In this document: in pieces, positions 1 through 64,000 of the stretch
How the letters are laid out: every line of letters begins with the position of its first letter
Position numbering within the stretch: the first letter of the stretch is position 1
The notes under the pieces: generated by a model
Seen by the model: only the letters and a program-made list of their open reading frames with translations
Database searches by the model: none
Told to the model about the DNA's origin: nothing
Assembly (NCBI RefSeq): GCF_003003125.1
Contig: NZ_PVTZ01000016.1
Span: forward strand, 1-64,000
Reading direction: 5' to 3'
From: Laceyella sediminis
Lineage (GTDB): Bacteria > Bacillota > Bacilli > Thermoactinomycetales > Thermoactinomycetaceae
Length of the DNA stretch: 64,000 bases
Translations under genes and position numbers: made by a program

Positions 1-45
1 TAAACATAGAAAAAACTCCTTATAGAGTGTTTTTTATTGATTCGA

Positions 46-92
46 CAAAAAAGGCTGCTGACCCTGCCTTTCAAGGCAGTTTGTCAGCAGCC
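46..92 (-). terminator. Rho-independent terminator of nth
   Basis: A 10-bp stem (GGCTGCTGAC with GTCAGCAGCC) carries a second inner stem (CTGCCTT with AAGGCAG). Read on the minus strand it is followed by TTTTTTG. It lies about 35 nt past the nth stop codon, the place expected for the end of that transcript. Confidence 0.8.
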
Positions 93-94
93 TC

Positions 95-118
95 AGCTGA
101 CAAGATCTCTTGTCAGCT
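95..118. repeat. Perfect 24-bp palindrome beside the nth stop
   Basis: AGCTGACAAGA is followed by TC and then its exact reverse complement. On the plus strand it runs into TTTTTG, so it could end a plus-strand transcript, or it could be part of a compound terminator for nth. No plus-strand gene leading into it is visible. Confidence 0.5.
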
Positions 119-125
119 TTTTGTC

Positions 126-782
126 CTATTTTTTCACTGGTTCCACCTGTTTGCCATACCAACAATAAGGGTATAGATCACACTGGTGGCATTTGGGGCT
201 TCTTGCGCTACAGATGCGGCGGCCATGCCAGATGATACGGTGGTGGGTATCACTCCACTCGGCGCGAGGGACGCGTTTCATCAGCTGGCGCTCCGTCTCG
301 AGCACATTTTCGCTGTCGGCGAGGGCTAGGCGGTTGGCGACACGCTGAACATGCGTATCGACGGCCAAGGCTGGAATACCAAAAGCGTTGCTCAGGACAA
401 CATTGGCCGTTTTGCGTCCGACGCCGGGAAGCGCCTCTAACTTCTCCCGGTCTTGCGGCACTTCTCCACCGTATTTCTCCACCAAAATCTCACAGGTTTT
501 CAGGATGTTTTTACTTTTATTACGGAACAAACCCAAGCCCCGGATATGCTCCGCCAGCTCCGCTTCGGTCAAGGTGAGAAACGAATCGGGGGTGGGGAAT
601 TTGGCGAAAAGTCCCGCCGTCACTTTGTTCACTTGCCGGTCGGTGGATTGTGCCGACAAGATTGTGGCGATCAATAATTCAAACGGATTGCGGTATTCCA
701 ACTCACAGTGGGCATCCGGGTACATCTGCGCCAGGATGTCCAATATTTTTCTGGTCGGAACCCGCTTTGGTTTTGGCTTCAT
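126..782 (-). CDS. nth: Endonuclease III, DNA glycosylase/AP lyase
   Basis: This base-excision repair enzyme removes oxidised pyrimidines and cuts the abasic site. The helix-hairpin-helix LPGVGRKTANVV holds the catalytic lysine, and the catalytic aspartate sits in AVDTHVQRVANR. At the C-terminus the cysteine pattern C-X6-C-X2-C-X5-C (CSARSPKCHQCDLYPYC) is the [4Fe-4S] cluster loop. The frame opens upstream, but the ATG at 782 has a strong GGAGGGAG about 7 nt before it, while the upstream ATG at 809 has none. The resulting 218 residues match B. subtilis Nth. It is followed by a clear terminator and appears to be transcribed alone. Confidence 0.95.
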   Translation of the reverse strand: MKPKPKRVPTRKILDILAQMYPDAHCELEYRNPFELLIATILSAQSTDRQVNKVTAGLFAKFPTPDSFLTLTEAELAEHIRGLGLFRNKSKNILKTCEILVEKYGGEVPQDREKLEALPGVGRKTANVVLSNAFGIPALAVDTHVQRVANRLALADSENVLETERQLMKRVPRAEWSDTHHRIIWHGRRICSARSPKCHQCDLYPYCWYGKQVEPVKK

Positions 783-845
783 GCGCTTCTCCCTCCTCTC
801 CCTGGTCATCGGTCATAATCAAGCCTTACCCATTATAGCATGGCC

Positions 846-1832
846 TCAGTAGCCTTTCTCGGCGTCGATTTCGTTCTCCATCCGTTTCGCGCCCCGCAAG
901 TAGGCGTCCAAGTTGCGACGGAATCCCTCCAGCGCTCGGGTCATGTAGCGGGGCGAACGGCCGGAAAGATGGGGGGTGAGAATCACATTGTCCAGCTCCC
1001 AGAAAGGATGTGCCGCCGGCAACGGCTCTTGCTGGAACACATCCAATACGGCCTGGGCAATGGTTCGCTCCCGCAGCGCGTCGAGTAGCGCCACCTCATC
1101 CACCACGGCTCCGCGGGCGAGATTGATGAGGGTGGCCGTCGGCTTCATCTTCCTCAATTCCTCACGCCCGATCAGCCCGACGGTCTCCGGGGTCTGGGGC
1201 ACAGTCAACACGATGAAATCGGCAAGCCCCAGCACCAAGTGCAGTTGGCCTATGCTCACCATGCGGTCAAAGTGTGGCGTTTCCCGACCGTCGGTATTGA
1301 CACCGATGGTTGTCATGGCAAACGCTTGCGCTTTCTGGGCGATGGCTTGCCCAATCGCTCCCGCCCCCAACACAAGCAACGTTTGCCCCGCCAACTCTCC
1401 CACGCGGATGGTGCGATCCCACCGTTTGTCCCGTTGCAAGTCCCTCAGCTGATCGGTTCGCCGAGTGATCTGCAACATGACGGCCAGCGCGTATTCCGAC
1501 ATGGGGACAGCATGAATACCCCTGGCGTTGGTCACCCGAATCCCACGCGCGCTGATCGCTTGAAACGGCATCTTCTCCAGACCAGCGCTAATCACGTGAA
1601 TCCAACGCAATTGGCGGCATTGGGCAATCCGTTCTTCATCAAGGTCTTCCCCGTAAGTGATCATCACTTCCGCATCAGGCAAAGCCGTTGCCGCTTGTTC
1701 GATATGATCGAAGAAAGAGAAGCGGACATGCGGATAATCCGTGGTCAATGCTTGCTGATGCTTACTACTGATTTTGGCCGTTGACACGACCCTGACCGCA
1801 GCGCTCTGTTTCCCCATCCAGCGCTCATCCAT
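846..1832 (-). CDS. D-2-hydroxyacid dehydrogenase, NAD(P)-dependent
   Basis: This is a member of the D-isomer-specific 2-hydroxyacid dehydrogenase family. It has a Rossmann glycine motif GAGAIG and the catalytic Arg, Glu and His in order: NLARGAVVDE, QEPLP and TPHLSG. The C-terminal arm closes the catalytic domain. Substrate cannot be read from the sequence; glyoxylate/hydroxypyruvate reductase-like members look similar. The start chosen is the ATG at 1832, because GAGAGGG sits 9 nt before it and abuts the upstream in-frame ATG at 1841. It overlaps the preceding methyltransferase gene by 8 nt, so the two are probably cotranscribed and translationally coupled. Confidence 0.85.
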   Translation of the reverse strand: MDERWMGKQSAAVRVVSTAKISSKHQQALTTDYPHVRFSFFDHIEQAATALPDAEVMITYGEDLDEERIAQCRQLRWIHVISAGLEKMPFQAISARGIRVTNARGIHAVPMSEYALAVMLQITRRTDQLRDLQRDKRWDRTIRVGELAGQTLLVLGAGAIGQAIAQKAQAFAMTTIGVNTDGRETPHFDRMVSIGQLHLVLGLADFIVLTVPQTPETVGLIGREELRKMKPTATLINLARGAVVDEVALLDALRERTIAQAVLDVFQQEPLPAAHPFWELDNVILTPHLSGRSPRYMTRALEGFRRNLDAYLRGAKRMENEIDAEKGY

Positions 1833-2619
1833 GCCGGTCATCCCTCTCGATCTTCCGCTTCACCGCTTCAATGATCAATTCTTCGCTGAATTCATCAAAT
1901 GTACTGCGGTGGAAAGTACCATAGCTGTTCACGATCTGAAAACCGCACAGAGTCAATAAGTGAAAGCATTCCGTCGGAAACAGGTAGCGCAAGTCAAATT
2001 GGGCACGAACCCGTTCCAACTGCCGCCCTTCCTTGTCATAGCGATCCATGTAACGGATGACACGGGCGGTTTGACGGTAATGATCAAATTCAGTGTAATC
2101 GTTCACTTCAATCAACTCTTGCGTTCCAGGGACGGGAAAAGCACCACAATATGACAGTTTACTGTCCTTTTCAATCAAGTCCCACAGTTTGGGTACAAAG
2201 ATATTAAAAGCGAAGAGGCCGTCATCGGTAAGATAGCGCCGAACACGCTTCAACGTCTCCACTTGGTCATTAACAGTTAACAAGTGCAAAAAGGAACGAT
2301 AGGGAATGATAATCAGCGGAAACTGCCCTGTCAGCTCCATGCGAGCCATATCCGCTTCGATCCACTCAATCTTGTCAGCAAGCTCCATCTGTTCTGCTTT
2401 CTGCCGGGCACGGTTGAGCATGGCCGGTGAATTGTCTACGCCGACGACGGGAATTCCCGCCCGGGCAATCGCCAAACTGATCCTCCCCGTCCCGCACCCC
2501 AATTCTAGTACAGGTCCGCCACTAGCTTTCGCTAAATCCACATAGTAAGTCACATCCCGATCGAGTCCCGTTGAGGTCCAATCATAATAATCAGGCAAAT
2601 CATATGCGTAATGCTCCAT
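1825..2619 (-). CDS. Class I SAM-dependent methyltransferase
   Basis: The N-terminal third contains the SAM-binding motif VLELGCGTGRISLAIA, followed by the acidic residue of motif II (VVGVDNSP) and a motif near IEADMARM. The rest of the 264-residue protein has the expected Rossmann-like pattern with no extra domain. Substrate is unknown. The ATG at 2619 is preferred over the GTG at 2628 because AAAGGTGA lies at the correct distance only for the ATG. The gene leads a two-gene unit with the overlapping dehydrogenase downstream. Confidence 0.85.
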   Translation of the reverse strand: MEHYAYDLPDYYDWTSTGLDRDVTYYVDLAKASGGPVLELGCGTGRISLAIARAGIPVVGVDNSPAMLNRARQKAEQMELADKIEWIEADMARMELTGQFPLIIIPYRSFLHLLTVNDQVETLKRVRRYLTDDGLFAFNIFVPKLWDLIEKDSKLSYCGAFPVPGTQELIEVNDYTEFDHYRQTARVIRYMDRYDKEGRQLERVRAQFDLRYLFPTECFHLLTLCGFQIVNSYGTFHRSTFDEFSEELIIEAVKRKIERDDRHG

Positions 2620-2694
2620 CCCACTCACCTTTCTATCGTGGTGAAATCAGAAGCGGTTTTCCCATCTAGGAAAACCGCCGGCAACAAGAATCAA

Positions 2695-3162
2695 TTACTT
2701 CAACTGTTCACGGACAAAATTCAACACTTCTTCCACATGGCCGGCCACTTTCACCTTGTAATCCACTTTGGCCAGCTTGCCTTCGCGATCGATGACAAAC
2801 GTGGACCGTACAATACCAATGGATTTTTTACCGAACATGTTCTTCTCTTTCAACACGTCATACGCCGTGCATACCGTCCCATCCGGATCGCTCAGCAACA
2901 AAAACGGCAAGTCGTGTTTTTTTATAAACTTCTCATGAGATTCGATCGAATCGCGGCTAATGCCCAACACAACGGTGTCCAACTCCGCAAAAGCGGCGTG
3001 TTTGTCGCGAAATTCGCAAGCCTCCATGGTGCAGCCGGGGGTGTTATCTTTGGGATAAAAGAAAAGTACCACATTTTGACCCCGAAACTCAGATAAAGAT
3101 ACTTTTCGGCCATTGGTTGCATCCAATGTAAAGTCAATCGCCGGTTCTCCTACCTTTAACAT
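2695..3162 (-). CDS. bcp: Thioredoxin-dependent thiol peroxidase, Bcp/PrxQ type
   Basis: This peroxiredoxin reduces hydrogen peroxide and organic hydroperoxides in the cytoplasm. The active-site segment TPGCTMEACEFRD contains the peroxidatic cysteine and a resolving cysteine five residues later, the atypical two-cysteine arrangement of the Bcp/PrxQ class. At 155 residues it has normal family length. The ATG at 3162 follows GGAGGTG with a 5-nt spacer; the longer frame from 3198 crosses the putative promoter. The B. subtilis counterpart (ygaF) also sits in the yga region. Confidence 0.93.
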   Translation of the reverse strand: MLKVGEPAIDFTLDATNGRKVSLSEFRGQNVVLFFYPKDNTPGCTMEACEFRDKHAAFAELDTVVLGISRDSIESHEKFIKKHDLPFLLLSDPDGTVCTAYDVLKEKNMFGKKSIGIVRSTFVIDREGKLAKVDYKVKVAGHVEEVLNFVREQLK

Positions 3163-3196
3163 CTTGGCACCTCCACCATCCATTATGATTGACCCC

Positions 3197-3226
3197 ATTC
3201 TACCATGTTCCGCACCGGAAAACCAA
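3197..3226 (-). promoter_or_regulatory. Candidate sigma-A promoter of bcp
   Basis: On the minus strand TTGGTT, an 18-nt spacer and TAGAAT stand about 35 nt before the bcp start codon. The -10 matches five of six consensus bases; the -35 is weaker. No PerR-like dyad was recognised. Confidence 0.4.
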
Positions 3227-3314
3227 AATCGGTGTCACATCCATTCGTTTTTGGAAAATATGTTGGAGGAAGCAGGTTTCGCCGATTTATCCGGCGCCGG
3301 CCACCAACATGAAA

Positions 3315-3351
3315 AAGCGGGGAAACTCCCGTCACTCGGAGCTTCCCCGCT
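3315..3351. terminator. Bidirectional Rho-independent terminator
   Basis: AGCGGGGAA pairs with TTCCCCGCT, with an additional CTCC/GGAG inside. The hairpin is flanked by AAAA on the left and TTTT on the right. On the minus strand it ends the transcript of the two-component system and the short ORF before bcp begins. Confidence 0.75.
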
Positions 3352-3383
3352 TTTATTTATATATCCGTATAAAGCAATGCTTG

Positions 3384-3494
3384 TTAAAAAAAATGCTTGA
3401 TAATCCCTTGTACACTTTGGAGCGAGAAGACCGCTTTAATCCCCCAAACCGGCACAACTAACAGCATGATCAGGATTTCGGCAATCACTTTCAT
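3384..3494 (-). CDS. Putative 36-residue membrane peptide after the two-component genes
   Basis: A short frame encodes MKVIAEILIMLLVVPVWG followed by a basic/aromatic tail ending KHFF. The first 18 residues form one hydrophobic segment. AAAGGG lies about 12 nt before the ATG with GAG closer in, which is acceptable but not ideal. The stop codon falls in an A8 run just before the bidirectional terminator, so the frame would be the last gene of the sensor kinase transcript. I do not recognise a family. It could be a membrane-regulatory peptide of the kinase, or chance. Confidence 0.4.
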   Translation of the reverse strand: MKVIAEILIMLLVVPVWGIKAVFSLQSVQGIIKHFF

Positions 3495-3602
3495 CTCGCT
3501 CAACCCTTTCATTCATATTAAAATGATGTATTTTCATCATAGAAGGGTTAAGTGAGATTATCATAAAAATCAGATTAAAAATAGATTAGAAACGAGAAGT
3601 GA

Positions 3603-4973
3603 TTACACCCCTGGTTGTGCAGGCAAACGAACAATTACCTTGGTGCCCAATCCCAACCGGCTTTGGACTTCCATCGTACCTTGTGCCCTCTCCACAATCT
3701 TTTGCGCGATGGACAACCCCAACCCACTACCGGTTTGCGAGACATGCCTTTTCGCCCGGTAAAAGCGGTCAAACACCCGGGGCAACTCGTCTGCCGCGAT
3801 TCCCTGCCCTGTGTCCTGCACAATGAGTTCGATCCATTGCCCCTCTCTGGTGCAGGAGACAGTGATCAAGCCGCCGTCTCCGGTGTACTTTCCGGCGTTA
3901 TCAAGCAAGATATCTAACAATTCTTCCATGTCGGCCCGCCAGCCGATCACACCCAGCGGTTGCTCAGGCTCCTCATATGCAATCGTCAAGGCGCGGTGCA
4001 CATGCCGCCACCGCTTAACCCGCTCAGAGACGACGGAAGTAAGCTCAAACGCTTCCAACTCGCTTGCCGGCTCATCCACTTCAAACCGGGCCAACCGAAG
4101 CAAGCGCTCAGTGAGCTTTTCCACCCGTTCCAGTTCCTCATCCATTGTCGCCAGCGCTTCTTCGGCCACTTCCCGCCGGCTGAGCCCCCACCGCCGTAAC
4201 AAGCCTACATATCCGCGGATGACCGCGATCGGGGTCCGCAACTCATGCGATACATCACTGACAAAGGCATTTTGCTTCTGCATGCTGGTGTAAATGCGAT
4301 CTAACAGCGAGTTAAATACTGTGGACAACAACGCAATCTCATCCCCTGTGGCCGGTATTTCCAAGCGATGTGCCGGCTGCCCCGGATCAAATGCCTGCAC
4401 GGACTGGATGATCTTTGATACCGGACGAAACGCAAGTGCGACCGTCAGATACCCACCGACCAAGACAAACAAGAGCAAAGCCACAGATGCTGTAACCAAT
4501 ACGCCCAAGGCCATGTGCAAATATTGGGTGACAAAGGAGAAGTCGGTGTACAGCTCGATGCGTCCCCGATCCCGCTCAATCGGCGTGGTCAGAATAAGGA
4601 CACTCTTTGAACCCACCTGCACCAAGCTCCGCCGGGGAGCAGCTTGTCCCTCCTGCAAAAACACTTCGGAAGGAATCCCCTTGTCCACAACGCCGGCGGC
4701 TTTACCGGCGAAAATGATCCTGACTGCCTGACCGTGTTCGATCAACGACGGCAACCAAACCGAATAGGGCAATTCCGATAGTTCTTTCTGTTCATGAACC
4801 TGCTTGATCGACGCCAGTTTGCTCTTAAGAACGGTTTCTTCGGTGTGGACCAGCCAATTTTTCAGAGCAAAGTACACGAAAATATGAAACAAAACGAGGA
4901 TGCCGATTAAGCCCACTGTCAATAGCAACGACAAACGCCAACGAATGGGCATTTTAATGTTCGCGAATAACAT
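3603..4973 (-). CDS. Membrane sensor histidine kinase
   Basis: This is the membrane partner of the adjacent response regulator. A first transmembrane helix lies near residues 10-38, an extracytoplasmic domain of about 110 residues follows, and a second helix lies near 155-178. A HAMP segment comes next, then the H-box FVSDVSHELRTPIAV with the phospho-accepting histidine. The ATPase domain has the N box LLDNAGKYT, G1 DTGQGI, the F box FDRFYRA and G2 GSGLGL. The ATG at 4973 follows AGAGGGG by 6 nt and is better than the TTG at 4979. It overlaps the regulator gene by 20 nt. The signal is unknown; domain order is like ArlS, CssS or YkoH. Confidence 0.92.
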   Translation of the reverse strand: MLFANIKMPIRWRLSLLLTVGLIGILVLFHIFVYFALKNWLVHTEETVLKSKLASIKQVHEQKELSELPYSVWLPSLIEHGQAVRIIFAGKAAGVVDKGIPSEVFLQEGQAAPRRSLVQVGSKSVLILTTPIERDRGRIELYTDFSFVTQYLHMALGVLVTASVALLLFVLVGGYLTVALAFRPVSKIIQSVQAFDPGQPAHRLEIPATGDEIALLSTVFNSLLDRIYTSMQKQNAFVSDVSHELRTPIAVIRGYVGLLRRWGLSRREVAEEALATMDEELERVEKLTERLLRLARFEVDEPASELEAFELTSVVSERVKRWRHVHRALTIAYEEPEQPLGVIGWRADMEELLDILLDNAGKYTGDGGLITVSCTREGQWIELIVQDTGQGIAADELPRVFDRFYRAKRHVSQTGSGLGLSIAQKIVERAQGTMEVQSRLGLGTKVIVRLPAQPGV

Positions 4974-5634
4974 AGCCAACCCCTCTGACCGTCTCGATGA
5001 TGTTTTGGCATCCCATTTGCTCCAATTTCACACGCAAATAGCGGATATAAACATCCACCACGTTGGTATCTCCCGTGTATGAATACCCCCACACTTTGTC
5101 AAGAATCATTTCCCGGGTCAACACATGGTTTTTGTTTTGCATCAGGTAGGCGAGCAAATCAAACTCGCGCGTCGTCAATTTCAACTCTTTTCCCGCCACC
5201 GTCACCGTCCGTTCTTCCAACAGAACAACCAACGGATCGAGTGTGAGCTTGGTCAGCGGTTGACTCCATTGCGATTGCCGCCGTTCAATCGCCCGCATGC
5301 GCGCCAATAGCTCTTCAATGGCAAACGGTTTGGTCAGATAATCATCCGCGCCAGCATCCAAACCGCTCACCCGGTCAGGCACCGCATCGCGCGCCGTCAG
5401 CATGATGATAGGCACCTGGCTTTGCCCGCGGATGCGGCGGCAAATCTCCATGCCACTTAAATCAGGCAACATCACATCCAATATCAACATGTCCCACTGG
5501 CCCGTTTCCCACAACTCCAACGCCTTCCTGCCCGTTGGCGCGACGGTTACCCGATATCCCTCATATTCCAGCTCCAATTGGAGAAAACGGGCGATGTTCC
5601 CCTCGTCTTCCACCAACAATACGTTTCTACTCAT
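4954..5634 (-). CDS. OmpR-family response regulator
   Basis: The receiver domain has the acidic pair VEDE near the N-terminus, the phospho-acceptor aspartate in LILDVMLPDLSG, and the conserved lysine in TKPF. The C-terminal winged helix carries the usual LTTREFDLLAYL and ends VRGVGYVIREH. At 226 residues it has normal length. GGAGGATGGC precedes the ATG. The kinase gene follows with overlap, so both are made from one transcript. Two TATAAT hexamers lie 35-50 nt upstream but without a good -35. Confidence 0.95.
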   Translation of the reverse strand: MSRNVLLVEDEGNIARFLQLELEYEGYRVTVAPTGRKALELWETGQWDMLILDVMLPDLSGMEICRRIRGQSQVPIIMLTARDAVPDRVSGLDAGADDYLTKPFAIEELLARMRAIERRQSQWSQPLTKLTLDPLVVLLEERTVTVAGKELKLTTREFDLLAYLMQNKNHVLTREMILDKVWGYSYTGDTNVVDVYIRYLRVKLEQMGCQNIIETVRGVGYVIREH

Positions 5635-5745
5635 GCCATCCTCCTACTGCCATGCCTTCTCCGTTTCATTATACTCCGATTATAGACGTTTCCACTCTTG
5701 CGATGATAGGAGACATCCTCCCATGCACCTTTTCCCGGTTCGGTT

Positions 5746-5958
5746 TTAATCATGGTTACTGGGGCCTGGCCCGATAGGTCCGGGAGGCAAGGGTGGTGGT
5801 GTGCTGGGCTCCGTTTGGGGCTGGGACGGTTGCGGTACCTCCTCCTTCTCTTCCTCCCCGGCGGCCTTATTGACCAGATTAAAAGTGGTACCGACATTGA
5901 GCGAAGCGGCATCATACACCGCATTAATTTTGATCGCGCGGATATAGATGTTAATCAT
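5746..5958 (-). CDS. Small GerP-family spore protein, GerPB/GerPD-like
   Basis: The first 35 residues follow the GerP pattern of alternating hydrophobic beta strands (IKINAVYDAASLNVGTTFN). A charged stretch and a proline-rich tail follow (PPPLPPGPIGPGP), as in GerPB. The start codon overlaps the previous stop as TAATG, so its translation is coupled to the upstream GerPA/PF-like gene. In Bacillus, GerP proteins sit in or under the coat and are needed for germinants to reach their receptors. Family membership is inferred by pattern, and the exact letter is not certain. Confidence 0.6.
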   Translation of the reverse strand: MINIYIRAIKINAVYDAASLNVGTTFNLVNKAAGEEEKEEVPQPSQPQTEPSTPPPLPPGPIGPGPSNHD

Positions 5959-6170
5959 TAACCACCACCGCTCCCGTCAAAGAAATCAGGATCGAGATAG
6001 ACGTTCTTTTCCAAATCGATGTTGCGCGGGAAATCACCCACGGGTGACGATCCCCCAAGTGACTTGGTTAACGCTTCTTGCCCAATGTTGATGGTGCTTC
6101 CGAAATTGATCGTCGCCGCGCTGGAAACGCTGTTGATCTTCACATTAAAAATGTTGTTGATGGTGCCCAA
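5958..6170 (-). CDS. Spore germination protein, GerPA/GerPF family
   Basis: The 70-residue protein shows the GerPA/GerPF signature: an N-terminal VKINSVSSAATINFGSTINI, then a serine/glycine segment and a C-terminal NIDLEKNVYLDPDFFDG. The family acts in the spore coat to let nutrient germinants pass. The start is a TTG; GGGGGG lies 8 nt before it and there is no better ATG. It follows the Hsp20-like gene by 31 nt and overlaps the next small gene, suggesting one late-sporulation operon. Confidence 0.75.
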   Translation of the reverse strand: MGTINNIFNVKINSVSSAATINFGSTINIGQEALTKSLGGSSPVGDFPRNIDLEKNVYLDPDFFDGSGGG

Positions 6171-6201
6171 GTGCGCTTCCCCCCTTTACACCGGTCTCAT
6201 G

Positions 6202-6627
6202 TTAGGACGTCTCCTTGATTCTCAGTTTGGAAGCTCCTCGCTTGCTGGGGAGTTTGTTAAAGCGGATTTCCAAAACCCCCCTGCGGTAGCGTGCACTGGT
6301 GTAGTTTTTGGACACGGGGGCTCCTAAGGGAATGCATTTTTGAAATTCACCCCGGCTCCGTTCCGCCAGCGTCATGCGATATCCGTTGTAAGGGATTGAA
6401 AAGCGTCCAGACAGCCACAAGGTATCGTTCTCCACCTTCATTTCCAATGACTGAATATTATCCATTCCCGGCAAATCAACAACGACAATCACTTCGTTTT
6501 TCCCATGATACACATCCGCTGCCGGCCCTTTGCGCTCCGCCGCCGAAAGGATATCTTCAAAGAAGTCATCCCCCAAAAATTGGCGCGCCAATTGGTTCCA
6601 TCCTTTATTGGAAAGTTGGCTTATCAT
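6202..6627 (-). CDS. Hsp20/alpha-crystallin family protein
   Basis: This 141-residue protein has an alpha-crystallin domain: ADVYHGKNEVIVVVDLPG begins it, the middle reads DTLWLSGRF, and YRRGVLEIRFNKLP is the A-x-x-x-G-V-L type ending. The C-terminal anchoring motif is weak. The ATG at 6627 has AAGGGGGAG 6-7 nt upstream; the longer frame from 6678 lacks one. It heads the minus-strand unit with the GerP-like genes, so a spore-coat role like that of B. subtilis CotM/CotP is more likely than a heat-shock role. That part is inference from context. Confidence 0.85.
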   Translation of the reverse strand: MISQLSNKGWNQLARQFLGDDFFEDILSAAERKGPAADVYHGKNEVIVVVDLPGMDNIQSLEMKVENDTLWLSGRFSIPYNGYRMTLAERSRGEFQKCIPLGAPVSKNYTSARYRRGVLEIRFNKLPSKRGASKLRIKETS

Positions 6628-6775
6628 CGCAAGCTCCCCCTTTGCTCCCGCCTGGCTTTTGCGTCCGCAGTTGCCCATATTTTATGCATTGCGTCCCCCA
6701 CTTGTCACAAAAGGTTGCATGAACCGGTGTACAGCCTCCATATACTTTAACAAGACGACAGAGGAGGGACCCCGG

Positions 6776-7105
6776 TTGCATGGATACGACCCCGACCACA
6801 TCCTGCGCATACTTTGGGAACGGATCTACTCGCTGGAAAATAAATTGCAAATGCTGGTAAATGAAAACGAAGCGTTGCAACAGCAGGTAAAACAGCTGAA
6901 GCCCCTTCACATCGATAAAATCGAATACAAAATCCATGAATTGCATGTGGAAACATTGAGCGGCACCTTGAATATCGGCCTGACCGCAACAGGCGAAGAA
7001 AATGGTGTCGGTGAAATCATCGAACAGGTCGTCAAACAGCAGGGAAACACCCACATCGGCGGTGACGATGATGACACCGAGGACACAGCCCCGCCTGGGG
7101 ATTGA
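6776..7105 (+). CDS. gerPC: GerPC-like spore germination protein, TTG start
   Basis: The protein begins with a coiled-coil stretch of about 45 residues (ILWERIYSLENKLQML onward). It then has the GerPC core IDKIEYKIHELHVETLSG followed by TLNIGLT, and it ends in a glycine/aspartate tail. At 109 residues it is shorter than B. subtilis GerPC (about 200). The frame opens far upstream over the divergent Hsp20 gene, but GAGGAGGG stands 7 nt before the TTG at 6776, which I take as the start. CATATACTTTA, about 30 nt upstream, resembles a sigma-K -10 element. The gene diverges from the Hsp20/GerPA unit. Confidence 0.75.
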   Translation: MHGYDPDHILRILWERIYSLENKLQMLVNENEALQQQVKQLKPLHIDKIEYKIHELHVETLSGTLNIGLTATGEENGVGEIIEQVVKQQGNTHIGGDDDDTEDTAPPGD

Positions 7106-7161
7106 TTTGCTCCTCCCTATTCCCTATGCTAAAGGCATGGATTTGTGAAGGAGGAACTACC

Positions 7162-7515
7162 ATGCGCGACATCATCGCAGTGGCCATTGGCGGCTTTGTC
7201 GGCACCACTTTGCGCTTCGCCGCGTCCAAATGGATTCCCACAGCTCATTTCCCATGGGGCACATTGGCTGTGAATCTGATCGGATCGTTTTGTCTCGCTT
7301 TAATCACTTATGCACGGGGCTTTCCCCTCCATCCTCGGATTCGGCTTGGATTGGCGACCGGACTGATCGGCTCATTCACCACGTTTTCCACCTTTTGTGC
7401 GGAATGGTTGAGCCTCCCCTCCCCGGCAGCTTTCGGATATGGCAGTCTCTCTCTCATCGGCGGACTTGGATGCGCGTGGTTGGGGGCGCAGATCGGAAAG
7501 GGACGAAATGCATGA
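7162..7515 (+). CDS. crcB: Fluoride channel CrcB, first of two
   Basis: Fluc/CrcB proteins are small four-helix membrane proteins that form dual-topology channels exporting fluoride. The signature residues are present: GTLAVNLIGSF with its conserved asparagine and GLIGSFTTFSTF with the phenylalanine track. The ATG at 7162 follows AAGGAGG by 7 nt. It is 117 residues long and overlaps the second crcB gene by ATGA, so the two are coupled and probably form a heterodimer, as in other Bacillales. No fluoride riboswitch is visible in the 56 nt before the start. Confidence 0.93.
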   Translation: MRDIIAVAIGGFVGTTLRFAASKWIPTAHFPWGTLAVNLIGSFCLALITYARGFPLHPRIRLGLATGLIGSFTTFSTFCAEWLSLPSPAAFGYGSLSLIGGLGCAWLGAQIGKGRNA

Positions 7516-7883
7516 TGACCACAATATTCATCGGATTGGGCGGCAGTTTGGGCGCCGTCGCCCGCCATCTTATCGGAAAGTGGATCAAAGCCCACTGTTC
7601 GCGATGCTCTTTCCCCTGGGCCACGTTTTTGATCAATGTGAGCGGCTGTTTCGCGCTCGGACTCGCCCTCGGCTCTGCCGGCGCTGAATCACTCGCCTCA
7701 GCCTTGGCGCACAGCCATCCATTCACCACTGGTTTTCTCGGCGGATTTACCACTTTCTCCACGTTCACTGTAGAATGGTTGGAGTTATGGCAAACAAAAA
7801 ACCGATTAGCCGCCATGCTGTATCTCTTGTTCAGCGGCACAATCGGTCTGTTGGCTTGTTGGACAGGCTATAAAATGATGTGA
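7512..7883 (+). CDS. crcB: Fluoride channel CrcB, second of two
   Basis: The second Fluc subunit has FLINVSGCFALG and the track GFLGGFTTFSTFTVEW, spread over four predicted helices in 123 residues. The start ATG overlaps the first crcB stop codon (ATGA); another ATG follows immediately at 7515. A longer frame upstream in the same phase runs through crcB1 and is not real. The stop lies only 4 nt from the stop codon of the convergent ABC permease, with no hairpin terminator between them. Confidence 0.92.
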   Translation: MMTTIFIGLGGSLGAVARHLIGKWIKAHCSRCSFPWATFLINVSGCFALGLALGSAGAESLASALAHSHPFTTGFLGGFTTFSTFTVEWLELWQTKNRLAAMLYLLFSGTIGLLACWTGYKMM

Positions 7884-7887
7884 TGCC

Positions 7888-8673
7888 TTAATTCCCTGCT
7901 CCCCGGTAGTGCTTGATGCCGCGGTTCCAGCAAAAGATACCGAAAGCCAAATAGGCGGCCCCCACCACCGGGGTGAGCAAAGCATATATCTTCCATTCAC
8001 CGTGATCCAGCAGATAGCTGGCCGGATAGAACCCGACAAATGCAAACGGCAAAATCCAAGTCAATGTGAACTGAATTATTTTATGATAAATATTGGTCGG
8101 ATAGCGACCGTAGTTGCTGATATTAAACATAATCGGTTGAATATCCGATTTGGAATCGGTGTACAAGCTGATGCTGGTCAGCGCGATGAAGATGCCTGCG
8201 TAGATCAGCACACCCCCCAGCGTGAATACAACGAACAACAGCGGATCATACCAAGTCCAGTCCAGATCCAGATGCCACCCGGCCACGCCCATCACGATGC
8301 CTCCCGTCAGCACCCCGATCAGGGATTCGGGAGCCATCGTCTCCATGATGACCTGCACTAAGCTGTGCACCGGCCTCGTCAATACCCGATCCAATTCTCC
8401 TTTGATGATATAACGATCATTAAAACTCCACAGATTTAAAAAGGAAGAAAAGATCGCCCATGGGATTAGGAAATACCCATAGATGAAAATCACTTCAGCT
8501 TGGCTCCACCCCTTCAAACTCGGGGTATGTTGGAACACGACCAGGATGAAAACCAGATTAAGCCCTTGGTGAAAAAAATTGCTAATGAATTGAACCAAAA
8601 AATCGCCGCGATAAGACATGCGGGTCTTCATATATTGTTTGAAATACTCGACTAACAATCGAAGATGAAACAT
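7888..8673 (-). CDS. ABC-2 type permease, second of pair
   Basis: This is a six-helix membrane protein of the ABC-2 permease family with a DUF990-like arrangement (FNDRYIIKGELDRVLTRPVH in the first cytoplasmic loop). The matching loop is found in the sister permease. AGGGGGG is 5 nt before the ATG at 8673, one nucleotide after the previous stop. With the sister permease and the ATPase it makes a complete exporter. The substrate is unknown; relatives are annotated as drug or multidrug exporters. Confidence 0.85.
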   Translation of the reverse strand: MFHLRLLVEYFKQYMKTRMSYRGDFLVQFISNFFHQGLNLVFILVVFQHTPSLKGWSQAEVIFIYGYFLIPWAIFSSFLNLWSFNDRYIIKGELDRVLTRPVHSLVQVIMETMAPESLIGVLTGGIVMGVAGWHLDLDWTWYDPLLFVVFTLGGVLIYAGIFIALTSISLYTDSKSDIQPIMFNISNYGRYPTNIYHKIIQFTLTWILPFAFVGFYPASYLLDHGEWKIYALLTPVVGAAYLAFGIFCWNRGIKHYRGAGN

Positions 8674-8674
8674 A

Positions 8675-9469
8675 TTAGCCCCCCTGCACAATCAAGGTTT
8701 TACGCGCTCTCAGCCAAATGAGTTGCACGGGGATTGCCAACAGGACGCACCAAGCCGCCTGCACCGAGAGCGCATGCCAAAACGCATCCCCCGAGAGGCC
8801 TTTAACGAGCACCATGCTGGGCAGATAGCTGATCGCCTGGAAGGGCAGGTAGCTGAGCACCGCCTGCGCCCATCCCGGGAAGAAGGAGATCGGGATTGTC
8901 AATCCGGACAAAAGATCCACAATCATGCGTTTGGCCCAAATCATCCCTTCATTGTTCAAAATAAAAAAGGCCAGCACCCCTGTCAGCAAGTTCACTTCCA
9001 CATTGATGATAAAACCAAGGAACAAGCTACAGGCAAACTTCAACCAATCCCACGATAATCCGGGAAGATCCAACGGAAACACAAGCGACACCACCAGCAT
9101 GCCCGGCACGCTGAACAGTAGCAGACGGAACACGCCCTCCCCCAATCCTTGAAATGCTTTAACAATCAAATAGTGGTATGGGCGGATCAATTGGATCGCC
9201 ACCGTGCCGTCCCGAATTTCTTGCGCAATCTCCCGATCCAAGTTGTTAAAGTAAAAAGCCCGCGCCATCCAAGAGACGGCGATATAGGTAGCCATTTGCA
9301 CCGCGGTCAGGCCCTGCAACGAGGGCTTATCCCCGTAAATAGACATCCACAGAAAATAATAGACGCCGATATTGATGCTGTAAATCACGATCCCGCTGTA
9401 ATAGTTCACACGATAAGCCAACATCATCAGAAACCGGATGCGGATGACTTCCAAATACATTTTAAGCAA
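8675..9469 (-). CDS. ABC-2 type permease, first of pair
   Basis: This is a 264-residue, six-helix permease related to its neighbour. The loop REIAQEIRDGTVAIQLIRPY matches the GELDRVLTRP loop of the other subunit. The likely start is a TTG at 9469, with GGAGGGG 7 nt upstream; the ATG at 9460 is 16 nt from it. The gene overlaps the ATPase gene by 8 nt, so ATPase and permeases are translationally linked. Confidence 0.85.
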   Translation of the reverse strand: MLKMYLEVIRIRFLMMLAYRVNYYSGIVIYSINIGVYYFLWMSIYGDKPSLQGLTAVQMATYIAVSWMARAFYFNNLDREIAQEIRDGTVAIQLIRPYHYLIVKAFQGLGEGVFRLLLFSVPGMLVVSLVFPLDLPGLSWDWLKFACSLFLGFIINVEVNLLTGVLAFFILNNEGMIWAKRMIVDLLSGLTIPISFFPGWAQAVLSYLPFQAISYLPSMVLVKGLSGDAFWHALSVQAAWCVLLAIPVQLIWLRARKTLIVQGG

Positions 9470-10469
9470 GCGTCATCCCCTCCTGGTAAATCTTGCGCAC
9501 AATCTCTTCCGTCGACACTTCTTCAATCTGCATCTCGACAATATGCACATGCTGAACAATTTGCGCTAACACGTCGGAGACAGCCAAATCAGGTTGTTCC
9601 AAATGCAAGACGACTTGCCGCTCCCCTTTTCGCTCCCAGCGAAGCGGCATGCCTGCCGTTCTCGCTTCCAGCTCGCTCATGTCCACTTCCCGCGCCAACT
9701 CGAAGTGCACTTTTTTCCCTTTGGCCCAATTGCGGCGAAGCTCTTGCAAACCGCCGTCATAAATCACTTTGCCCTGATCTAGCATCACTACGCGGGAACA
9801 AAGAGCTTCAATGTCGGAGATGTCATGTGTCGTCAACAGCACAGTCGTACCAAATTCACGGTTAATCTCCCGCAAAAACCGGCGGATGTTCTCTTTCACC
9901 AGCACATCCAACCCAATCGTCGGTTCGTCCAAAAACAACAACTTCGGTTGGTGGATCAGCGCCGCGACCAATTCACACCGCATCCGTTGCCCAAGGCTTA
10001 GTTTGCGCACCGGCTGATCCAAAAGCCCACCGATGTCCAACACCTCGATCATCCGGTCCAGCCGTTGTTTATAGTCGGCGTCAGGCACTTGGTACACTTG
10101 TTTCAACAGCCGAAAAGATTCTTGCACGGCGATGTCCCACCACAACTGGCTCCGTTGCCCGAAAACCACGCCGATCGTCTTGACAAATTTCTCCCGCTCC
10201 CGGTGCGGATCGAAACCATTCACTTTCAATTCACCGGCCGTCGGTTGCAAAATACCGGTCAACATCTTGATCGTTGTCGACTTTCCGGCTCCGTTTTCAC
10301 CGATGTAGGCTACCATCTCACCTTGTTCAATCGTCAAATCAATGGCATCTACCGCGCGAATGGTGCGATATTGCCTGTTCAGCAGATCGCGAAACGCACC
10401 CTTGAGCCCCGGGCGGCTTTGATACACCTTGAATTCTTTTGTCAGGCCACGCGCTTCAATCGAACGCAT
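9462..10469 (-). CDS. ABC transporter ATP-binding protein
   Basis: This ATPase drives the two downstream permeases. It has Walker A GENGAGKST, the signature LSLGQRMR (a variant of LSGGQ), Walker B LLFLDEPT and the switch TTHD. The C-terminal 90 residues form the extension typical of the NatA/drug-export class. The ATG at 10469 has AAAGGAG 7 nt upstream; the frame to 10568 runs through an inverted repeat and is not used. It is the first gene of a three-gene operon. Confidence 0.93.
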   Translation of the reverse strand: MRSIEARGLTKEFKVYQSRPGLKGAFRDLLNRQYRTIRAVDAIDLTIEQGEMVAYIGENGAGKSTTIKMLTGILQPTAGELKVNGFDPHREREKFVKTIGVVFGQRSQLWWDIAVQESFRLLKQVYQVPDADYKQRLDRMIEVLDIGGLLDQPVRKLSLGQRMRCELVAALIHQPKLLFLDEPTIGLDVLVKENIRRFLREINREFGTTVLLTTHDISDIEALCSRVVMLDQGKVIYDGGLQELRRNWAKGKKVHFELAREVDMSELEARTAGMPLRWERKGERQVVLHLEQPDLAVSDVLAQIVQHVHIVEMQIEEVSTEEIVRKIYQEGMTLA

Positions 10470-10500
10470 CCTCCCACTCCTTTCACAATCACTGCCATGA

Positions 10501-10529
10501 AACAGAAGGCTTGGGGATGGCCTTCTGTT
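10501..10529. repeat. Perfect 10-bp inverted repeat upstream of the ABC operon
   Basis: AACAGAAGGC and GCCTTCTGTT flank a 9-nt spacer, about 30 nt before the ATPase start codon. On the plus strand GTTTTC follows, so it could be a weak terminator. On the minus strand it lies in the leader, so it could also be an operator or attenuator. Confidence 0.5.
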
Positions 10530-10730
10530 GTTTTCAAAGATACTAACGAAAAAAGGCATTCCCAACATGGAATACCCAACTACTGTCTATTTCAAAAGCA
10601 TTTTTCCCATTGCCTTCTATAGCATACCAAAAAAAAGTTTTTTTGCGAAGACATTATAAGCAACTTACTTTAATAAAGTTTCATTAAGCCGCTTTCTCAG
10701 CCCTCGGCTATCGCACCGACTGATCTACAA
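10530..10730. other. Intergenic region without a recognised gene
   Basis: This AT-rich stretch between the ABC operon leader and the Spo0M terminator contains an A8/T7 block (10630-10645) and a weak minus-strand TTGAAA with no good -10. I see no coding frame. It presumably holds the promoter of the ABC operon. Confidence 0.4.
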
Positions 10731-10761
10731 AAGCCAACTTCCCGCGCGAGAAGTTGGCTTT
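10731..10761 (-). terminator. Rho-independent terminator after Spo0M
   Basis: AAGCCAACTT and AAGTTGGCTT form a 10-bp stem with a GC-rich loop, and TTTTG follows on the minus strand. It stands just past the stop of the second Spo0M gene. The plus side is also T-rich, so it may act both ways. Confidence 0.75.
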
Positions 10762-10767
10762 TCTCCT

Positions 10768-11526
10768 TTACAGATGCTGATCAATCAGTTGTTTGATTTT
10801 CGCTTGCAATTGGGTAGTGGTATGCTCCACTTCCTTTTGCGACACCGTGAACCGAATGATCCGCTCATCCAAATTTAACGCCTCTTCCATCGAACTCATC
10901 AGGTCGACGGCTTTGCGATCCAATGACAGGATCACGTCCACTTCACTCATATGCGGATAGAAGACAAGGATGATTTCATCCAACTCCGCTTGATAGGGCC
11001 CCAACGGCGCAAGGCGGTATTCTTGGACAAACGGATGGCGAGAATAAAACTTGTCGAAGGCGAAGTTGACACTGCTCAAACGAAAGCCCACCTCTTCTAC
11101 CGCGTGCAACACGGTATCGACTAGCGGGTGGGGCAAAATCTCGATTCCGTCCGTATCACTTGGATCCACTGCCATTTTGATGTCCAAACCCGTTTTCACA
11201 TAAATGGGAGAACCTCCCGTCGATACCGGTGCATCATACGGTAACTGGAATTGGAACGGCAACACTTGCGTTTCCCGCACACCGATCTCAAAAGCGTCCG
11301 TCAGGCGGAATTCATCGATGACGTATTCATGCTCAGACCCTTCGTGCTGGTACTGCATGACCAAATATAGATAGATATCCTCAATCAGTTGCGGGGCTTG
11401 TCCTCCTTGCACGAATACCTCCCCGCGAATGATATCCCCCTGGCGATATGTGGCTTTTTCCAAGCGGGTGTCCACTTTGGCGGAGCCTACACCGATGCTT
11501 GCTAACGCTTTACCAAAAAACGACAT
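10768..11526 (-). CDS. Spo0M-type sporulation control protein, downstream paralogue
   Basis: The protein has the arrestin-like fold of Spo0M. It opens with FFGKALASIGVGSAKVDTRL, continues with beta-strand pattern (GDIIRGEVFVQGGQAPQ) and has the family segment YVKTGLDIKMAVDPSDTD near the middle. Its 252 residues match B. subtilis Spo0M (258), a regulator affecting sporulation at the Spo0 stage. It is about one-third identical by eye to the next gene upstream, so the pair arose by duplication. AGGGAG precedes the ATG. It is the last gene before a terminator. Confidence 0.88.
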   Translation of the reverse strand: MSFFGKALASIGVGSAKVDTRLEKATYRQGDIIRGEVFVQGGQAPQLIEDIYLYLVMQYQHEGSEHEYVIDEFRLTDAFEIGVRETQVLPFQFQLPYDAPVSTGGSPIYVKTGLDIKMAVDPSDTDGIEILPHPLVDTVLHAVEEVGFRLSSVNFAFDKFYSRHPFVQEYRLAPLGPYQAELDEIILVFYPHMSEVDVILSLDRKAVDLMSSMEEALNLDERIIRFTVSQKEVEHTTTQLQAKIKQLIDQHL

Positions 11527-11583
11527 ATGCTCAAGCTCCCTCTCTTCTAAGTGAATTTATTTTTTACCATGTATCCTACGCCT

Positions 11584-12342
11584 TTAGGCCAAGGTATTAC
11601 CCGGCTTGCGGTTCAACATCTCCTGAATCTTCAACAATGGATCGTCGGCGACTTTCTGATCATTGATAAACAAGGTGCCGTTAGGATCATGATATTCCCA
11701 CGCAAACGAGCTGTTAAGTACCCGTCCCGAACGGATCATTTCGATTTCCATATGAATGCTGACTTCAGAGACAAAAAAGATAATATTCAATTCATCAACG
11801 TAGCCGTGGTAGCGACCCGTCGGCTTGAATTGAAACATCTGAAAAAACGGGTGCGGTTTGGCCGTCGTATCATGTTCATTGTGGATCCGGTACAAGATAA
11901 AACCAGCGTCCTCCACTTGTTTGAGCAACTTTTGCACCAGCGGAGTAGGAAACACTTCAATTTTATCTAAATCTGTTGGATCAATGGCCATTTTTATATC
12001 CAAGCCGGTTTTAAAATAGACAGGATAATTACCTGTCGACATGGGCGTGGACATCGGAAGCTTGATCTGGAACGGAATCAGCTTCCGCTCTTCCGCTTGG
12101 ATGGTAAATGGTTGGGACAGTTGGTACTTTTCAATGGTCACTTGCGTCTTCTTATCTCCCTTGGAAACATCGGCAACCAAATAGAGATAGATGGTGGTGA
12201 TATCCTGTGGTGCCTGCCCCCCTTTGACCAACACCTCGCCTTTGACGGTGTCACCCGGATGAAATTGTTTTGATTCAAGGCGCGTATCAACGGTCGCTGA
12301 CCCAATCCCGATACTCGCCAACGATTTGAAAATCGGCATCAT
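11584..12342 (-). CDS. spo0M: Spo0M-type sporulation control protein, upstream paralogue
   Basis: This second arrestin-fold Spo0M protein is also 252 residues long. It shares SLASIGIGSATVDTRL, GEVLVKGGQAPQDI and YFKTGLDIKMAIDPTDLD with its neighbour. The C-terminal third differs most between the two copies, which suggests different partners. The start is ATGATG at 12342/12339 after GGAG. The gene lies 46 nt downstream of the coiled-coil protein gene and 57 nt upstream of the other paralogue, with no terminator in between. Confidence 0.88.
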   Translation of the reverse strand: MMPIFKSLASIGIGSATVDTRLESKQFHPGDTVKGEVLVKGGQAPQDITTIYLYLVADVSKGDKKTQVTIEKYQLSQPFTIQAEERKLIPFQIKLPMSTPMSTGNYPVYFKTGLDIKMAIDPTDLDKIEVFPTPLVQKLLKQVEDAGFILYRIHNEHDTTAKPHPFFQMFQFKPTGRYHGYVDELNIIFFVSEVSIHMEIEMIRSGRVLNSSFAWEYHDPNGTLFINDQKVADDPLLKIQEMLNRKPGNTLA

Positions 12343-12388
12343 GCACTGTCACTCCTTCACATGGTAAAAAAGGGAGAGACTGGGCGGC

Positions 12389-14239
12389 TTAAGACTCATC
12401 GCCCATCATCTGCTTCATATATTCTTCAAACTGCAATGCCAACTGATCTTGCTCCTGGCTTTCACGCTCCAACTTCTCCTGGCGCAAGCTGGCTTTCTCC
12501 TCGCTGCCTCGCTTTTCTTTTTCCTGCTTGGCTTCGGCTACCGGTGGTTGCGGATCAACCTGTTCTGGTTGCTCCTCCGCCGGCGGCGTTGGCTCCGCTT
12601 CGCTCTGTGGCTTGCCCTTTAACTGATGATCCTTGGGCAATAAATCAAACAGGCTTGCGCGCGGTTTGGTGTGTTGCGGAGTGATCAGGTAACGCTTGGA
12701 TGTCTGTTCAAGCTCCTCCCGCTGTTTCTCCAACCGTTCCTTGGTCTTGCTCTCCAGGAGTTCCCGTTGGGCTTTGAGCATCTCTTCTTGGCGCCGCCGG
12801 AATTCTTCTTCTTGTTTTTCCAAGAGCTTTTGCGCCAACACTTCAAATTCCTTTTGCAAGCGCTCCTTGAGCTCCTCCTCTTTGCGTTCCAGCTCCTGCC
12901 GCTTCTTCTCCCACTCCAGTCGTTCCTGCTTCAGCTTTTCTAATTCGGCTTGCACACGGTCCTCTTGCTCTTTCTCAATCCGTTCGCGTTCACGCTGCTC
13001 CCAGGCACGGCGCTCTTCTTCCTGCCGGGCGCGCTCCGCCTCCTCACGCTTGCGCTTTTCTTCCTCCAACCGCTCTTGCTCTTTTTTCTCCTGCTCGAGG
13101 CGCTCTTGTTCTAGTCTCTCTTGTTCTTTTTTCTCTTGCTCGAGCCGCTCTTTCTCTTCTTGCTCACGTTCCCAGCTTTCTTGTTCTTCCGGTTCAGTGA
13201 TGCGTTGCTTAAACTCTTCTTTCTGCTTGGCCAAAAGCTCCCGCTCTTTTTGTTCAAACTCCTGGCGTTGCTTTTCCAAGAGCTCCTGTTGTTTGCGCTC
13301 CAATTCTTCCCGTTGTTTCCGCAACAGCTCCTCTTGGCGCCGCTCAAACTCCAAGCGCAACTGCTCTAGGCGCTCTTCTTCCAACTTGCGATAGAGCTGT
13401 TCCTGTTCTTCTCTGTTGTCCGCGGGGGCCACGGGCGTTTCGGTAACCGGGGACGGTTCCTCATCCTTCTGCTGCTTCGGCACCGGCTGTTCTTTAGCGG
13501 CTTGCGCCTCCACTTTTTTCGGTCGCGGTTTGGTTTCCTCTTTTGTCGAGCCGAACAGGAAATCGAAGAACCCCCCGCCCTGCTTCTGCTTTTTCTTGTA
13601 CGCATCAATCTGGGACAGCACCGACTCAGGCGATTGTTTTTTCAAGCTGCGCTGGATCAGCCTGGACATGGGCTTGGAACAAGGAAAGTCGGCTGGCATT
13701 TTGTCCAACGGCTCCTCCAAGTACTGACCTGAAAGCAGGCTGAAAAAAAACGAACCCCAATCCAATGTGCGCGATTGGGCCGTAATCTGTTCCAATCCGC
13801 AAAAAAGTACACGTAATTCATCCTGGTCGTTTAGCCCAATGTTGCGCGGATCCAACAACAAATACATGGGCATGGGCTTGGACTTTAACTCGATTTCCAA
13901 AGAAAGTAGCTGACGCCCCCACTCGACCACTTGATCTTCATCAACCTCCCGCGAAGAAATTACTTCACGCAGCGGGTGAATCGCCTCATAAGGTCGAATG
14001 AATACGATGGAGCGCTCTTCTGTATATACTTCGTCATACGGAAGCACAAGCGGATGGTGCAAAGTGCGGTATTGCTGAATCGCCCGCGAAGGGGCTTGCT
14101 TCTGTAACATTGCGGATTGCAAATAAAACCGTTGGTCGTCTTTGCGAGCCACCGCGAGTTCCCCATCAAAAAATTTTACGACATGTTCTACCCGATAACC
14201 ATTTCGGTATATTTCACCCACTCCAAAAAACGACAACAT
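12389..14239 (-). CDS. Kinase-like N-terminus fused to a long coiled coil
   Basis: The 616-residue protein has two parts. Residues 1-220 resemble a degenerate protein kinase: a glycine-loop-like start, a hinge-like FIRPYEAIHPLREVI, then LLLDPRNIGLNDQDELRVLF, which aligns with the kinase segment HRDLKPxNILL...DFG. The HRD, lysine and DFG residues are missing, so it is probably a pseudokinase. After a proline/lysine linker, residues 320-530 are almost only Glu, Arg, Lys, Gln and Leu, a coiled coil or single alpha helix. The C-terminal 90 residues are charged and disordered. There is no membrane segment. The ATG at 14239 follows GGAGG by 6 nt. It shares a transcript direction with two Spo0M genes. 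Function is unknown. Confidence 0.7.
   Translation of the reverse strand: MLSFFGVGEIYRNGYRVEHVVKFFDGELAVARKDDQRFYLQSAMLQKQAPSRAIQQYRTLHHPLVLPYDEVYTEERSIVFIRPYEAIHPLREVISSREVDEDQVVEWGRQLLSLEIELKSKPMPMYLLLDPRNIGLNDQDELRVLFCGLEQITAQSRTLDWGSFFFSLLSGQYLEEPLDKMPADFPCSKPMSRLIQRSLKKQSPESVLSQIDAYKKKQKQGGGFFDFLFGSTKEETKPRPKKVEAQAAKEQPVPKQQKDEEPSPVTETPVAPADNREEQEQLYRKLEEERLEQLRLEFERRQEELLRKQREELERKQQELLEKQRQEFEQKERELLAKQKEEFKQRITEPEEQESWEREQEEKERLEQEKKEQERLEQERLEQEKKEQERLEEEKRKREEAERARQEEERRAWEQRERERIEKEQEDRVQAELEKLKQERLEWEKKRQELERKEEELKERLQKEFEVLAQKLLEKQEEEFRRRQEEMLKAQRELLESKTKERLEKQREELEQTSKRYLITPQHTKPRASLFDLLPKDHQLKGKPQSEAEPTPPAEEQPEQVDPQPPVAEAKQEKEKRGSEEKASLRQEKLERESQEQDQLALQFEEYMKQMMGDES
13071..13144. 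repeat. Tandem repeat within the coiled-coil gene
   Basis: A 29-nt block (13071-13099) recurs at 13116-13144 with three changes, a 45-nt period equal to 15 codons. It encodes repeated LEQEKKEQER units. The register keeps the reading frame, so the coiled coil can lengthen or shorten by whole repeats. Confidence 0.6.
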
Positions 14240-14438
14240 TCTTCGCCTCCAAACATTTCTTCCCAATTCCAACAACCAAGTTATATTCTTACAATCCGTA
14301 AAAACCGTATATATTCCCAATCTGAGAATATCACAGGTGCAAACGTTGAGACAACAACAAGTCTTGCGCCTCGAAGCCTAGGCAGTATGGGAAAACAGCG
14401 TTACAATTGACAAAGATGGAATAAAGGAGGAAGTGCTA

Positions 14439-15737
14439 TTGAAAATCGACCGTTCTATTCAATTATATAATGAAGCGTGCGATGTGATCGTGGGCGGTGT
14501 GAACAGTCCATCACGGTCTTTTCGTGCTGTGGGCAACGGCACGCCCATTTTTATGAAAAAAGCGCAAGGACCATATTTCTGGGATGAGGACGGAAACCGA
14601 TACATCGATTATTTGGCCGCATTCGGCCCTATCATCTTGGGTCACGCTCATCCTGTCGTGACTGCCGCCATCATCGAAACGGCTTCCGCTGGCGTGTTGT
14701 ATGGCACACCTACAGAAAAAGAGGTGCGGTTTGCCACCATGCTCCGTGAAGCGATCCCGACCATGGAACAGATTCGCTTCGTCAACAGTGGCACCGAAGC
14801 GGTGATGACCACCATCCGCTTGGCCCGCGCCTACACCGGCCGCAACAAGATACTGAAATTCGCCGGTTGCTATCACGGGCACTCCGACTTGGTGCTGGTT
14901 GCTGCCGGTTCGGGTCCTTCCACACTCGGCACGCCCGACAGCGCAGGGGTTCCCGTCAGCATCGCGCAAGAAGTGATTACAGTCCCCTACAACCGGATCG
15001 ACACTTTGCAAGAAGCGCTCGACCATTGGGGCGATGAGATCGCGGCGGTCTTGGTGGAACCTTTGGTCGGCAACTTCGGCATCGTTCCGCCTAACCCTGG
15101 CTTTCTGCAAACAGTGAACAAGCTGGCTCATGAAGCGGGCGCGCTTGTGATCTATGATGAAGTGATCACCGGCTTCCGCTTCCACTACGGCGGCGTCCAA
15201 ACCATGTACGGTGTCGAGCCCGACTTGACCGCTCTCGGAAAAATCATCGGCGGCGGCCTGCCCATCGGCGCCTATGGCGGCAAACGGCATATCATGGAAA
15301 AAGTCTCACCGATGGGACCGATGTACCAAGCTGGAACCATGGCTGGCAATCCCCTCTCCATCGCTGCCGGAATCGCCTGTGTTGAAACCCTCAGACAACC
15401 CGGGACTTACGAACGGTTGGATCAAATGGGCAAAACCTTGGCAGACGAGATCAAGCGCTTGGCCAAGAAACATGGCATCACGATCAGCCTGAACCGGGTA
15501 GGGGGAGCGTTCACCGTCTACTTCACCGAAGAGCAGGTGACGGATTATGAAGGCGCGAAGCGAGCTGACGGTGAGCTGTTCGGCCAGTTTTTCCGATTAA
15601 TGCTTGAAGAAGGCGTCTATTTGGCCCCATCCAAATATGAAGCTTGGTTCCTCACCACCGCCCATAGCGAAGAAGACATCCAATTTACTGTGCGTGCCGT
15701 AGAACGGGCTTTCAAAAAGATGAAACCCTCTCACTGA
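14439..15737 (+). CDS. hemL: Glutamate-1-semialdehyde 2,1-aminomutase (HemL/GsaB)
   Basis: This PLP enzyme converts glutamate-1-semialdehyde into 5-aminolevulinate for tetrapyrrole synthesis. The PLP-binding lysine lies in [17 protein letters not shown]. Other family blocks are [25 protein letters not shown] and [10 protein letters not shown]. At 432 residues it is full length. No other hem genes are near, so it is probably the second copy (gsaB type) known in Bacillus rather than the hemAXCDBL member. The start is TTG at 14439, 8 nt after AAAGGAGG; the GTG at 14433 is too close. Confidence 0.9.
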
Positions 15738-15827
15738 GAGGAGTTGCGGTGACGCAAACGCGCTAGCAAATTAAGGCAACATTGGATTAGGGCCTGCTCT
15801 GGAGCGCCCCATTAGGAGGTGTACATA

Positions 15828-16211
15828 ATGGATCAAACGAAAACACCCTACGAAGCCATCGGCGGCGCAAAAACGGTGCGCGCGATTGTGGAGGCTTTCT
15901 ACCCACGAGTGCAGGCGCATCCCTTGCTGAAGCCGATTTTCCCTGAGGACATCACACCTGTGATGGAAAAACAGAGGTTGTTTCTCACGCAATTTTTGGG
16001 TGGCCCTCCCCTGTATTCGGAGAAATACGGCCATCCGATGCTTAGGGCGCGGCACCTCCCCTTCCCTATCACCCCCGCCCGCGCAGAAGCGTGGTTAGCT
16101 TGCATGAGCGAAGCATTGGACGAAGCTGGGGTACAGGGAGCTGTCCGCGAGTCACTGTGGGCGCGGCTAGTTATGGCGGCGCACCATATGGTTAATACAG
16201 AAGATCAATAA
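15828..16211 (+). CDS. Truncated haemoglobin, group II (YjbI-like)
   Basis: This 127-residue globin of the 2-over-2 type opens PYEAIGGAKTVRAIVEAFY, with the tyrosine at the B10-like position. It then has ARHLPFPIT with the proximal histidine and a tryptophan in AEAWLACM at G8, the mark of group II (trHbO). Such proteins bind oxygen and react with peroxide or NO. The ATG at 15828 follows AGGAGGTG by 6 nt. It lies 90 nt after the hemL paralogue and is followed by a terminator. Confidence 0.9.
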   Translation: MDQTKTPYEAIGGAKTVRAIVEAFYPRVQAHPLLKPIFPEDITPVMEKQRLFLTQFLGGPPLYSEKYGHPMLRARHLPFPITPARAEAWLACMSEALDEAGVQGAVRESLWARLVMAAHHMVNTEDQ

Positions 16212-16218
16212 CCCTTGG

Positions 16219-16257
16219 GGACACGCACGCAACCATCCGCGGCGTGTTCTCTTTTTA
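16219..16257 (+). terminator. Rho-independent terminator after the globin gene
   Basis: GGACACGC pairs with GCGTGTTC across a 15-nt loop and is followed by TCTTTTTATTTT. It stands 8 nt past the globin stop codon. Confidence 0.65.
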
Positions 16258-16456
16258 TTTTCCCGCTGTTCGGCGCGCGCACACCACCATGCGACGATTT
16301 TTCTCCTTTCACCTTCCCTCTGCGCTATTGCCTTTCGCACATTTCTCGGCAAGCAGGCAAAATTTATCCAGTTCTTGAAGGAAATAAGTAGAAAACAGAG
16401 AATATTTTATCCCCAAACCAAACTTCTGCAAAATCGCTCAAAAAGGTGGGAATTTC

Positions 16457-17506
16457 ATGTTTAAGAGTAGAACCCCCCAATTTTTCGACTTGAAGAAAAG
16501 AAAAATTGAGGGCAGTGTTGCTACAATTGAAAAAATCATACTGGGTGGGCAGGAGCAAACCATCATGGTTCGCGGACGGGATCAAAGCCATCCGTTGCTG
16601 TTGTTTCTGCACGGGGGACCCGGGTTTGCCCAGATTGGTTTTGCCCGCCATTATCAACAAGAGCTGGAAAAACATTTTTTGGTTGTGAACTGGGACATGC
16701 GCGGCACGGGAAAATCATTCTCCCCACGGCTGTTAAAAGCGGACATGACCATTCAGCAACATATTGACGATATATATGAATTGATTCAATACTTGCTGAC
16801 TCGCTTCAACCAAAAACGCGTCTTTTTGGCCGGCCATTCTTGGGGAAGCATCCTCGGGTTACTGTTCGCCCAAAAACATCCAGAGCTTCTCCACGCCTAT
16901 ATCGGTATTGGCCAGTTGAGCAATGTGGAAAAAGGGGAACTCATCTCCTACCAGCATGTGCTGATCCACGCGCGGCAATTGGAAAAACGGCGGGCCATAT
17001 CCGCATTGCAACGGCTGGGGTACCCCCCTTACAAGCGCACACGCGACCTGTACGCACACCACAAATGGGTCTCCCGCTTCGGAGGAGATGTGAGAAAAGG
17101 GAGCATTTTCCGTTTCTTGTTGCGCGGCTTCTTTTCTACGGAATACACACTTCTCGATTGGTGGCGCTATTATAAGGGGATGCGCCTGCACATGCGCAGT
17201 ATCGGCCGAGAGATTATGCGCATCAACCTCTTTGACGATGTGCAAACGATTGCAATACCTGTCTATTTATGCGTGGGCAAATATGACTATCTCTCTCCCC
17301 ATGAATTACAACAGCGTTTTTTCGACCATCTATCCGCGCCTGCCAAGGACTTAATTTGGTTTGAAAACTCAGCTCACTGCCCCCATCTGGAGGAACCATC
17401 GTCCTTTTTGATCACGATGTTGCGGATCAAGGAAGAATTGCTTATCCATAAGCAAAAGGATCTGTTGCGGCTGAAGAGTCCCCTTGGCATCGCCCAGTCA
17501 GGATAG
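16457..17506 (+). CDS. Alpha/beta hydrolase, prolyl aminopeptidase-like
   Basis: This is an alpha/beta-hydrolase of 349 residues. It has the oxyanion motif LHGGPG near residue 53, the nucleophile elbow GHSWGS, the acid in GKYDYLS and the histidine in NSAHCPHLEEP. The HGGPG form is typical of family S33 peptidases, but the lid domain does not let me name a substrate. There is no signal peptide. AAAGGTGG precedes the ATG. It is a single gene. Confidence 0.85.
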   Translation: MFKSRTPQFFDLKKRKIEGSVATIEKIILGGQEQTIMVRGRDQSHPLLLFLHGGPGFAQIGFARHYQQELEKHFLVVNWDMRGTGKSFSPRLLKADMTIQQHIDDIYELIQYLLTRFNQKRVFLAGHSWGSILGLLFAQKHPELLHAYIGIGQLSNVEKGELISYQHVLIHARQLEKRRAISALQRLGYPPYKRTRDLYAHHKWVSRFGGDVRKGSIFRFLLRGFFSTEYTLLDWWRYYKGMRLHMRSIGREIMRINLFDDVQTIAIPVYLCVGKYDYLSPHELQQRFFDHLSAPAKDLIWFENSAHCPHLEEPSSFLITMLRIKEELLIHKQKDLLRLKSPLGIAQSG

Positions 17507-17510
17507 CCCC

Positions 17511-17576
17511 GTTTCAACATTCGCTCGCCGCAATAGATGGAATATTCTAATCATTGCGGCGGGCCTAGTGAAACGG
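17511..17576. repeat. Long imperfect inverted repeat after the hydrolase gene
   Basis: CGCCGCAAT and ATTGCGGCG form a perfect 9-bp core stem around an 18-nt loop. The outer arms CGTTTCA and TGAAACG extend it with internal bulges. There is no U-tract on either strand, so a classical terminator is unlikely. It begins 5 nt after the hydrolase stop codon. Confidence 0.55.
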
Positions 17577-17915
17577 CTCGAACACCACATCCTGAGAATC
17601 CTATCATCGCCACAATCTCCCCGTCAGGCTCTCTCCATGCAACGCTTCCACCCAGTTTTCACCACATCCAAACATCTTCCCCGTATGCTTCTATTTTTAT
17701 GACTGAAAACCATCTTTCATCATCTTAATCACATCTCAAGAAGGTGCCAGTGATGGTTCTAGGTATTCATCCGAAAGGACAAATATGGAAAAATCGGCGC
17801 AAACCCCTGCCATTTCAACATCTATACAGCCATTTTTTTTAAAACGAGGCATAATTAGATGGAAATAGACTTTAGAAATTCAAGATTTTATGAGAAAATA
17901 GTTAGTAGGAACATG
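17577..17915. other. Intergenic region, nothing recognised
   Basis: About 340 nt, increasingly AT-rich toward its right end, carry no frame with a ribosome binding site, no hairpin terminator and no clear promoter. Confidence 0.4.
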
Positions 17916-17930
17916 AACGTAACTTACGTT
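17916..17930. promoter_or_regulatory. 15-bp palindrome before the zinc-ribbon gene
   Basis: AACGTAA C TTACGTT is a perfect dyad 59 nt before the start codon. Its form is that of a repressor operator. No gene for a matching regulator is adjacent. Confidence 0.4.
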
Positions 17931-17988
17931 TCTCCTCTTTTGCAGATTATGGATGACTGCACCACCATACTGGAAAGGAGAGAATGAT

Positions 17989-18216
17989 TTGAAACCAATC
18001 AAATCTTTGCAAACAGAAGACTTGCTCGTCCCTGCAGTCGAGACCGCTCCTTGTTCCATCTGTGGCAATGAAGCGCGATATGTGGAGATCAGCTTTGAAT
18101 CGCCGATCTGCTCGACCGACTGCGCCAAACGGATGTGGAAGCAATATGTTGACACCCAAGTGTCTCGCAAATATCGAACCATCGAAAGCTCTGCTTTTTT
18201 CCCTGAAACCAAATAA
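17989..18216 (+). CDS. Small zinc-ribbon-like protein
   Basis: The 75-residue protein has CSICGNEARY and, about 16 residues later, CSTDCAKRMW, giving CxxC...CxxxC spacing like a treble-clef or MYND-type zinc site. The remainder is polar with no membrane segment. The TTG at 17989 is preceded by AAAGGAGAG at 6 nt; the frame open to 17953 has no ribosome binding site. I do not recognise the family. A perfect palindrome lies upstream. Confidence 0.6.
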   Translation: MKPIKSLQTEDLLVPAVETAPCSICGNEARYVEISFESPICSTDCAKRMWKQYVDTQVSRKYRTIESSAFFPETK

Positions 18217-18266
18217 AACAGCGGACAGCCGATTTCGCGTAAATCCAGGCTGTGCGCTGTATTTTT

Positions 18267-18794
18267 TCATTGCTCGAGCGTCAATGGACCAATTCTCTTC
18301 TTTTGCAACTGCATGGCCGCTTGTAGCTCCGTCTTGTGATCGACAAAAAGATACTCTGGCTTGACGGTGCGTTTTTTGAGATCAACAGGCATCAACACTA
18401 GCGACTCTTTATACACATCCACCACCGCATAGGTGGCATTTCCTTTCCGCGCAACCAAATATTCCACTTGGTTGGAAGCCACCAAATATCCGCTGGCGCT
18501 GGAGACGGACATCATAATCACAATGAATAAAGCCCCTGCCGAAACCCACTGTTTGTACACTGCTAAGATAAACAACGCCGCCATAAAAAGAATGAACAAG
18601 AGCAGATAAAAAACAATCAGCAACAAAGATTGCTCCACTCGAAAATCTAGTTTTAATCCCAACATGAACCCGACCGAAAGCGGTAGCAATACCGGCAACA
18701 AATACTGGCCCGTTCGTCGCAAATGATCATGTTGCGTGAACACCCAAAACAACAAACCCACTACCACAATGCAAGACATCAAAAACAATGGCAT
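18267..18794 (-). CDS. Membrane protein, probably the 3' part of a frameshifted gene
   Basis: Four hydrophobic segments fill residues 1-105, and a soluble C-terminal domain of about 65 residues follows (YAVVDVYKESLVLMPVDL). There is no ribosome binding site at the internal ATG. The frame overlaps the preceding 83-codon frame by 68 nt. Removing one A near 18793 would join them as ...YADISL-MPLFLMSC..., a protein of about 260 residues. It is therefore probably one gene broken by a single base, or a sequencing error. Function is unknown. Confidence 0.5.
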   Translation of the reverse strand: MPLFLMSCIVVVGLLFWVFTQHDHLRRTGQYLLPVLLPLSVGFMLGLKLDFRVEQSLLLIVFYLLLFILFMAALFILAVYKQWVSAGALFIVIMMSVSSASGYLVASNQVEYLVARKGNATYAVVDVYKESLVLMPVDLKKRTVKPEYLFVDHKTELQAAMQLQKKRIGPLTLEQ

Positions 18795-18978
18795 TCAAAC
18801 TGATGTCGGCATAAAGCGAAGGTAAACCGAAATAAGCTTTGTAGGCACTTTCTGACAAATAAGCTGCGAAGTATCCTAACCCGGTTACCGCACCCAGCCC
18901 CAGACCTTCAGACAACTCAAACCTTCTCACCACGGAAACGTCATTCAGCTCTCTCTTTCCAAACCAAGTTGACAACAT
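18727..18978 (-). CDS. Membrane protein N-terminal part (5' fragment)
   Basis: The fragment begins MLSTWFGKRELNDV and has a hydrophobic first helix (LGAVTGLGYFAAYL). It then carries SAYKAYFGLPSLYADISL, a loop pattern seen in large Firmicutes membrane proteins of unknown role. It ends about 25 residues into the overlap with the downstream frame. GAGGG is 9 nt before the ATG at 18978, so this is the true start of the combined gene. Confidence 0.5.
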   Translation of the reverse strand: MLSTWFGKRELNDVSVVRRFELSEGLGLGAVTGLGYFAAYLSESAYKAYFGLPSLYADISLNAIVFDVLHCGSGFVVLGVHAT

Positions 18979-18987
18979 GGTATACAT

Positions 18988-19360
18988 CCCTCAATTGTTG
19001 GTTCAAAGTGATAAGATTCACCATTTATAATAACGTTTAAATCATACAAAATAAACGAGATTCGTACAAAACAGATGGCAATTATTTTTTAAAACACAAG
19101 CATTCCTATACTACTACTCAAAAAAAGACGCAAAGAAAGAGCCTTCCCGTTGCCGCCTGTTGATAGACGCAGGATGGATGATCACTGGGCTAACGACACA
19201 CACAACCGCATATCAAGAATGCGTAACGCAAGGGCTGTTTTAACAAGCCAAATCGATTTAAAGTAGCAGATGCTAAAACGGCTAGGCCGCATCCTCCCAT
19301 CCCATCTCCCAAGATAAACGGAGTGACACGAAAAACACCGACGGATGCGGCAATCAAAAC
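18988..19360. other. Intergenic region with a long-range stem, no gene
   Basis: No convincing frame is present. GCCGCATCC (19286-19294) and GGATGCGGC (19343-19351) are exact complements 48 nt apart, which could be the closing stem of a small RNA. The left part is AT-rich and probably carries the promoter of the split membrane gene. Confidence 0.35.
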
Positions 19361-19396
19361 AAAAAGCCCTTCTCGTCCGCTTTGGACGGAAGGGCC
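19361..19396 (-). terminator. Terminator of the cta operon
   Basis: GCCCTTCCGTCC pairs with GGACGAGAAGGGC around AAAGC, and TTTTT follows on the minus strand. It ends the ctaCDEF transcript; no ctaG follows. Confidence 0.85.
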
Positions 19397-19403
19397 TTGA
19401 TCG

Positions 19404-19709
19404 CTACATCAGGATGATTCCCACAGCAGAAACCACCGCAATCAAAATGCCTGTAACCATAAAGATCGTGTAAAACGCGGTCCCTTTTTGATTCAAATGC
19501 ATAAAGGTGAAAAGTTGCAAGAACACTTGAATCGTAGCCAAGACAAGGATCAGCGGCAGAATCATGTTCGTCGGAACAATATCATACATCACAAGAGCAA
19601 ACGCTACTACCGTCAGGGCAATCATCAGCAAAAACGACAAGACGTGTTTTGTCGCGCTCTCAGAACTACCCGATGGAGCATGATTGGATGTGTTAGGTTG
19701 CTGTGCCAC
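19404..19709 (-). CDS. ctaF: Cytochrome c oxidase subunit IV
   Basis: The 101-residue protein has a polar N-terminus and three transmembrane helices. The conserved FLQLFTFMHLN sits in the second, as in prokaryotic COX4 proteins. It is the small stabilising subunit of the caa3 oxidase. GTG start, 7 nt after AAGGTGGG; it begins 4 nt past the ctaE stop. It is the last gene of the operon. Confidence 0.93.
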   Translation of the reverse strand: MAQQPNTSNHAPSGSSESATKHVLSFLLMIALTVVAFALVMYDIVPTNMILPLILVLATIQVFLQLFTFMHLNQKGTAFYTIFMVTGILIAVVSAVGIILM

Positions 19710-19712
19710 CGC

Positions 19713-20336
19713 TTAACCCACCTTTCCGAGCAAGTATACCAAACTGAAAATGAAGACCCAGACTACGTCGATAAAGTGCCAATAAAGGCTGGATACAAAC
19801 AGCTTGGGAGCCGTTTCCTTGGTGATGCCCCGTTTAGCCGCTTGAATCATGAGTGTGGAGATCCAAATGATCCCGAAGGTAACGTGCGCGCCGTGCGTGC
19901 CGACCAGCGCATAGAACGAAGAACCGAACGCGCTGCTCATAAACGTGTGCCCTTCATGGACATAGTGAATAAACTCGTAAATCTCCAGACCCAAGAACGA
20001 AGCACCGAGCAACACGGTGATGCCCAACCACAATTGCATCGCTTTGTAATTCAGCTGGTTCATCTTCATCATGGCCAATACGCTGGTCAAGCTACTGGTC
20101 AGCAGGATGGCCGTTGCTGCGGCAACCAATTTCAAGTCAAACAACTCTTGTCCGTCCGGGCCGCCCATCGTTTGATTGCGCAGGGCGAGATATGTCCCGA
20201 ACAAGCAAGCGAACAACACCGTCTCTGCTCCCAAGAAGAGCCAGAAACCAAGCACTTTATTCTTACCGTCCAAGGTTGCCGTTTCCAGATGGTTAGGCAT
20301 ATTGGGGTTTGCCTTCACTTCGGTTTGTGCTGCCAT
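19713..20336 (-). CDS. ctaE: Cytochrome c oxidase subunit III
   Basis: This 207-residue, five-helix subunit III has the family segments GFWLFLGAETVLFACLFGTY and GLEIYEFIHYVHEGHTFMSS. GTHGAHVTFGIIW and YWHFIDVVWVFIF complete the pattern. It surrounds the catalytic subunit I and contributes to proton uptake stability. The start codon overlaps the ctaD stop as TAATG. Confidence 0.96.
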   Translation of the reverse strand: MAAQTEVKANPNMPNHLETATLDGKNKVLGFWLFLGAETVLFACLFGTYLALRNQTMGGPDGQELFDLKLVAAATAILLTSSLTSVLAMMKMNQLNYKAMQLWLGITVLLGASFLGLEIYEFIHYVHEGHTFMSSAFGSSFYALVGTHGAHVTFGIIWISTLMIQAAKRGITKETAPKLFVSSLYWHFIDVVWVFIFSLVYLLGKVG

Positions 20337-22255
20337 TATGCCTTAACCCCCTTATTCGCTTCTTCGATTTCATGCGGTTCGATATGATAGCCGTGATCTT
20401 GATCAAACGAGCGCATAAACATAGCGATGAACACAATGATCAAGCCCAGAATCCCCATCGAATAGTCGCCGCGGGCCACGAAACCAAACCCAGAGACGAA
20501 GAATCCGATCGACATCAATAGCGGAATGAAAGATGGAGATGGCATATGAATCGAACCGAGTGGTTCAGCCGCCGGCATTTCTTTATTGCCCGCTTGCTTC
20601 TCCATAAACCATGCGTCATAACCACGAACCAATGGCAATTGTGCAAAGTTGTACTCTGGAGCTGGTGAAGAGATCGACCATTCCAACGTACGTCCGTCCC
20701 ATGGATCGGCCGGAGCCTTCGCACCTTTCTTGAAGGTGATCACAATGTTGAAAACGAACGCCAACGTACCAATTACCATACCGATCGTCCCGATGGTGCT
20801 AAGCATGTTCAACTGTTCCAGGCCCACATTGGCTTGGTAAGTGAACACCCGACGTGGCATCCCGAACAATCCCAAGAAGTGTTGCGGGAAGAAAGTGAGA
20901 TGGAAACCGATCAGGAACGTCCAGAAATGGATTTTACCCAACGTTTCATTCAACATCTTACCGAACATTTTCGGCCACCAGTAGTAGGCACCTGCGAAGA
21001 TACCCATGACCGTACCACCAACGAGCACGTAGTGGAAGTGCGCAACAACGAAGTAACTGTCTTGATACTGGAAGTCTGCAGGTGGCAACGCCAGCATGAC
21101 CCCTGTCATCCCACCCATCACGAAGGTGGGGATAAAACCTACGGCAAACAGCATGGCTGTCTTAAACCGGATTTGTCCGCCCCACATGGTAAACAGCCAG
21201 TTGAACACCTTGATCCCGGTTGGCACGGCGATGGTCATCGTCGCTACCGCGAACACCGAGTTGGACCATGGACCCAAGCCCACAGTGAACATATGGTGTA
21301 CCCAAACCATGAAGCCCAAGAAGCCGATTACCACGGTCGCGAAAACCATGGAGGTGTAACCGAACAAACGCTTTTTGGAGAACGTGCTGATGACTTCCGA
21401 CATGATACCGAAAGCCGGCAAAATCACGATATATACTTCCGGGTGACCGAAGATCCAGAACAAGTGCTCCCAGATCACGGAGCTACCGCCCATGGCGTGG
21501 TCAAAGAAGTTGGCTCCGAACAGCCGGTCGAACATCAACAGCAACAGACCCACCGTCAGCGCCGGGAAGGCGAACAGGATCAGTGCTGAAGCAATAAACG
21601 AAGTCCATGTAAACATCGGCATTCTCAAGAAAGTCATACCCGGTGCACGCATGTTGATGACGGTGACAATGAAGTTCAAACCACCGATCAACGTACCGAT
21701 ACCGGAAATCTGCAAGCCCAACACATAATAGTCTATCCCAGGTCCTGGGCTATAATCATTCAATGCGAGCGTGGTATAAGACGTCCACCCGGCATCAGGC
21801 GCTCCGCCAAAGATCCAGCTCAGGTTGAGAAGAAGTCCCCCTGCTGTAAACAGCCAGAAACCAAGCGCGTTCAAAAACGGAAACGCAACGTCGCGCGCCC
21901 CGATTTGCAACGGAATCACGGCGTTCATCAGACCGAAAAGCAACGGCATCGCTGCCAAGAAGATCATTGTCGTGCCGTGCATGGTCAACAGCTGGTTAAA
22001 GGTATCCCCCACAAACAGGTCGTTATGCGGAACAATCAACTGCATCCGCATGAAGATTGCTTCGATACCACCGATGAGGAAGAAGAAGAAACCCGAGATG
22101 AAATACATTATCCCAATCTTTTTATGGTCCACCGTGGTGAGCCAATCCCATGCTTTGCTCTTCTTGAATTTTTCGATGGCCTCCTTGTTATAGCCACCCG
22201 TTAAAATCGCCGTGATGAACAAAGCAAAGACGATTAGCACGATAAGCGTCCCCAT
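20336..22255 (-). CDS. ctaD: Cytochrome c oxidase subunit I, caa3 type
   Basis: This is the catalytic haem-copper subunit. It carries the low-spin haem ligand in LTMHGTTMIF, and the copper-B/tyrosine helix GHPEVYIVILPAFG with the glutamate of the D-channel (type A1). VWVHHMF gives two copper ligands, and VAHFHYVLVGG holds the ligands of the high-spin and low-spin haems. At 639 residues it is a normal length for Bacillus CtaD. GGAGG precedes the ATG. The gene is coupled to ctaE. Confidence 0.97.
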   Translation of the reverse strand: MGTLIVLIVFALFITAILTGGYNKEAIEKFKKSKAWDWLTTVDHKKIGIMYFISGFFFFLIGGIEAIFMRMQLIVPHNDLFVGDTFNQLLTMHGTTMIFLAAMPLLFGLMNAVIPLQIGARDVAFPFLNALGFWLFTAGGLLLNLSWIFGGAPDAGWTSYTTLALNDYSPGPGIDYYVLGLQISGIGTLIGGLNFIVTVINMRAPGMTFLRMPMFTWTSFIASALILFAFPALTVGLLLLMFDRLFGANFFDHAMGGSSVIWEHLFWIFGHPEVYIVILPAFGIMSEVISTFSKKRLFGYTSMVFATVVIGFLGFMVWVHHMFTVGLGPWSNSVFAVATMTIAVPTGIKVFNWLFTMWGGQIRFKTAMLFAVGFIPTFVMGGMTGVMLALPPADFQYQDSYFVVAHFHYVLVGGTVMGIFAGAYYWWPKMFGKMLNETLGKIHFWTFLIGFHLTFFPQHFLGLFGMPRRVFTYQANVGLEQLNMLSTIGTIGMVIGTLAFVFNIVITFKKGAKAPADPWDGRTLEWSISSPAPEYNFAQLPLVRGYDAWFMEKQAGNKEMPAAEPLGSIHMPSPSFIPLLMSIGFFVSGFGFVARGDYSMGILGLIIVFIAMFMRSFDQDHGYHIEPHEIEEANKGVKA

Positions 22256-22324
22256 GGTGTTCCCTCCTTCTTAAACGAGATGTTCAAAATAATTTGTTGT
22301 CAGTCAGGGCCGTAAGGAAAAAAA

Positions 22325-23326
22325 TTACTTACGGTTCATCAGGTAATCAACCAACGCGTCCATTTCTTTCGGCTCCAAGTAGTCAATTTTCGGCATGAGT
22401 GTGCCAGGTTTGACACTTGTTGGATCTTTGAGCCATTTTTTCAAGTTCTGCTCATCATGCGGCAAAATACCAGCAATGGTCGTGCGTGTACCAAACTTGT
22501 TCAAGTCCGGGCCGATGATGCGTGGGTTCGTGCCAGCGTGGCAACCCAAACAGTTTTGCATGAAGATTTTTTCGCCTTCTTTTTGGGATGTCGTTTGCGC
22601 TACGGCAGGCTTTTGCATTTGCGCTACCCATTTGTCGAAGTCAGCCTGTTCTTCGGCAATGACTTTAAAATCCATCAGAGCATGTCCTGCACCACACAAC
22701 TCCGCACATTTCCCTTGGTATACTCCCGGTTTTTTCGCGTCCAGCCACATCGTGTTAACACGACCGGGAATTACGTCCATTTTACCGCCAAGTGCAGGCA
22801 CCCAGAAAGAGTGCAATACATCTTTACCGTGAATTTCCAAATGAACTTTTTTGCCCACAGGAATATGTAATTCCTGAGCGGTTTTGATGTTCATTCCTTC
22901 ATATTGGAACTCCCACCAATATTGATAGCCAGTCACTTTTACTTTGATGGAATCTTCTTCGCGAGGCATATCCGCCAAATCAAAGGTGTATGTCACCGTT
23001 GGCACCGCCAACACCGCCAACAAGATGATCGGTATGACAGTCCAAATGATCTCAAGAGTGTTGCTACCATGAGTCTGTTCCGGCATCACATCTATGCCTT
23101 TGCGTTTTCTGAAGCGGATAAGAACATAAATAAAGATCGTAATTACCACTGCAAAAACCCCACACATGAGGAAGAAACTCCACTTGATGAGGTCAAGTTG
23201 CTTTTGTCCCGCAGAACCGGATGGGTCCAAAACGTTTAAACTGTCATGGCCTTGGCATCCAGAGAGGACCAAAGTCGCGAGCAACAGCACTGTCAATACT
23301 CGCCACATTCCTTGTCGACTCACCAC
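22325..23326 (-). CDS. ctaC: Cytochrome c oxidase subunit II with fused cytochrome c
   Basis: The protein starts with a lipoprotein signal (LLLATLVLSGC). Two membrane helices follow, then the cupredoxin domain with copper-A ligands in VLHSFWVP and CAELCGAGHALM. A C-terminal cytochrome c domain (NCLGCHAG, with the methionine ligand in GTLMPKID) makes it the caa3 form. The start is ambiguous: GTG at 23326 is 6 nt after GAGGT, while the TTG at 23332 is too close. It is the first gene of ctaCDEF, about 70 nt before ctaD. Confidence 0.95.
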   Translation of the reverse strand: MVSRQGMWRVLTVLLLATLVLSGCQGHDSLNVLDPSGSAGQKQLDLIKWSFFLMCGVFAVVITIFIYVLIRFRKRKGIDVMPEQTHGSNTLEIIWTVIPIILLAVLAVPTVTYTFDLADMPREEDSIKVKVTGYQYWWEFQYEGMNIKTAQELHIPVGKKVHLEIHGKDVLHSFWVPALGGKMDVIPGRVNTMWLDAKKPGVYQGKCAELCGAGHALMDFKVIAEEQADFDKWVAQMQKPAVAQTTSQKEGEKIFMQNCLGCHAGTNPRIIGPDLNKFGTRTTIAGILPHDEQNLKKWLKDPTSVKPGTLMPKIDYLEPKEMDALVDYLMNRK

Positions 23327-23438
23327 GATCAAACCTCACTTTCTGTTAACTTGACCCGCCCCAACGTAAATAGCGGGACGGATCACTGAATTCACAGTGC
23401 AAAAGAAATCTATATCAAGCTATTTATAAGCACTGTTT

Positions 23439-24398
23439 CTATCTTGTTAGCATTGCGATGCCTTCTGTAATGACCACATCCAACATCATGACCAACAGAA
23501 TCGTTGTCAAATAAATCAAGGAGTAGAAAAACATCTGCTTTGACCATTTTACTTGATCATCTGTATAAAACCCCTTGATAGCCAAAGCGACATACACACC
23601 ACCCAGCACCAGGGCACAGATCAGATAGAACCAACTGCCGGCACCGGTCAAAAAGAGCAATACGGATGATGGGATCAATAATAGCGTAAAGATCAGCGTC
23701 TGTTTCTTGGTCTCCTTCAACCCTTTAACAACAGGAAGCATCGGAATGCCCGCTCGGCGATAGTCATCTTCTTTCAGTATCGCCAGCGCATAAAAGTGCG
23801 GAGGCTGCCACATAAACAGAATCAAAAAGAGCGCCCAGGCATTCAAATCAAGCGAATTGGTCACTGCAACCCAACCTAGCATCGGGGGGACGGAGCCGCA
23901 CACACCACCAATGACTGTATTCCACGTGCTTGTGCGCTTCAACCACATGGTGTAGATGAATACATAAACCCCAAACCCGACCAATGCCAAGGTAGCGCTT
24001 AAGAGATTCACCCCAAAGGCGAGCGCGAGCGTCCCTAACACAGTTAATAGGGTTCCATACCACAGGACCGTCTTCGGTTTTAGCCTTCCATCCGGTACGG
24101 GCCTAGACTTGGTACGCTCCATTAATGGGTCGATGTCACGGTCATAATAGTTATTGATCGCGCATCCGCCCGCTATGACCAATGCCGTGCCCAAGAGGGT
24201 GAACACCAGCGTGCTCCAGTCGAACAACGCAAACCTCGCCGCTAGCAAATACCCGGCAAATGTAGCAAACAAATTGCTTTTATTGATGCCCGGTTTGGTC
24301 ACTTCCACAAAGTCGCGCCAAGTTGCCCTTGAAGCCGCTTCGATCGATTCGAGAATCGGTTCAGCAGCTGATTGCTGAGGCACAGATCGTTCCACCAT
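23439..24398 (-). CDS. ctaB: Protohaem IX farnesyltransferase (haem O synthase)
   Basis: This UbiA-family membrane enzyme adds a farnesyl group to haem B for the oxidase. The first aspartate motif is NNYYDRDIDPLMERTKSR, and the second is in KEDDYRRAGIPMLP. It has about nine helices in 319 residues. The ATG at 24398 follows AAAGGAGG by 5 nt; the frame from 24419 has no site. It lies 113 nt upstream of ctaC in the same direction, as in B. subtilis. ctaA (haem A synthase) is not in the window. Confidence 0.95.
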   Translation of the reverse strand: MVERSVPQQSAAEPILESIEAASRATWRDFVEVTKPGINKSNLFATFAGYLLAARFALFDWSTLVFTLLGTALVIAGGCAINNYYDRDIDPLMERTKSRPVPDGRLKPKTVLWYGTLLTVLGTLALAFGVNLLSATLALVGFGVYVFIYTMWLKRTSTWNTVIGGVCGSVPPMLGWVAVTNSLDLNAWALFLILFMWQPPHFYALAILKEDDYRRAGIPMLPVVKGLKETKKQTLIFTLLLIPSSVLLFLTGAGSWFYLICALVLGGVYVALAIKGFYTDDQVKWSKQMFFYSLIYLTTILLVMMLDVVITEGIAMLTR

Positions 24399-24515
24399 AC
24401 AGACCTCCTTTCCAACCAAGAAACCTCGAAGCCAAGTTAAACGTTTTCACACGGACAAAAATGGTTCAACGCACCACTCCATGTTGTTCGTGCAGAATAT
24501 AATTGGCTTTAACAC

Positions 24516-24563
24516 ACAAAAAAATGTAACCCCATAGGCTTATCGACCCTATGATATTACATT
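24516..24563 (-). terminator. Strong minus-strand terminator upstream of ctaB
   Basis: AATGTAA pairs with TTACATT and an inner CATAGG pairs with CCTATG. Seven T's follow on the minus strand. It lies 118 nt before ctaB and far (about 380 nt) after the nearest upstream gene, which already has its own terminator. It therefore ends either a small RNA or an attenuated ctaB leader. Confidence 0.7.
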
Positions 24564-24564
24564 C

Positions 24565-24593
24565 CATTTCTCAATTATTGGGTTTGAGAAATG
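24565..24593. promoter_or_regulatory. 10-bp-arm dyad next to the terminator
   Basis: CATTTCTCAA and TTGAGAAATG flank a 9-nt spacer. A TTGACA overlaps its right edge on the minus strand, and on the plus strand TTGAGA is followed 17 nt later by TTAATA. It looks like a repressor operator over a promoter, but the -10 is not convincing on either strand. Confidence 0.45.
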
Positions 24594-24887
24594 TCAATAG
24601 CCATGCTTAATACCATCATCATTTTAGTTGATCGCAAAGTGGGATGCAAGCGTGGGTAACAACGCGTTGAAGGCAACAAATCAATATTTACCAGTATTAT
24701 TGCCTTCTTCTTGCGATTCTCTTCACAAACTTCCTTATTCAATAGTCTAATCGAAGCTCCCGGTAGAAAGTTGACATATATGTGAACAATTTTTGAGAAG
24801 CAGTCAATCGGGGGTGGAACCCGCCTTTCACTGCCGATCTCGACCCATTTTTTTCACATTCAGCCAAGTTAAGCCAGTCCATTTGGT
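24594..24887. other. Intergenic region without a recognised gene
   Basis: AAGGCAA (24670-24676) and TTGCCTT (24700-24706) form a hairpin with no U-tract. A GC-rich stem (GCAGT with ACTGC) lies at 24800-24834. No frame has a ribosome binding site. The stretch may contain a small RNA that ends at the terminator on its left. Confidence 0.35.
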
Positions 24888-24920
24888 GAAAAAAGCTGCT
24901 CTCCATCAAAGAAAGCAGCC
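24888..24920 (-). terminator. Terminator of the RsbT-like gene
   Basis: GCTGCT and AGCAGC form a stem, and TTTTTT follows on the minus strand, 20-50 nt past the stop codon of the RsbT-like gene. Confidence 0.65.
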
Positions 24921-24941
24921 TGGATACATCTATTTTTCATT

Positions 24942-25343
24942 TTAATGCTTGCATGTATTCAGCCATTTGATCACTTCCACACAAGTGCCTGAATCTACGG
25001 GAATCTGCTTCATTTCATCCATCAGCATGCCCACATGTTGCAACCCCGATGTCTCACCGAAGGTTTGCTTCTTCCCTTTAGTGATTTCATCGAAGTTGGC
25101 GATGCCGGGCCCCGCGTCCTGCACCTGCACCTTGATCCCCCGTCGCTCTTCCTCTTCTACAGCCTCAACCAAAATGTTGCCATGGTCGGCATATTGAATC
25201 ACATTGCGCGCCAGCTCCGAAACCGATTGGACGATGCGCGCTTGATCCAATTCATCAAAACCCATTTCACGTGCCATTTCTCGCACTTCGCTACGAATGT
25301 GCACAATATCCCACTCATAATTGATCTGGAATGTTTTACGCAT
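24942..25343 (-). CDS. RsbT-like serine kinase / anti-sigma regulatory ATPase
   Basis: This small GHKL ATPase (133 residues) is of the RsbW/RsbT/SpoIIAB group. It has the N box SELARNVIQYA and the G1 motif QDAGPGI; GETSGLQHVGMLMDEM is the ATP lid. The N box form ELARN is RsbT-like, a switch kinase of the stressosome, rather than RsbW. No RsbR, RsbS or sigma gene is adjacent, so the target is unknown. GGAGGG lies 5 nt before the ATG, and the gene overlaps the ABC exporter gene by 8 nt. Confidence 0.8.
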   Translation of the reverse strand: MRKTFQINYEWDIVHIRSEVREMAREMGFDELDQARIVQSVSELARNVIQYADHGNILVEAVEEEERRGIKVQVQDAGPGIANFDEITKGKKQTFGETSGLQHVGMLMDEMKQIPVDSGTCVEVIKWLNTCKH

Positions 25344-27144
25344 GTTTTCCCTCCATCAAACCGCTTACGTCCTGTTCTGCATTGCCATTCTCCTCCGGTT
25401 TGTTTCCCAAATGCTGCACATTGAACAGCTGGGCATAGAGGCCGTTTTCTCTCAGTAGTTCTTCATGCGTCCCCCGTTCGACCACACGCCCTTGATCGAC
25501 AACCAGAATCTGGTCGGCGTGGGTAATGGTTGAGAGGCGATGAGCCACAATGATGGTTGTTCGATCTTTTACCAGTCGATCTAGCGACTCCTGCACGAGG
25601 TGTTCAGATTGCAAATCAAGGGCCGATGTCGCTTCGTCGAGAATCAGGATGGCAGGATTCTTTAAAAAGACCCTTGCCAAGGCGATCCGTTGTTTTTGCC
25701 CCCCAGATAACTTCACGCCGCGTTCGCCAATCTCCGTCTGGTACCCTTCAGGCAACCCCTCTATAAATTCATGGGCATTGGCGGCGCGGGCGGCAGCCCG
25801 AATTTCCTCCTCCGTGGCGTCGATGTTGCCCATGCGGATGTTTTCAGCGACGGAACCACTAAACAAAATGTTCTCCTGCAACACCAACCCTATTTGCCCC
25901 CGCAAACTTTTTAAAGTGACTTCGCGGATATTGTGGCCGTCAATGCGAATCTCGCCCTCCGCGGTGTCATAAAACCGAGGAATCAGCGAGATGAGGGAAG
26001 ATTTCCCACCCCCACTTGGCCCGACGAGCGCCACTGTCTGTCCGGGTTCGATCGTCAAATCGATCCCATCTAAAATCCAATCCTGTTCTTTGTGATATCG
26101 AAACCGCACCCCGCGAAACTCAATTCTCCCCTTCACCCTAGAGATCGGTTTCGCTCCCGGTTGATCTGTGATTTCATAGGGTTCATCCATGAATTCAAAT
26201 ACACGGTCCATCGAGGCGAAAGCTTGTGTCAATGTGGTCGATGAATTGACAAGGCGCCGAATCGGATTATAAATCAGCCCCATATATCCATAAAAAGCGG
26301 TCATTTCTCCAATCGTCATCGTTCCTTGAACCACAAAATAAGCGGACAGCGCGATCACAACAATCGGCGCCAAATCCGTCAAGGTGTTGATGGAGGCAAA
26401 CGTTTTGGCCACCCATTTCGTATGCGTCATCGCCTTGTCGAGAAAATGCTTGTTTCTTTTTTCAAACTGCCCCTGTTCGTACTCTTCCAAATGAAAGGCC
26501 CGAATCACAGAAACACCTTGTAGCCGCTCATGCAAATGGCCTTGCAAGTCGGCCAGCGCTTGGGAACGCTCTTTTGTAAACCGGCGCAAATTCTGGAAAA
26601 AATATTTCACGGCCACCCCATAAAACGGAAAAATGACGAGGGAGATCACTGTCATCAAGGGATCCATGTACAGCATCATCCCGATCGCGATCAAAAGGGT
26701 CGCCGAATCGAGCCAGATATTCATCATTCCCGTGATCACAAACTCTTTGGTCTGCTCCACGTCATTGATCACGCGTGATATAATTTGGCCCACTTTTTGG
26801 TTTTGGTAATACCGCAATGAAAGCTTTTGAATATGGTCAAACAGTTGATTGCGGATGTCATACAACACCCTGCTCGCCGTCCACTGGGCGAAATATTGCC
26901 GATAATACTCGACCGGTACGCGCACAACGGTAAACAAAAAGAAGGCCCCGGCGATGACCCAGGCGAGTTTTTCCAACTTGTCTTGATTGGACAAATGAGA
27001 AAGCAGCAGATCATCCACCACGTATTTCAAAAGCAACGGCATCAACAACGGGATGCCGAACTTGATCATCCCGATCACCATGGTAAGCGCAATCTCTTTC
27101 CAATATGGCTTGACAAACTGGAGATAGCGCCGCATACTCTCCAT
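25336..27144 (-). CDS. ABC exporter, fused permease and ATPase (YgaD-like)
   Basis: This half-transporter of the MsbA/BmrA group has six transmembrane helices in residues 1-310 and then a nucleotide-binding domain. Its motifs are Walker A GPSGGGKSS, Q-loop LVLQEN, signature KLSGGQKQR, Walker B ILILDEAT and the switch AHRLST. It probably works as a homodimer. The ATG at 27144 (MESMRRYLQF) is used because an extended -10 promoter lies between it and the earlier in-frame codons. The substrate is unknown. The overlapping RsbT-like gene downstream makes a two-gene unit. Confidence 0.9.
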   Translation of the reverse strand: MESMRRYLQFVKPYWKEIALTMVIGMIKFGIPLLMPLLLKYVVDDLLLSHLSNQDKLEKLAWVIAGAFFLFTVVRVPVEYYRQYFAQWTASRVLYDIRNQLFDHIQKLSLRYYQNQKVGQIISRVINDVEQTKEFVITGMMNIWLDSATLLIAIGMMLYMDPLMTVISLVIFPFYGVAVKYFFQNLRRFTKERSQALADLQGHLHERLQGVSVIRAFHLEEYEQGQFEKRNKHFLDKAMTHTKWVAKTFASINTLTDLAPIVVIALSAYFVVQGTMTIGEMTAFYGYMGLIYNPIRRLVNSSTTLTQAFASMDRVFEFMDEPYEITDQPGAKPISRVKGRIEFRGVRFRYHKEQDWILDGIDLTIEPGQTVALVGPSGGGKSSLISLIPRFYDTAEGEIRIDGHNIREVTLKSLRGQIGLVLQENILFSGSVAENIRMGNIDATEEEIRAAARAANAHEFIEGLPEGYQTEIGERGVKLSGGQKQRIALARVFLKNPAILILDEATSALDLQSEHLVQESLDRLVKDRTTIIVAHRLSTITHADQILVVDQGRVVERGTHEELLRENGLYAQLFNVQHLGNKPEENGNAEQDVSGLMEGKHA

Positions 27145-27184
27145 CTGATTCAACTCCCGCACAATGAACATGGACTCGGTACTC

Positions 27185-27195
27185 ATTATAACAAA
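27185..27195 (-). promoter_or_regulatory. Extended -10 promoter of the ABC exporter gene
   Basis: The minus strand reads TTTGTTATAATG, a TGnTATAAT extended -10 about 40 nt before the chosen start. No good -35 is placed at 17 nt, which extended -10 promoters do not need. Confidence 0.45.
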
Positions 27196-27210
27196 GGAAT
27201 GGTCGTGCAT

Positions 27211-27650
27211 GTGAACAATGGCGGGAATGCCTACTCCTCTGCATGAACTTGTCCGTGCCGCGCAAGGTCATTGACCATTTTGTGACAAATCGACAAACAA
27301 TGCCTGCGCCCTTTTTTCAGTGATTGGCACCGTGGCTGGCGCGCGTAGCGGTTCCGATGTTAGAAAGTCTTCCGCCGCATGAAGAGCGGTTGCCCACCCG
27401 TCTTCCTCAGCGATGCAAAAAACATCACCAATAACGACTTTCGTGCCTGGCTGGGCCGCCAATGCGTTTACATGCGAGCACGACGGACTGCGCGATCAAA
27501 ACCATCGCGATCCCCATCCGCCCTATCTCTTTTGGCTTCATTCCGTCGCTTGACTCCCCATCACCTTAAGACCGTATAAACGGCCTGAAGACGCTTTCCC
27601 TTTCCCTACAATTAATCACATTATACCGCAACATTCCTGAATTTTCATTC
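27211..27650. other. Intergenic region with possible gene remnant
   Basis: On the minus strand two frames in succession look protein-like: a short hydrophobic one (MGIAMVLIAQSVVLAC, about 27506-27461) and, after a shift, 64 codons ending at 27268. Neither has a good ribosome binding site. They may be the remains of a small exported-protein gene, or chance. Confidence 0.25.
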
Positions 27651-27693
27651 AAAAAAGAAAGGCCCAAAGCTCTAAATTGAGCTCGGGCCTTTC
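27651..27693 (-). terminator. Rho-independent terminator of codY
   Basis: GAAAGGCCC pairs with GGGCCTTTC and an inner AGCTC/GAGCT extends the stem. TTTTTT follows on the minus strand, directly after the codY stop. Confidence 0.88.
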
Positions 27694-27695
27694 TT

Positions 27696-28475
27696 TCAGT
27701 GACGGGCTTTTTCCAGCGCCGGGAGCAATTTGGGGTTGAGAATTTTGATATAGGTACCTTTCATCCCCAAAGAGCGGGATTCCACGACACCAGCGGATTC
27801 CAATTTACGCAGAGCGTTTACGATCACCGAACGGGTAATACCCACGCGATCGGCAATTTTGCTCGCAACCAGGAGCCCTTCCAGACCGTCCAATTCATTG
27901 AAGATGTGCTCAGCTGCTTCCAACTCACTGAAGGAAAGGGAGTTGATAGCCAATTGCACCACCGCACGGCTGCGTGCTTCCTCTTCCACTTTCCCGGCAC
28001 GTTCGCGCAGGATTTCCATCCCGACGACCGTCGCGCCGTATTCACCCAGAATGAGATCATCTTCGCCAAACTCCGTGTTCAGGCGGGACAGCACCAATGT
28101 GCCCAAGTGATCCCCACCACCGATGATGGGCACCAAAGTGGTGTACCCTTGGCGGAAAAAGTCGCTCATTTCCGTTGGGTAAGCGGTGTAAGGGCTATCG
28201 ACACCCACGTTCGGCATCGTTTTGTCCACTTCCATCAGCAGTCTAGCATAATCGGTTGGGAATTCGCGGGTTTTGATGTACTGCGCGATCCGTTCGCTTT
28301 CTACCTCATGGTTGATGGCCAGACCCAACATTTTCCCTTCCGGGCTGACGATGAAGGTGTTTGCGCCGATGATGTCGCACAAGGCTTGAGCGACTTCATC
28401 GAAATCTACCAAGTGATGACCTACGTTTCTTTGAAGAATTTTCGAGATGCGGCGTGTTTTCGTTAACAGATCCAT
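27696..28475 (-). CDS. codY: GTP-sensing global transcriptional regulator CodY
   Basis: CodY represses metabolic and stationary-phase genes when GTP and branched-chain amino acids are plentiful. The GAF domain fills the first half ([15 protein letters not shown] start). The C-terminal winged helix has the recognition helix [20 protein letters not shown]. At 259 residues it matches the B. subtilis protein. The ATG at 28475 follows GGAGG by 9 nt. In B. subtilis codY follows codV-clpQY; here it stands alone with its own terminator. Confidence 0.97.
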
Positions 28476-28601
28476 TGCTAAATGCCTCCTAGAAATTTGA
28501 TACACTTTGTATGTTTATTGAGCCTTCCACATTAACGTCCGATTGGGCTCCAGGACGATCTTGTTAGGGATTCGTTAGGAAAAGCATAACAACACTTACC
28601 T

Positions 28602-28629
28602 ATTATGCGCCATTTCATTTGGAACGCAA
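28602..28629 (-). promoter_or_regulatory. Candidate sigma-A promoter of codY
   Basis: On the minus strand TTGCGT, 16 nt and CATAAT stand about 125 nt before the codY start. A long leader would follow. I saw no clear CodY box in it. Confidence 0.4.
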
Positions 28630-28693
28630 TTTGATTTTTGTGAACAATTTTTGACTTTTATACCTATTTTAAATTATTCCCTTCAGCTTGTGA

Positions 28694-29218
28694 TTACAGC
28701 GATGCAGCCAATGAAGGGCGCCACAAAATCAATTCCACTTTTCCGTCAATCAAGGCATAGGGAACCATCCCCACGCCGCTGTACCGGCTGTCCCTAGACG
28801 CATAGCGGTGACGGTTGTCCCCCATGACAAATACGGTCTCCTGCCTTACCTTGACCGGGCCAAAATCCCCATCCTCGATCATGCTGTCGATATACGGTTC
28901 TTGCACCCGTTTCCCGTTGCGGTACAAAAGGCCGTCGCGTATCTCAATGATGTCTCCCGGCTTCCCAATCACTCGTTTCACCAGATACCGATCTGGATCG
29001 GACGGATCACGGAAGGTGATGACGTCACCTACCGTCGGCTTTTCCAATAAAAATTGGAATTTGTTGATCAACAAATGATCCCCATCGTGCAAAGTCGGCT
29101 GCATGGACGTTCCGCTCACCACGGAGAGCGCAATTCCGTAGTGATTGACGGTCCAAGCAAATAGGCAGGCATATATTAACACCATCGCCCAACTGTATAG
29201 CCGTCTCACTTGCAACAT
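28694..29218 (-). CDS. Type I signal peptidase
   Basis: This membrane protease removes signal peptides from exported proteins. One N-terminal helix (AMVLIYACLFAWTV) is followed by the catalytic serine in SGTSMQPTL, the catalytic lysine in YLVKRVIG and the box GDNRHRYASRDSR. At 174 residues it is the short P-type form of Bacillus (SipS-like). The ATG at 29218 follows GGAG by 8 nt. It is a single gene. Confidence 0.95.
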   Translation of the reverse strand: MLQVRRLYSWAMVLIYACLFAWTVNHYGIALSVVSGTSMQPTLHDGDHLLINKFQFLLEKPTVGDVITFRDPSDPDRYLVKRVIGKPGDIIEIRDGLLYRNGKRVQEPYIDSMIEDGDFGPVKVRQETVFVMGDNRHRYASRDSRYSGVGMVPYALIDGKVELILWRPSLAASL

Positions 29219-29282
29219 TTCATTCACTCCATCAACCTTCATCTGAAGAGTCAGGTAGTGGTGACACCATATGGAGCGAATG

Positions 29283-29660
29283 CTAGAGTAAATGGTTCCG
29301 CACGGCGATGAACTGCATTTTTCGAATGTTCCTTCGCTCTGGCCACCTGTTCCACACTTGTTGCAGGATCATGATGCGTGGGCCGTTGAGAAAACTGCCC
29401 TTCACCAGCCCGCGGAAGCGACCCTTTCGGTTCCAATCGCGATTTTTCATCGCACGCAGCGTGTCTGGGACAGTAACGCTCCCTCCAACCGCATGGAACC
29501 AATCAAGTTTGGAAAAGTGACAAACTGCTGATCCAGACGTCTTCCACACATCCCCATCTTTTTCTACCACTTCTGTATGATAGTTGGCAAGTATGCATGG
29601 TACAACTTTCGGTAAAATGACGGATTTTTGTCTAACTTTTCCATCGAACTCCCGCGCCAT
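29283..29660 (-). CDS. Uncertain hypothetical frame
   Basis: A 125-codon frame encodes a tryptophan- and arginine-rich sequence (VPDTLRAMKNRDWNRKGRF) with no recognised domain. It has no ribosome binding site at its ATG, and the opposite strand also has an open frame. It could be a real small gene or a chance frame in otherwise gene-free DNA. Confidence 0.25.
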   Translation of the reverse strand: MAREFDGKVRQKSVILPKVVPCILANYHTEVVEKDGDVWKTSGSAVCHFSKLDWFHAVGGSVTVPDTLRAMKNRDWNRKGRFRGLVKGSFLNGPRIMILQQVWNRWPERRNIRKMQFIAVRNHLL

Positions 29661-29837
29661 TACGCTTCACACAATGGCATCACCCATATGCGGTGTGGTT
29701 TGACCCACAATTTGCACTCCTATTTTTCTTTATTTCCAAAAAAAGAAAAAGATAAAACACCCAAAACTCAGAATTTATCATTGAGTGCATACACGCGTTT
29801 TTCTAAAGGTATCACAATCCGCACCGAAAAGAAAAAG
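29661..29837. other. Intergenic region, nothing recognised
   Basis: An AT-rich stretch with purine/pyrimidine runs lies between the uncertain frame and a strong hairpin terminator. No gene signal is visible. Confidence 0.35.
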
Positions 29838-29865
29838 AAAACCGGGATCGTTGCCCGGTTTTTTG
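29838..29865. terminator. Bidirectional terminator downstream of proC
   Basis: AACCGGG and CCCGGTT form a 7-bp stem with TTTTTT on the plus side and TTTTCTTTTTC on the minus side. On the minus strand it would end proC about 185 nt past its stop codon, after the repeat element. Confidence 0.65.
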
Positions 29866-29913
29866 TGACAATTGTGTGTATGGCAGGCTTAGACCCTATC
29901 AATTTCTGGGCCC

Positions 29914-30045
29914 GACTGTTTCAGGAAAAAGTCTACCCAAACCGTACTCTCATTCGCTTCACGCGTGCCGTGGCTTACCTAGAAAAGTTTTTTCCGCCAC
30001 TTCTCCCCATTAACACAATTTACCAATCACACCCTAGTCGCAAAC
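29914..30045 (-). repeat. Dispersed repeat, copy B
   Basis: Read on the minus strand, this DNA aligns over about 130 nt with the element at 43155-43302. Shared blocks include GACTAGGGTGTG, GGCGGAAAAA, CTTTTCT and CGCGTGAAGCGAATGAGA. The overall match by eye is about 70%. It starts 3 nt after the proC stop codon. The right terminal inverted repeat seen in copy A is decayed here. Confidence 0.65.
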
Positions 30046-30047
30046 GG

Positions 30048-30875
30048 TCAACAACCGCCACGCTTCCCCATTTCTCCGGCGCGCTCTTTCGCCCGCAATA
30101 CCGCCATCTTCATCGCTTCAGCCACATCAAATCGGCGCAACACTTCTAGCCCCGCCATCGTCGTTCCACCCGGTGAAGTGACTTCACGGCGCAACTGCTC
30201 GGCTTCTTTGCCGCTTTCCATCAACATGTGGGCTGCCCCCAGCAGGGTTTGCACCGTCAGCTGACGGGCTGTTTCAGCCGGCAAGCCAGCGTGCATCCCT
30301 GCTGTCTGGAGAGCTTCGGCCATATAGTAAATATAAGCCGGTCCGCTCCCGGATAGGCCAGTGACAGCATCCATGGCGCTTTCATCCACCCGCACCACGG
30401 AACCGACACTCATAAATATGCGCTCAGCCATGGCGAATTGCTGTTCAGTCACCGCTTGCCCCCCACAAAGAGCCGTGGCGGACAGGCCCACCGCACAGGA
30501 AGTGTTCGGCATGGCCCTGACGACAGCAACCCCGTTATGAACAAATTCCTCAATGGTTTGCGTCGTAATTCCGGCAACAACCGAGATTAACAACTGCCCC
30601 GGGCGAAGGCGATTCTGCCAAAAGGTTAGCGCCTCCTCCGCATCTTTCGGTTTCACCGCCAAGATCACAACGTCCGCAAGTGCCACATGATCTATGGTTT
30701 GCTTCGCTGCCTCCAATCCGTACCGCTTTACCAACGTTGACATGCGATCGCGATCACCGCGATTAACCATGGAAACTTGGCTGCTGGTGATTTCACGTCG
30801 TTTAAGCAATCCCTCCAAAATCGCCTCTGCCATCGCTCCCGCTCCAATAAACCCGATTGCACATTCTTTTAACAT
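30048..30875 (-). CDS. proC: Pyrroline-5-carboxylate reductase
   Basis: This enzyme performs the last step of proline synthesis, NAD(P)H-dependent reduction of pyrroline-5-carboxylate. The N-terminal Rossmann motif is IGFIGAGAMAEAI, and the C-terminal signature is VTSPGGTTMAGLEVL; LSGSGPAYIYYMAEAL lies between. It has 275 residues. AAAGGAGGGG precedes the ATG at 30875, and the longer frame runs through the T-box leader. Transcription is controlled by that T-box. Confidence 0.95.
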   Translation of the reverse strand: MLKECAIGFIGAGAMAEAILEGLLKRREITSSQVSMVNRGDRDRMSTLVKRYGLEAAKQTIDHVALADVVILAVKPKDAEEALTFWQNRLRPGQLLISVVAGITTQTIEEFVHNGVAVVRAMPNTSCAVGLSATALCGGQAVTEQQFAMAERIFMSVGSVVRVDESAMDAVTGLSGSGPAYIYYMAEALQTAGMHAGLPAETARQLTVQTLLGAAHMLMESGKEAEQLRREVTSPGGTTMAGLEVLRRFDVAEAMKMAVLRAKERAGEMGKRGGC

Positions 30876-30894
30876 CTCGGCCCCTCCTTTAAAA

Positions 30895-31172
30895 AAATAA
30901 ACAACCCTCTTATGTCCCCAAAGGACGAAAGAGGGTTGTTCTTCCGCGGTACCACCTTTGTTGGCGCACGGCTTCCATGAATGCGCCCAACTCCTGCGAT
31001 TCACATCGCATCCTGATAACGGGATGGGTCCCGATCCGGCTCTTCACCGGCAGCATCGGAGGATGGGTTCGAACAACCGGACTGGCAAGGCCTTTCAACC
31101 GGTGGGCCTCGCTCTCTGTACAGCCGGATCTGCTCTACTGGTCCTCGTCATCGCGTTTAACCGAAGTAATTT
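30895..31172 (-). promoter_or_regulatory. T-box riboswitch leader of proC
   Basis: On the minus strand AAAGGTGGTACCGCGG (30944-30959) is the conserved T-box sequence. It is followed by a terminator (ACAACCCTCTT pairing with AAGAGGGTTGT, then T's, 30895-30941). Upstream are AGTAGAGCAG and AGAGAGCGAGG elements typical of stem I. The UGGU bulge fits a tRNA with A at position 73. The downstream gene makes tRNA-Pro the expected ligand; a CCC triplet lies in GAACCCATCC near 31070, but I cannot fix the specifier loop. Confidence 0.88.
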
Positions 31173-31178
31173 TTTAAT

Positions 31179-31207
31179 ATTATGCGAAATGAACCGCTGA
31201 AAGTCAA
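31179..31207 (-). promoter_or_regulatory. Sigma-A promoter of the proC T-box transcript
   Basis: On the minus strand TTGACT, a 17-nt spacer and CATAAT stand directly before the leader. Both hexamers match five of six bases. Confidence 0.7.
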
Positions 31208-31521
31208 GCAAAACCTTGGCATATCGGCTCCCAAATAATCATGCAATCCTGCGGATAATCCATGCAAAATCGATTCTTCGTTTGTCTTCTCTTTGCACAC
31301 ATGACCTCATCATTTTTATCGATGAATCCCTTCCGCCCCGCGGTAAAATTTTATATCACTTTTTATCCACCAAAGGCTGAAATGGGCTAATTTACAAACT
31401 AGACACGGTTTCATATAAAATAAAAAATCGGATGTTTAATGAATTTTAAATTGAAAGCGCATTCAAAGTGTAGTATTCTTAATCCTATATAGGTATCATT
31501 AAAATGTGAAAGGGTTTGGAT
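31208..31521. other. Intergenic region, nothing recognised
   Basis: About 310 nt of AT-rich DNA between the proC promoter and the GNAT terminator. No frame with a ribosome binding site, hairpin with U-tract or strong promoter was found. Confidence 0.4.
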
Positions 31522-31552
31522 CAAAAAAAATCTGCCTATGCTGGTAGGCAGA
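31522..31552 (-). terminator. Terminator of the GNAT gene
   Basis: TCTGCCTA pairs with TAGGCAGA around a 6-nt loop; eight T's follow on the minus strand. It is 20 nt past the GNAT stop. Confidence 0.85.
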
Positions 31553-31571
31553 CGATAATAAAAAAAGAAAA

Positions 31572-32018
31572 TTAACCCGTTTGTCCATGTGAATAGGATG
31601 AAACAGCGTAAAGTTCCTTTTCCAAACGTGTAGAACAGCCATTGGTGTAACCAAGGTGCTGGTAAAATGGAAATAACTTTTCCGTTCCTTCATCCACCGT
31701 GATCCAAATCCTTTTAACACCTTTTTGCAAAAAGCGTTGTTCCAATTCGCGCACCAACATGGTGCCAACTCTGCGCTTTTGGTAATCGGGATGAACCGCC
31801 AGGCAATAAAAGAACCCCGTATGACCATCGATAGTGCCCACTATGGCTCCTACTACTCTTCCATCCGGCGCTTCCGCTACGATGACCAAATCTCGGTCAT
31901 AACCCAATTGCTCAGTCAACACTTGCAACGTGTCTTTTTCTTGTTCATGAGATGCGGTCATTTGCCAGATTTGAGAGACATCATGGGCATCGGCAAGTTG
32001 AAAAGACCGTAGGCGCAT
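31572..32018 (-). CDS. GNAT-family N-acetyltransferase
   Basis: This 148-residue acetyltransferase opens MRLRSFQLADAHDVSQIW. It has the acetyl-CoA binding segment LAVHPDYQKRRVGTMLV and the C-terminal FYQHLGYTN. The acceptor substrate is unknown. GGAGGAG precedes the ATG. It is a single gene with its own terminator. Confidence 0.85.
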   Translation of the reverse strand: MRLRSFQLADAHDVSQIWQMTASHEQEKDTLQVLTEQLGYDRDLVIVAEAPDGRVVGAIVGTIDGHTGFFYCLAVHPDYQKRRVGTMLVRELEQRFLQKGVKRIWITVDEGTEKLFPFYQHLGYTNGCSTRLEKELYAVSSYSHGQTG

Positions 32019-32114
32019 AAAGTTTCTCCTCCAATGGGGAATTATACATCTGTTTGGCTTTTCTATTTTAACTCAAGATTGATTTCCTTTTCAATCCGAG
32101 CCTAGATGGAAGGA

Positions 32115-32831
32115 TTATCTAGAGCATGACAGCATCAGCTCTTTGGCCGCCTTCCACAGCCAGGGAACATAACATGCCAAAGTCAAACCCAATAAGACTG
32201 AAAATGTCGACAATGACCAGTGAACGACAACCGAACCAGCCAAAAGCAAACTCCATACCAACAGAGACCACCAACTCAACCAACGGGAAAAGCCCGGGGT
32301 GTAAAACATGGCAGCGGTATAGATAAACCCGCCAATGGCCAAGCATGATGGGGCAAACACGGTGGCAAGGTGCGAGAGCAAGTCGTCCCACTCATTGATA
32401 TGGCTTAACAACGCGGAGGTCGGCATGTGAACGAAATACTTCATCAATGCGGGATACAACACCATCTGAATCACATAATGGAGCGCAAGTGCCGAACTGC
32501 CGATCAACTGAATCAACCAAGCCCAATGCAGAATAAAGCGAAATTGTTTGTTCAACGCGAAAGTCAAAATGCCGAAAGAGCAAACCAAACCCAAGCTGGA
32601 CAACAGCATACTGGACCAAGAGACCGTCACTAGCCATTCATTTTGCACCACAAACTGGGTGCGCATGAGCCAATCGCCCCGCAGTACGTGTACCAGCACA
32701 AACAACATGAAGAACCCTGCCAGACCATGCAAGCAGGCCGAACTTCTCAACACCCAAGCAAACCACATGCGCCTTGCGTTTTGGGAAGTTGCCGCCAGCA
32801 CGCTATTCATCTGTGGGAGTCGCCCTGCCAT
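32115..32831 (-). CDS. Polytopic membrane protein, unknown
   Basis: The 238-residue protein has six or seven hydrophobic helices, with short loops rich in tryptophan and histidine (HINEWDDLLSHLATV). I do not recognise a family. The histidines in HYVIQ, VHMP and HLATV could bind haem or metal, but that is a guess. The ATG at 32831 follows GAGGAGGGGGG by 5 nt. Confidence 0.7.
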   Translation of the reverse strand: MAGRLPQMNSVLAATSQNARRMWFAWVLRSSACLHGLAGFFMLFVLVHVLRGDWLMRTQFVVQNEWLVTVSWSSMLLSSLGLVCSFGILTFALNKQFRFILHWAWLIQLIGSSALALHYVIQMVLYPALMKYFVHMPTSALLSHINEWDDLLSHLATVFAPSCLAIGGFIYTAAMFYTPGFSRWLSWWSLLVWSLLLAGSVVVHWSLSTFSVLLGLTLACYVPWLWKAAKELMLSCSR

Positions 32832-32930
32832 GTATTCCCCCCTCCTCACCCCTAACAAGGCCTATCCTCTTTTTTATTTTAACCTACACCTACGAACGTT
32901 TAATCATTTCACCCTAAATTTTTTCATTTT

Positions 32931-33890
32931 TTAGATTCGTATCGTGGCTTGATTCATCACGGAAACGCCCTCTTTTTGCCTTAATTGTTCCATCAACTGA
33001 AACAGGGCACCATCTTTCTGTTTTGCTTCAATCATAACATCCAGCCGATCCGTGTGCGTTGCGGCTGCCTTCAGAAAAGGATACAAATCATCTACTTCCA
33101 CATAATCAGCATGTCCGCGTGCATCGGTCTCGCTTTTGGGGCTGGAAATGTGGATCTTGGGGGGAAATGGCTCTTTGGCCCAAGTGGCCACAATCCTCGG
33201 CCACAAGTCTTCCTCTTTTTCCCCATGATGGTTGAGGCGGTGGTGGTGAAGGTCCAGCACCATGGGCACACCCACTGTTTCAGCGAGATGCAGCGTCTCT
33301 GCCGCCGTGTAAGTCGTGTCATCATTCTCCAAACAGAGGTGCGCTTGGATCCGCGCATCCAACCGCTTGAAGTTGCCGAGAAACCGCTCCATTGAATCCT
33401 CCTTGTTTCCATACACTCCCCCCACATGGATGTTGCATTTGTGCCCGCTATGTAAACCCATCGCTGCTAGCATCTTAACATGGCGGATCAAATCCTTGTA
33501 TGAAGCGGCAAACACCTCATTGTTTGGTGTGTTGAGGACAGTGTAGTGTTCGGGATGGAATCCGACCCGCATCTGATGGTCCTGCACCATTTGCCCGATC
33601 TCTTTCAACTCCGGCAAGAGCGCCCGAACAAAATCCCGCCCTCCGACCAACGCATGCCCTGCCAGCGGAATCAAGCGGGACGAAAACCGGTAAAACTTGA
33701 TGTCATGCGCCAAGGCGTGATACAAAATCCGCTTCGTGTTGGCAAGGTTCTCTTTGGCAATGCGAATGATTTTCTTCATTGCCAACTGCGGCTGGCCTAT
33801 CTGCTGAAATGCCTTCACCGTCATGGTTTTGGAAGGTGAAGCGTTTTGCACCTGACTACTCATGGCCACAAAACCAAATCGCACAATCAT
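32931..33890 (-). CDS. uvsE: UV damage endonuclease UvsE
   Basis: This TIM-barrel metal-dependent endonuclease nicks next to UV photoproducts as an alternative to nucleotide excision repair. It starts with RFGFVAMSSQVQNASPSKT, and it has FYRFSSRLIPLAGH and VGFHPEHYTVLNTP. Metal-ligand blocks include LCLENDD, VLDLHHHRLNHH, KIHISSPK and DVMIEAK. The 319-residue length is as expected. The ribosome binding site is weak (GGGTGATGG). Confidence 0.93.
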   Translation of the reverse strand: MIVRFGFVAMSSQVQNASPSKTMTVKAFQQIGQPQLAMKKIIRIAKENLANTKRILYHALAHDIKFYRFSSRLIPLAGHALVGGRDFVRALLPELKEIGQMVQDHQMRVGFHPEHYTVLNTPNNEVFAASYKDLIRHVKMLAAMGLHSGHKCNIHVGGVYGNKEDSMERFLGNFKRLDARIQAHLCLENDDTTYTAAETLHLAETVGVPMVLDLHHHRLNHHGEKEEDLWPRIVATWAKEPFPPKIHISSPKSETDARGHADYVEVDDLYPFLKAAATHTDRLDVMIEAKQKDGALFQLMEQLRQKEGVSVMNQATIRI

Positions 33891-33957
33891 TTGCCATCAC
33901 CCATCATAGTATGTCCCTTCCACCCGTTTGCCACGCGCCGGGACGATGAAACAGGCC

Positions 33958-35400
33958 TTAACCGGGAAGGGTGGCTACCGTTGCCGTGGCGTTCGCCAAA
34001 GATAATGCTTTTTTCAGCGCAAACGCTTTGTCCAATGTCTCTTGGTATTCGCTATCTGGATCGGAATCGGCGACGATGCCCCCGCCCACATGAAAATAAG
34101 CCTTCCCTTGATGACATACGATGGTTCGGATCACCATGCTCAGATCAAATGTCCCCCGCGCATCCAGAAAGCCAAGCCCCCCGGAGTAAATGCCGCGTGC
34201 TCCCATTTCCAATTCAAACAAGATTTCCATGGCTCTGATTTTGGGCGCCCCCGTCATTGAACCGCCAGGAAAAGCGGCTTCAATCACATCCACTGGCGAA
34301 CGTCCAGCCGGCAAGATACCCTCAACGGTAGACACCAGCTGATGCACGGTGGCATACGACTCCACTTGTAGCAACTTGGGGACGCAAACCGATCCCGTCT
34401 CACAAACGCGCCCTAAGTCATTGCGCACCAAGTCGACGATCATAACATTTTCGGCGCGGTCTTTGGAATGGGACGCCAGATCACGAACTAACTTCTGGTC
34501 TTCTTCAATGTTTCCTGCGCGGGGGCGGGTACCTTTGATCGGCCTGCTTTCCACAACCCGCCGCTCATCCATGCGCAAGAAGCGCTCCGGCGATGAAGAG
34601 ACCACCGCCCACTTCCCCAAACGCAAATAAGCAGAAAACGGAGCGGGATTAACCCTACGCAAGATGGTGTAAAGGTGGTATGGATCTCCTGAAAAATCCG
34701 TTTCCCATTGATAGGTATAACAGGCTTGGTATATTTCGCCGCGCCCAATATACTCCTTGATCTTCCGAATCCGTTCACGATATGCCTCCGGTGTGACCGC
34801 ACTGCGAAACGCCCCCATCTGCCCGTCATTCACCGCTTTCGGTACGGTCGGGGGATGAAACGGCTCCTGCATTATTTGGCGCAATTTGGCAATCCACGCC
34901 GTTACCCTGCGCTTGGCTGTAGCAGGATCCCCTTCATACAGGTGACTAACCACCGCTTTTTTCTCTAGATGATCGTATATAAGCACTTGGTCGACAAACA
35001 TCCAAAACATCTCGGGCGCTTGAGTGGGATCATTTCGATGAACGGGCACCCGCTCCACATGGCGGTTGCACTCATAGCCCACATACCCAACCCAACCGCC
35101 GACAAAAGGGAAGGGACAATCCATCTTAAGGGCGCTTTGTTGCTCCAAGACGCGCCGCAACGTGGCAAAGGGTGACTCCTCGCTAAACCGTCCCTCTCCC
35201 TCGGCATGACGCCATTCGGTTTGTCCATCCACAGTGGATAGGATTTGGCGCGGACGCCCCCCCATCATGGAATAACGGCTCAGTCCCTCAACTAAGCGGG
35301 AACTGTCCAGCCAAAACGCATACGGCTCATCTCGATACATTTTTGTGAAGACTTGCTCCAAATCAATCGGAAAAGGAATTTCCTCCATCAGCCAGTTCAT
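33958..35400 (-). CDS. pabB: Aminodeoxychorismate synthase component I
   Basis: This chorismate-using enzyme supplies 4-amino-4-deoxychorismate for folate. The C-terminal chorismate-binding domain has RPIKGTRPRAG, where the lysine is the PabB feature (TrpE has alanine). IVDLVRNDLGRV and FPGGSMTGAPKIRAME follow. Length (480) fits. No pabA glutaminase or pabC lyase lies beside it, which differs from the usual folate operon. A weak AAAGG is the only ribosome binding site. Confidence 0.9.
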   Translation of the reverse strand: MNWLMEEIPFPIDLEQVFTKMYRDEPYAFWLDSSRLVEGLSRYSMMGGRPRQILSTVDGQTEWRHAEGEGRFSEESPFATLRRVLEQQSALKMDCPFPFVGGWVGYVGYECNRHVERVPVHRNDPTQAPEMFWMFVDQVLIYDHLEKKAVVSHLYEGDPATAKRRVTAWIAKLRQIMQEPFHPPTVPKAVNDGQMGAFRSAVTPEAYRERIRKIKEYIGRGEIYQACYTYQWETDFSGDPYHLYTILRRVNPAPFSAYLRLGKWAVVSSSPERFLRMDERRVVESRPIKGTRPRAGNIEEDQKLVRDLASHSKDRAENVMIVDLVRNDLGRVCETGSVCVPKLLQVESYATVHQLVSTVEGILPAGRSPVDVIEAAFPGGSMTGAPKIRAMEILFELEMGARGIYSGGLGFLDARGTFDLSMVIRTIVCHQGKAYFHVGGGIVADSDPDSEYQETLDKAFALKKALSLANATATVATLPG

Positions 35401-35481
35401 TTCATTTCACACGCCTTTCTGCACAGCCTTCCGCGTATGTTTTGCGTTTTCCCTCCCATACTAAACGGGAGGTGATACCCT

Positions 35482-35688
35482 GTGTATTATGGTAGAACGT
35501 TTGACGAATTAAGCATGGTTCCGCTGTCGCAATGGACGATGGAAGAATTGACCTACCACCATTTCGTGATGTCCCAGCTGTCCCCATTGATGAATGTCCA
35601 GGGAACCAGCCTACACCATGATCTCATCGGGGAGATCGAGCAACGCGGAGGTCTGGCCGCGATTCAACCGGAAGACCCTCTCGCTTGA
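35482..35688 (+). CDS. Small conserved-looking protein, unknown
   Basis: A 68-residue soluble acidic protein (MYYGRTFDELSMVPLSQW start) with a helical middle and ending EQRGGLAAIQPEDPLA. The GTG start at 35482 has GGGAGGTGA 6 nt before it, and a terminator follows the stop, so the gene is very likely expressed. I do not recognise the family with certainty; it may correspond to a small yfh-region protein of B. subtilis. Confidence 0.7.
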   Translation: MYYGRTFDELSMVPLSQWTMEELTYHHFVMSQLSPLMNVQGTSLHHDLIGEIEQRGGLAAIQPEDPLA

Positions 35689-35693
35689 ACGCA

Positions 35694-35724
35694 TGAAAAA
35701 ACACCCGGATTGACCGGGTGTTTC
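35694..35724. terminator. Bidirectional terminator
   Basis: AAACACCCGG and CCGGGTGTTT form a perfect 10-bp stem with a 5-nt loop. A's precede it, and T's are within the stem edge. It serves the small plus-strand gene and the convergent VanW gene. Confidence 0.85.
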
Positions 35725-35750
35725 ACATGAAAGCACAGTAAAAAGGGCGA

Positions 35751-37463
35751 TCAGTTTCCCGTTTTAGACGATGGTTCGGTCTGTTGGGTCGGGTTCACTT
35801 TCACTTGGGTAAATGTTTCCGGGGGAGCTTGCACTTTCTTCTTGGTTACCTTCGCTCCCGGTGCCGTGTAAGTGTAAACGGTCAGATAAGGGCCGGCCAT
35901 TTTGATCTTGATCATCACAGGCTTGTTGAGATTGTTTCTGAATTTGAAATCAGGTCCGCCCCAAGAAACGGTCGCATCCCGGCCTTTAGGCACATAAGTC
36001 ACTTCAGCGCTGTGGTGGTTCACTTGCAACATCTTCAAGCCCGCCTCATCCACGCTGTTGTACAAGGTGGATGACACTTGACAAATGCCGCCCCCGATCC
36101 CTTCTGTGAATTCGCCCTTCACGATGACGCCGGCGGTTTTGTAGCCGCGCGCAGTGGTGCGCTCACCGACGACTTGGTTGAAGGAAAACTTCTCACCAGG
36201 CATGAGGATAATACCGCTAATCGCTTTGGAAGCGAGTCGCATATTGATCGTCCGGTTCACATTTCCGGGATCAAACTTCGTCCCATATTTGCCGATCAAT
36301 TTTTTGTCGACATTTTTAATGTCCTGTGTTGTCACCAGCGGCTTAAGGGTGATCATGGGAATAGGCTGCGGCTTGTTGATCAAAGGTTTCAGATTCTTTA
36401 ACCACTCTTCCACCTTTTTCACATCGACCTTGCGCCCGTCTTGCTCTGGTGTGATCTTACCCCCAATCCGGCTAGCTTTGGCATTTTTCGGCTCCACATT
36501 TACTTTTTTCTGCACCGAGTCCAGCCACGTCCGCAATTGATGCTGATCGATCGTGTTTTCATTTTTGCCGTCATAGCCAATGGTGTTCAAATCAAGCTTA
36601 AACGATTGCCCATCCAAGGTTAATTCAAAGTAATTGGGCTTTTGAACCGGCTGTTCTGCTTTGGGGTTATTGGTTCCTGCAGAAGTCTGCTGTTCGTAGG
36701 CAAAAGCGCTAAAACCAACTACTCCGGCGATCACCATCGAGGAAACGATACCCATTACCAACAATTTCTTGGGTCGTGGTGTGGTGCGGATTTCGCGCTT
36801 CACCGATTTGAACACGCCTGTGTCATCCGTCACAGCGGCAGATGCATCGGCTGGAGCGGGTTCAGGTTGGCGCTTCTCTTCGGCCTTTTTCGACTCTTCT
36901 TTCTCCAGATTGGCGATTTCCTCACTGAAGTCCACCTTCATGGTCGCCAGGGGATGCGGTTCCTGCTTAGGAGCGATTTCGGCCTTGGGTGCTTCCGCTA
37001 CCGGAGCGTCGTTTTCCGGCTTCACTTCCTCTGCTGGTTGCGCGGGCTCCTCCGCCGTCACCGCTTGCGTTGCTTCCTCCGGTTGATCAGGCTTTGTTTC
37101 TTGTGCCTCAGGTGCGCTTTCCTGATTTTGCTCCAAAATCGGCGTTGCCTTGTTCTCCGTGTCCCACTGGCCAAAAATCTTGAGCTCCATCGTGTCAAAG
37201 GCACGGTCGCGGTCAATCTCTTTGGTTTCTGCCGGTTCTGCCTCATCTTTGTCGGCGGGCTGGAAAGCGGTTTCGTCCCCTGTCACCTCGGGTGTTTGCT
37301 CTGCCGCCTCATCCTTCGGCGTCGCCTGTTTCACTTCCGCATCACATTCGGGAGATGCGGCTTTTCGCTCGTCACTTTCTTGACCTGCCGGCGATTGCAA
37401 TTCTTCTGCCGCGTCCTTCTTTCCCTCAGGCAACTGCTCTTCGATCGGTTTTTTACCTTCCAC
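35751..37463 (-). CDS. VanW-family membrane-anchored protein with long acidic cytoplasmic domain
   Basis: Residues 1-240 are acidic and rich in Glu, Ala, Pro and Gln, with no signal peptide. One membrane helix (LLVMGIVSSMVIAGVVGFSAF) follows. The outer part has a peptidoglycan-binding-like domain and a VanW domain (PGEKFSFNQVVGERT, GIGGGICQVSSTLYN, NHHSAEVTYVPKGRDA). VanW proteins occur near cell-wall genes, and their reaction is not settled. The GTG at 37463 is chosen because AGGGAG is 9 nt upstream and the candidate promoter lies just before it. The very long cytoplasmic tail is unusual for the family. Confidence 0.85.
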   Translation of the reverse strand: MEGKKPIEEQLPEGKKDAAEELQSPAGQESDERKAASPECDAEVKQATPKDEAAEQTPEVTGDETAFQPADKDEAEPAETKEIDRDRAFDTMELKIFGQWDTENKATPILEQNQESAPEAQETKPDQPEEATQAVTAEEPAQPAEEVKPENDAPVAEAPKAEIAPKQEPHPLATMKVDFSEEIANLEKEESKKAEEKRQPEPAPADASAAVTDDTGVFKSVKREIRTTPRPKKLLVMGIVSSMVIAGVVGFSAFAYEQQTSAGTNNPKAEQPVQKPNYFELTLDGQSFKLDLNTIGYDGKNENTIDQHQLRTWLDSVQKKVNVEPKNAKASRIGGKITPEQDGRKVDVKKVEEWLKNLKPLINKPQPIPMITLKPLVTTQDIKNVDKKLIGKYGTKFDPGNVNRTINMRLASKAISGIILMPGEKFSFNQVVGERTTARGYKTAGVIVKGEFTEGIGGGICQVSSTLYNSVDEAGLKMLQVNHHSAEVTYVPKGRDATVSWGGPDFKFRNNLNKPVMIKIKMAGPYLTVYTYTAPGAKVTKKKVQAPPETFTQVKVNPTQQTEPSSKTGN

Positions 37464-37494
37464 AGACACTCTCTCCCTATCTGATGTGTAAATC

Positions 37495-37524
37495 AATATA
37501 AGAAACATCGTTTTGAGGCGCCAA
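37495..37524 (-). promoter_or_regulatory. Candidate promoter of the VanW gene
   Basis: On the minus strand TTGGCG, 18 nt and TATATT are followed by a leader of about 25 nt to the GTG start. The spacing fits sigma-A. Confidence 0.45.
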
Positions 37525-37547
37525 ACTGTTGCCCATTCATTTGGAAA

Positions 37548-38630
37548 TCATATGAATAATTGCAATGCTTTACGGTAAACGTTTGAAAAAGGTTTATCTT
37601 TGATTTGTTGGGCTGACATCCATGTAAGCGACGGGGACGCGGTATCATCTGCTCGCTTCACATCTCCACGTAACACAGTCACCTTCCAATGCTGATGGCT
37701 GAAGATGTGCTCAAACTTCCCCGCTACCGTTACATTCGTAACGTCCAGACCATTTTTGTCACAAAACCGGTAGGCTTCATCTAAGGGATCCTTCGCTTCG
37801 GCTAAGTGAATGGTTGGCAATCCCCACATGCCCGCAAGCAGTCCTTCATCCGGCCGTTTTTCAACCAAGGCTCGCTCATCCTGCGTCAACCACAACATCA
37901 CCATGTCCATTCGCTTAGGCGGTTTGGCTTTCTTCTTGCGCGGCAGTTCTTCCTCGATTCCCTCTGCATATGCATTACAGACAGACTGCAGGGGGCAGAA
38001 TAGACATTGTGGCGAAGACGGCGTGCAAATGAGCGCTCCCAATTCCATCAAGGCTTGGTTGAAGTCGCCGGGAGCATCTTCCGGAATCAGTTGCAAGGCA
38101 ATGTGCTCCATTTTTTTACGGGTAGAAGCCAGCGCGATATCGTCTGTCAACGCAAACAAGCGAGAGAACACGCGCATGACGTTGCCGTCTACCGCCGCCG
38201 CTTTTTTATTGTAGGCGATGCTCAACACGGCACCGGCAGTATAAGGGCCAATTCCCTTCAGCTTGGAAATGGTCTCCAGATCATCGGGCACACGGCTTCC
38301 ATAATGGGTGGATACTTCCTTCACCGCCGCATGCAAATTTTTCACGCGCGAGTAATACCCCAACCCTTCCCAGGCTTTGATCACCTGCTCTTCCGGTGCT
38401 TTAGCCAAATCGTCCAGCGTCGGGAACTGTTCAATAAAACGCTGAAAATAGGGGATAACTGTATCGACACGAGTTTGTTGGAGCATGATTTCAGAAACCC
38501 AAATCTTATATGGATCCTGATCCTTCCTCCATGGCAGATCCCTCCGATTGCGGTTGTACCAATCAAGAAGCTCCCACCCAATAATCTGAACCACTTCCCC
38601 ATCTATGGTGAAGACATCTTTTTTTACCAA
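37548..38630 (-). CDS. mutY: A/G-specific adenine glycosylase
   Basis: MutY removes adenine paired with 8-oxoguanine. The catalytic glutamate is in SEIMLQQTRV, the helix-hairpin-helix is LKGIGPYTAGAVLS, and the aspartate is in AAVDGNVMRV. The iron-sulphur loop CTPSSPQCLFCPLQSVC keeps the C-X6-C-X2-C-X5-C spacing. The C-terminal 110 residues form the Nudix-like domain that reads 8-oxoguanine. The start is TTG at 38630, 8 nt after GGAGG. B. subtilis YfhQ is the equivalent. Confidence 0.95.
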   Translation of the reverse strand: MVKKDVFTIDGEVVQIIGWELLDWYNRNRRDLPWRKDQDPYKIWVSEIMLQQTRVDTVIPYFQRFIEQFPTLDDLAKAPEEQVIKAWEGLGYYSRVKNLHAAVKEVSTHYGSRVPDDLETISKLKGIGPYTAGAVLSIAYNKKAAAVDGNVMRVFSRLFALTDDIALASTRKKMEHIALQLIPEDAPGDFNQALMELGALICTPSSPQCLFCPLQSVCNAYAEGIEEELPRKKKAKPPKRMDMVMLWLTQDERALVEKRPDEGLLAGMWGLPTIHLAEAKDPLDEAYRFCDKNGLDVTNVTVAGKFEHIFSHQHWKVTVLRGDVKRADDTASPSLTWMSAQQIKDKPFSNVYRKALQLFI

Positions 38631-38903
38631 TACCTTTGCCTCCTTAATACTTGTTCACCGGCAAAGTCTAAGGAAGTGTAAGCGTCAATCTCTTATTTAA
38701 AAGATTGGTTATATACATCATACACTGTTATTCCAACCAAAGGATATAGACAGATTTTAAACATTGCTCATGATAACGGGCTTATCGAAAAGAAAAGGGG
38801 AAACGGGCGACAGGAGACAGGATGAATGAGGCTTTAAGGTGCAAAAGACCCGCCTCCGTCGCATGAAGAGGTAGCTTCATTTTGGGATTGCCAGCCGCCG
38901 GGG

Positions 38904-39245
38904 TTAGACGTCTTGGCGGGGAGATGCGGAGAGCGAACGATCATCAAACAGGCGGAAAATCCACGAGCGGACTTTGCCGCGCCCACCTTTAATCCAGGGG
39001 TCCATCGCATGGCCCCAGCCATGTTCTAGCGCAGTGCGCATGCGCTTGACAAGGTTGGCCTGTTCCCATGATGGCACTTGGATCATTTCAACAATGAGGC
39101 CCGGCTGATCACAACTTTCCCCTCCGTGGTATGACGCAATTGGAATCTGGTCCTTCATCTCTTCACGCAGGATGCACAACGCTTGGGCCACTTCGTCCAT
39201 GGCTTGTTTATCAACGGCATATTCGACAAAAACGATATACAACAT
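38904..39245 (-). CDS. Hypothetical small protein
   Basis: The 113-residue protein has beta-alpha-beta character (MLYIVFVEYAV, then a helix, then LIVEMIQVPSWEQANLV), similar in outline to dimeric alpha/beta-barrel proteins. No catalytic motif is visible. The ATG at 39245 follows AAGGAG by 6 nt. Function is unknown. Confidence 0.65.
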   Translation of the reverse strand: MLYIVFVEYAVDKQAMDEVAQALCILREEMKDQIPIASYHGGESCDQPGLIVEMIQVPSWEQANLVKRMRTALEHGWGHAMDPWIKGGRGKVRSWIFRLFDDRSLSASPRQDV

Positions 39246-39251
39246 CTTCAC

Positions 39252-39600
39252 TCCTTTTCAAGGAAGTTTTCACCCATTGACTCGTAAAATCTGTTAGACT
39301 TTTGTAGAAGTCTCTGTCAGTCATTCTGACGATCCACCATGCCCAGCCATTGCGCACCAAACGGTTTTCCAGTCAACAACCCGAGGGTGAAAGCTTCATT
39401 ATCGGGAACAGCCTATCAAGCGGGAACCGGACCAAAGCGAGCGAACCGGGCATGTCAAAAGGAATGGCATGGCACCTGGCTCCATCCGTTCCCATCGCTT
39501 CCTGATCAACCCGTCAAGGATGCAAGCCGCAACCTTTTTCAATGAGAAAGGGTTGCTGTTCCCGACGACAGCATGTCAATCCATTTTTCTAAAGGGGGAT
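39252..39600. other. Intergenic region before yfhP, nothing recognised
   Basis: Open frames occur but none has a ribosome binding site or recognisable domain. GC content is like that of genes. No known riboswitch class fits on inspection. The promoter of yfhP must be here. Confidence 0.35.
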
Positions 39601-39605
39601 GGTGA

Positions 39606-40589
39606 ATGGATACGGTCACGCACTTCGTCATGGGTATCGGCCTCTTTGGCTTGGCCCACCTCGATCCCGCCATCGGCGCCAATCCAGACACTTCGCAAGC
39701 GGTTCTCTTGGGGACTGTCATCGGCTCGCAAATGCCTGACTCCGACACGATCTTCCGCTTCCGAGGCAACGCCACCTACATTCGCCAGCATCGCGGCTTC
39801 AGCCACTCGCTCCCGATGCTGTCCATCTGGCCTAGTTTCATCACCGCCGGCCTGCATTTGTTTTGGCCCAACGCCGATATGGTTCACCTGTGGTGGTGGA
39901 CGTTCCTGGCTGTCTTCATCCATATATTCATCGACCTGTTCAACTCATACGGTACACAAGCAGGGCGGCCTTTCACAAATAAGTGGATCGCTTTTCACAC
40001 ATTGGCTATTTTCGATCCCTTCATTTTTTCCATCCACTTGGTCGGTTTTCTTCTGTGGTGGCTGTTTCCAAACCAAGTCGGTTTTCTCTTTCTCACCATC
40101 TATGTAGCGATCGCGGTCTATATCGCCATCCGGATATGGATCCGCCGAAGATTGACCCGTGCTGTGCAGCGCGATCTCAACCGCAACGGGCGCTACACAC
40201 TGATCCCCACCGGCAATTGGTTTCACTGGAAAGTGATCGCTGAATTTGCGGAAGAAGTCCATCTGGGGGAAATCCGCGACCAACAATTGTTATGGACCGG
40301 CAGGATCTCCACTAAGGGATTGCAACATCCGGCGACCCTCCATTCGAAAAAAGCGGAACCAATCGCAGCCTTTTTAGATTTCACTTCATATGGCTATCCC
40401 GAAGTTCGCAAACGCGCTTATGGGTATGAGGTGAGATGGCTAGATGTTCGTTACCACTCCAAAAAACATTTTCCTTTCTTGGCCGTCGCTTTGCTTGACC
40501 ACGAGTATAACATTATTTACTCTTTTGTGGGGTGGATCAATCAAGAGCAGTTAGACAAAAAAGTTAAACAATCCTTGCCGTCTAGTTGA
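39606..40589 (+). CDS. YfhP-like membrane-bound metal-dependent hydrolase
   Basis: This is a YdjM/LexA-binding-type membrane protein. It starts MDTVTHFVMGIGL, and has PDSDTIFRF and RQHRGFSHSLPML with the histidines and aspartates of the putative metal site. HIFIDLFNSYGTQ follows. Four or five helices fill the first 180 residues, and a soluble domain follows. Length 327 agrees with B. subtilis YfhP. AAAGGGGGATGG precedes the ATG. It is probably transcribed with the MscS gene. Confidence 0.85.
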   Translation: MDTVTHFVMGIGLFGLAHLDPAIGANPDTSQAVLLGTVIGSQMPDSDTIFRFRGNATYIRQHRGFSHSLPMLSIWPSFITAGLHLFWPNADMVHLWWWTFLAVFIHIFIDLFNSYGTQAGRPFTNKWIAFHTLAIFDPFIFSIHLVGFLLWWLFPNQVGFLFLTIYVAIAVYIAIRIWIRRRLTRAVQRDLNRNGRYTLIPTGNWFHWKVIAEFAEEVHLGEIRDQQLLWTGRISTKGLQHPATLHSKKAEPIAAFLDFTSYGYPEVRKRAYGYEVRWLDVRYHSKKHFPFLAVALLDHEYNIIYSFVGWINQEQLDKKVKQSLPSS

Positions 40590-40606
40590 GGCGTGTCCGA
40601 CGGGCT

Positions 40607-40624
40607 GGGGCGGTTTGCCGCCCC
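40607..40624. repeat. GC-rich hairpin between yfhP and mscS
   Basis: GGGGCGG and CCGCCCC form a 7-bp stem with a 4-nt loop, without a U-tract. Its presence argues that the DNA between 40593 and 40700 is not coding. Confidence 0.5.
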
Positions 40625-40700
40625 CCTTGCCGCGGAAGGGACGGAGGAAAATAAAGGCGCCCCAAACCCTTGGCATAACATCATCGGAGGTGCAATTCTT

Positions 40701-41636
40701 TTGATTTGGGAACAAGCAACCTCAACAGCCTTGGAGCAAAAAGTCTCAACCGTGAGCAACCTCGCCGCGGAGACGAAAACTCTATTCACCAAAATCATTG
40801 AAGATCCTGTGCAATACATTCTGTTGCCTGTTGGGGAAATCACACTTATCATCGTACTCACGATCGTTGCTTTGCGCTTTATCGATCGACTGATCGACAA
40901 AGTGTTTGAATTAAGCCGCATTGAGAGCAAAAAAGCTGATACCTTGCGCAAATTGATCAAATCGATCGCGCGGTATGGCATCTATTTCATGTCCGCTCTG
41001 ACGCTTTTAATCAATCTCGGCTTTGATCCTCTTCCGGTGTTGGCGGGTGCCGGAATCCTGGGCTTGGCCATCGGATTCGGTGCCCAAAATCTGGTGCGCG
41101 ACATCATCACCGGATTTTTCCTCATTTTCGAAAGCCAATTGGAAGTTGGGGATTTTGTAGAGATCAACGGCCAAATCAGCGGCAGAGTCGAAGAAGTGGG
41201 CTTAAGGGTGACCAAAGTCCGCGAATTCAACCAACGTCTTCATTACATCGCCAATGGAAACATCACGCAGGTGACCAACTACAACCGCGAGCAGATGCGG
41301 GCCATTGTGGCAGTCACGGTGCCCTATGAATCAGATTTGACCGTGGTCAACCAGGCCTTGGAGAAAATGTGCAGTACCATCGCTGAGCGCTACGCGCCCC
41401 ATCTGATCCAACCACCCGAGATCATGGGCATCACGCGTATCGACCAGACCGGGGTGGAATTCACCGTCACCGCACTGAGCGAACCAGAACAACACTGGTC
41501 CCTTGAGCGGGAAATGCGCAAAGAAGCGGTGATCAGCCTTCATCAGCAAGGGATTCCGATCGCCTATCCGCGTAGCGTGATCTACAGCCCCGAACAGCAA
41601 ATGCAGGCGCAAGTCCCCGCCAAAGTGAATAGTTGA
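40701..41636 (+). CDS. Small-conductance mechanosensitive channel
   Basis: MscS-family channels open under membrane tension to protect against hypo-osmotic shock. Three helices are followed by the pore segment VLAGAGILGLAIGFGAQNLV and the beta domain with DIITGFFLIFESQLEVGD. The C-terminal domain has VPYESDLTVV. The TTG at 40701 has CGGAGGTG 8 nt upstream, while the in-frame GTG at 40593 has none and would place a GC hairpin in the coding region. I therefore give 311 residues. Confidence 0.9.
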   Translation: MIWEQATSTALEQKVSTVSNLAAETKTLFTKIIEDPVQYILLPVGEITLIIVLTIVALRFIDRLIDKVFELSRIESKKADTLRKLIKSIARYGIYFMSALTLLINLGFDPLPVLAGAGILGLAIGFGAQNLVRDIITGFFLIFESQLEVGDFVEINGQISGRVEEVGLRVTKVREFNQRLHYIANGNITQVTNYNREQMRAIVAVTVPYESDLTVVNQALEKMCSTIAERYAPHLIQPPEIMGITRIDQTGVEFTVTALSEPEQHWSLEREMRKEAVISLHQQGIPIAYPRSVIYSPEQQMQAQVPAKVNS

Positions 41637-41681
41637 CCTTCTTCCGGCTTGATCGGGACAGGTGGCAACGATTGACACGAC

Positions 41682-41715
41682 AAAACCCCGGTCAAAAAAA
41701 CCCGACCGGGGTTTT
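41682..41715. terminator. Bidirectional terminator
   Basis: AAAACCCCGGTC pairs perfectly with GACCGGGGTTTT over 12 bp. It ends the mscS transcript and the convergent small membrane gene. Confidence 0.9.
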
Positions 41716-41725
41716 CAAATGTGCA

Positions 41726-41875
41726 TTAAAATATTGTCCGCTCCATGAGCGCCAGCACCGCGACAACACCCACAGAGATCATGATCCACAAGGCCGTGGA
41801 TTTGAGATCGCGCATCAGCACGCCATGCTCATCCACCGCGGCAACCCGTTTTTCTTTAACTCTCTTCTTGGCCAA
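41726..41875 (-). CDS. Small single-pass membrane protein
   Basis: A 49-residue protein has a very basic N-terminus (MAKKRVKEKRVAAVDEHG) and one helix (ALWIMISVGVVAVLALM). The TTG at 41875 lies 9 nt after AAGGAGG; an ATG 21 nt earlier is in frame but has no site of its own. A strong terminator follows the stop. The topology would be cytoplasmic N-terminus. Family unknown; small sporulation membrane proteins can look like this. Confidence 0.6.
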   Translation of the reverse strand: MAKKRVKEKRVAAVDEHGVLMRDLKSTALWIMISVGVVAVLALMERTIF

Positions 41876-41937
41876 CCGGGAGCGCCTCCTTTTCATCTGC
41901 ATTCATTCATGATGATTCTATCACATTTTGTTCAACC

Positions 41938-42828
41938 CTACTTCACATTATCCAACGAATCCCACAAATAAAATGTCACATAACTCCGATAAGGTGCCCA
42001 GCTTTCCCCCCATTGCCGCACTTCTTCTTCCCCCGGTTGATGATCGAGGCCGTAAACGCGCTTCAACGTATTGCGCAAACCGATATCGGCTGCCGGTAAC
42101 AAATCGGGCCGCCCCAACCCGAACAACAAAACGCATTCTACCGTCCACCGCCCGATTCCCCTAATCGGCAACAAGGTGTGCAAAACCTCTTCATCACTGA
42201 GGGACCACAAAGCTTCTAACGACAATTCCCCATTTACCACTTTGCGAGAAAAATCAATGATATATTCCGCTTTGCGCCGATTGAATTGCAATGCTTGCAA
42301 CTCCTCATATTTCAAGCGGGCCACTTGTTCCGGTGTCGGAAATAACACCCACTCCCGCCCCCGGAACACCGCTTTGCTACCGGCAAGTTCCTGAAACCGC
42401 TGAATCAGCGTCGCCGCAAAAGAGACATGGAGTTGCTGGCCGATAATCGTTTTGACCACACACTCATACAGGCTGGGCTCTAACACAAAGTGCAACCCTT
42501 CCCGCTCGGCGATGACGGGCGCCAAGACAGGATGCTCCCTCATCTGCTCATAAAATGGCGTCAAATCGACTTGGGTGCTGAACATCCGGGCCACCTTACG
42601 CTTTATTTCTTCCGCTTCTCCTTCAGCCAGAGCCCCCTCGATTTCCACCCGTAACGCGTTTTCCCCAGCAAGCGGCTCCACCGTGCACAGGAGCGGGCCT
42701 CGCGAGCCGTGCATGGTGCGGGACAACTTATCCCCGTCGGCTACGAAACTAGTCTTCTCAAACGTGCGCAACCGCTTGGTGGTCAGTTCGAAAGAATAGG
42801 GATAGATCAATGGCAATTGGAATTGCAT
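41938..42828 (-). CDS. alkA: DNA-3-methyladenine glycosylase II (AlkA type)
   Basis: This base-excision enzyme removes alkylated purines. The helix-hairpin-helix is LLPIRGIGRWTVECVLLF, and the catalytic aspartate follows in PDLLPAADIGLRN. The N-terminal domain is beta-rich, and TIIGQQLHVSFAATLIQRF is the family helix. The ATG at 42828 follows AAAGGGG by 9 nt, giving 296 residues; a longer frame to 42903 lacks a ribosome binding site. No methyltransferase partner (adaA/ogt) is adjacent. Confidence 0.9.
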   Translation of the reverse strand: MQFQLPLIYPYSFELTTKRLRTFEKTSFVADGDKLSRTMHGSRGPLLCTVEPLAGENALRVEIEGALAEGEAEEIKRKVARMFSTQVDLTPFYEQMREHPVLAPVIAEREGLHFVLEPSLYECVVKTIIGQQLHVSFAATLIQRFQELAGSKAVFRGREWVLFPTPEQVARLKYEELQALQFNRRKAEYIIDFSRKVVNGELSLEALWSLSDEEVLHTLLPIRGIGRWTVECVLLFGLGRPDLLPAADIGLRNTLKRVYGLDHQPGEEEVRQWGESWAPYRSYVTFYLWDSLDNVK

Positions 42829-43154
42829 TAGGAATAACCCCTTTCCACACTGAATCGGCCCCGCCACAGTGCTGTAAAATCGATTATCCGATATGCACGG
42901 CATTCGCCATCACGGCTCAGCCCAGCCTCCATCGATCTAGGGGGCCGATCTCCGACTACCGGACTCATCCAGACCTTTGCTTGTGCCCCATCCATTTTAC
43001 CATTTTCACATGATTTCAAAATCATCGTCACTTATTGTTCAGAACACGCCCCTTTCCAACCGGGAGATGCGCGCTATAATTTTCTCATAAATAACAGCCT
43101 GGACGGCTCCAGGCTACACACCAAATCTACAGCGAACGCTGAAGTTGCCTCATC
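42829..43154. other. Intergenic region before alkA, no gene recognised
   Basis: A short GC-rich hairpin (GCCTGGA with TCCAGGC, 43097-43114) lies here without a U-tract. A minus-strand frame (42828-43031) has no start site of quality. The alkA promoter is expected in the AT-rich part near 43000. Confidence 0.35.
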
Positions 43155-43302
43155 GCTTGACTAGGGTGTGTCTGGCAAATCAAGTTGGTAGGGAAGAAGC
43201 GGCGGAAAAACCTTTTCTCGAGGAGCGCCTAGTACCGCGTGAAGCGAATGAGAATATGGTTTTGGAGCCGCTGGCCTATTCATCAGACACGTCTAGTCAA
43301 GC
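43155..43302 (+). repeat. Dispersed repeat, copy A, with terminal inverted repeats
   Basis: A 148-bp element is bounded by GCTTGACTAGGGTGTGTCTG and TCAGACACGTCTAGTCAAGC, which are inverted copies matching at about 17 of 20 bases. Its inner part aligns with the minus strand of 29914-30045. It ends 6 nt from the stop codon of the 3D-domain gene. It could be a MITE-like element, a remnant of a larger mobile element, or a repeated structured RNA. Confidence 0.65.
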
Positions 43303-43308
43303 CTTCCG

Positions 43309-43938
43309 TCACTCGACCAATTCGACACGGACATTCCGCTTGACGCCAAACGCCCGCGCTTCAGCCACGCTGTTCATATATAAATCAATCCGCTTGCCTT
43401 TGATCTTAGAACCGGTATCCTGCGCGATCCGGTAACCAATCCCTTCAATGTATACACGTGAGCCGATCGGGATGACTTCCGGGTCCACCGCAATCGTCAC
43501 ACCTTCATTGACGGGTTGGCCACTGGAAGTAATCCCGTATCCAGGCTCGCCTACATGTTTTCCTGTTGACTCCGGTCCCGCTGTGTAAGCGGTGATCATA
43601 AATGAACCTAACCCTTGGCCCCGCTTCAGCACCGGCACGTCTGGGACAGGGGCCTTTTCTTCATTCTGTGGGCGTTCAGACACCGTGCGGGGTGTCCCCG
43701 GAATGCGCAACACTTGGCCAATTCGAATCAAATCAGGGTTCGCCAAGCGATTGGCACGTTGAATGGCAGCAACCTCCACCCCGTGTTTTTTCGCCAATTT
43801 GGTCAGCGTGTCACCTCGCTTCACTGTGACTTCGATGAACGAATTGGCGGCTTCTGCCCGTGGCCCTGCCATCCATGGCAACACAGCCATGAGCAAGCAC
43901 AAGGCTAACCCACAAGTAACTTTTAAAGACTTCTGCAT
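43309..43938 (-). CDS. Secreted LysM and 3D domain protein
   Basis: A signal peptide (LALCLLMAVLPWMAGPRAEA) precedes one LysM domain (VKRGDTLTKLAKKHGVEV ... IGQVLRIPG), which binds peptidoglycan. A proline-rich linker leads to a 3D domain with the aspartates in TIAVDPEVIPIGS, AQDTG and RIDLYM. That fold is found in lytic transglycosylases such as B. subtilis YocH. At 209 residues it is probably a cell-wall lytic enzyme. Confidence 0.9.
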   Translation of the reverse strand: MQKSLKVTCGLALCLLMAVLPWMAGPRAEAANSFIEVTVKRGDTLTKLAKKHGVEVAAIQRANRLANPDLIRIGQVLRIPGTPRTVSERPQNEEKAPVPDVPVLKRGQGLGSFMITAYTAGPESTGKHVGEPGYGITSSGQPVNEGVTIAVDPEVIPIGSRVYIEGIGYRIAQDTGSKIKGKRIDLYMNSVAEARAFGVKRNVRVELVE

Positions 43939-44017
43939 ACGTAAAGATACCCCCTCTCGCTTTCATAGATTGCTAGAGTTGGTATCCAGTGTGGACGGAA
44001 CCCGCCGGTTTTATACA

Positions 44018-44045
44018 AAAAAAGCAGGCCGTTAAGCCCGCTTTC
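44018..44045 (-). terminator. Terminator overlapping the O-antigen ligase stop codon
   Basis: On the minus strand AGCGGGC, a short loop holding the TAA stop codon, and GGCCTGCT are followed by TTTTTTT. The gene thus ends within its own terminator. Confidence 0.65.
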
Positions 44046-45378
44046 GATAACCCCCTGAGGCCAAATTGATCAACACCCTCAGGGGACCGCTTTTTAACCA
44101 CACCACCGCGGCGGTGATCACCTTCTTCAGCATCGCCCATTCCGACACCTGTGCTTTGCTTCCTTCATCCCAAACTGGCTTGCACAGGCAACGACGTTCA
44201 TATTGAGTATGAATCATGATGACGCTCAACATGAACATCAGCCCGACTTGAGGCGCGATGATCGGATAATCATACATGCCGTGGCCCAGCAAGGCAATAA
44301 TCAAAGAAAGCAACATCCCAGCCAACCGCTTTTCTTCTTTTTGGTTGGCTTGTTTGCGCCAGCGGCGGGCCCGGCGAATCGTCATGAAAATAAGGATCAA
44401 AAACAGGCCCAACCCTATGATCCCATATTCGCTGGCTATCCCCAAGAAGATATTATGGGCATGCCAAACGTAAAATCCGGCCATTTTGGCAAACAGCTGC
44501 CCAAAATGCAGGGGTAAAACGCCAAACAACCAATTTTCCTTGAAAATCTCAAGCGCGGTTGACCATACTTTTAGACGGACTTCAATCGTGGCGTAAAGAG
44601 ATTCTTTCCGGGGGATAAATTGCGGACACAAATAGACAAATAACAGGATAGCCAATGTGATGGATACCGTCCGTTTGCGATGCCCCGTCATCCACAGTTG
44701 GACGATCATGCCGATCACTAGACCCACCCATGCTCCGCGCGATCCGGTGCACCATATTGCCGCGCAATACAGGATAAACACTGCAAAAGCGCCAACTTTT
44801 TGCCACGGCTTCTTTAGTACGGACATTGCATAAATGCTCATGAGGGCAAAACAAATCAACAACGCCGCGGCCAAGTTGGAATTCCCCGATGTACCTACAC
44901 TCCGCACCGAATGCTCCGACTCCCACCGATGTTCACGGTAAAAATCCATCAGCGGCCCCAACGAATTGTTGATCACATGCCAATCAATCTGTTGGATGAT
45001 GACAATCAGGGCCACATAAAGACCGGCCAACCAGAAAAACAGGTACGCCCGTTGCACCTCCGGCCAAGACCATTTCACAACATGACGAACCCACAATGAT
45101 AGAGAATAATAAAGGCCAAACATGACAATGGGAATAATGCCGATCGGCACCCAATAAAACCAAGATGGATTGTAAACCCAGCTGATGCAGGAGAGAATGA
45201 TAAAGCCAAGGAACGTTTTCTCTGGCCATTCATTCGCCGTCCACCTGTCCCGGTAGACGAACACCATCAATATCCCCACGACCGCCAGCATAACCGGCGG
45301 CAAGTACGTGGACAAGACAATGGATAAAAACAACCCCATCATCAATCCGTTTATTGTCGTTCTATTCATCACCTTCAA
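44032..45378 (-). CDS. O-antigen ligase-like membrane protein
   Basis: The 448-residue protein has 10-12 membrane helices. The large loop and C-terminal region resemble the Wzy_C family (TGSRGAWVGLVIG, then HAHNIFLGIASEYGIIG). Such proteins polymerise or ligate sugars to lipid carriers or proteins. No glycosyltransferase genes are near, so it is an orphan. The start is probably the TTG at 45378, 9 nt after AGGGAG; an ATG three codons on is possible. Confidence 0.8.
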   Translation of the reverse strand: MKVMNRTTINGLMMGLFLSIVLSTYLPPVMLAVVGILMVFVYRDRWTANEWPEKTFLGFIILSCISWVYNPSWFYWVPIGIIPIVMFGLYYSLSLWVRHVVKWSWPEVQRAYLFFWLAGLYVALIVIIQQIDWHVINNSLGPLMDFYREHRWESEHSVRSVGTSGNSNLAAALLICFALMSIYAMSVLKKPWQKVGAFAVFILYCAAIWCTGSRGAWVGLVIGMIVQLWMTGHRKRTVSITLAILLFVYLCPQFIPRKESLYATIEVRLKVWSTALEIFKENWLFGVLPLHFGQLFAKMAGFYVWHAHNIFLGIASEYGIIGLGLFLILIFMTIRRARRWRKQANQKEEKRLAGMLLSLIIALLGHGMYDYPIIAPQVGLMFMLSVIMIHTQYERRCLCKPVWDEGSKAQVSEWAMLKKVITAAVVWLKSGPLRVLINLASGGYRKRA

Positions 45379-45692
45379 AAGTATAAACTCCCTTGTTCAG
45401 AAGTTTTCACCCCGTTGAAACCCCAACCTCACCCTATTGTTCTCCGCTCCATCCTTCTTATTCCTTGGGCGCGGGGAAAGGTAAACCTATTTTATTCAAA
45501 TTCGATTCCATCCTTTTTCTTTCCCTCTTTTTTCTACAAAAAAAGGAAATGCCCATAGAAAAGGCAGGGGTACTGGGACAAAATACGAAACCTGTATCAC
45601 CCTACCATAGAGTCTAATATAACCAATGCGCCGACAGGGGTCAAATCGGGCGGATGGGAATACCCTTTAATTGAAAAGAAATTTCATTTTCA
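45379..45692. other. Intergenic region between divergent genes
   Basis: The 314 nt have T-rich and A-rich runs around 45510-45550 and no coding frame. The promoter of the minus-strand ligase gene was not identified. Confidence 0.4.
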
Positions 45693-45721
45693 TTGACGAT
45701 TGAAAAACATTCTCATAGAAT
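45693..45721 (+). promoter_or_regulatory. Promoter with Fur-like box in the spacer
   Basis: TTGACG (45693-45698), a 17-nt spacer and TAGAAT (45716-45721) make a good sigma-A promoter. The spacer contains TGAAAAA C ATTCTCA (45701-45715), which fits the 7-1-7 Fur box of Bacillus in most positions. Repression by iron-loaded Fur would block RNA polymerase directly. This also shows that the coding start must be downstream. Confidence 0.65.
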
Positions 45722-45776
45722 GGAAACAGAAATATCTGCACGGTTTCGGCTATTTTTTGAAATGGAGGCGATCCTG

Positions 45777-46601
45777 TTGTCCCAAGGATTGAAAACCCAA
45801 AATTTAACACTGTCTTATGGTTCATCCATCATCATCAACGATCTGGATCTCACCATTCCCCACGGCAAAATCACTGTGCTCGTCGGCAGCAACGGTTGCG
45901 GCAAATCCACTTTGCTCCGTTCGTTGGCGCGGCTACTCAAACCACGGGCCGGACACATCCTCTTAAACGGAAAAGAGATTCACATGTTATCCACCAGAGA
46001 GGTCGCCAAACAACTGGCGATTCTGCCGCAAGGCCCTGAAGCACCGGAAGGGCTAACCGTCCACCAATTGGTCAAGCAGGGACGCTACCCGTATCAGTCA
46101 TGGGCCCGGCAATGGTCAAAAGAAGATGAAGCCAAAGTGAACTGGGCGCTTGAGAAGACACAACTCACATCCCTCGCCCATCGTTCGGTGGACGACCTGT
46201 CTGGTGGACAACGCCAACGCGCATGGATCGCGATGACGCTTGCGCAAGATACGGACATCATCTTGTTGGATGAACCAACCACATATCTGGATTTGACCCA
46301 TCAAATTGAAATCCTCGACTTGCTGTATGAATTGAACGAAAAAGAGAATCGGACCATCGTCATGGTGTTGCACGACCTCAATCTTTCTTGCCGTTATGCG
46401 CACCACATGATCGCCGTCCAGAATAAACAGGTTTATGCGCAAGGGGCGCCTGAACAAATTGTAACAGAAAAATTGGTGCAAGACGTCTTCCATTTGCGGT
46501 GCAAAGTGATGACCGACCCGATCGCCGGCACCCCCCACTGTATTCCGTATGGCAAAGGCAGGGAATTGTCCGCCACCCCCTCCTTGGCACTGACCAATTA
46601 A
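45777..46601 (+). CDS. Iron-siderophore-type ABC ATPase (FecE/FhuC family)
   Basis: This 274-residue ATPase belongs to the iron-complex/cobalamin importer class. Its motifs are Walker [10 protein letters not shown], signature [11 protein letters not shown], Walker [12 protein letters not shown] and switch HDLN. The ending ([10 protein letters not shown]) is typical of FecE/FhuC. No permease or binding protein is next to it, so it must serve a transporter encoded elsewhere. The start is TTG at 45777, 8 nt after GGAGG; the promoter upstream excludes longer forms. The Fur-like box supports a role in iron uptake. Confidence 0.9.
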
Positions 46602-46640
46602 TCCGCCTAACATGGTGCCGCCGTAGCTTCCCGATCAGCC

Positions 46641-46664
46641 AGACTCCGTTAACTGGCGGAGTCT
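46641..46664. terminator. Hairpin between fecE-like and peptidase E genes
   Basis: AGACTCCG and CGGAGTCT form an 8-bp perfect stem around 8 nt. It lacks a good U-tract on either strand, so termination is likely weak. It overlaps the 3' end of the peptidase E gene. Confidence 0.4.
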
Positions 46665-47375
46665 CCTCCACTTCCCAAAAAACGGGGCACCACCACCGTT
46701 TCCCTTACTTCCCCATCAACTCGTTCCACCCGGTAAGCGCGTGCATGTACCCGCGAGCTAACAACGGCATGTAGCTGATTGTCAACGAAATGCAACGCCA
46801 CACCGTCATCGCATGCCCATCCCGGCTCGATCTCCCCTGACTGCAACAAGCGGTGATAGGTGGGACGGCGACGACTTTCCCCATCATAATGTGGACAGAA
46901 ACTCCCTTGAAGCAAACCGAGGGCGGGCAATGCCGACATCTCACCCGGATTGGAATCCGTGACACAAGAAGAAAACCAGCAATTCGCCCCCGCGCTAAGC
47001 CCGGCTAAGACCACGCCTTCCTCCCACGCTTCTCGCAACAGTTCGTCCACCCCCCCATTCCCGCCACAACACCAGCATATTGCGCGTATTCCCTCCCCCG
47101 ACGTAGATGATGTCCTGCGACAGGAGAAAATCACGCAAGTCTGCAACTTCTAAGCGAAACAGTGCCAGGCAGGACGGTTGGCAAGACTCTTTTTCAAAGA
47201 AACGTTTAAACCGATGGATATAGGGGCGAGAATCACCGCTCGCCGTCGGCACAAAACAGATGCGCGGTGTAGACACGCCCGCTTGCGCCAAAACATAACG
47301 GTCTAACAAAGGATTCCTCGGCTCCATGGAGAACCCGCCTCCACCCATGGCGATAATCTGCCTTGCGCGCCGCAT
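46649..47375 (-). pseudogene. Peptidase E (family S51), frameshifted
   Basis: The two frames 47375-46995 and 47146-46649 together make one dipeptidase E of about 240 residues. The first has IIAMGGGGFSMEPRNPLLDRY and IIYVGGGNTRNML. The second has the nucleophile motif GLSAGANCWF and PHYDGE. The break is at a run of seven G's on the minus strand (near 47057); six would restore WREWGVDELL. It may be a real mutation, a slippage-prone run or a sequencing error. The start ATG directly follows the stop of the adenine deaminase-like gene, with GGAGG upstream. B. subtilis YgaJ is a relative. Confidence 0.75.
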
Positions 47376-49139
47376 TTACTCATTCCTCCCAAGCGGGGGA
47401 GTAATGATTTTGTTTTTCTTCACGCTCATTACGCCCGCGTTCGTTAAACGCACTTGGGGCAGATGGGTAGATGTGAGGAATTGCAGGGTGTAGATGGGGT
47501 CGAGGTGGGTATAGCCGGCCTCCCGAAGCCGTTCTGCCAATGCTTGGCACTGTGGGATCAGCTCTTCCAAGTCAAGATCGCTCATCGTCCCCAAAATGGG
47601 CAACGGCAAATAAAACCGTTCTTCTCCCCCTTGCAGCCAATAAATGCCCCCGTTTTGCGCTATCACATAATTGGCCGCCTGCGCCATCGCTTCGGCATCC
47701 TGGCCGATCACTAGCAAGTCGTGAGTGCAGGTGTAGCTGGAAGCAAGTCCGTCAATCCCTTGCGCAAACCCGCGTAAATAGGCGCCAGTCTTCCAATTTC
47801 CATTGCGATCAACCAAGAATACGGCCAACCGGTCATCCTCTTCAGGAACCAAGCGGGAGCCGACGGGAGAAGGGGCTGCCTCCATCGTTAATTTGGTTAT
47901 CACGGCATTAAGCAAGTTTATGACAGGAACCGTTCCCTCTTCTGTGTGCGGAACCCGCCACTCATCCGGCGTCAACTGAAACCGCCCTCCCCATGCGCGG
48001 TAGCCCGCTGGAAGCACCGGTGGCTCAGTTCCCAGTGGGAATGACGAATCCACCCACTCCCCTTCGTTTAACACCTTGATCGGTGTCGGCACGTCCAAAG
48101 AGGCGAGCACATTGATATCCGCCAAGCGTCCTGGGGAGATACTGCCCAACCGTTCGTCCAGACGGTAATACACAGCCGGGTTGACAGTGACCATTCTGTA
48201 CGCTTGAACAGGATCAACACCTTGCTCCAAAGCCAACTTTAGCAGATAATCAGTGAACCCTTCAGCCAAATAGGGCGGGGTAGCTCCATCCGTAGTCATC
48301 ATCAACCGGTGCCAAGGAACGTCGCCATGCGCCAACAAGCCCGCCAGCAACTCAGGCAGGTCGGGCCGAATGGAACTGTGGCGCAAAGTAACCATGTATC
48401 CTAATTCCAGCCGGCGCCAAACCTCCTCGGGGGTGATGCTTTCATGATCACCTGTCACCCCCAACGCGGCTAAGCGGGAAAGCGTACGGGTTGAAGCACC
48501 CGGCGCATGCCCTTCGATACGCTTACCCCGACCCCAAGCGTCAAGCAGACATGCGTTTTTCTCTTTGTCCCCAGCCAACAGCGGCATCCAATCCGACAAC
48601 TCCCCTGCTTGTGCAACATGAGGTGAACGCAAGATCGACTGCATCCGCTCCATGGAGAACAGCTTTGCCGATTCCGCCTCGCTCAGGTGGGTTTGCGAAT
48701 CGAGCCGTCCCCACCACAAGAGTTTTACCGGAGAAGATTGCAACCCATCAAACAAAGTTAACAACTCAAACGCTTCTAATTGCATGAAGAAAGGAAGCGT
48801 ATCACAAACCATCGTCGTCGTCCCGCGTTGGACAACATGGGAGGCCAACGTCAACGGCTGATAAATCTGGCACGGATGAGCGTGCGGCTCTATATACCCC
48901 GGAACCAACACGCAGCCTGACACATCATCTTCGCAACCCGCTCCCTCCAACAACAGCCCGCTTTCTTCCAGTTGCCCGACATATGCAATCCAGCGTCCGG
49001 CCAAGGCGATGTCTTTCTCCTCCAGCCTTCCCGTATGCACATTGAGAATTTGGCCCCCGCGAATAATGCGAGAAGGGGCTTTGCGGCCCATCACCACATC
49101 CAACAGGTTTTGATGCTCGGCCATTGTTCTTTTGATCAC
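47376..49139 (-). CDS. Adenine deaminase-like amidohydrolase (YerA type)
   Basis: This metal-dependent amidohydrolase of 587 residues has an N-terminal beta domain (RIIRGGQILNVHTGRL) and the metal motif PGYIEPHAHP. LGVTGDHESITPEEV, TLRHSS and MTTDGATPP follow; the C-terminal domain is of the adenine deaminase kind. Classical AdeC has HxHIESS, whereas here the segment is HAHPCQIY, as in the YerA subgroup, so adenine as substrate is probable but not certain. GTG at 49139 follows AAAGGAGG by 8 nt. It is cotranscribed with peptidase E. Confidence 0.8.
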   Translation of the reverse strand: MIKRTMAEHQNLLDVVMGRKAPSRIIRGGQILNVHTGRLEEKDIALAGRWIAYVGQLEESGLLLEGAGCEDDVSGCVLVPGYIEPHAHPCQIYQPLTLASHVVQRGTTTMVCDTLPFFMQLEAFELLTLFDGLQSSPVKLLWWGRLDSQTHLSEAESAKLFSMERMQSILRSPHVAQAGELSDWMPLLAGDKEKNACLLDAWGRGKRIEGHAPGASTRTLSRLAALGVTGDHESITPEEVWRRLELGYMVTLRHSSIRPDLPELLAGLLAHGDVPWHRLMMTTDGATPPYLAEGFTDYLLKLALEQGVDPVQAYRMVTVNPAVYYRLDERLGSISPGRLADINVLASLDVPTPIKVLNEGEWVDSSFPLGTEPPVLPAGYRAWGGRFQLTPDEWRVPHTEEGTVPVINLLNAVITKLTMEAAPSPVGSRLVPEEDDRLAVFLVDRNGNWKTGAYLRGFAQGIDGLASSYTCTHDLLVIGQDAEAMAQAANYVIAQNGGIYWLQGGEERFYLPLPILGTMSDLDLEELIPQCQALAERLREAGYTHLDPIYTLQFLTSTHLPQVRLTNAGVMSVKKNKIITPPLGRNE

Positions 49140-49273
49140 AATGATAACCTCCTTTGATGTGCAAATCCGTCCCCATCCAGTCAAAACATGGCAATCCCCA
49201 GTCGCATAGAAACATCGGCAAGGTAGCAAACTAACTCCCAAGCTACGGAAAAGCGAAAGGAGGAAGTCGGTTG

Positions 49274-49465
49274 ATGAAGCAAAACGTGGGCACCATTGAC
49301 GCCATTATCCGCATCACCTGCGGGCTGCTCGGACTAACTTGGTGCGCGGTCAAGGGCCGGCGAAACTTCCCCTACATGATCGCGCTTATATCAGCGCTAA
49401 AAGTAGCAGAAGGAATCACCCGCTATTGTCCGATGTTAGATATGTTAAACAAACGAACAACGTAA
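49274..49465 (+). CDS. DUF2892-type small membrane protein
   Basis: The 63-residue protein opens KQNVGTIDAIIRITCGLLGL. Two short helices with a conserved CPMLDML end follow the pattern of DUF2892 proteins (YgaP-like, without rhodanese). Role unknown. AAAGGAGG lies 10 nt before the ATG and 7 nt before an in-frame TTG at 49271, either of which may start it. Confidence 0.75.
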   Translation: MKQNVGTIDAIIRITCGLLGLTWCAVKGRRNFPYMIALISALKVAEGITRYCPMLDMLNKRTT

Positions 49466-49547
49466 AATCGCTCACTTGTCGAAGTTTGCGCACAGGGAGA
49501 TCGACAAACATTTATTTGTGAAGCAACGATTTCCCTGTCAAACCGCC

Positions 49548-49636
49548 TTGACACAAGCATTCAATATACAAGTAGAATAAAAATATAAAAAAACGAATAC
49601 AAATCCCTTGCCTATATTCAGACTTTTTTGTATAAT
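49548..49636 (+). promoter_or_regulatory. Two tandem sigma-A-like promoters
   Basis: TTGCCT (49608-49613), a 17-nt spacer and TATAAT (49631-49636) make a strong promoter. Upstream, TTGACA (49548-49553) and TAGAAT (49573-49578) make a second with a 19-nt spacer. They point into DNA with no annotated gene for 850 nt, so they may drive a small RNA or small peptide. Confidence 0.6.
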
Positions 49637-49761
49637 AGTTTCCAAGAATACCACGTAGAAAGTTGGTTCAGATCTAGATATTTTCAGATTATTGGATTAC
49701 TTTCGACATCCATCTTCTCCTCCCTCCCATATTTCGCACAAATCGTAGTGGAGGAATGGAC

Positions 49762-49824
49762 TTGTGCTCCAAACACCATGAACCAGCACTGACTAAAGAC
49801 AACACTCCCGTGCCATCCGATTAA
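49762..49824 (+). CDS. Possible 20-residue peptide behind the tandem promoters
   Basis: A TTG, 7 nt after GGAGG, opens a 20-codon frame reading MCSKHHEPALTKDNTP and ending VPSD. It is hydrophilic with no signal or membrane segment. It lies about 120 nt downstream of the TATAAT promoter. With so short a frame chance is a serious alternative. Confidence 0.25.
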   Translation: MCSKHHEPALTKDNTPVPSD

Positions 49825-50093
49825 ACCTCATGCAATGCCCATCACCCGGATGGCCGTTTCATAACGTCAAATAGGTGCACAAGGCAATACACGCCGATGC
49901 GCTTAAGTCACTGCCAAAAGTTATTACGCTGGCGGATGCCATGAAACCAATTAGTCGGAGGGGGTGCGGGATCTAGTCCCGATTCGCCGTTCGTCGTTCA
50001 CGGCTAAGGCCGCACGCAAAATGAGCCAAAAGGTGACAACTTCAAGCCAATTTGCTATCTGTCAACCCGCAATGTGCAGTTGGTTGTTGATTA
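49825..50093. other. Gene-free stretch after the orphan promoters
   Basis: CGGGA/TCCCG (about 49978-49992) is a short hairpin. No frame with a ribosome binding site and no known RNA family is recognised. It would be transcribed if the upstream promoters are active and not terminated. Confidence 0.35.
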
Positions 50094-50455
50094 AATTTCG
50101 TCTATGCCTTAGAATCAAACTTAGAAATTTACTTAACTGAAAGAGTTGTTCACCTTTTTCTTGCAACGATTCGTCATACCCTAGATGAAATTTTAGCCCA
50201 ATTGATTGAACAAGCGCAAACTGCAACATATTAGCTCAGACACCGTCTCTTCAAGTTAGCGTATTGAATCGACAAAAATCGAATATTAACAATCTTGCAT
50301 ACAAAATTCGTCATTTTTTATCGAAAAAAGCAGGACATCATGTAACATGGCGTCGAAAAAAAGAATTACAGATTTTCCTGAAGAGAGTAGTGGCAAATGC
50401 AATGGATCATGATAAAATGATTGCAAGAGGATGCGAACATATGATCGGCACATAA
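50094..50455 (+). pseudogene. AT-rich coding remnant, frames shifted
   Basis: A frame of about 45 codons (LEIYLTERVVHLFLATIRH) ends at 50226. Another then continues with NNLAYKIRHFLSKKAGHH and WRRKKELQIFLKRVV to 50455. Base composition is clearly more AT-rich than the neighbours. Neither frame has a ribosome binding site. It looks like the decayed end of a transferred gene, possibly from a plasmid or phage; I cannot name it. Confidence 0.3.
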
Positions 50456-50489
50456 GAACGACACAACACCATTAAGGAGCGTGAGTGCA

Positions 50490-50702
50490 ATGTCTCTTAG
50501 CGAAATGGAAAAAGAAACCGTGATTCAATTTGACGAATCCACAAACCTTGCTACTGTTTACACTGCCAGCTGGACAGTTGCTCGTTCCTTGAAAAAAGCT
50601 GGGTACCAACCAATAAAGAAATCCCAAGGTGGTTGGTGGTTTAAAATCCCCGTCAATGGCATCAGCATTCAAGGTGAAAAAGAGACAACGAAAATCGGTT
50701 GA
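50490..50702 (+). CDS. Small hypothetical protein
   Basis: The 70-residue protein reads MSLSEMEKETVIQFDEST and then LATVYTASWTVARSLKKAGY, and ends in a basic beta-rich part. The pattern suggests a small soluble alpha/beta fold. AAGGAG lies 10 nt before the ATG and a strong terminator follows, so expression is likely. Function is unknown. Confidence 0.65.
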   Translation: MSLSEMEKETVIQFDESTNLATVYTASWTVARSLKKAGYQPIKKSQGGWWFKIPVNGISIQGEKETTKIG

Positions 50703-50722
50703 CTCAAAACCGATGAAGAACA

Positions 50723-50757
50723 ACGAGCCCAAGAGGATGACTAGGCTCGTTTTTTTA
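50723..50757 (+). terminator. Terminator of the small hypothetical gene
   Basis: ACGAGCC pairs with GGCTCGT and is followed by TTTTTTT, about 20 nt past the stop codon. Confidence 0.85.
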
Positions 50758-50767
50758 TAAGCCGTTT

Positions 50768-50799
50768 CAAAAGAAGCCGACCACATCCGTGATCGGCTT
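50768..50799 (-). terminator. Terminator of the purine operon
   Basis: AGCCGATCAC and GTGGTCGGCT form a stem with CTTCTTTTG after it on the minus strand, directly downstream of purD. T's on the plus side too mean it may also act for the plus strand. Confidence 0.8.
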
Positions 50800-50803
50800 T
50801 TTA

Positions 50804-52063
50804 TTATAACGCTCTGGCCGCAATATCAGTGCGATAATGCATATCCTTGAAAGAAATTTTGGCCAACTCCTGATAAGCTTTTTCCCGCGCTTTCCCAATA
50901 TCGGCTCCTGTCGCGGTCACGCCCAGCACGCGTCCACCAGCAGTAACGACTCTATCTTCTTGCTGTTTGGTTCCGGCGTGGAACACCATCGTGTCTTCCC
51001 CCACCTCATCCAAACCGGTAATCGGCAACCCTTTTTCATATGAGCCGGGATAGCCACCCGCTGCTAAAATCACACAGACGGCAGCCTGCTCACTCCATTG
51101 TAGGGATAGCTCGTCCAATGTGCCAGCGATGACCGCTTCCATCACCTCAACCAAGTCGGTCTTAAGCCGCGGCAACACAACTTGGGTTTCCGGATCACCA
51201 AATCGGGCGTTGAATTCTATGACTTTGGGCCCATCCGCGGTGATCATCAGACCGGCATACAATACCCCTTTATACTCTATCCCTTCATTACGAAAAGCTT
51301 CGTGCATCGGCCAAATAATGGTGTCAATCGCTTGTTGCACCACTTTTTCCGGGATTTGTGGAACAGGTGAATACGTGCCCATGCCTCCGGTGTTCGGCCC
51401 TTGGTCATGGTCATACACCGGCTTGTGATCTTGCGCGACCACCATCGGCTTAACCGTCTTCCCGTCTAAGAAAGCCATCAGCGAAACTTCCTGCCCGCTT
51501 AAAAACTCCTCAATGACCACTTCGTTGCCCGCTTCACCAAACACCTTCTCTTCCATCGCATCGGCAATCGCCTGTTCTGCCTCGGCCACCGACTGCGCTA
51601 CGACAACCCCTTTGCCCGCAGCCAAGCCATCGGCTTTGATCACGATGGGAGCACCTTGCTTACGCACATAAGCCTTCGCTTTCTCTGCATCAGTGAATGA
51701 AGCAAACGCGGCTGTGGGAATGTGGTATTTTTGCATCAATTCTTTCGCAAACCGTTTGCTCCCCTCGATCAACGCGGCTTGCTTGCGTGGGCCGAACACT
51801 TGGAGACCTTCCCGTTCAAACCGATCTACCACACCTAGCAACAGAGGCACTTCAGGCCCCACGACTGTCAGATCCACCCGTTTTTCCTGCGCGAAAGCGA
51901 CCAAGCCGTCCACGTCTTCCACTGCAATCGGCACGCATGTGGCCAGTCCGGCAATGCCTCCATTGCCCGGCGCACAATAAATCTCCGTCACTTTGGGACT
52001 CTGCTTCAACTTCCATACAATGGCGTGCTCCCGTCCACCATTGCCGATCACCAGGATTCGCAT
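50804..52063 (-). CDS. purD: Phosphoribosylamine-glycine ligase
   Basis: PurD joins glycine to phosphoribosylamine with ATP, the second step of IMP synthesis. It has the N-terminal MRILVIGNGGREHAI, the ATP-grasp segments PIVIKADGLAAGKGVVVA and FLSGQEVSLMAF, and NARFGDPETQ with the metal-binding residues. GGGAGGGG precedes the ATG at 52063; length is 419. It is the last gene of the operon. Confidence 0.97.
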   Translation of the reverse strand: MRILVIGNGGREHAIVWKLKQSPKVTEIYCAPGNGGIAGLATCVPIAVEDVDGLVAFAQEKRVDLTVVGPEVPLLLGVVDRFEREGLQVFGPRKQAALIEGSKRFAKELMQKYHIPTAAFASFTDAEKAKAYVRKQGAPIVIKADGLAAGKGVVVAQSVAEAEQAIADAMEEKVFGEAGNEVVIEEFLSGQEVSLMAFLDGKTVKPMVVAQDHKPVYDHDQGPNTGGMGTYSPVPQIPEKVVQQAIDTIIWPMHEAFRNEGIEYKGVLYAGLMITADGPKVIEFNARFGDPETQVVLPRLKTDLVEVMEAVIAGTLDELSLQWSEQAAVCVILAAGGYPGSYEKGLPITGLDEVGEDTMVFHAGTKQQEDRVVTAGGRVLGVTATGADIGKAREKAYQELAKISFKDMHYRTDIAARAL

Positions 52064-52125
52064 TGCTTGTCCCCTCCCATCTCTCATTTATAACCCCGAA
52101 CCCCGCATCTAAAGCCGGGAACGCA

Positions 52126-52404
52126 TCAGGACAAGATCAAACTTAATCCGAACAATCCCACTGTCACCAACAAACAGATGAAGGACCACTCTTCCCGGTA
52201 AAAAAACCGTTTACGACTGCGGTAGGCCGCATCAGTGGTCAACACCCCGCCAACGATCAGCGCGATCATAAAGAAAATGCCACTGGCTGTGCGCAGATGC
52301 GCTTGCCAAATCTGTAGATTAAAATCGTATGTCAAATACGATGTAATGCCCGTCAAACATACGGCGATGACCATCCAACCAATGGCCCAAGCAAATATCC
52401 GCAT
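52126..52404 (-). CDS. Small membrane protein inserted between purH and purD
   Basis: The 92-residue protein has three hydrophobic helices (AWAIGWMVIAVCLTGI; GIFFMIALIVGGVL; FICLLVTVGLFGLSLIL). A basic loop TTDAAYRSRKRFFYREEW lies before the last one. In B. subtilis nothing lies between purH and purD. GGAGGG is 7 nt before the ATG. The small-protein family is not certain; DUF5316-like is possible. It must be cotranscribed with the purine genes unless it has its own promoter. Confidence 0.7.
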   Translation of the reverse strand: MRIFAWAIGWMVIAVCLTGITSYLTYDFNLQIWQAHLRTASGIFFMIALIVGGVLTTDAAYRSRKRFFYREEWSFICLLVTVGLFGLSLILS

Positions 52405-52479
52405 AGGGTAACCCTCCGTCAGCGTTTTTGTCTTAGTATACGCATCAGAAGGGTACCTCGATACATAGCAAGAAGGTTC

Positions 52480-54024
52480 TTAGTGTTTGAAATGGCGCAT
52501 GCCGGTGAAAACCATGGCGATGCCGTATTTGTTCGCTTCATCGATCGACTCTTGATCCCGAATCGAACCACCCGGCTGGATGATCGCCGTGATCCCCGCT
52601 TTGGCGGCTTGTTCTACCGTATCTTTCATCGGGAAAAAGGCATCGGACGCCAGCACGGCACCTTTTGCTTCGGCGCCAGCTTGGTTGAGCGCAATCACTG
52701 CCGAACCGACACGATTCATCTGCCCTGCGCCCACTCCCAAGGTGCGGGAATCTTTGGCAACCACAATCGCATTGGATTTCACGTGTTTAACCACTTTCCA
52801 AGCGAAGAGCAGCTGCTTCCACTCTTCTTCACTCGGCGCACGCTCTGTTACTGTCTCACACTGTTCCTGCGTCACTTGCCCCAGATCGGCTTCTTGCACC
52901 AAGGCGCCCCCGCCCACCGTCTGCACTTTGAGGCCAGCCGCCTGTTCAGTCAGCGAGCTGTCACCCCATTCCAGCAACCGCAAATTCTTTTTCGTGCTTA
53001 ACAGCTCAAGTGCCTCTGGTGTGAAAGAAGGAGCAAGGATTATTTCAAGGAAAATTCCTTTCATTTGTTCCGCCGTCTCTTTGTCGATGGGACGGTTAGC
53101 CGCCACAATGCCCCCGAAAATCGACACCGGATCGGCTTCATACGCTTTTTGGTAAGCGGCCGAAATGGTCTTGCCGATCCCCACTCCGCATGGGTTCATG
53201 TGCTTCACCGCCACCACAGCCGGTTCGCTGAATTCGCGCACCAATTCCAAAGCTGCGTTGGCATCATTGATATTGTTATAAGACAACTCTTTGCCGTGCA
53301 ATTGCTTGGCGGAGGCGATGGTGCCTGCTGCCGCCCGCGGTTCGCGGTAAAAAGCGGCTTGCTGATGCGGATTTTCACCATACCGCAACGCTTGCTGTTT
53401 GTTGTAGGTGACAGTCAATTGCTCTGGGAAGGTGATGCCGAGCAATTCATTGAAATAATTAGCAATCAACGCATCGTATGCCGCCGTGTGCCCAAATGCC
53501 TTAGCAGCCAACTGGCGGCGTGTCTCCAAGCTCGTGCTGCCATCCTTTTGCAATTGCGCGATCACTTCTTCGTAATCCGCGGGATCGACCACAACGGTGA
53601 CATATTGATGGTTCTTGGCGGCGGAACGAACCATGGATGGACCGCCGATATCAATATTTTCAATGGCTTCTTCCACTGTGACGCCCGGCTTTTGAATCGT
53701 CTGCTGGAATGGATATAAATTGACCACAACGAGGTCAATCGCTTCAATTCCGTTTTCCTCCATCGCAGAGATATGCGAAGGCAAATCACGGATCGCCAAG
53801 AGTCCGCCATGAATTTTCGGATGCAACGTTTTGACCCGCCCATCCATGATCTCCGGAAAATGAGTCACTTCCGAAATACCCGTAACCGGAACGCCCGCCT
53901 CTTCCAGCACACGGTGCGTACCTCCGGTGGAGATGATTTCGATCCCCAGTTCAGCCAACTGTTTGGCGAATGAGACAATCCCGGTTTTATCTGAAACGCT
54001 GATCAACGCGCGACGAATACTCAC
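52480..54024 (-). CDS. purH: AICAR transformylase / IMP cyclohydrolase
   Basis: This bifunctional enzyme catalyses the last two steps to IMP. The N-terminal IMP cyclohydrolase domain starts [15 protein letters not shown] and has STGGTHRVL and [13 protein letters not shown]. The C-terminal transformylase has [18 protein letters not shown] and [15 protein letters not shown]. The GTG at 54024 follows GGAGG by 8 nt, giving 514 residues. Confidence 0.97.
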
Positions 54025-54072
54025 CTGCAAATCCTCCCCATCCCTCATACCAGAGGGTTTTTGAAATGGCCG

Positions 54073-54663
54073 TTAGCCTTCCATGTCCGGCGTTTTGATG
54101 GCGCCGGTGATCCATTGGTAAACCACTTCCGGGTAAAGGCGGTGCTCAGCCTGATGAATCTTAGTGGTAAAACTCTCCAAATCGTCATCCTCTTCCAGCA
54201 ACACAGGAACCTGCGCCAGAAGCGGTCCGGTGTCCATCCCCGCATCGACCAGATGGACACTTACGCCTGAGACCTTCACTCCGTAAGCAAACGCCTGCCC
54301 GATCGCATCCTTGCCAGGAAAGGCCGGCAACAGAGATGGATGGATATTCACAATCCGCCATGGATACGCATCAAGCAAAGTGGAACCGATCAACCGCATG
54401 TAACCCGCCAGCACAATCCACTCGATGCCATGCTTGCGCAGTTCAGCGAGTACAAACGTTTCATAAGCCGCTTTATCAGCAAATGTCTTGGGACTGACGC
54501 AAACAGCGGGAATGCCCAGCCGCTCGGCCCGCTCCAATACCTTCGCCCCCGGCTTGTCGCATACCAACAACCGGATAGGCACCGGCCACTTTTGGTCTCG
54601 CGAGACCTCCACCAGTCTCTCGAAGTTGCTTCCGCTACCGGATGCGAACACGGCGATACTCAT
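54073..54663 (-). CDS. purN: Phosphoribosylglycinamide formyltransferase
   Basis: This folate-dependent GAR transformylase has ASGSGSNFE near the N-terminus. The catalytic [12 protein letters not shown] and [13 protein letters not shown] hold the asparagine, histidine and aspartate of the active site. Length 196. It overlaps purM by 4 nt (ATGA). Confidence 0.97.
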
Positions 54664-55682
54664 GCCCAGACCACTTCCCGCGGACCCTCTGCCACCCGAC
54701 CGATAACAAACGCCCGCTCACCGAGCTCCTGCGCCACACGTACCGCTTCTTTCGCTTCCTCGGCTGGCACCGCGATAACCATGCCCACACCCATGTTAAA
54801 GGTGCGGAACATATCTTCTTCAGACACTTGGCCCGCTTCCTCGATCCAACGGAAAATCGCCGGCACTTCCCAAGAAGACTTGTCAAGCTGCGCCTGGCAT
54901 CCTTCAGGCAACATGCGGGGCACGTTCTCTATCAACCCGCCGCCGGTGATGTGGGCACCACCCTTGACCTGGAACTGTTGCATCAGCTCAAGGAATGTTT
55001 TCACATAGATCCTTGTCGGAGCTAGCATCGCCTCGCCCAATGTTTGCTCGGTTCCCGGTACCTTCGTCGCAAACGGGTAGCGACCATCATCTAACAATAC
55101 TTTGCGCGCCAGCGAATAACCATTGCTATGCAAGCCATTGGATGCCAAACCGATTAACGCATCCCCAGGGCGAATGGTAGCACCCGTCAACACGCGATCG
55201 CGTTCAACGACACCGACGCAAAAGCCAGCCACATCATACTCGCCCTTGGCGTACATGCCCGGCATCTCCGCTGTCTCACCGCCGATGAGCGCGCATCCGG
55301 CTTCGACGCACCCGTCGGCGATCCCTTTGACCACCGCTTCCGCTTGTGCTGGAGCCAATTTTCCCGTTGCCAGGTAGTCGAGGAAAAAGAGCGGCTCTGC
55401 GCCTTGCACAACCAAGTCATTCACACACATGGCCACGCAATCGATCCCGATCGTATCGTGACGGTCGAGCGCAAAAGCCACTTTCAACTTGGTACCTACA
55501 CCATCGGTCGCGGCCACGAGTACTGGCTCCTTGTATGATTTGAGGGCAAACAAGCCGCCAAACCCGCCCAATCCTCCCAGCACCTCATCCCTCATGGTAC
55601 GGGCGACATGCTTTTTGATGCGATCCACGGTTTCATTGCCGGCATCGATATCGACACCAGCCGCTTTATACGCCTCACTCAT
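54660..55682 (-). CDS. purM: Phosphoribosylformylglycinamidine cyclo-ligase
   Basis: AIR synthetase is an ATP-dependent ring-closing enzyme. It opens [18 protein letters not shown] and has [30 protein letters not shown] and [11 protein letters not shown]. Length 340. It overlaps purF by 4 nt upstream and purN by 4 nt downstream. Confidence 0.97.
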
Positions 55683-57100
55683 CGTTTCCCCTCCAATACC
55701 AACTCATCTTCAAGGACAGTGGGGTATTCCCCGGTGAAGCAAGCAATGCAGTGGCCACGGTTTCGTTCACTCGCCGGACGGCCAATCGCACGCAACATGC
55801 CCTCCACACTGATAAAAGTGAGAGTGTCGGCCCCAATCTCCTGCCGAATTTCTTCCACCGTTTTTTGGGCGGCGATCAGTTGCTCCCGATCTGGTGTGTC
55901 GATGCCATAGAAACACGGATTTTTGACTGGGGGAGAGCTGATGCGCACATGTACTTCCGTTGCGCCAGCTTCACGCAGCATGGTGACGATGCGGCGGCTG
56001 GTCGTTCCGCGTACGATGGAATCATCCACCATCACCACGCGTTTGCCGGCCACAACCCCGCGCACCGCGCTTAACTTCATTTTAACCCCTTGCTCGCGCA
56101 ACTCTTGGCTCGGCTGAATGAACGTCCGGCCCACATAACGGTTCTTGATCAAACCCAACTCATACGGGATACCGGTCGCTTCAGCAAAACCGATAGCCGC
56201 TGAAGTGCTGGAGTCGGGCACACCAGTAACCACATCCGCTTCAACTGGCGCTTCCTCAGCCAAGATTCGGCCCATGCGTTTGCGAGCCGCATGAACATTG
56301 ACACCGCCGACGTTGCTGTCCGGGCGAGCGAAATAAACGTGCTCAAACGAGCAAATAGCCCGCTCCGCTTTAGGCGCGAAGGTCGTCGTCCGCATCCCCT
56401 CCGCGTCGAAAACCAGCATTTCACCCGGCTCGATGTCGCGTACAAACTCTGCCCCGATCACGTCAAACGCACAAGTCTCCGAGGAGAAAACGGTCGCCTC
56501 CCCCATCTTAGCCATCGACAAGGGGCGCAAACCATGGGGATCTTCCGCCACAATCAAGGTATCATTGGTCATGATCATCAGTGCGTAGGCTCCCACCAGC
56601 TGATTCAACGCCTCTTTGGCCGCCTCCACGATGTTGGGAGCCGAAGAGCGAGCAATCAGGTGCGCGATCACTTCCGTGTCAGTCGTCGTTTGAAAAATGG
56701 AACCCGACTCTTCCAATTCACGACGCAACTTTTTGGCGTTGACCAAATTCCCGTTGGTAGCAATCGCCAATTCCCCTTTGGCGTATTTGAACACCAAGGG
56801 TTGCGCGTTGGCAAGGCCGGTGCCGCCCGTGGTCGAATAACGCACGTGACCGATTCCGGTGGACCCAAGCAGTTGCTTGATATTGTTGTTGTTAAACACT
56901 TCCGTCACCAAGCCGGTGCCCCTTTGCACCGAAAACTTCTGGCCGTCAGTCGTAACAATGCCCGCGCTCTCTTGGCCGCGATGTTGCAAAGCGTGCAAAC
57001 CGTAATAAGTGAGTTGGGCGGCGTCAGCATGGCCGATGATTCCAAAGACGCCGCACTCTTCATTCAGTTCGTCGAGGTCGAAGATGCTTTCATCGCGCAT
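55679..57100 (-). CDS. purF: Amidophosphoribosyltransferase
   Basis: PurF begins the pathway by forming phosphoribosylamine from PRPP and glutamine. The nucleophile cysteine lies in [10 protein letters not shown] after a short propeptide, as in the B. subtilis enzyme. The PRPP-binding motif is [14 protein letters not shown]. The iron-sulphur cysteines are in [14 protein letters not shown] and HCIACF, so it is the cluster-containing type. The ATG at 57100 follows GGAGG. It overlaps purL by 37 nt. Confidence 0.97.
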
Positions 57101-59349
57101 GGAATGGCTTCCTCCCACTGTTTGCTTAAATATGCAACATCCTGTTGAATCACCTGCTCACCATTGATGTGGATGATGAGCTCTTCCTTTTCCGTCACGG
57201 TGCCAATCTGCCGGCAAGCCACACCTTTGGCTTCAGCCAACTTCATCACATCCGCCACTGCGTCCGCCTTTACGCTCAAGATGACGCGAGATTGGCTTTC
57301 GCTGAAGAGATGGACAACCGGAGCCAAATCCGTTTCCAGACTAACCGCCGCTCCTCGGTTGCCGCAGATGCAACTTTCTGCCAGAGCCACAGCGATACCG
57401 CCTTCACTAACATCGTGCGCCGATTTCACCCAGCCGCTGCGAATCGCTGCCAAGACCGTCTGCTGCACAGCCAATTCCTTTTGCAAATCGCAGGCAGGTG
57501 GGCGGCCGCTGATTTGCCCCGTCACGACATGTTGCAATTCACTTCCGCCCAATTCGGCATAGGTGTCACCCAACAGCAGAATGACATCCCCGTCTTCTTT
57601 GAATGCTTGCGTGGTGATGTGTTCACGCTTTTGTACCAAACCGACCATGCCCACAACCGGGGTGGGGTAAATCGGATTGCCTTTCGTTTCGTTATACAAG
57701 CTGACGTTTCCGCCGACGACAGGCGTTTCCAATACCCGACACGCTTCCGCCATGCCATCGATCGCCTTGGAAATCTGCCAATACACTTCTGGCTTCTCGG
57801 GGCTACCAAAATTGAGACAGTCCGTGATACCAAGCGGCTCCGCTCCAGAACACACGACGTTGCGGGCAGATTCCGCCACGGCGATGCGCCCTCCTTGTAC
57901 CGGATCAAGATACACATACCGGCCGTTTCCATCCGTGGACATCGCCAATCCCTTCTCCGTACCACGAATCACCACTACCGCCGCATCCGAACCGGGACGA
58001 ACCGCGGTGCTGGTGCGAACCATATGGTCATACTGCTCATACACCCAGCGTTTGGAACCGATGTTGACCGAAGACATCACTTTCGTCAACGCGGCTAGCG
58101 GATCAATATCTGCCAGCTCCTCTTCAGGGCGGCGTTTTGCGTTTTCCTCATAATATTGCGGGACGCGTTCTTCACGCACATAGACCGGCGCATCATCCAC
58201 CAGCGTATTAACCGGGATGTCTGCCACCAATTTGCCTTGATGGAACAAGCGATACCGGTTGCCTTCGGTTACGCGACCTACTACAGCCGATTGCAAGCCC
58301 CATTTGTCGCAAATGGCTTTGATTTCATCCTCCCGGCCAGCTTCTACCACCAAGAGCATGCGTTCTTGCGACTCGGACAGCATGATCTCGTAAGGGGTCA
58401 TGCCCTCTTCGCGCTGCGGAACCAAATCGAGGTTCATCTCAAGGCCATGCTCACCTTTTTGCGCCATCTCCGCGCTGGAACAGGTAAGCCCCGCCGCACC
58501 CATGTCCTGAATCCCGATCAATATCCCTTTTTGCACCATTTCCAAACATGCTTCCAGCAAAAGCTTCTCCATGAAGGGATCGCCCACTTGCACCGCTGGT
58601 CGCTTCTCTTCGGATGACTCATTTAATTCTTCTGATGCAAACGTGGCCCCATGAATCCCGTCCCGACCGGTGCTTGCACCTACATAAATCACAGGGTTTC
58701 CTACGCCAATCGCAACGCCTTTTTGCAACTCATCATGGTTGAGAATACCCACGCACATCGCATTGACCAACGGATTGCCCTCATAGCTGTCTCCATCGAA
58801 AACCACTTCACCGCCAACCGTGGGGATCCCGATGCAATTGCCGTAATGAGCGATTCCAGCCACGACTTGTTCAAACAGGTATCGCACCCGCGGATTGCGC
58901 AAATCGCCAAAACGCAAGGAATTCAACAAAGCCACCGGGCGCGCACCCATGGAAAACACGTCACGAATAATCCCGCCGACGCCTGTAGCCGCTCCTTGGA
59001 AGGGCTCGATCGCTGAAGGATGGTTGTGGCTCTCGATCTTGAAGACCACCGCTTGTCCGTCACCGATATCAATGACGCCAGCTCCTTCGCCCGGACCTTG
59101 CAACACCCGCGGCCCTTCCGTCGGAAACTTCTTCAACAGCGGTTTGGAATTCTTATAACTACAGTGCTCCGACCACATTACGCTGTAGATGCCCACTTCC
59201 GTCCAGTTCGGCAGGCGGTTCAAATGACCGCATACCTGGTCGTATTCTGCATCAGTCAAGCCCATTTCCCGATATAACTTCTGCTCGCGAATCATCTCCG
59301 GCGTAGGCTCCAAGCCCACACGCTCGACTACTGTTTGTTCAGACCGCAC
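57064..59349 (-). CDS. purL: Phosphoribosylformylglycinamidine synthase subunit PurL
   Basis: This is the small-type PurL, the ATPase/synthetase subunit of the PurLQS complex. Residues include [33 protein letters not shown], and a second half with [13 protein letters not shown]. At 761 residues it is the form that needs separate PurQ and PurS. The GTG at 59349 lies 7 nt after AAGGAG and overlaps purQ by 11 nt; the longer frame from 59421 is inside purQ. Confidence 0.97.
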
Positions 59350-60022
59350 GGCTATTCTCCTTCCAGTATTGAAGCATGGATTTGAAGAGATACTTTCCAT
59401 CGTCCGAGCCCATCCAGTCAAAAATGGCCCGTTCCGGATGCGGCATCATGCCCAACACGTTGCCAGCTTTGTTGCAAATCCCGGCAATGTCGTCCACAGA
59501 CCCATTGGGATTCTCCCCCGCATAGCGGAATACGATTTGGTTGTTCGCTTTCAGTTCAGCCAATGTCGCTTCATCACAGTAGTAGTTGCCTTCGCCATGG
59601 GCGATCGGAATACGGATCACCTGACCATTTTCATAAGCGCACGTAAATGGCGTTTGGTTGTTCTCGATCCGAATCGGTTGGATGTCGCAACGGAATTTCA
59701 GGTGGTTGTTGCGCATAAGCGCGCCCGGCAGAAGCCCTGATTCACATAACACTTGAAACCCGTTGCAGATCCCGATGACCAGCTTACCGGCCGCAGCCGC
59801 TTCCTTCACCGCCGCCATCACGGGAGAAAAACGGGCGATTGCCCCGCAACGCAGATAGTCGCCATAGGAGAACCCTCCCGGCAGGATGACCGCGTCAAAG
59901 GAGGACAGGTCAGTGTCATGGTGCCAAACCGGCGCCACCGGTTCACCCAAAATGTCTTCAACGGCGTGGATGCAATCATAATCACAGTTGGAACCCGGAA
60001 AAATAGGAACGGCAAACCGCAC
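59339..60022 (-). CDS. purQ: Phosphoribosylformylglycinamidine synthase subunit PurQ
   Basis: PurQ is the class I glutamine amidotransferase of the complex. The nucleophile elbow is [11 protein letters not shown], the His/Glu pair is in [10 protein letters not shown], and the start is [14 protein letters not shown]. The start is GTG at 60022, right after the purS stop, with GAGGTGG upstream. Length 227. Confidence 0.97.
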
Positions 60023-60274
60023 TTACGCCACCTCTTCCAATTCAAATGTGAAATTCTCGATCACTGGATTGGACAGCACTTTTTCGCTCAGCTCTTTGAT
60101 TTGTTTCTCCGCCTCTGCGCGGCTTTCGCATTCTAAGAGCACTTCCACCCTCTTGCCGATCCGCACATCGCGCACGCCTTCAAATCCCAGCGTGTGTAGT
60201 GAACCTTTGACCGCAACCCCTTGCGGGTCCAATACGCTATCCTTCAAGGTGACATAAATCGTCGCTTTAAACAT
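60023..60274 (-). CDS. purS: Phosphoribosylformylglycinamidine synthase subunit PurS
   Basis: This 83-residue PurS begins MFKATIYVTLKDSVLDP and has RIGKRVEVLLE. It bridges PurL and PurQ and is needed for ammonia transfer. GGGAGG precedes the ATG at 60274. The longer frame upstream overlaps purC and is not real. Confidence 0.96.
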   Translation of the reverse strand: MFKATIYVTLKDSVLDPQGVAVKGSLHTLGFEGVRDVRIGKRVEVLLECESRAEAEKQIKELSEKVLSNPVIENFTFELEEVA

Positions 60275-60275
60275 G

Positions 60276-60986
60276 TTATTTTCCTCCCAAACGATTCCAG
60301 ATTTCGTGATAAGCTTCCACAACTTGTCCCATGTCGCGGCGGAAACGGTCTTTATCCAACCGTTCGCCAGTTTCCTTGTCCCAAAAACGGCAGGTGTCTG
60401 GAGAAATTTCGTCAGCGAGCAAAACATTTCCATCCCCATCCACACCAAACTCCAGCTTGAAATCGACGAGGATGATATTTAGTTCCAACAGAAACGCGGA
60501 CAGCACTTCATTTACTCGGAGCGCCTGTTCCCGTAGCTGGGCCACTTGCTCTGGCGTCGCCAACTCGAGAACGGAGATATGCTCTTCCGTGATCAACGGA
60601 TCACCCAGCGCGTCATCCTTGTAATAAAATTCGACAATCGTGTGTTTCAGTTTGGTTCCTTCGGCAATACCCAACCGTTTCGCCATGGTGCCCGCCGCAA
60701 TATTGCGAACAACCACCTCAATTGGGATGATTTCTACTCTTTTTACCAATTGCTCAAGTGGCGAAATTGCCTTGATAAAATGGTTTGCAATCCCTTTTTT
60801 ATTCAGCAATTCGAAGAAAAACGTGCTGATGCGGTTGTTCATCTCCCCCTTACCTTCCAAGGTGGCCCGTTTCTGATTGTTGAAGGCAGTGGCCGAATCT
60901 TTGTATTTCACCCGCACCACCGCACTGTCTTCCGTCAAAAACAGTTGTTTCGCCTTTCCTTCGTACAGCATATCTCCTGGTCTCAC
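60276..60986 (-). CDS. purC: SAICAR synthetase
   Basis: PurC joins aspartate to CAIR with ATP. The sequence has LYEGKAKQLFLT near the start, IEVVVRNIAAGTMAKR in the middle, and LVDFKLEFGVD with LADEISPDTCRFWD. The GTG at 60986, 9 nt after AAGGGG, gives 236 residues; the ATG at 60971 is too close to GGAG to be preferred. Confidence 0.96.
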   Translation of the reverse strand: MRPGDMLYEGKAKQLFLTEDSAVVRVKYKDSATAFNNQKRATLEGKGEMNNRISTFFFELLNKKGIANHFIKAISPLEQLVKRVEIIPIEVVVRNIAAGTMAKRLGIAEGTKLKHTIVEFYYKDDALGDPLITEEHISVLELATPEQVAQLREQALRVNEVLSAFLLELNIILVDFKLEFGVDGDGNVLLADEISPDTCRFWDKETGERLDKDRFRRDMGQVVEAYHEIWNRLGGK

Positions 60987-61115
60987 AGCTGGTCGCCCCT
61001 TTAGTAGAAAAGTGGATGGTGAGGAGAAGAGCACAGCGTGCTACTTCCCCCCATGCACCTTGATAAGAGCTGATTGTAAATCATGCGGGTTTATGCCCGC
61101 ACCATGAGCAGGTGG

Positions 61116-62411
61116 TCACTTCAAGCCCAGACGCGCGAAAATGGTATCTACCTGCGACAAATGGTAACTGTAATCAAAGCATTGTTCGATCTCTTCCGGA
61201 GACAACGTCTTGGAAATCAACTCATCGCTTTTAACAAGCGGTTTAAACGGTCGTTGCTCTTCCCACGCTTGCATGGCAAGGCGTTGCACACGGTCGTAAG
61301 CCTCTTCCCGTTTCAGCCCTTTGTTAATCAGACTGAGGAGCACGCGTTGTGAATAAATCAACCCGAAGGTGCGCTCCATGTTCCGCTTCATATTCTCCGG
61401 GAAGACGGTGAGGTCGCGCACGATGTTGGCAAACCGGTTAAGCAGGTAGTTGAGCAGAATCGTTGCGTCAGGGAGAATCACCCGTTCAACCGACGAATGC
61501 GAGATATCCCGTTCATGCCACAGCGGCACGTTTTCATAAGCAGAAACCATGTGTCCACGGATCACGCGGGCCAATCCGCTGATATTTTCGCATCCGATTG
61601 GGTTTCGCTTATGCGGCATCGCCGAAGACCCTTTTTGTCCTTTTCTGAAGGGCTCTTCCACTTCGCGGGTCTCACTCTTCTGCAAGCCCCGGATTTCCGT
61701 CGCGAACTTATCAAGTGATGTGGCGATCAGTGCCAAGGTCGCCATGTATTCGGCGTGACGGTCGCGTTGCAGGGTTTGTGTGGAAATCGGCGAAGCCTCA
61801 AGGCCCAGCTTCTCGCACACATACTTTTCTACAAACGGATCAATGTTGGCGTACGTACCTACCGCGCCGGAGATTTTGCCCACACGCACCGTTTCCATTG
61901 CCCGTACGAACCGCTCCCGGTTGCGCTTCATCTCCGCATACCACAGCGCCAGCTTGAGCCCGAAAGTCGTCGGTTCCGCGTGTACGCCATGCGTCCGGCC
62001 CATCATGACCGTCGTTTTGTGTTCTTCCGCTTTCGCTTTGATCACTTCGATTAAGTTATCAATATCTTTGAGCAGGATTTCGTTGGCTTGTTTGAGCAGA
62101 TAAGAAAGCGCCGTGTCGACGACGTCCGTCGAAGTCAGGCCGTAGTGGACCCATTTGGATTCCGGTCCAAGTGTTTCTGACACCGCACGGGTGAAGGCGA
62201 CCACATCATGCCGGGTATCTTGTTCAATCTCATGCACCCGGTCAATGTTCACCTTGGCGTTTTTGCGGATCTGCGCCACATCTTCCTTGGGGATGACGCC
62301 GAGCTCCGCCCATGCTTCACAGGCCAAGATTTCCACTTCCAACCAAGCTTCAAATTTGTTTTGCTCCGTCCAGATCTTTGCCATCTCTGGGCGTGAATAA
62401 CGTTCGATCAT
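61116..62411 (-). CDS. purB: Adenylosuccinate lyase
   Basis: This fumarase/aspartase-superfamily enzyme acts in IMP synthesis and in AMP synthesis. It has the catalytic [14 protein letters not shown], the signature [14 protein letters not shown] and [13 protein letters not shown]. Length 431 equals that of B. subtilis. The ATG at 62411 follows AAGGTGG by 9 nt. The 129 nt to purC contain small hairpins (GCGGG/CCCGC near 61084-61099) but no U-tract. Confidence 0.97.
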
Positions 62412-62495
62412 TTGCTTGTCCCACCTTTTTAAGAAAACCTCATTGCTTACTAACAACCATTTCACCGCCGGCGCAAATACCGACTGCAAAAATGA

Positions 62496-63686
62496 TTATC
62501 TATCATAAATAACCTTTTTTTCTTGTTCCGTCAAAGGTGGCCAGATTCCCGACGCGTCGATCCACGCGATTGCGCTCTCCAAATCATCCACCACCGTGAC
62601 ATGCCCCATCTTGCGTCCTTTTTTCGCCTTTTCCTTGCCGTACCAGTGCACTTTCACCTGTCCGGGCAACGAGCCGTACGCTTGGTTAAATGCTTCGCCA
62701 TGCTCCCCCAGAATATTCACCATCACCGCCGGGGAAGTGAGCGTAGTCGGCCCCAACGGCAAACCGACAACAGCCCGTACAAATTGCTCAAATTGGGACG
62801 TGAGGCAAGCGTCAAACGTATAATGGCCGGAATTGTGCGGACGCGGCGCCAGCTCATTGACAAGCAATTCGCCGGACGCGAGCACAAACATTTCTACAGC
62901 CACCAATCCCACCACCCCAAGCGAGTCAGCCACCTGCTCAGCTAGGCGCACAGCCCGTTCAGCCACGCCTTCAGCCAGAGGTGCGGGAGCCACCGACATA
63001 TGCAGGATATGATGACGGTGCAAATTGACAGAGGGCGGAAAAGCTTTCACTTCGCCATGAACACTTCGTGCCACCACGACCGAACATTCTTTTTGGAAAG
63101 GGATGAATTGCTCCAAAACCAAGGTTTTCCCTTGCTGAAACAGCTCAGCTGGCAATGCGGCCACGTCCTGGTCTGTTTTTAGCATCCACTGGCCTTTGCC
63201 GTCATATCCGCCTGTCGCTGTTTTCAACACAGCCGGAAGCCCCAGCTCAGCCAAAGCTTGCCGCAAGTCGGCTTCTGTTTCAACGGCGACATATGGTGCC
63301 ACCGGAATGCCAGCCCGAGTGAGCGCTTCCTTCTCCATGAGGCGATGTCGCGTCAATTCAAGCAAGCGGCTACCTTGTGGAACCAACGTTTGCTGTTCCA
63401 GCTTTTTAACGATCTCCGGGTCGATGTTTTCAAATTCATACACGATCAGATCAGCGGCTTCTGCCAAGCGGCGTGCTGCCTCCTGATCATCGTAAGGGGC
63501 GCTTAAATGCCGGTCGGACACTTGGCCTCCGGGGCAGTCAGCCGCTGGGTCCAATGTGACGAAGCGGTATCCCAACTTTCGCCCCTCGAGAATCACCATG
63601 CGCCCCAGTTGCCCGCCTCCCAAAATGCCGATCGTCTGGCCGGGCTTGATTAAGCCCGCTGTCTTTTGCTTCATCGTCTCAATCAT
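62496..63686 (-). CDS. purK: N5-carboxyaminoimidazole ribonucleotide synthase
   Basis: PurK is the ATP-grasp enzyme that carboxylates AIR with bicarbonate. It opens [14 protein letters not shown] and has [24 protein letters not shown] and [14 protein letters not shown]. Length 396. The start overlaps the purE stop by ATGA. Confidence 0.97.
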
Positions 63687-64000
63687 TTCAATTCACTTTC
63701 CTTTAGCACACGGCTACGGATTTGTTCACGCCGTTTGGCTAAACGCTCGCGCAACGCTTTGTCTTGAATGCCCAACATTTCCGCTGCGAGCAATCCGGCG
63801 TTGACCGCCCCGGCATCGCCGATGGCGACAGTTGCAACCGGAACACCCCCTGGCATCTGCACAATTGAAAGCAACGAATCCATCCCGTTTAGAGCGGATG
63901 TTTTGATCGGTACTCCGATCACCGGCAAAACCGTTTTTGAAGCGACCATGCCTGGCAGATGCGCCGCACCACCCGCACCAGCGACAATTACTTCAATGCC
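63683..64000 (-). CDS. purE: N5-CAIR mutase PurE, cut by the window end
   Basis: The C-terminal 105 residues of class I PurE are present: [18 protein letters not shown], then [18 protein letters not shown] and [14 protein letters not shown]. The N-terminal part and the operon promoter lie beyond the right edge. It is the first gene of the purine operon. Confidence 0.93.

Follow-up and report, generated by a model that had tools for sequence, protein, structure and literature searches.

A putative pseudokinase with a charged helical rod is encoded beside two Spo0M-type proteins in Laceyella sediminis and most species of its order

To our knowledge, no mechanism is known for Spo0M, the family to which two of the three proteins described here belong. 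A role in sporulation control or cell division is known only for Spo0M of B. subtilis, which is expressed vegetatively from early growth on, is localised to the septum and the poles, and was co-precipitated with FtsZ and ZapA (PMC5325327). In mycobacteria, the envelope grows at poles and septum with the help of the pseudokinase domain of Rv3910/MviN, which works there as a docking module (PMC11898655). In Laceyella sediminis, a gene for a pseudokinase-like protein, here called P1, is followed by the genes of two Spo0M-type proteins, Spo0M-A and Spo0M-B. The following features were assigned in the window, i.e. the whole stretch of 64,000 nucleotides that was analysed (contig NZ_PVTZ01000016.1, positions 1 to 64,000).

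14325-14354, minus strand: upstream of P1, conserved promoter-like element (TTGTCT-18-TATTCT, extended -10 TGATATTCT)
12389-14239, minus strand: P1, 616 aa, with pseudokinase, charged helical rod and conserved C-terminal helix (open reading frame; orthologues)
13580-14239, minus strand: P1 residues 1-220, predicted pseudokinase domain without the beta-3 Lys, the HRD Asp, the DFG Asp and the activation segment (AF2; fold matches; alignment)
12692-13414, minus strand: P1 residues 276-516, rod resembling a single alpha-helix, two long charged helices (276-346 and 350-516; AF2; charge pattern)
12392-12532, minus strand: P1 residues 570-616, C-terminal helix with conserved core LALQFEEYMKQM (alignment; helix 570-613 in AF2)
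11584-12342, minus strand: Spo0M-A, arrestin-fold protein, 252 aa (PF07070 E 1.5e-58; A clade 100/100)
10768-11526, minus strand: Spo0M-B, arrestin-fold protein, 252 aa (PF07070 E 4.6e-59; match to the solved Spo0M 5cl2, E 5e-42)
10731-10760, minus strand: terminator-like hairpin after Spo0M-B, AAGCCAACTTC ... GAAGTTGGCTT, then TTG (read directly in the sequence)

The three genes are collinear and separated by gaps of 46 and 57 nt. A terminator scan of positions 10400-14700 gave 0 minus-strand matches in either gap, the matches on this strand being confined to coding sequence or to the region 3' of Spo0M-B. The hairpin at 10760-10731 was left unflagged by this consensus scan, as it misses the T-run rule. 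Both Spo0M proteins scored far above the PF07070 cut-off of 23 bits (198 and 200 bits) and are related to the solved 5cl2. Our data thus agree with the first-pass annotation, which had described three collinear minus-strand genes with gaps below 60 nt, no internal terminator and two Spo0M-type arrestin-fold proteins. Synteny in many genomes of the order extends to the flanking genes (hemL type, truncated haemoglobin, ABC transporter), so that gene order alone provides weak evidence of a common function. A GerPC-type spore germination protein (Pfam E 1.2e-11) is encoded at 6530-7105 of the window. In families f3 and f4, gerP-type and Hsp20 genes are located directly beyond Spo0M-B; the first of these gerP-type genes is convergent and, therefore, they do not form one operon with Spo0M-B.

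The head of P1 was modelled by AlphaFold (AF2) with pLDDT 91.9 and pTM 0.88 from a 22-sequence alignment. Best Foldseek matches were all kinases (E from 5.8e-8), and VIA-align yielded Z scores of 16.4 to PknI, 15.2 to S. aureus PknB, and 14.9 to the mycobacterial Rv3910 pseudokinase. Sequence comparison with solved structures gave weak matches, each of them a protein kinase. The degenerate kinase-like N-terminus proposed earlier was thereby borne out by structure prediction and fold search. The third-strand (beta-3) lysine is missing throughout the P1 family in the 22-sequence alignment, strand 36-44 being of the FYLQSA type without Lys. When P1 is aligned to the genome's own true kinases, HRDIKPHN corresponds to YLLLDPRN and TDFG to LFCG, and about 29 residues of the activation segment are missing, so P1 lacks the catalytic motifs of an active Ser/Thr kinase. 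PF00069 did not match P1, whereas three true kinases of the same genome matched at 1e-58. No Pfam or NCBIfam family exceeded its cut-off with P1, the sole Pfam model matched being DUF2076, below threshold. Because the kinase fold is combined with the loss of catalytic residues and activation segment, the head is, on the basis of the model, a real pseudokinase of a family without Pfam or NCBIfam name. It is 98% identical to its Laceyella sacchari counterpart. Among the viral contigs searched, no relative of P1 was confirmed.

A second pseudokinase-like family of about 600 aa shares an N-terminal domain 27-28% identical to the P1 head (L067:3931-5775; in the Laceyella sediminis genome on contig C10, approximately 109100-109756). 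These proteins have one apparent transmembrane helix and a beta-rich outer part, their gene adjoins a lipoate-ligase-like gene, and 1-2 copies are present in most genomes of the order; the Laceyella sediminis copy had no Pfam or NCBIfam match. In family f2, a third protein (L131:5559-6848, L132:6107-7180) joins the first part of a P1-type head to an apparent transmembrane helix and differs in its C-terminal part.

In a tree of 78 Spo0M sequences, Spo0M-A forms one clade (support 100/100) and both the A and the B lines follow the host families, which argues for a duplication older than the families of the order. Judged from this tree, Spo0M-A and Spo0M-B are ancient paralogues whose two lines have stayed adjacent. 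In one genome (G033) both are found as a single 482-aa open reading frame (L123:1916-3364), possibly due to a lost stop codon in this draft genome. The previous view of Spo0M as normally a single gene does not apply here: 8 Spo0M genes are present in Laceyella sediminis and often 4-8 per genome in the order, and 1-3 copies were found among the matches listed for sampled Spo0M-containing genomes of the class outside the order. No tandem Spo0M pair was seen outside the order among the matches listed for approximately 110 sampled genomes of the class. Four further Spo0M paralogues of about 300 aa on contigs C2, C6, C8, and C15 of the Laceyella sediminis genome contain a segment rich in glycine and are extended at the C-terminus by an acidic stretch.

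P1 was identified in 36 out of 42 genomes of the host order (E < 1e-60); the approximately 360 further genomes searched in the class yielded none (E 1e-22). In 32 of the 42 genomes P1, Spo0M-A and Spo0M-B are collinear (18 in the host family, 10 in f3, 1 in f4, and 3 in f5), although 4 of these loci are split across contig ends, mostly inside the rod. Gaps are mostly 1-109 nt where no insertion is present. In the f3 loci examined in detail, a class II fumarase gene (fumC) lies between P1 and Spo0M-A, and the order P1-A-B is kept. A class II fumarase is also encoded directly after P1 in f2. The fumarase gene of these f3 and f2 loci was recorded at L122:7531-8928 and L125:7973-9370. Two outcomes had been named that would speak against the first-pass annotation, a head without kinase-fold matches and genes that never co-occur in relatives; in view of the kinase-fold matches and of the trio in order in 32 of 42 genomes, the opposite was found for both. 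Several genomes deviate from this arrangement. In genus g2 (G001-G003), the A/B pair occupies the same locus but P1 is missing (from sequence in G001 and G003, from Spo0M positions in G002). Two f2 genomes (G023, G024) have a P1 with its C-terminal tail, neither A nor B, and one Spo0M of another type, and in the f2 genome G025 P1 is a fragment. A short P1 without tail and zero Spo0M genes were found in G009, a tail-less P1 with only a B-like Spo0M in G012, and neither P1 nor Spo0M in f6 (G040, G041). Extra solitary P1 copies in G006 (C1) and G022 (C6) possess neither the tail nor a Spo0M neighbour.

This tail, absent from the first-pass annotation, has the consensus LAxQFEEYMxxM. Its core LAxQFEEYM is the best-conserved part of P1, with a conservation of 0.86 compared to 0.77 for the head and 0.67 for the rod. 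Each genome gave a single match, and every match lay at the C-terminal end of P1. The idea of a widespread motif was rejected, as no protein other than P1 carried the tail, either in the order (E 1e-3) or among approximately 360 further genomes of the class. Over 38 P1 copies, 32 had both the tail and an adjacent Spo0M-A, 2 the tail without A, 0 A without the tail, and 4 neither of them. Hence, Spo0M-A adjoins 32 of 34 tailed but 0 of 4 tail-less copies (Fisher p 2e-4, in a test that ignores shared ancestry, with about four events of tail loss).

Since P1, Spo0M-A and Spo0M-B are encoded side by side in most species of the order, we infer a physical complex of the three proteins, namely a vegetative scaffold built from a pseudokinase head, a stiff helix as spacer, and a tail docking the Spo0M pair. 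We give this reading about even chances, and this grading extends to it as a whole, including the co-transcription of the three genes as one operon-like unit. The head would not phosphorylate and would serve as a protein-docking module, the rod would be a stiff salt-bridged single helix spanning about 36 nm, and the C-terminal helix would dock the Spo0M-A/B arrestin-fold pair, most likely via A. The docking step is suggested by the co-occurrence of tail and Spo0M-A together with the way in which arrestin folds and short helices generally behave. The joint reading frame of A and B in G033 and the conserved extended -10 element are in line with this model as well. Such a complex might keep Spo0M at a set distance from the place where the head is anchored. 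This place would probably be a septum or a hyphal pole, a site taken over by analogy from B. subtilis Spo0M, which was found with FtsZ and ZapA (PMC5325327). It is possible, although on balance doubtful, that the trio represents a new complex for cell organisation, specific to this order of filamentous endospore formers, and that an arrestin-fold heterodimer in it reads a short helical motif on a pseudokinase, loosely parallel to eukaryotic arrestin/kinase scaffolding.

The alternative that survives best is that P1 and the Spo0M pair act separately, their adjacency resulting from a slowly rearranging neighbourhood, with P1 as a structural or envelope protein whose tail binds something else. 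The conservation of the flanking genes is in line with this explanation, and both the tailed P1 without A/B in f2 and the A/B pair without P1 in g2 favor it and argue against the scaffold. However, the order P1-A-B outlasts the fumC insertion and flank changes in f3, tail and Spo0M-A co-occur, and both G009, without tail and all Spo0M, and f6, without P1 and all Spo0M, argue against independent functions. We therefore regard separate action as rather unlikely.

The spacer of the proposed scaffold was described by the first-pass annotation as a 200-residue charged coiled coil. The full-length P1 model comprises the head (1-221), a disordered linker, the helices 276-346 and 350-516, a second disordered linker, and helix 570-613; relative placement of these parts is meaningless because the model was built from 8 sequences with a mean pLDDT of 73.5 and a pTM of 0.40. 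The rod is 61% charged. Opposite-charge i,i+4 pairs amount to 0.33 in the rod versus 0.07-0.10 in the SMC arms of the same genome, and a/d occupancy to 0.37 versus 0.64-0.69. A canonical coiled coil was rejected, as the hydrophobic a/d heptad signal of the two rod segments relative to shuffles was near chance (z 0.1 and 1.4, a simple measure with which dimerisation is compatible). High charge, opposite charges at i,i+4 and the absence of a hydrophobic heptad seam are the hallmarks of single alpha-helices (SAH), and on account of these properties a salt-bridged monomeric SAH spacer is more likely than a coiled coil. Its length is estimated at about 36 nm (approximately 240 residues x 0.15 nm), although rod length and sequence differ widely among P1 orthologues. 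A role of P1 as a polymer-forming cytoskeletal protein of filamentous growth, comparable to the coiled-coil proteins FilP or Scy and with Spo0M as an accessory, would be in agreement with the long helical rod and with the aerial hyphae described for the host family Thermoactinomycetaceae (PMC11810901), but the missing heptad periodicity, the salt-bridge pattern typical of monomeric single helices and the variability of the rod make it improbable. Shimazuella soli possesses P1 (L108) despite being called mycelium-free (PMC11810901).

Vegetative expression of the proposed scaffold is addressed by the region upstream of P1. The extended -10 motif TGnTATnCT was found in 30 of 34 P1 upstream regions, with 0.9 expected; three of these regions belong to solitary P1 copies, two of which carry the element. 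Most regions also contain a TTGT/CTGT-like box about 18 nt upstream of the extended -10. This conservation suggests a housekeeping sigma factor and vegetative expression of P1, the element being recognised as a consensus match. An ECF-sigma reading of an upstream TGAAAC was discarded, as TGAAAC is not conserved whereas the extended -10 core is. The sporulation-specific scaffold complex of the first-pass annotation, for which the name and history of Spo0M and the gerP-type germination genes nearby here and in f3 and f4 could be quoted, is the least probable explanation, since the conserved upstream element resembles a housekeeping-type extended -10, the gerP-type group next to Spo0M-B in f3 and f4 starts with a gene convergent to it and is not part of the same operon, and B. 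subtilis Spo0M is expressed vegetatively from early growth and is found with division proteins (PMC5325327).

In the scaffold that we favor, arrestin-fold proteins of bacteria would gain an interaction open to direct testing, through a conserved partner gene whose product has a defined tail of docking type. Furthermore, P1 adds a pseudokinase family with natural controls, namely tail-less copies, the pair without P1, and P1 without the pair. A search of the literature outside subscription journals on Thermoactinomyces or Laceyella together with pseudokinase, coiled coil or Spo0M turned up no account of P1 or of the three genes together. The components are of known kinds, and the combination and the P1 family appear to be undescribed.

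Loss of catalytic motifs is common to P1 and the seven named bacterial pseudokinase families ActPs1-3, GLW, CP1, DYD, and DLHK; in the part of the account available to us, a charged rod, a Spo0M partner or an occurrence in this host order is mentioned for none of these, which sets P1 apart by description (PMC12599244). EssB/YukC of type VII secretion resembles P1 in being a Firmicute pseudokinase whose three catalytic motifs are all degraded and whose activation loop is short, as far as the same partial account goes (PMC12599244). By that description, EssB is a transmembrane secretion component, whereas P1 is not predicted to span the membrane, and no secretion genes were found among its neighbours in the window or in the relatives examined. 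The SAH domains of myosins and CAF-1 are, in the accessible parts of the reports, Glu/Arg/Lys-rich spacers with i,i+4 salt bridges like the P1 rod (PMC5347031, PMC10335832), but the latter is bacterial and located between a pseudokinase and a short docking-type helix. The Rv3910/MviN pseudokinase, whose partner is FhaA, has the same fold as the P1 head (Z 14.9). MviN is a 15-helix membrane flippase, in contrast to P1, which is soluble and has a helical rod and no predicted membrane part. Spo0M-A and Spo0M-B are both full-length members of the Spo0M family (PF07070; 5cl2) and differ from Spo0M elsewhere in that they represent two dedicated lines of paralogues, encoded in tandem after the gene of a pseudokinase.
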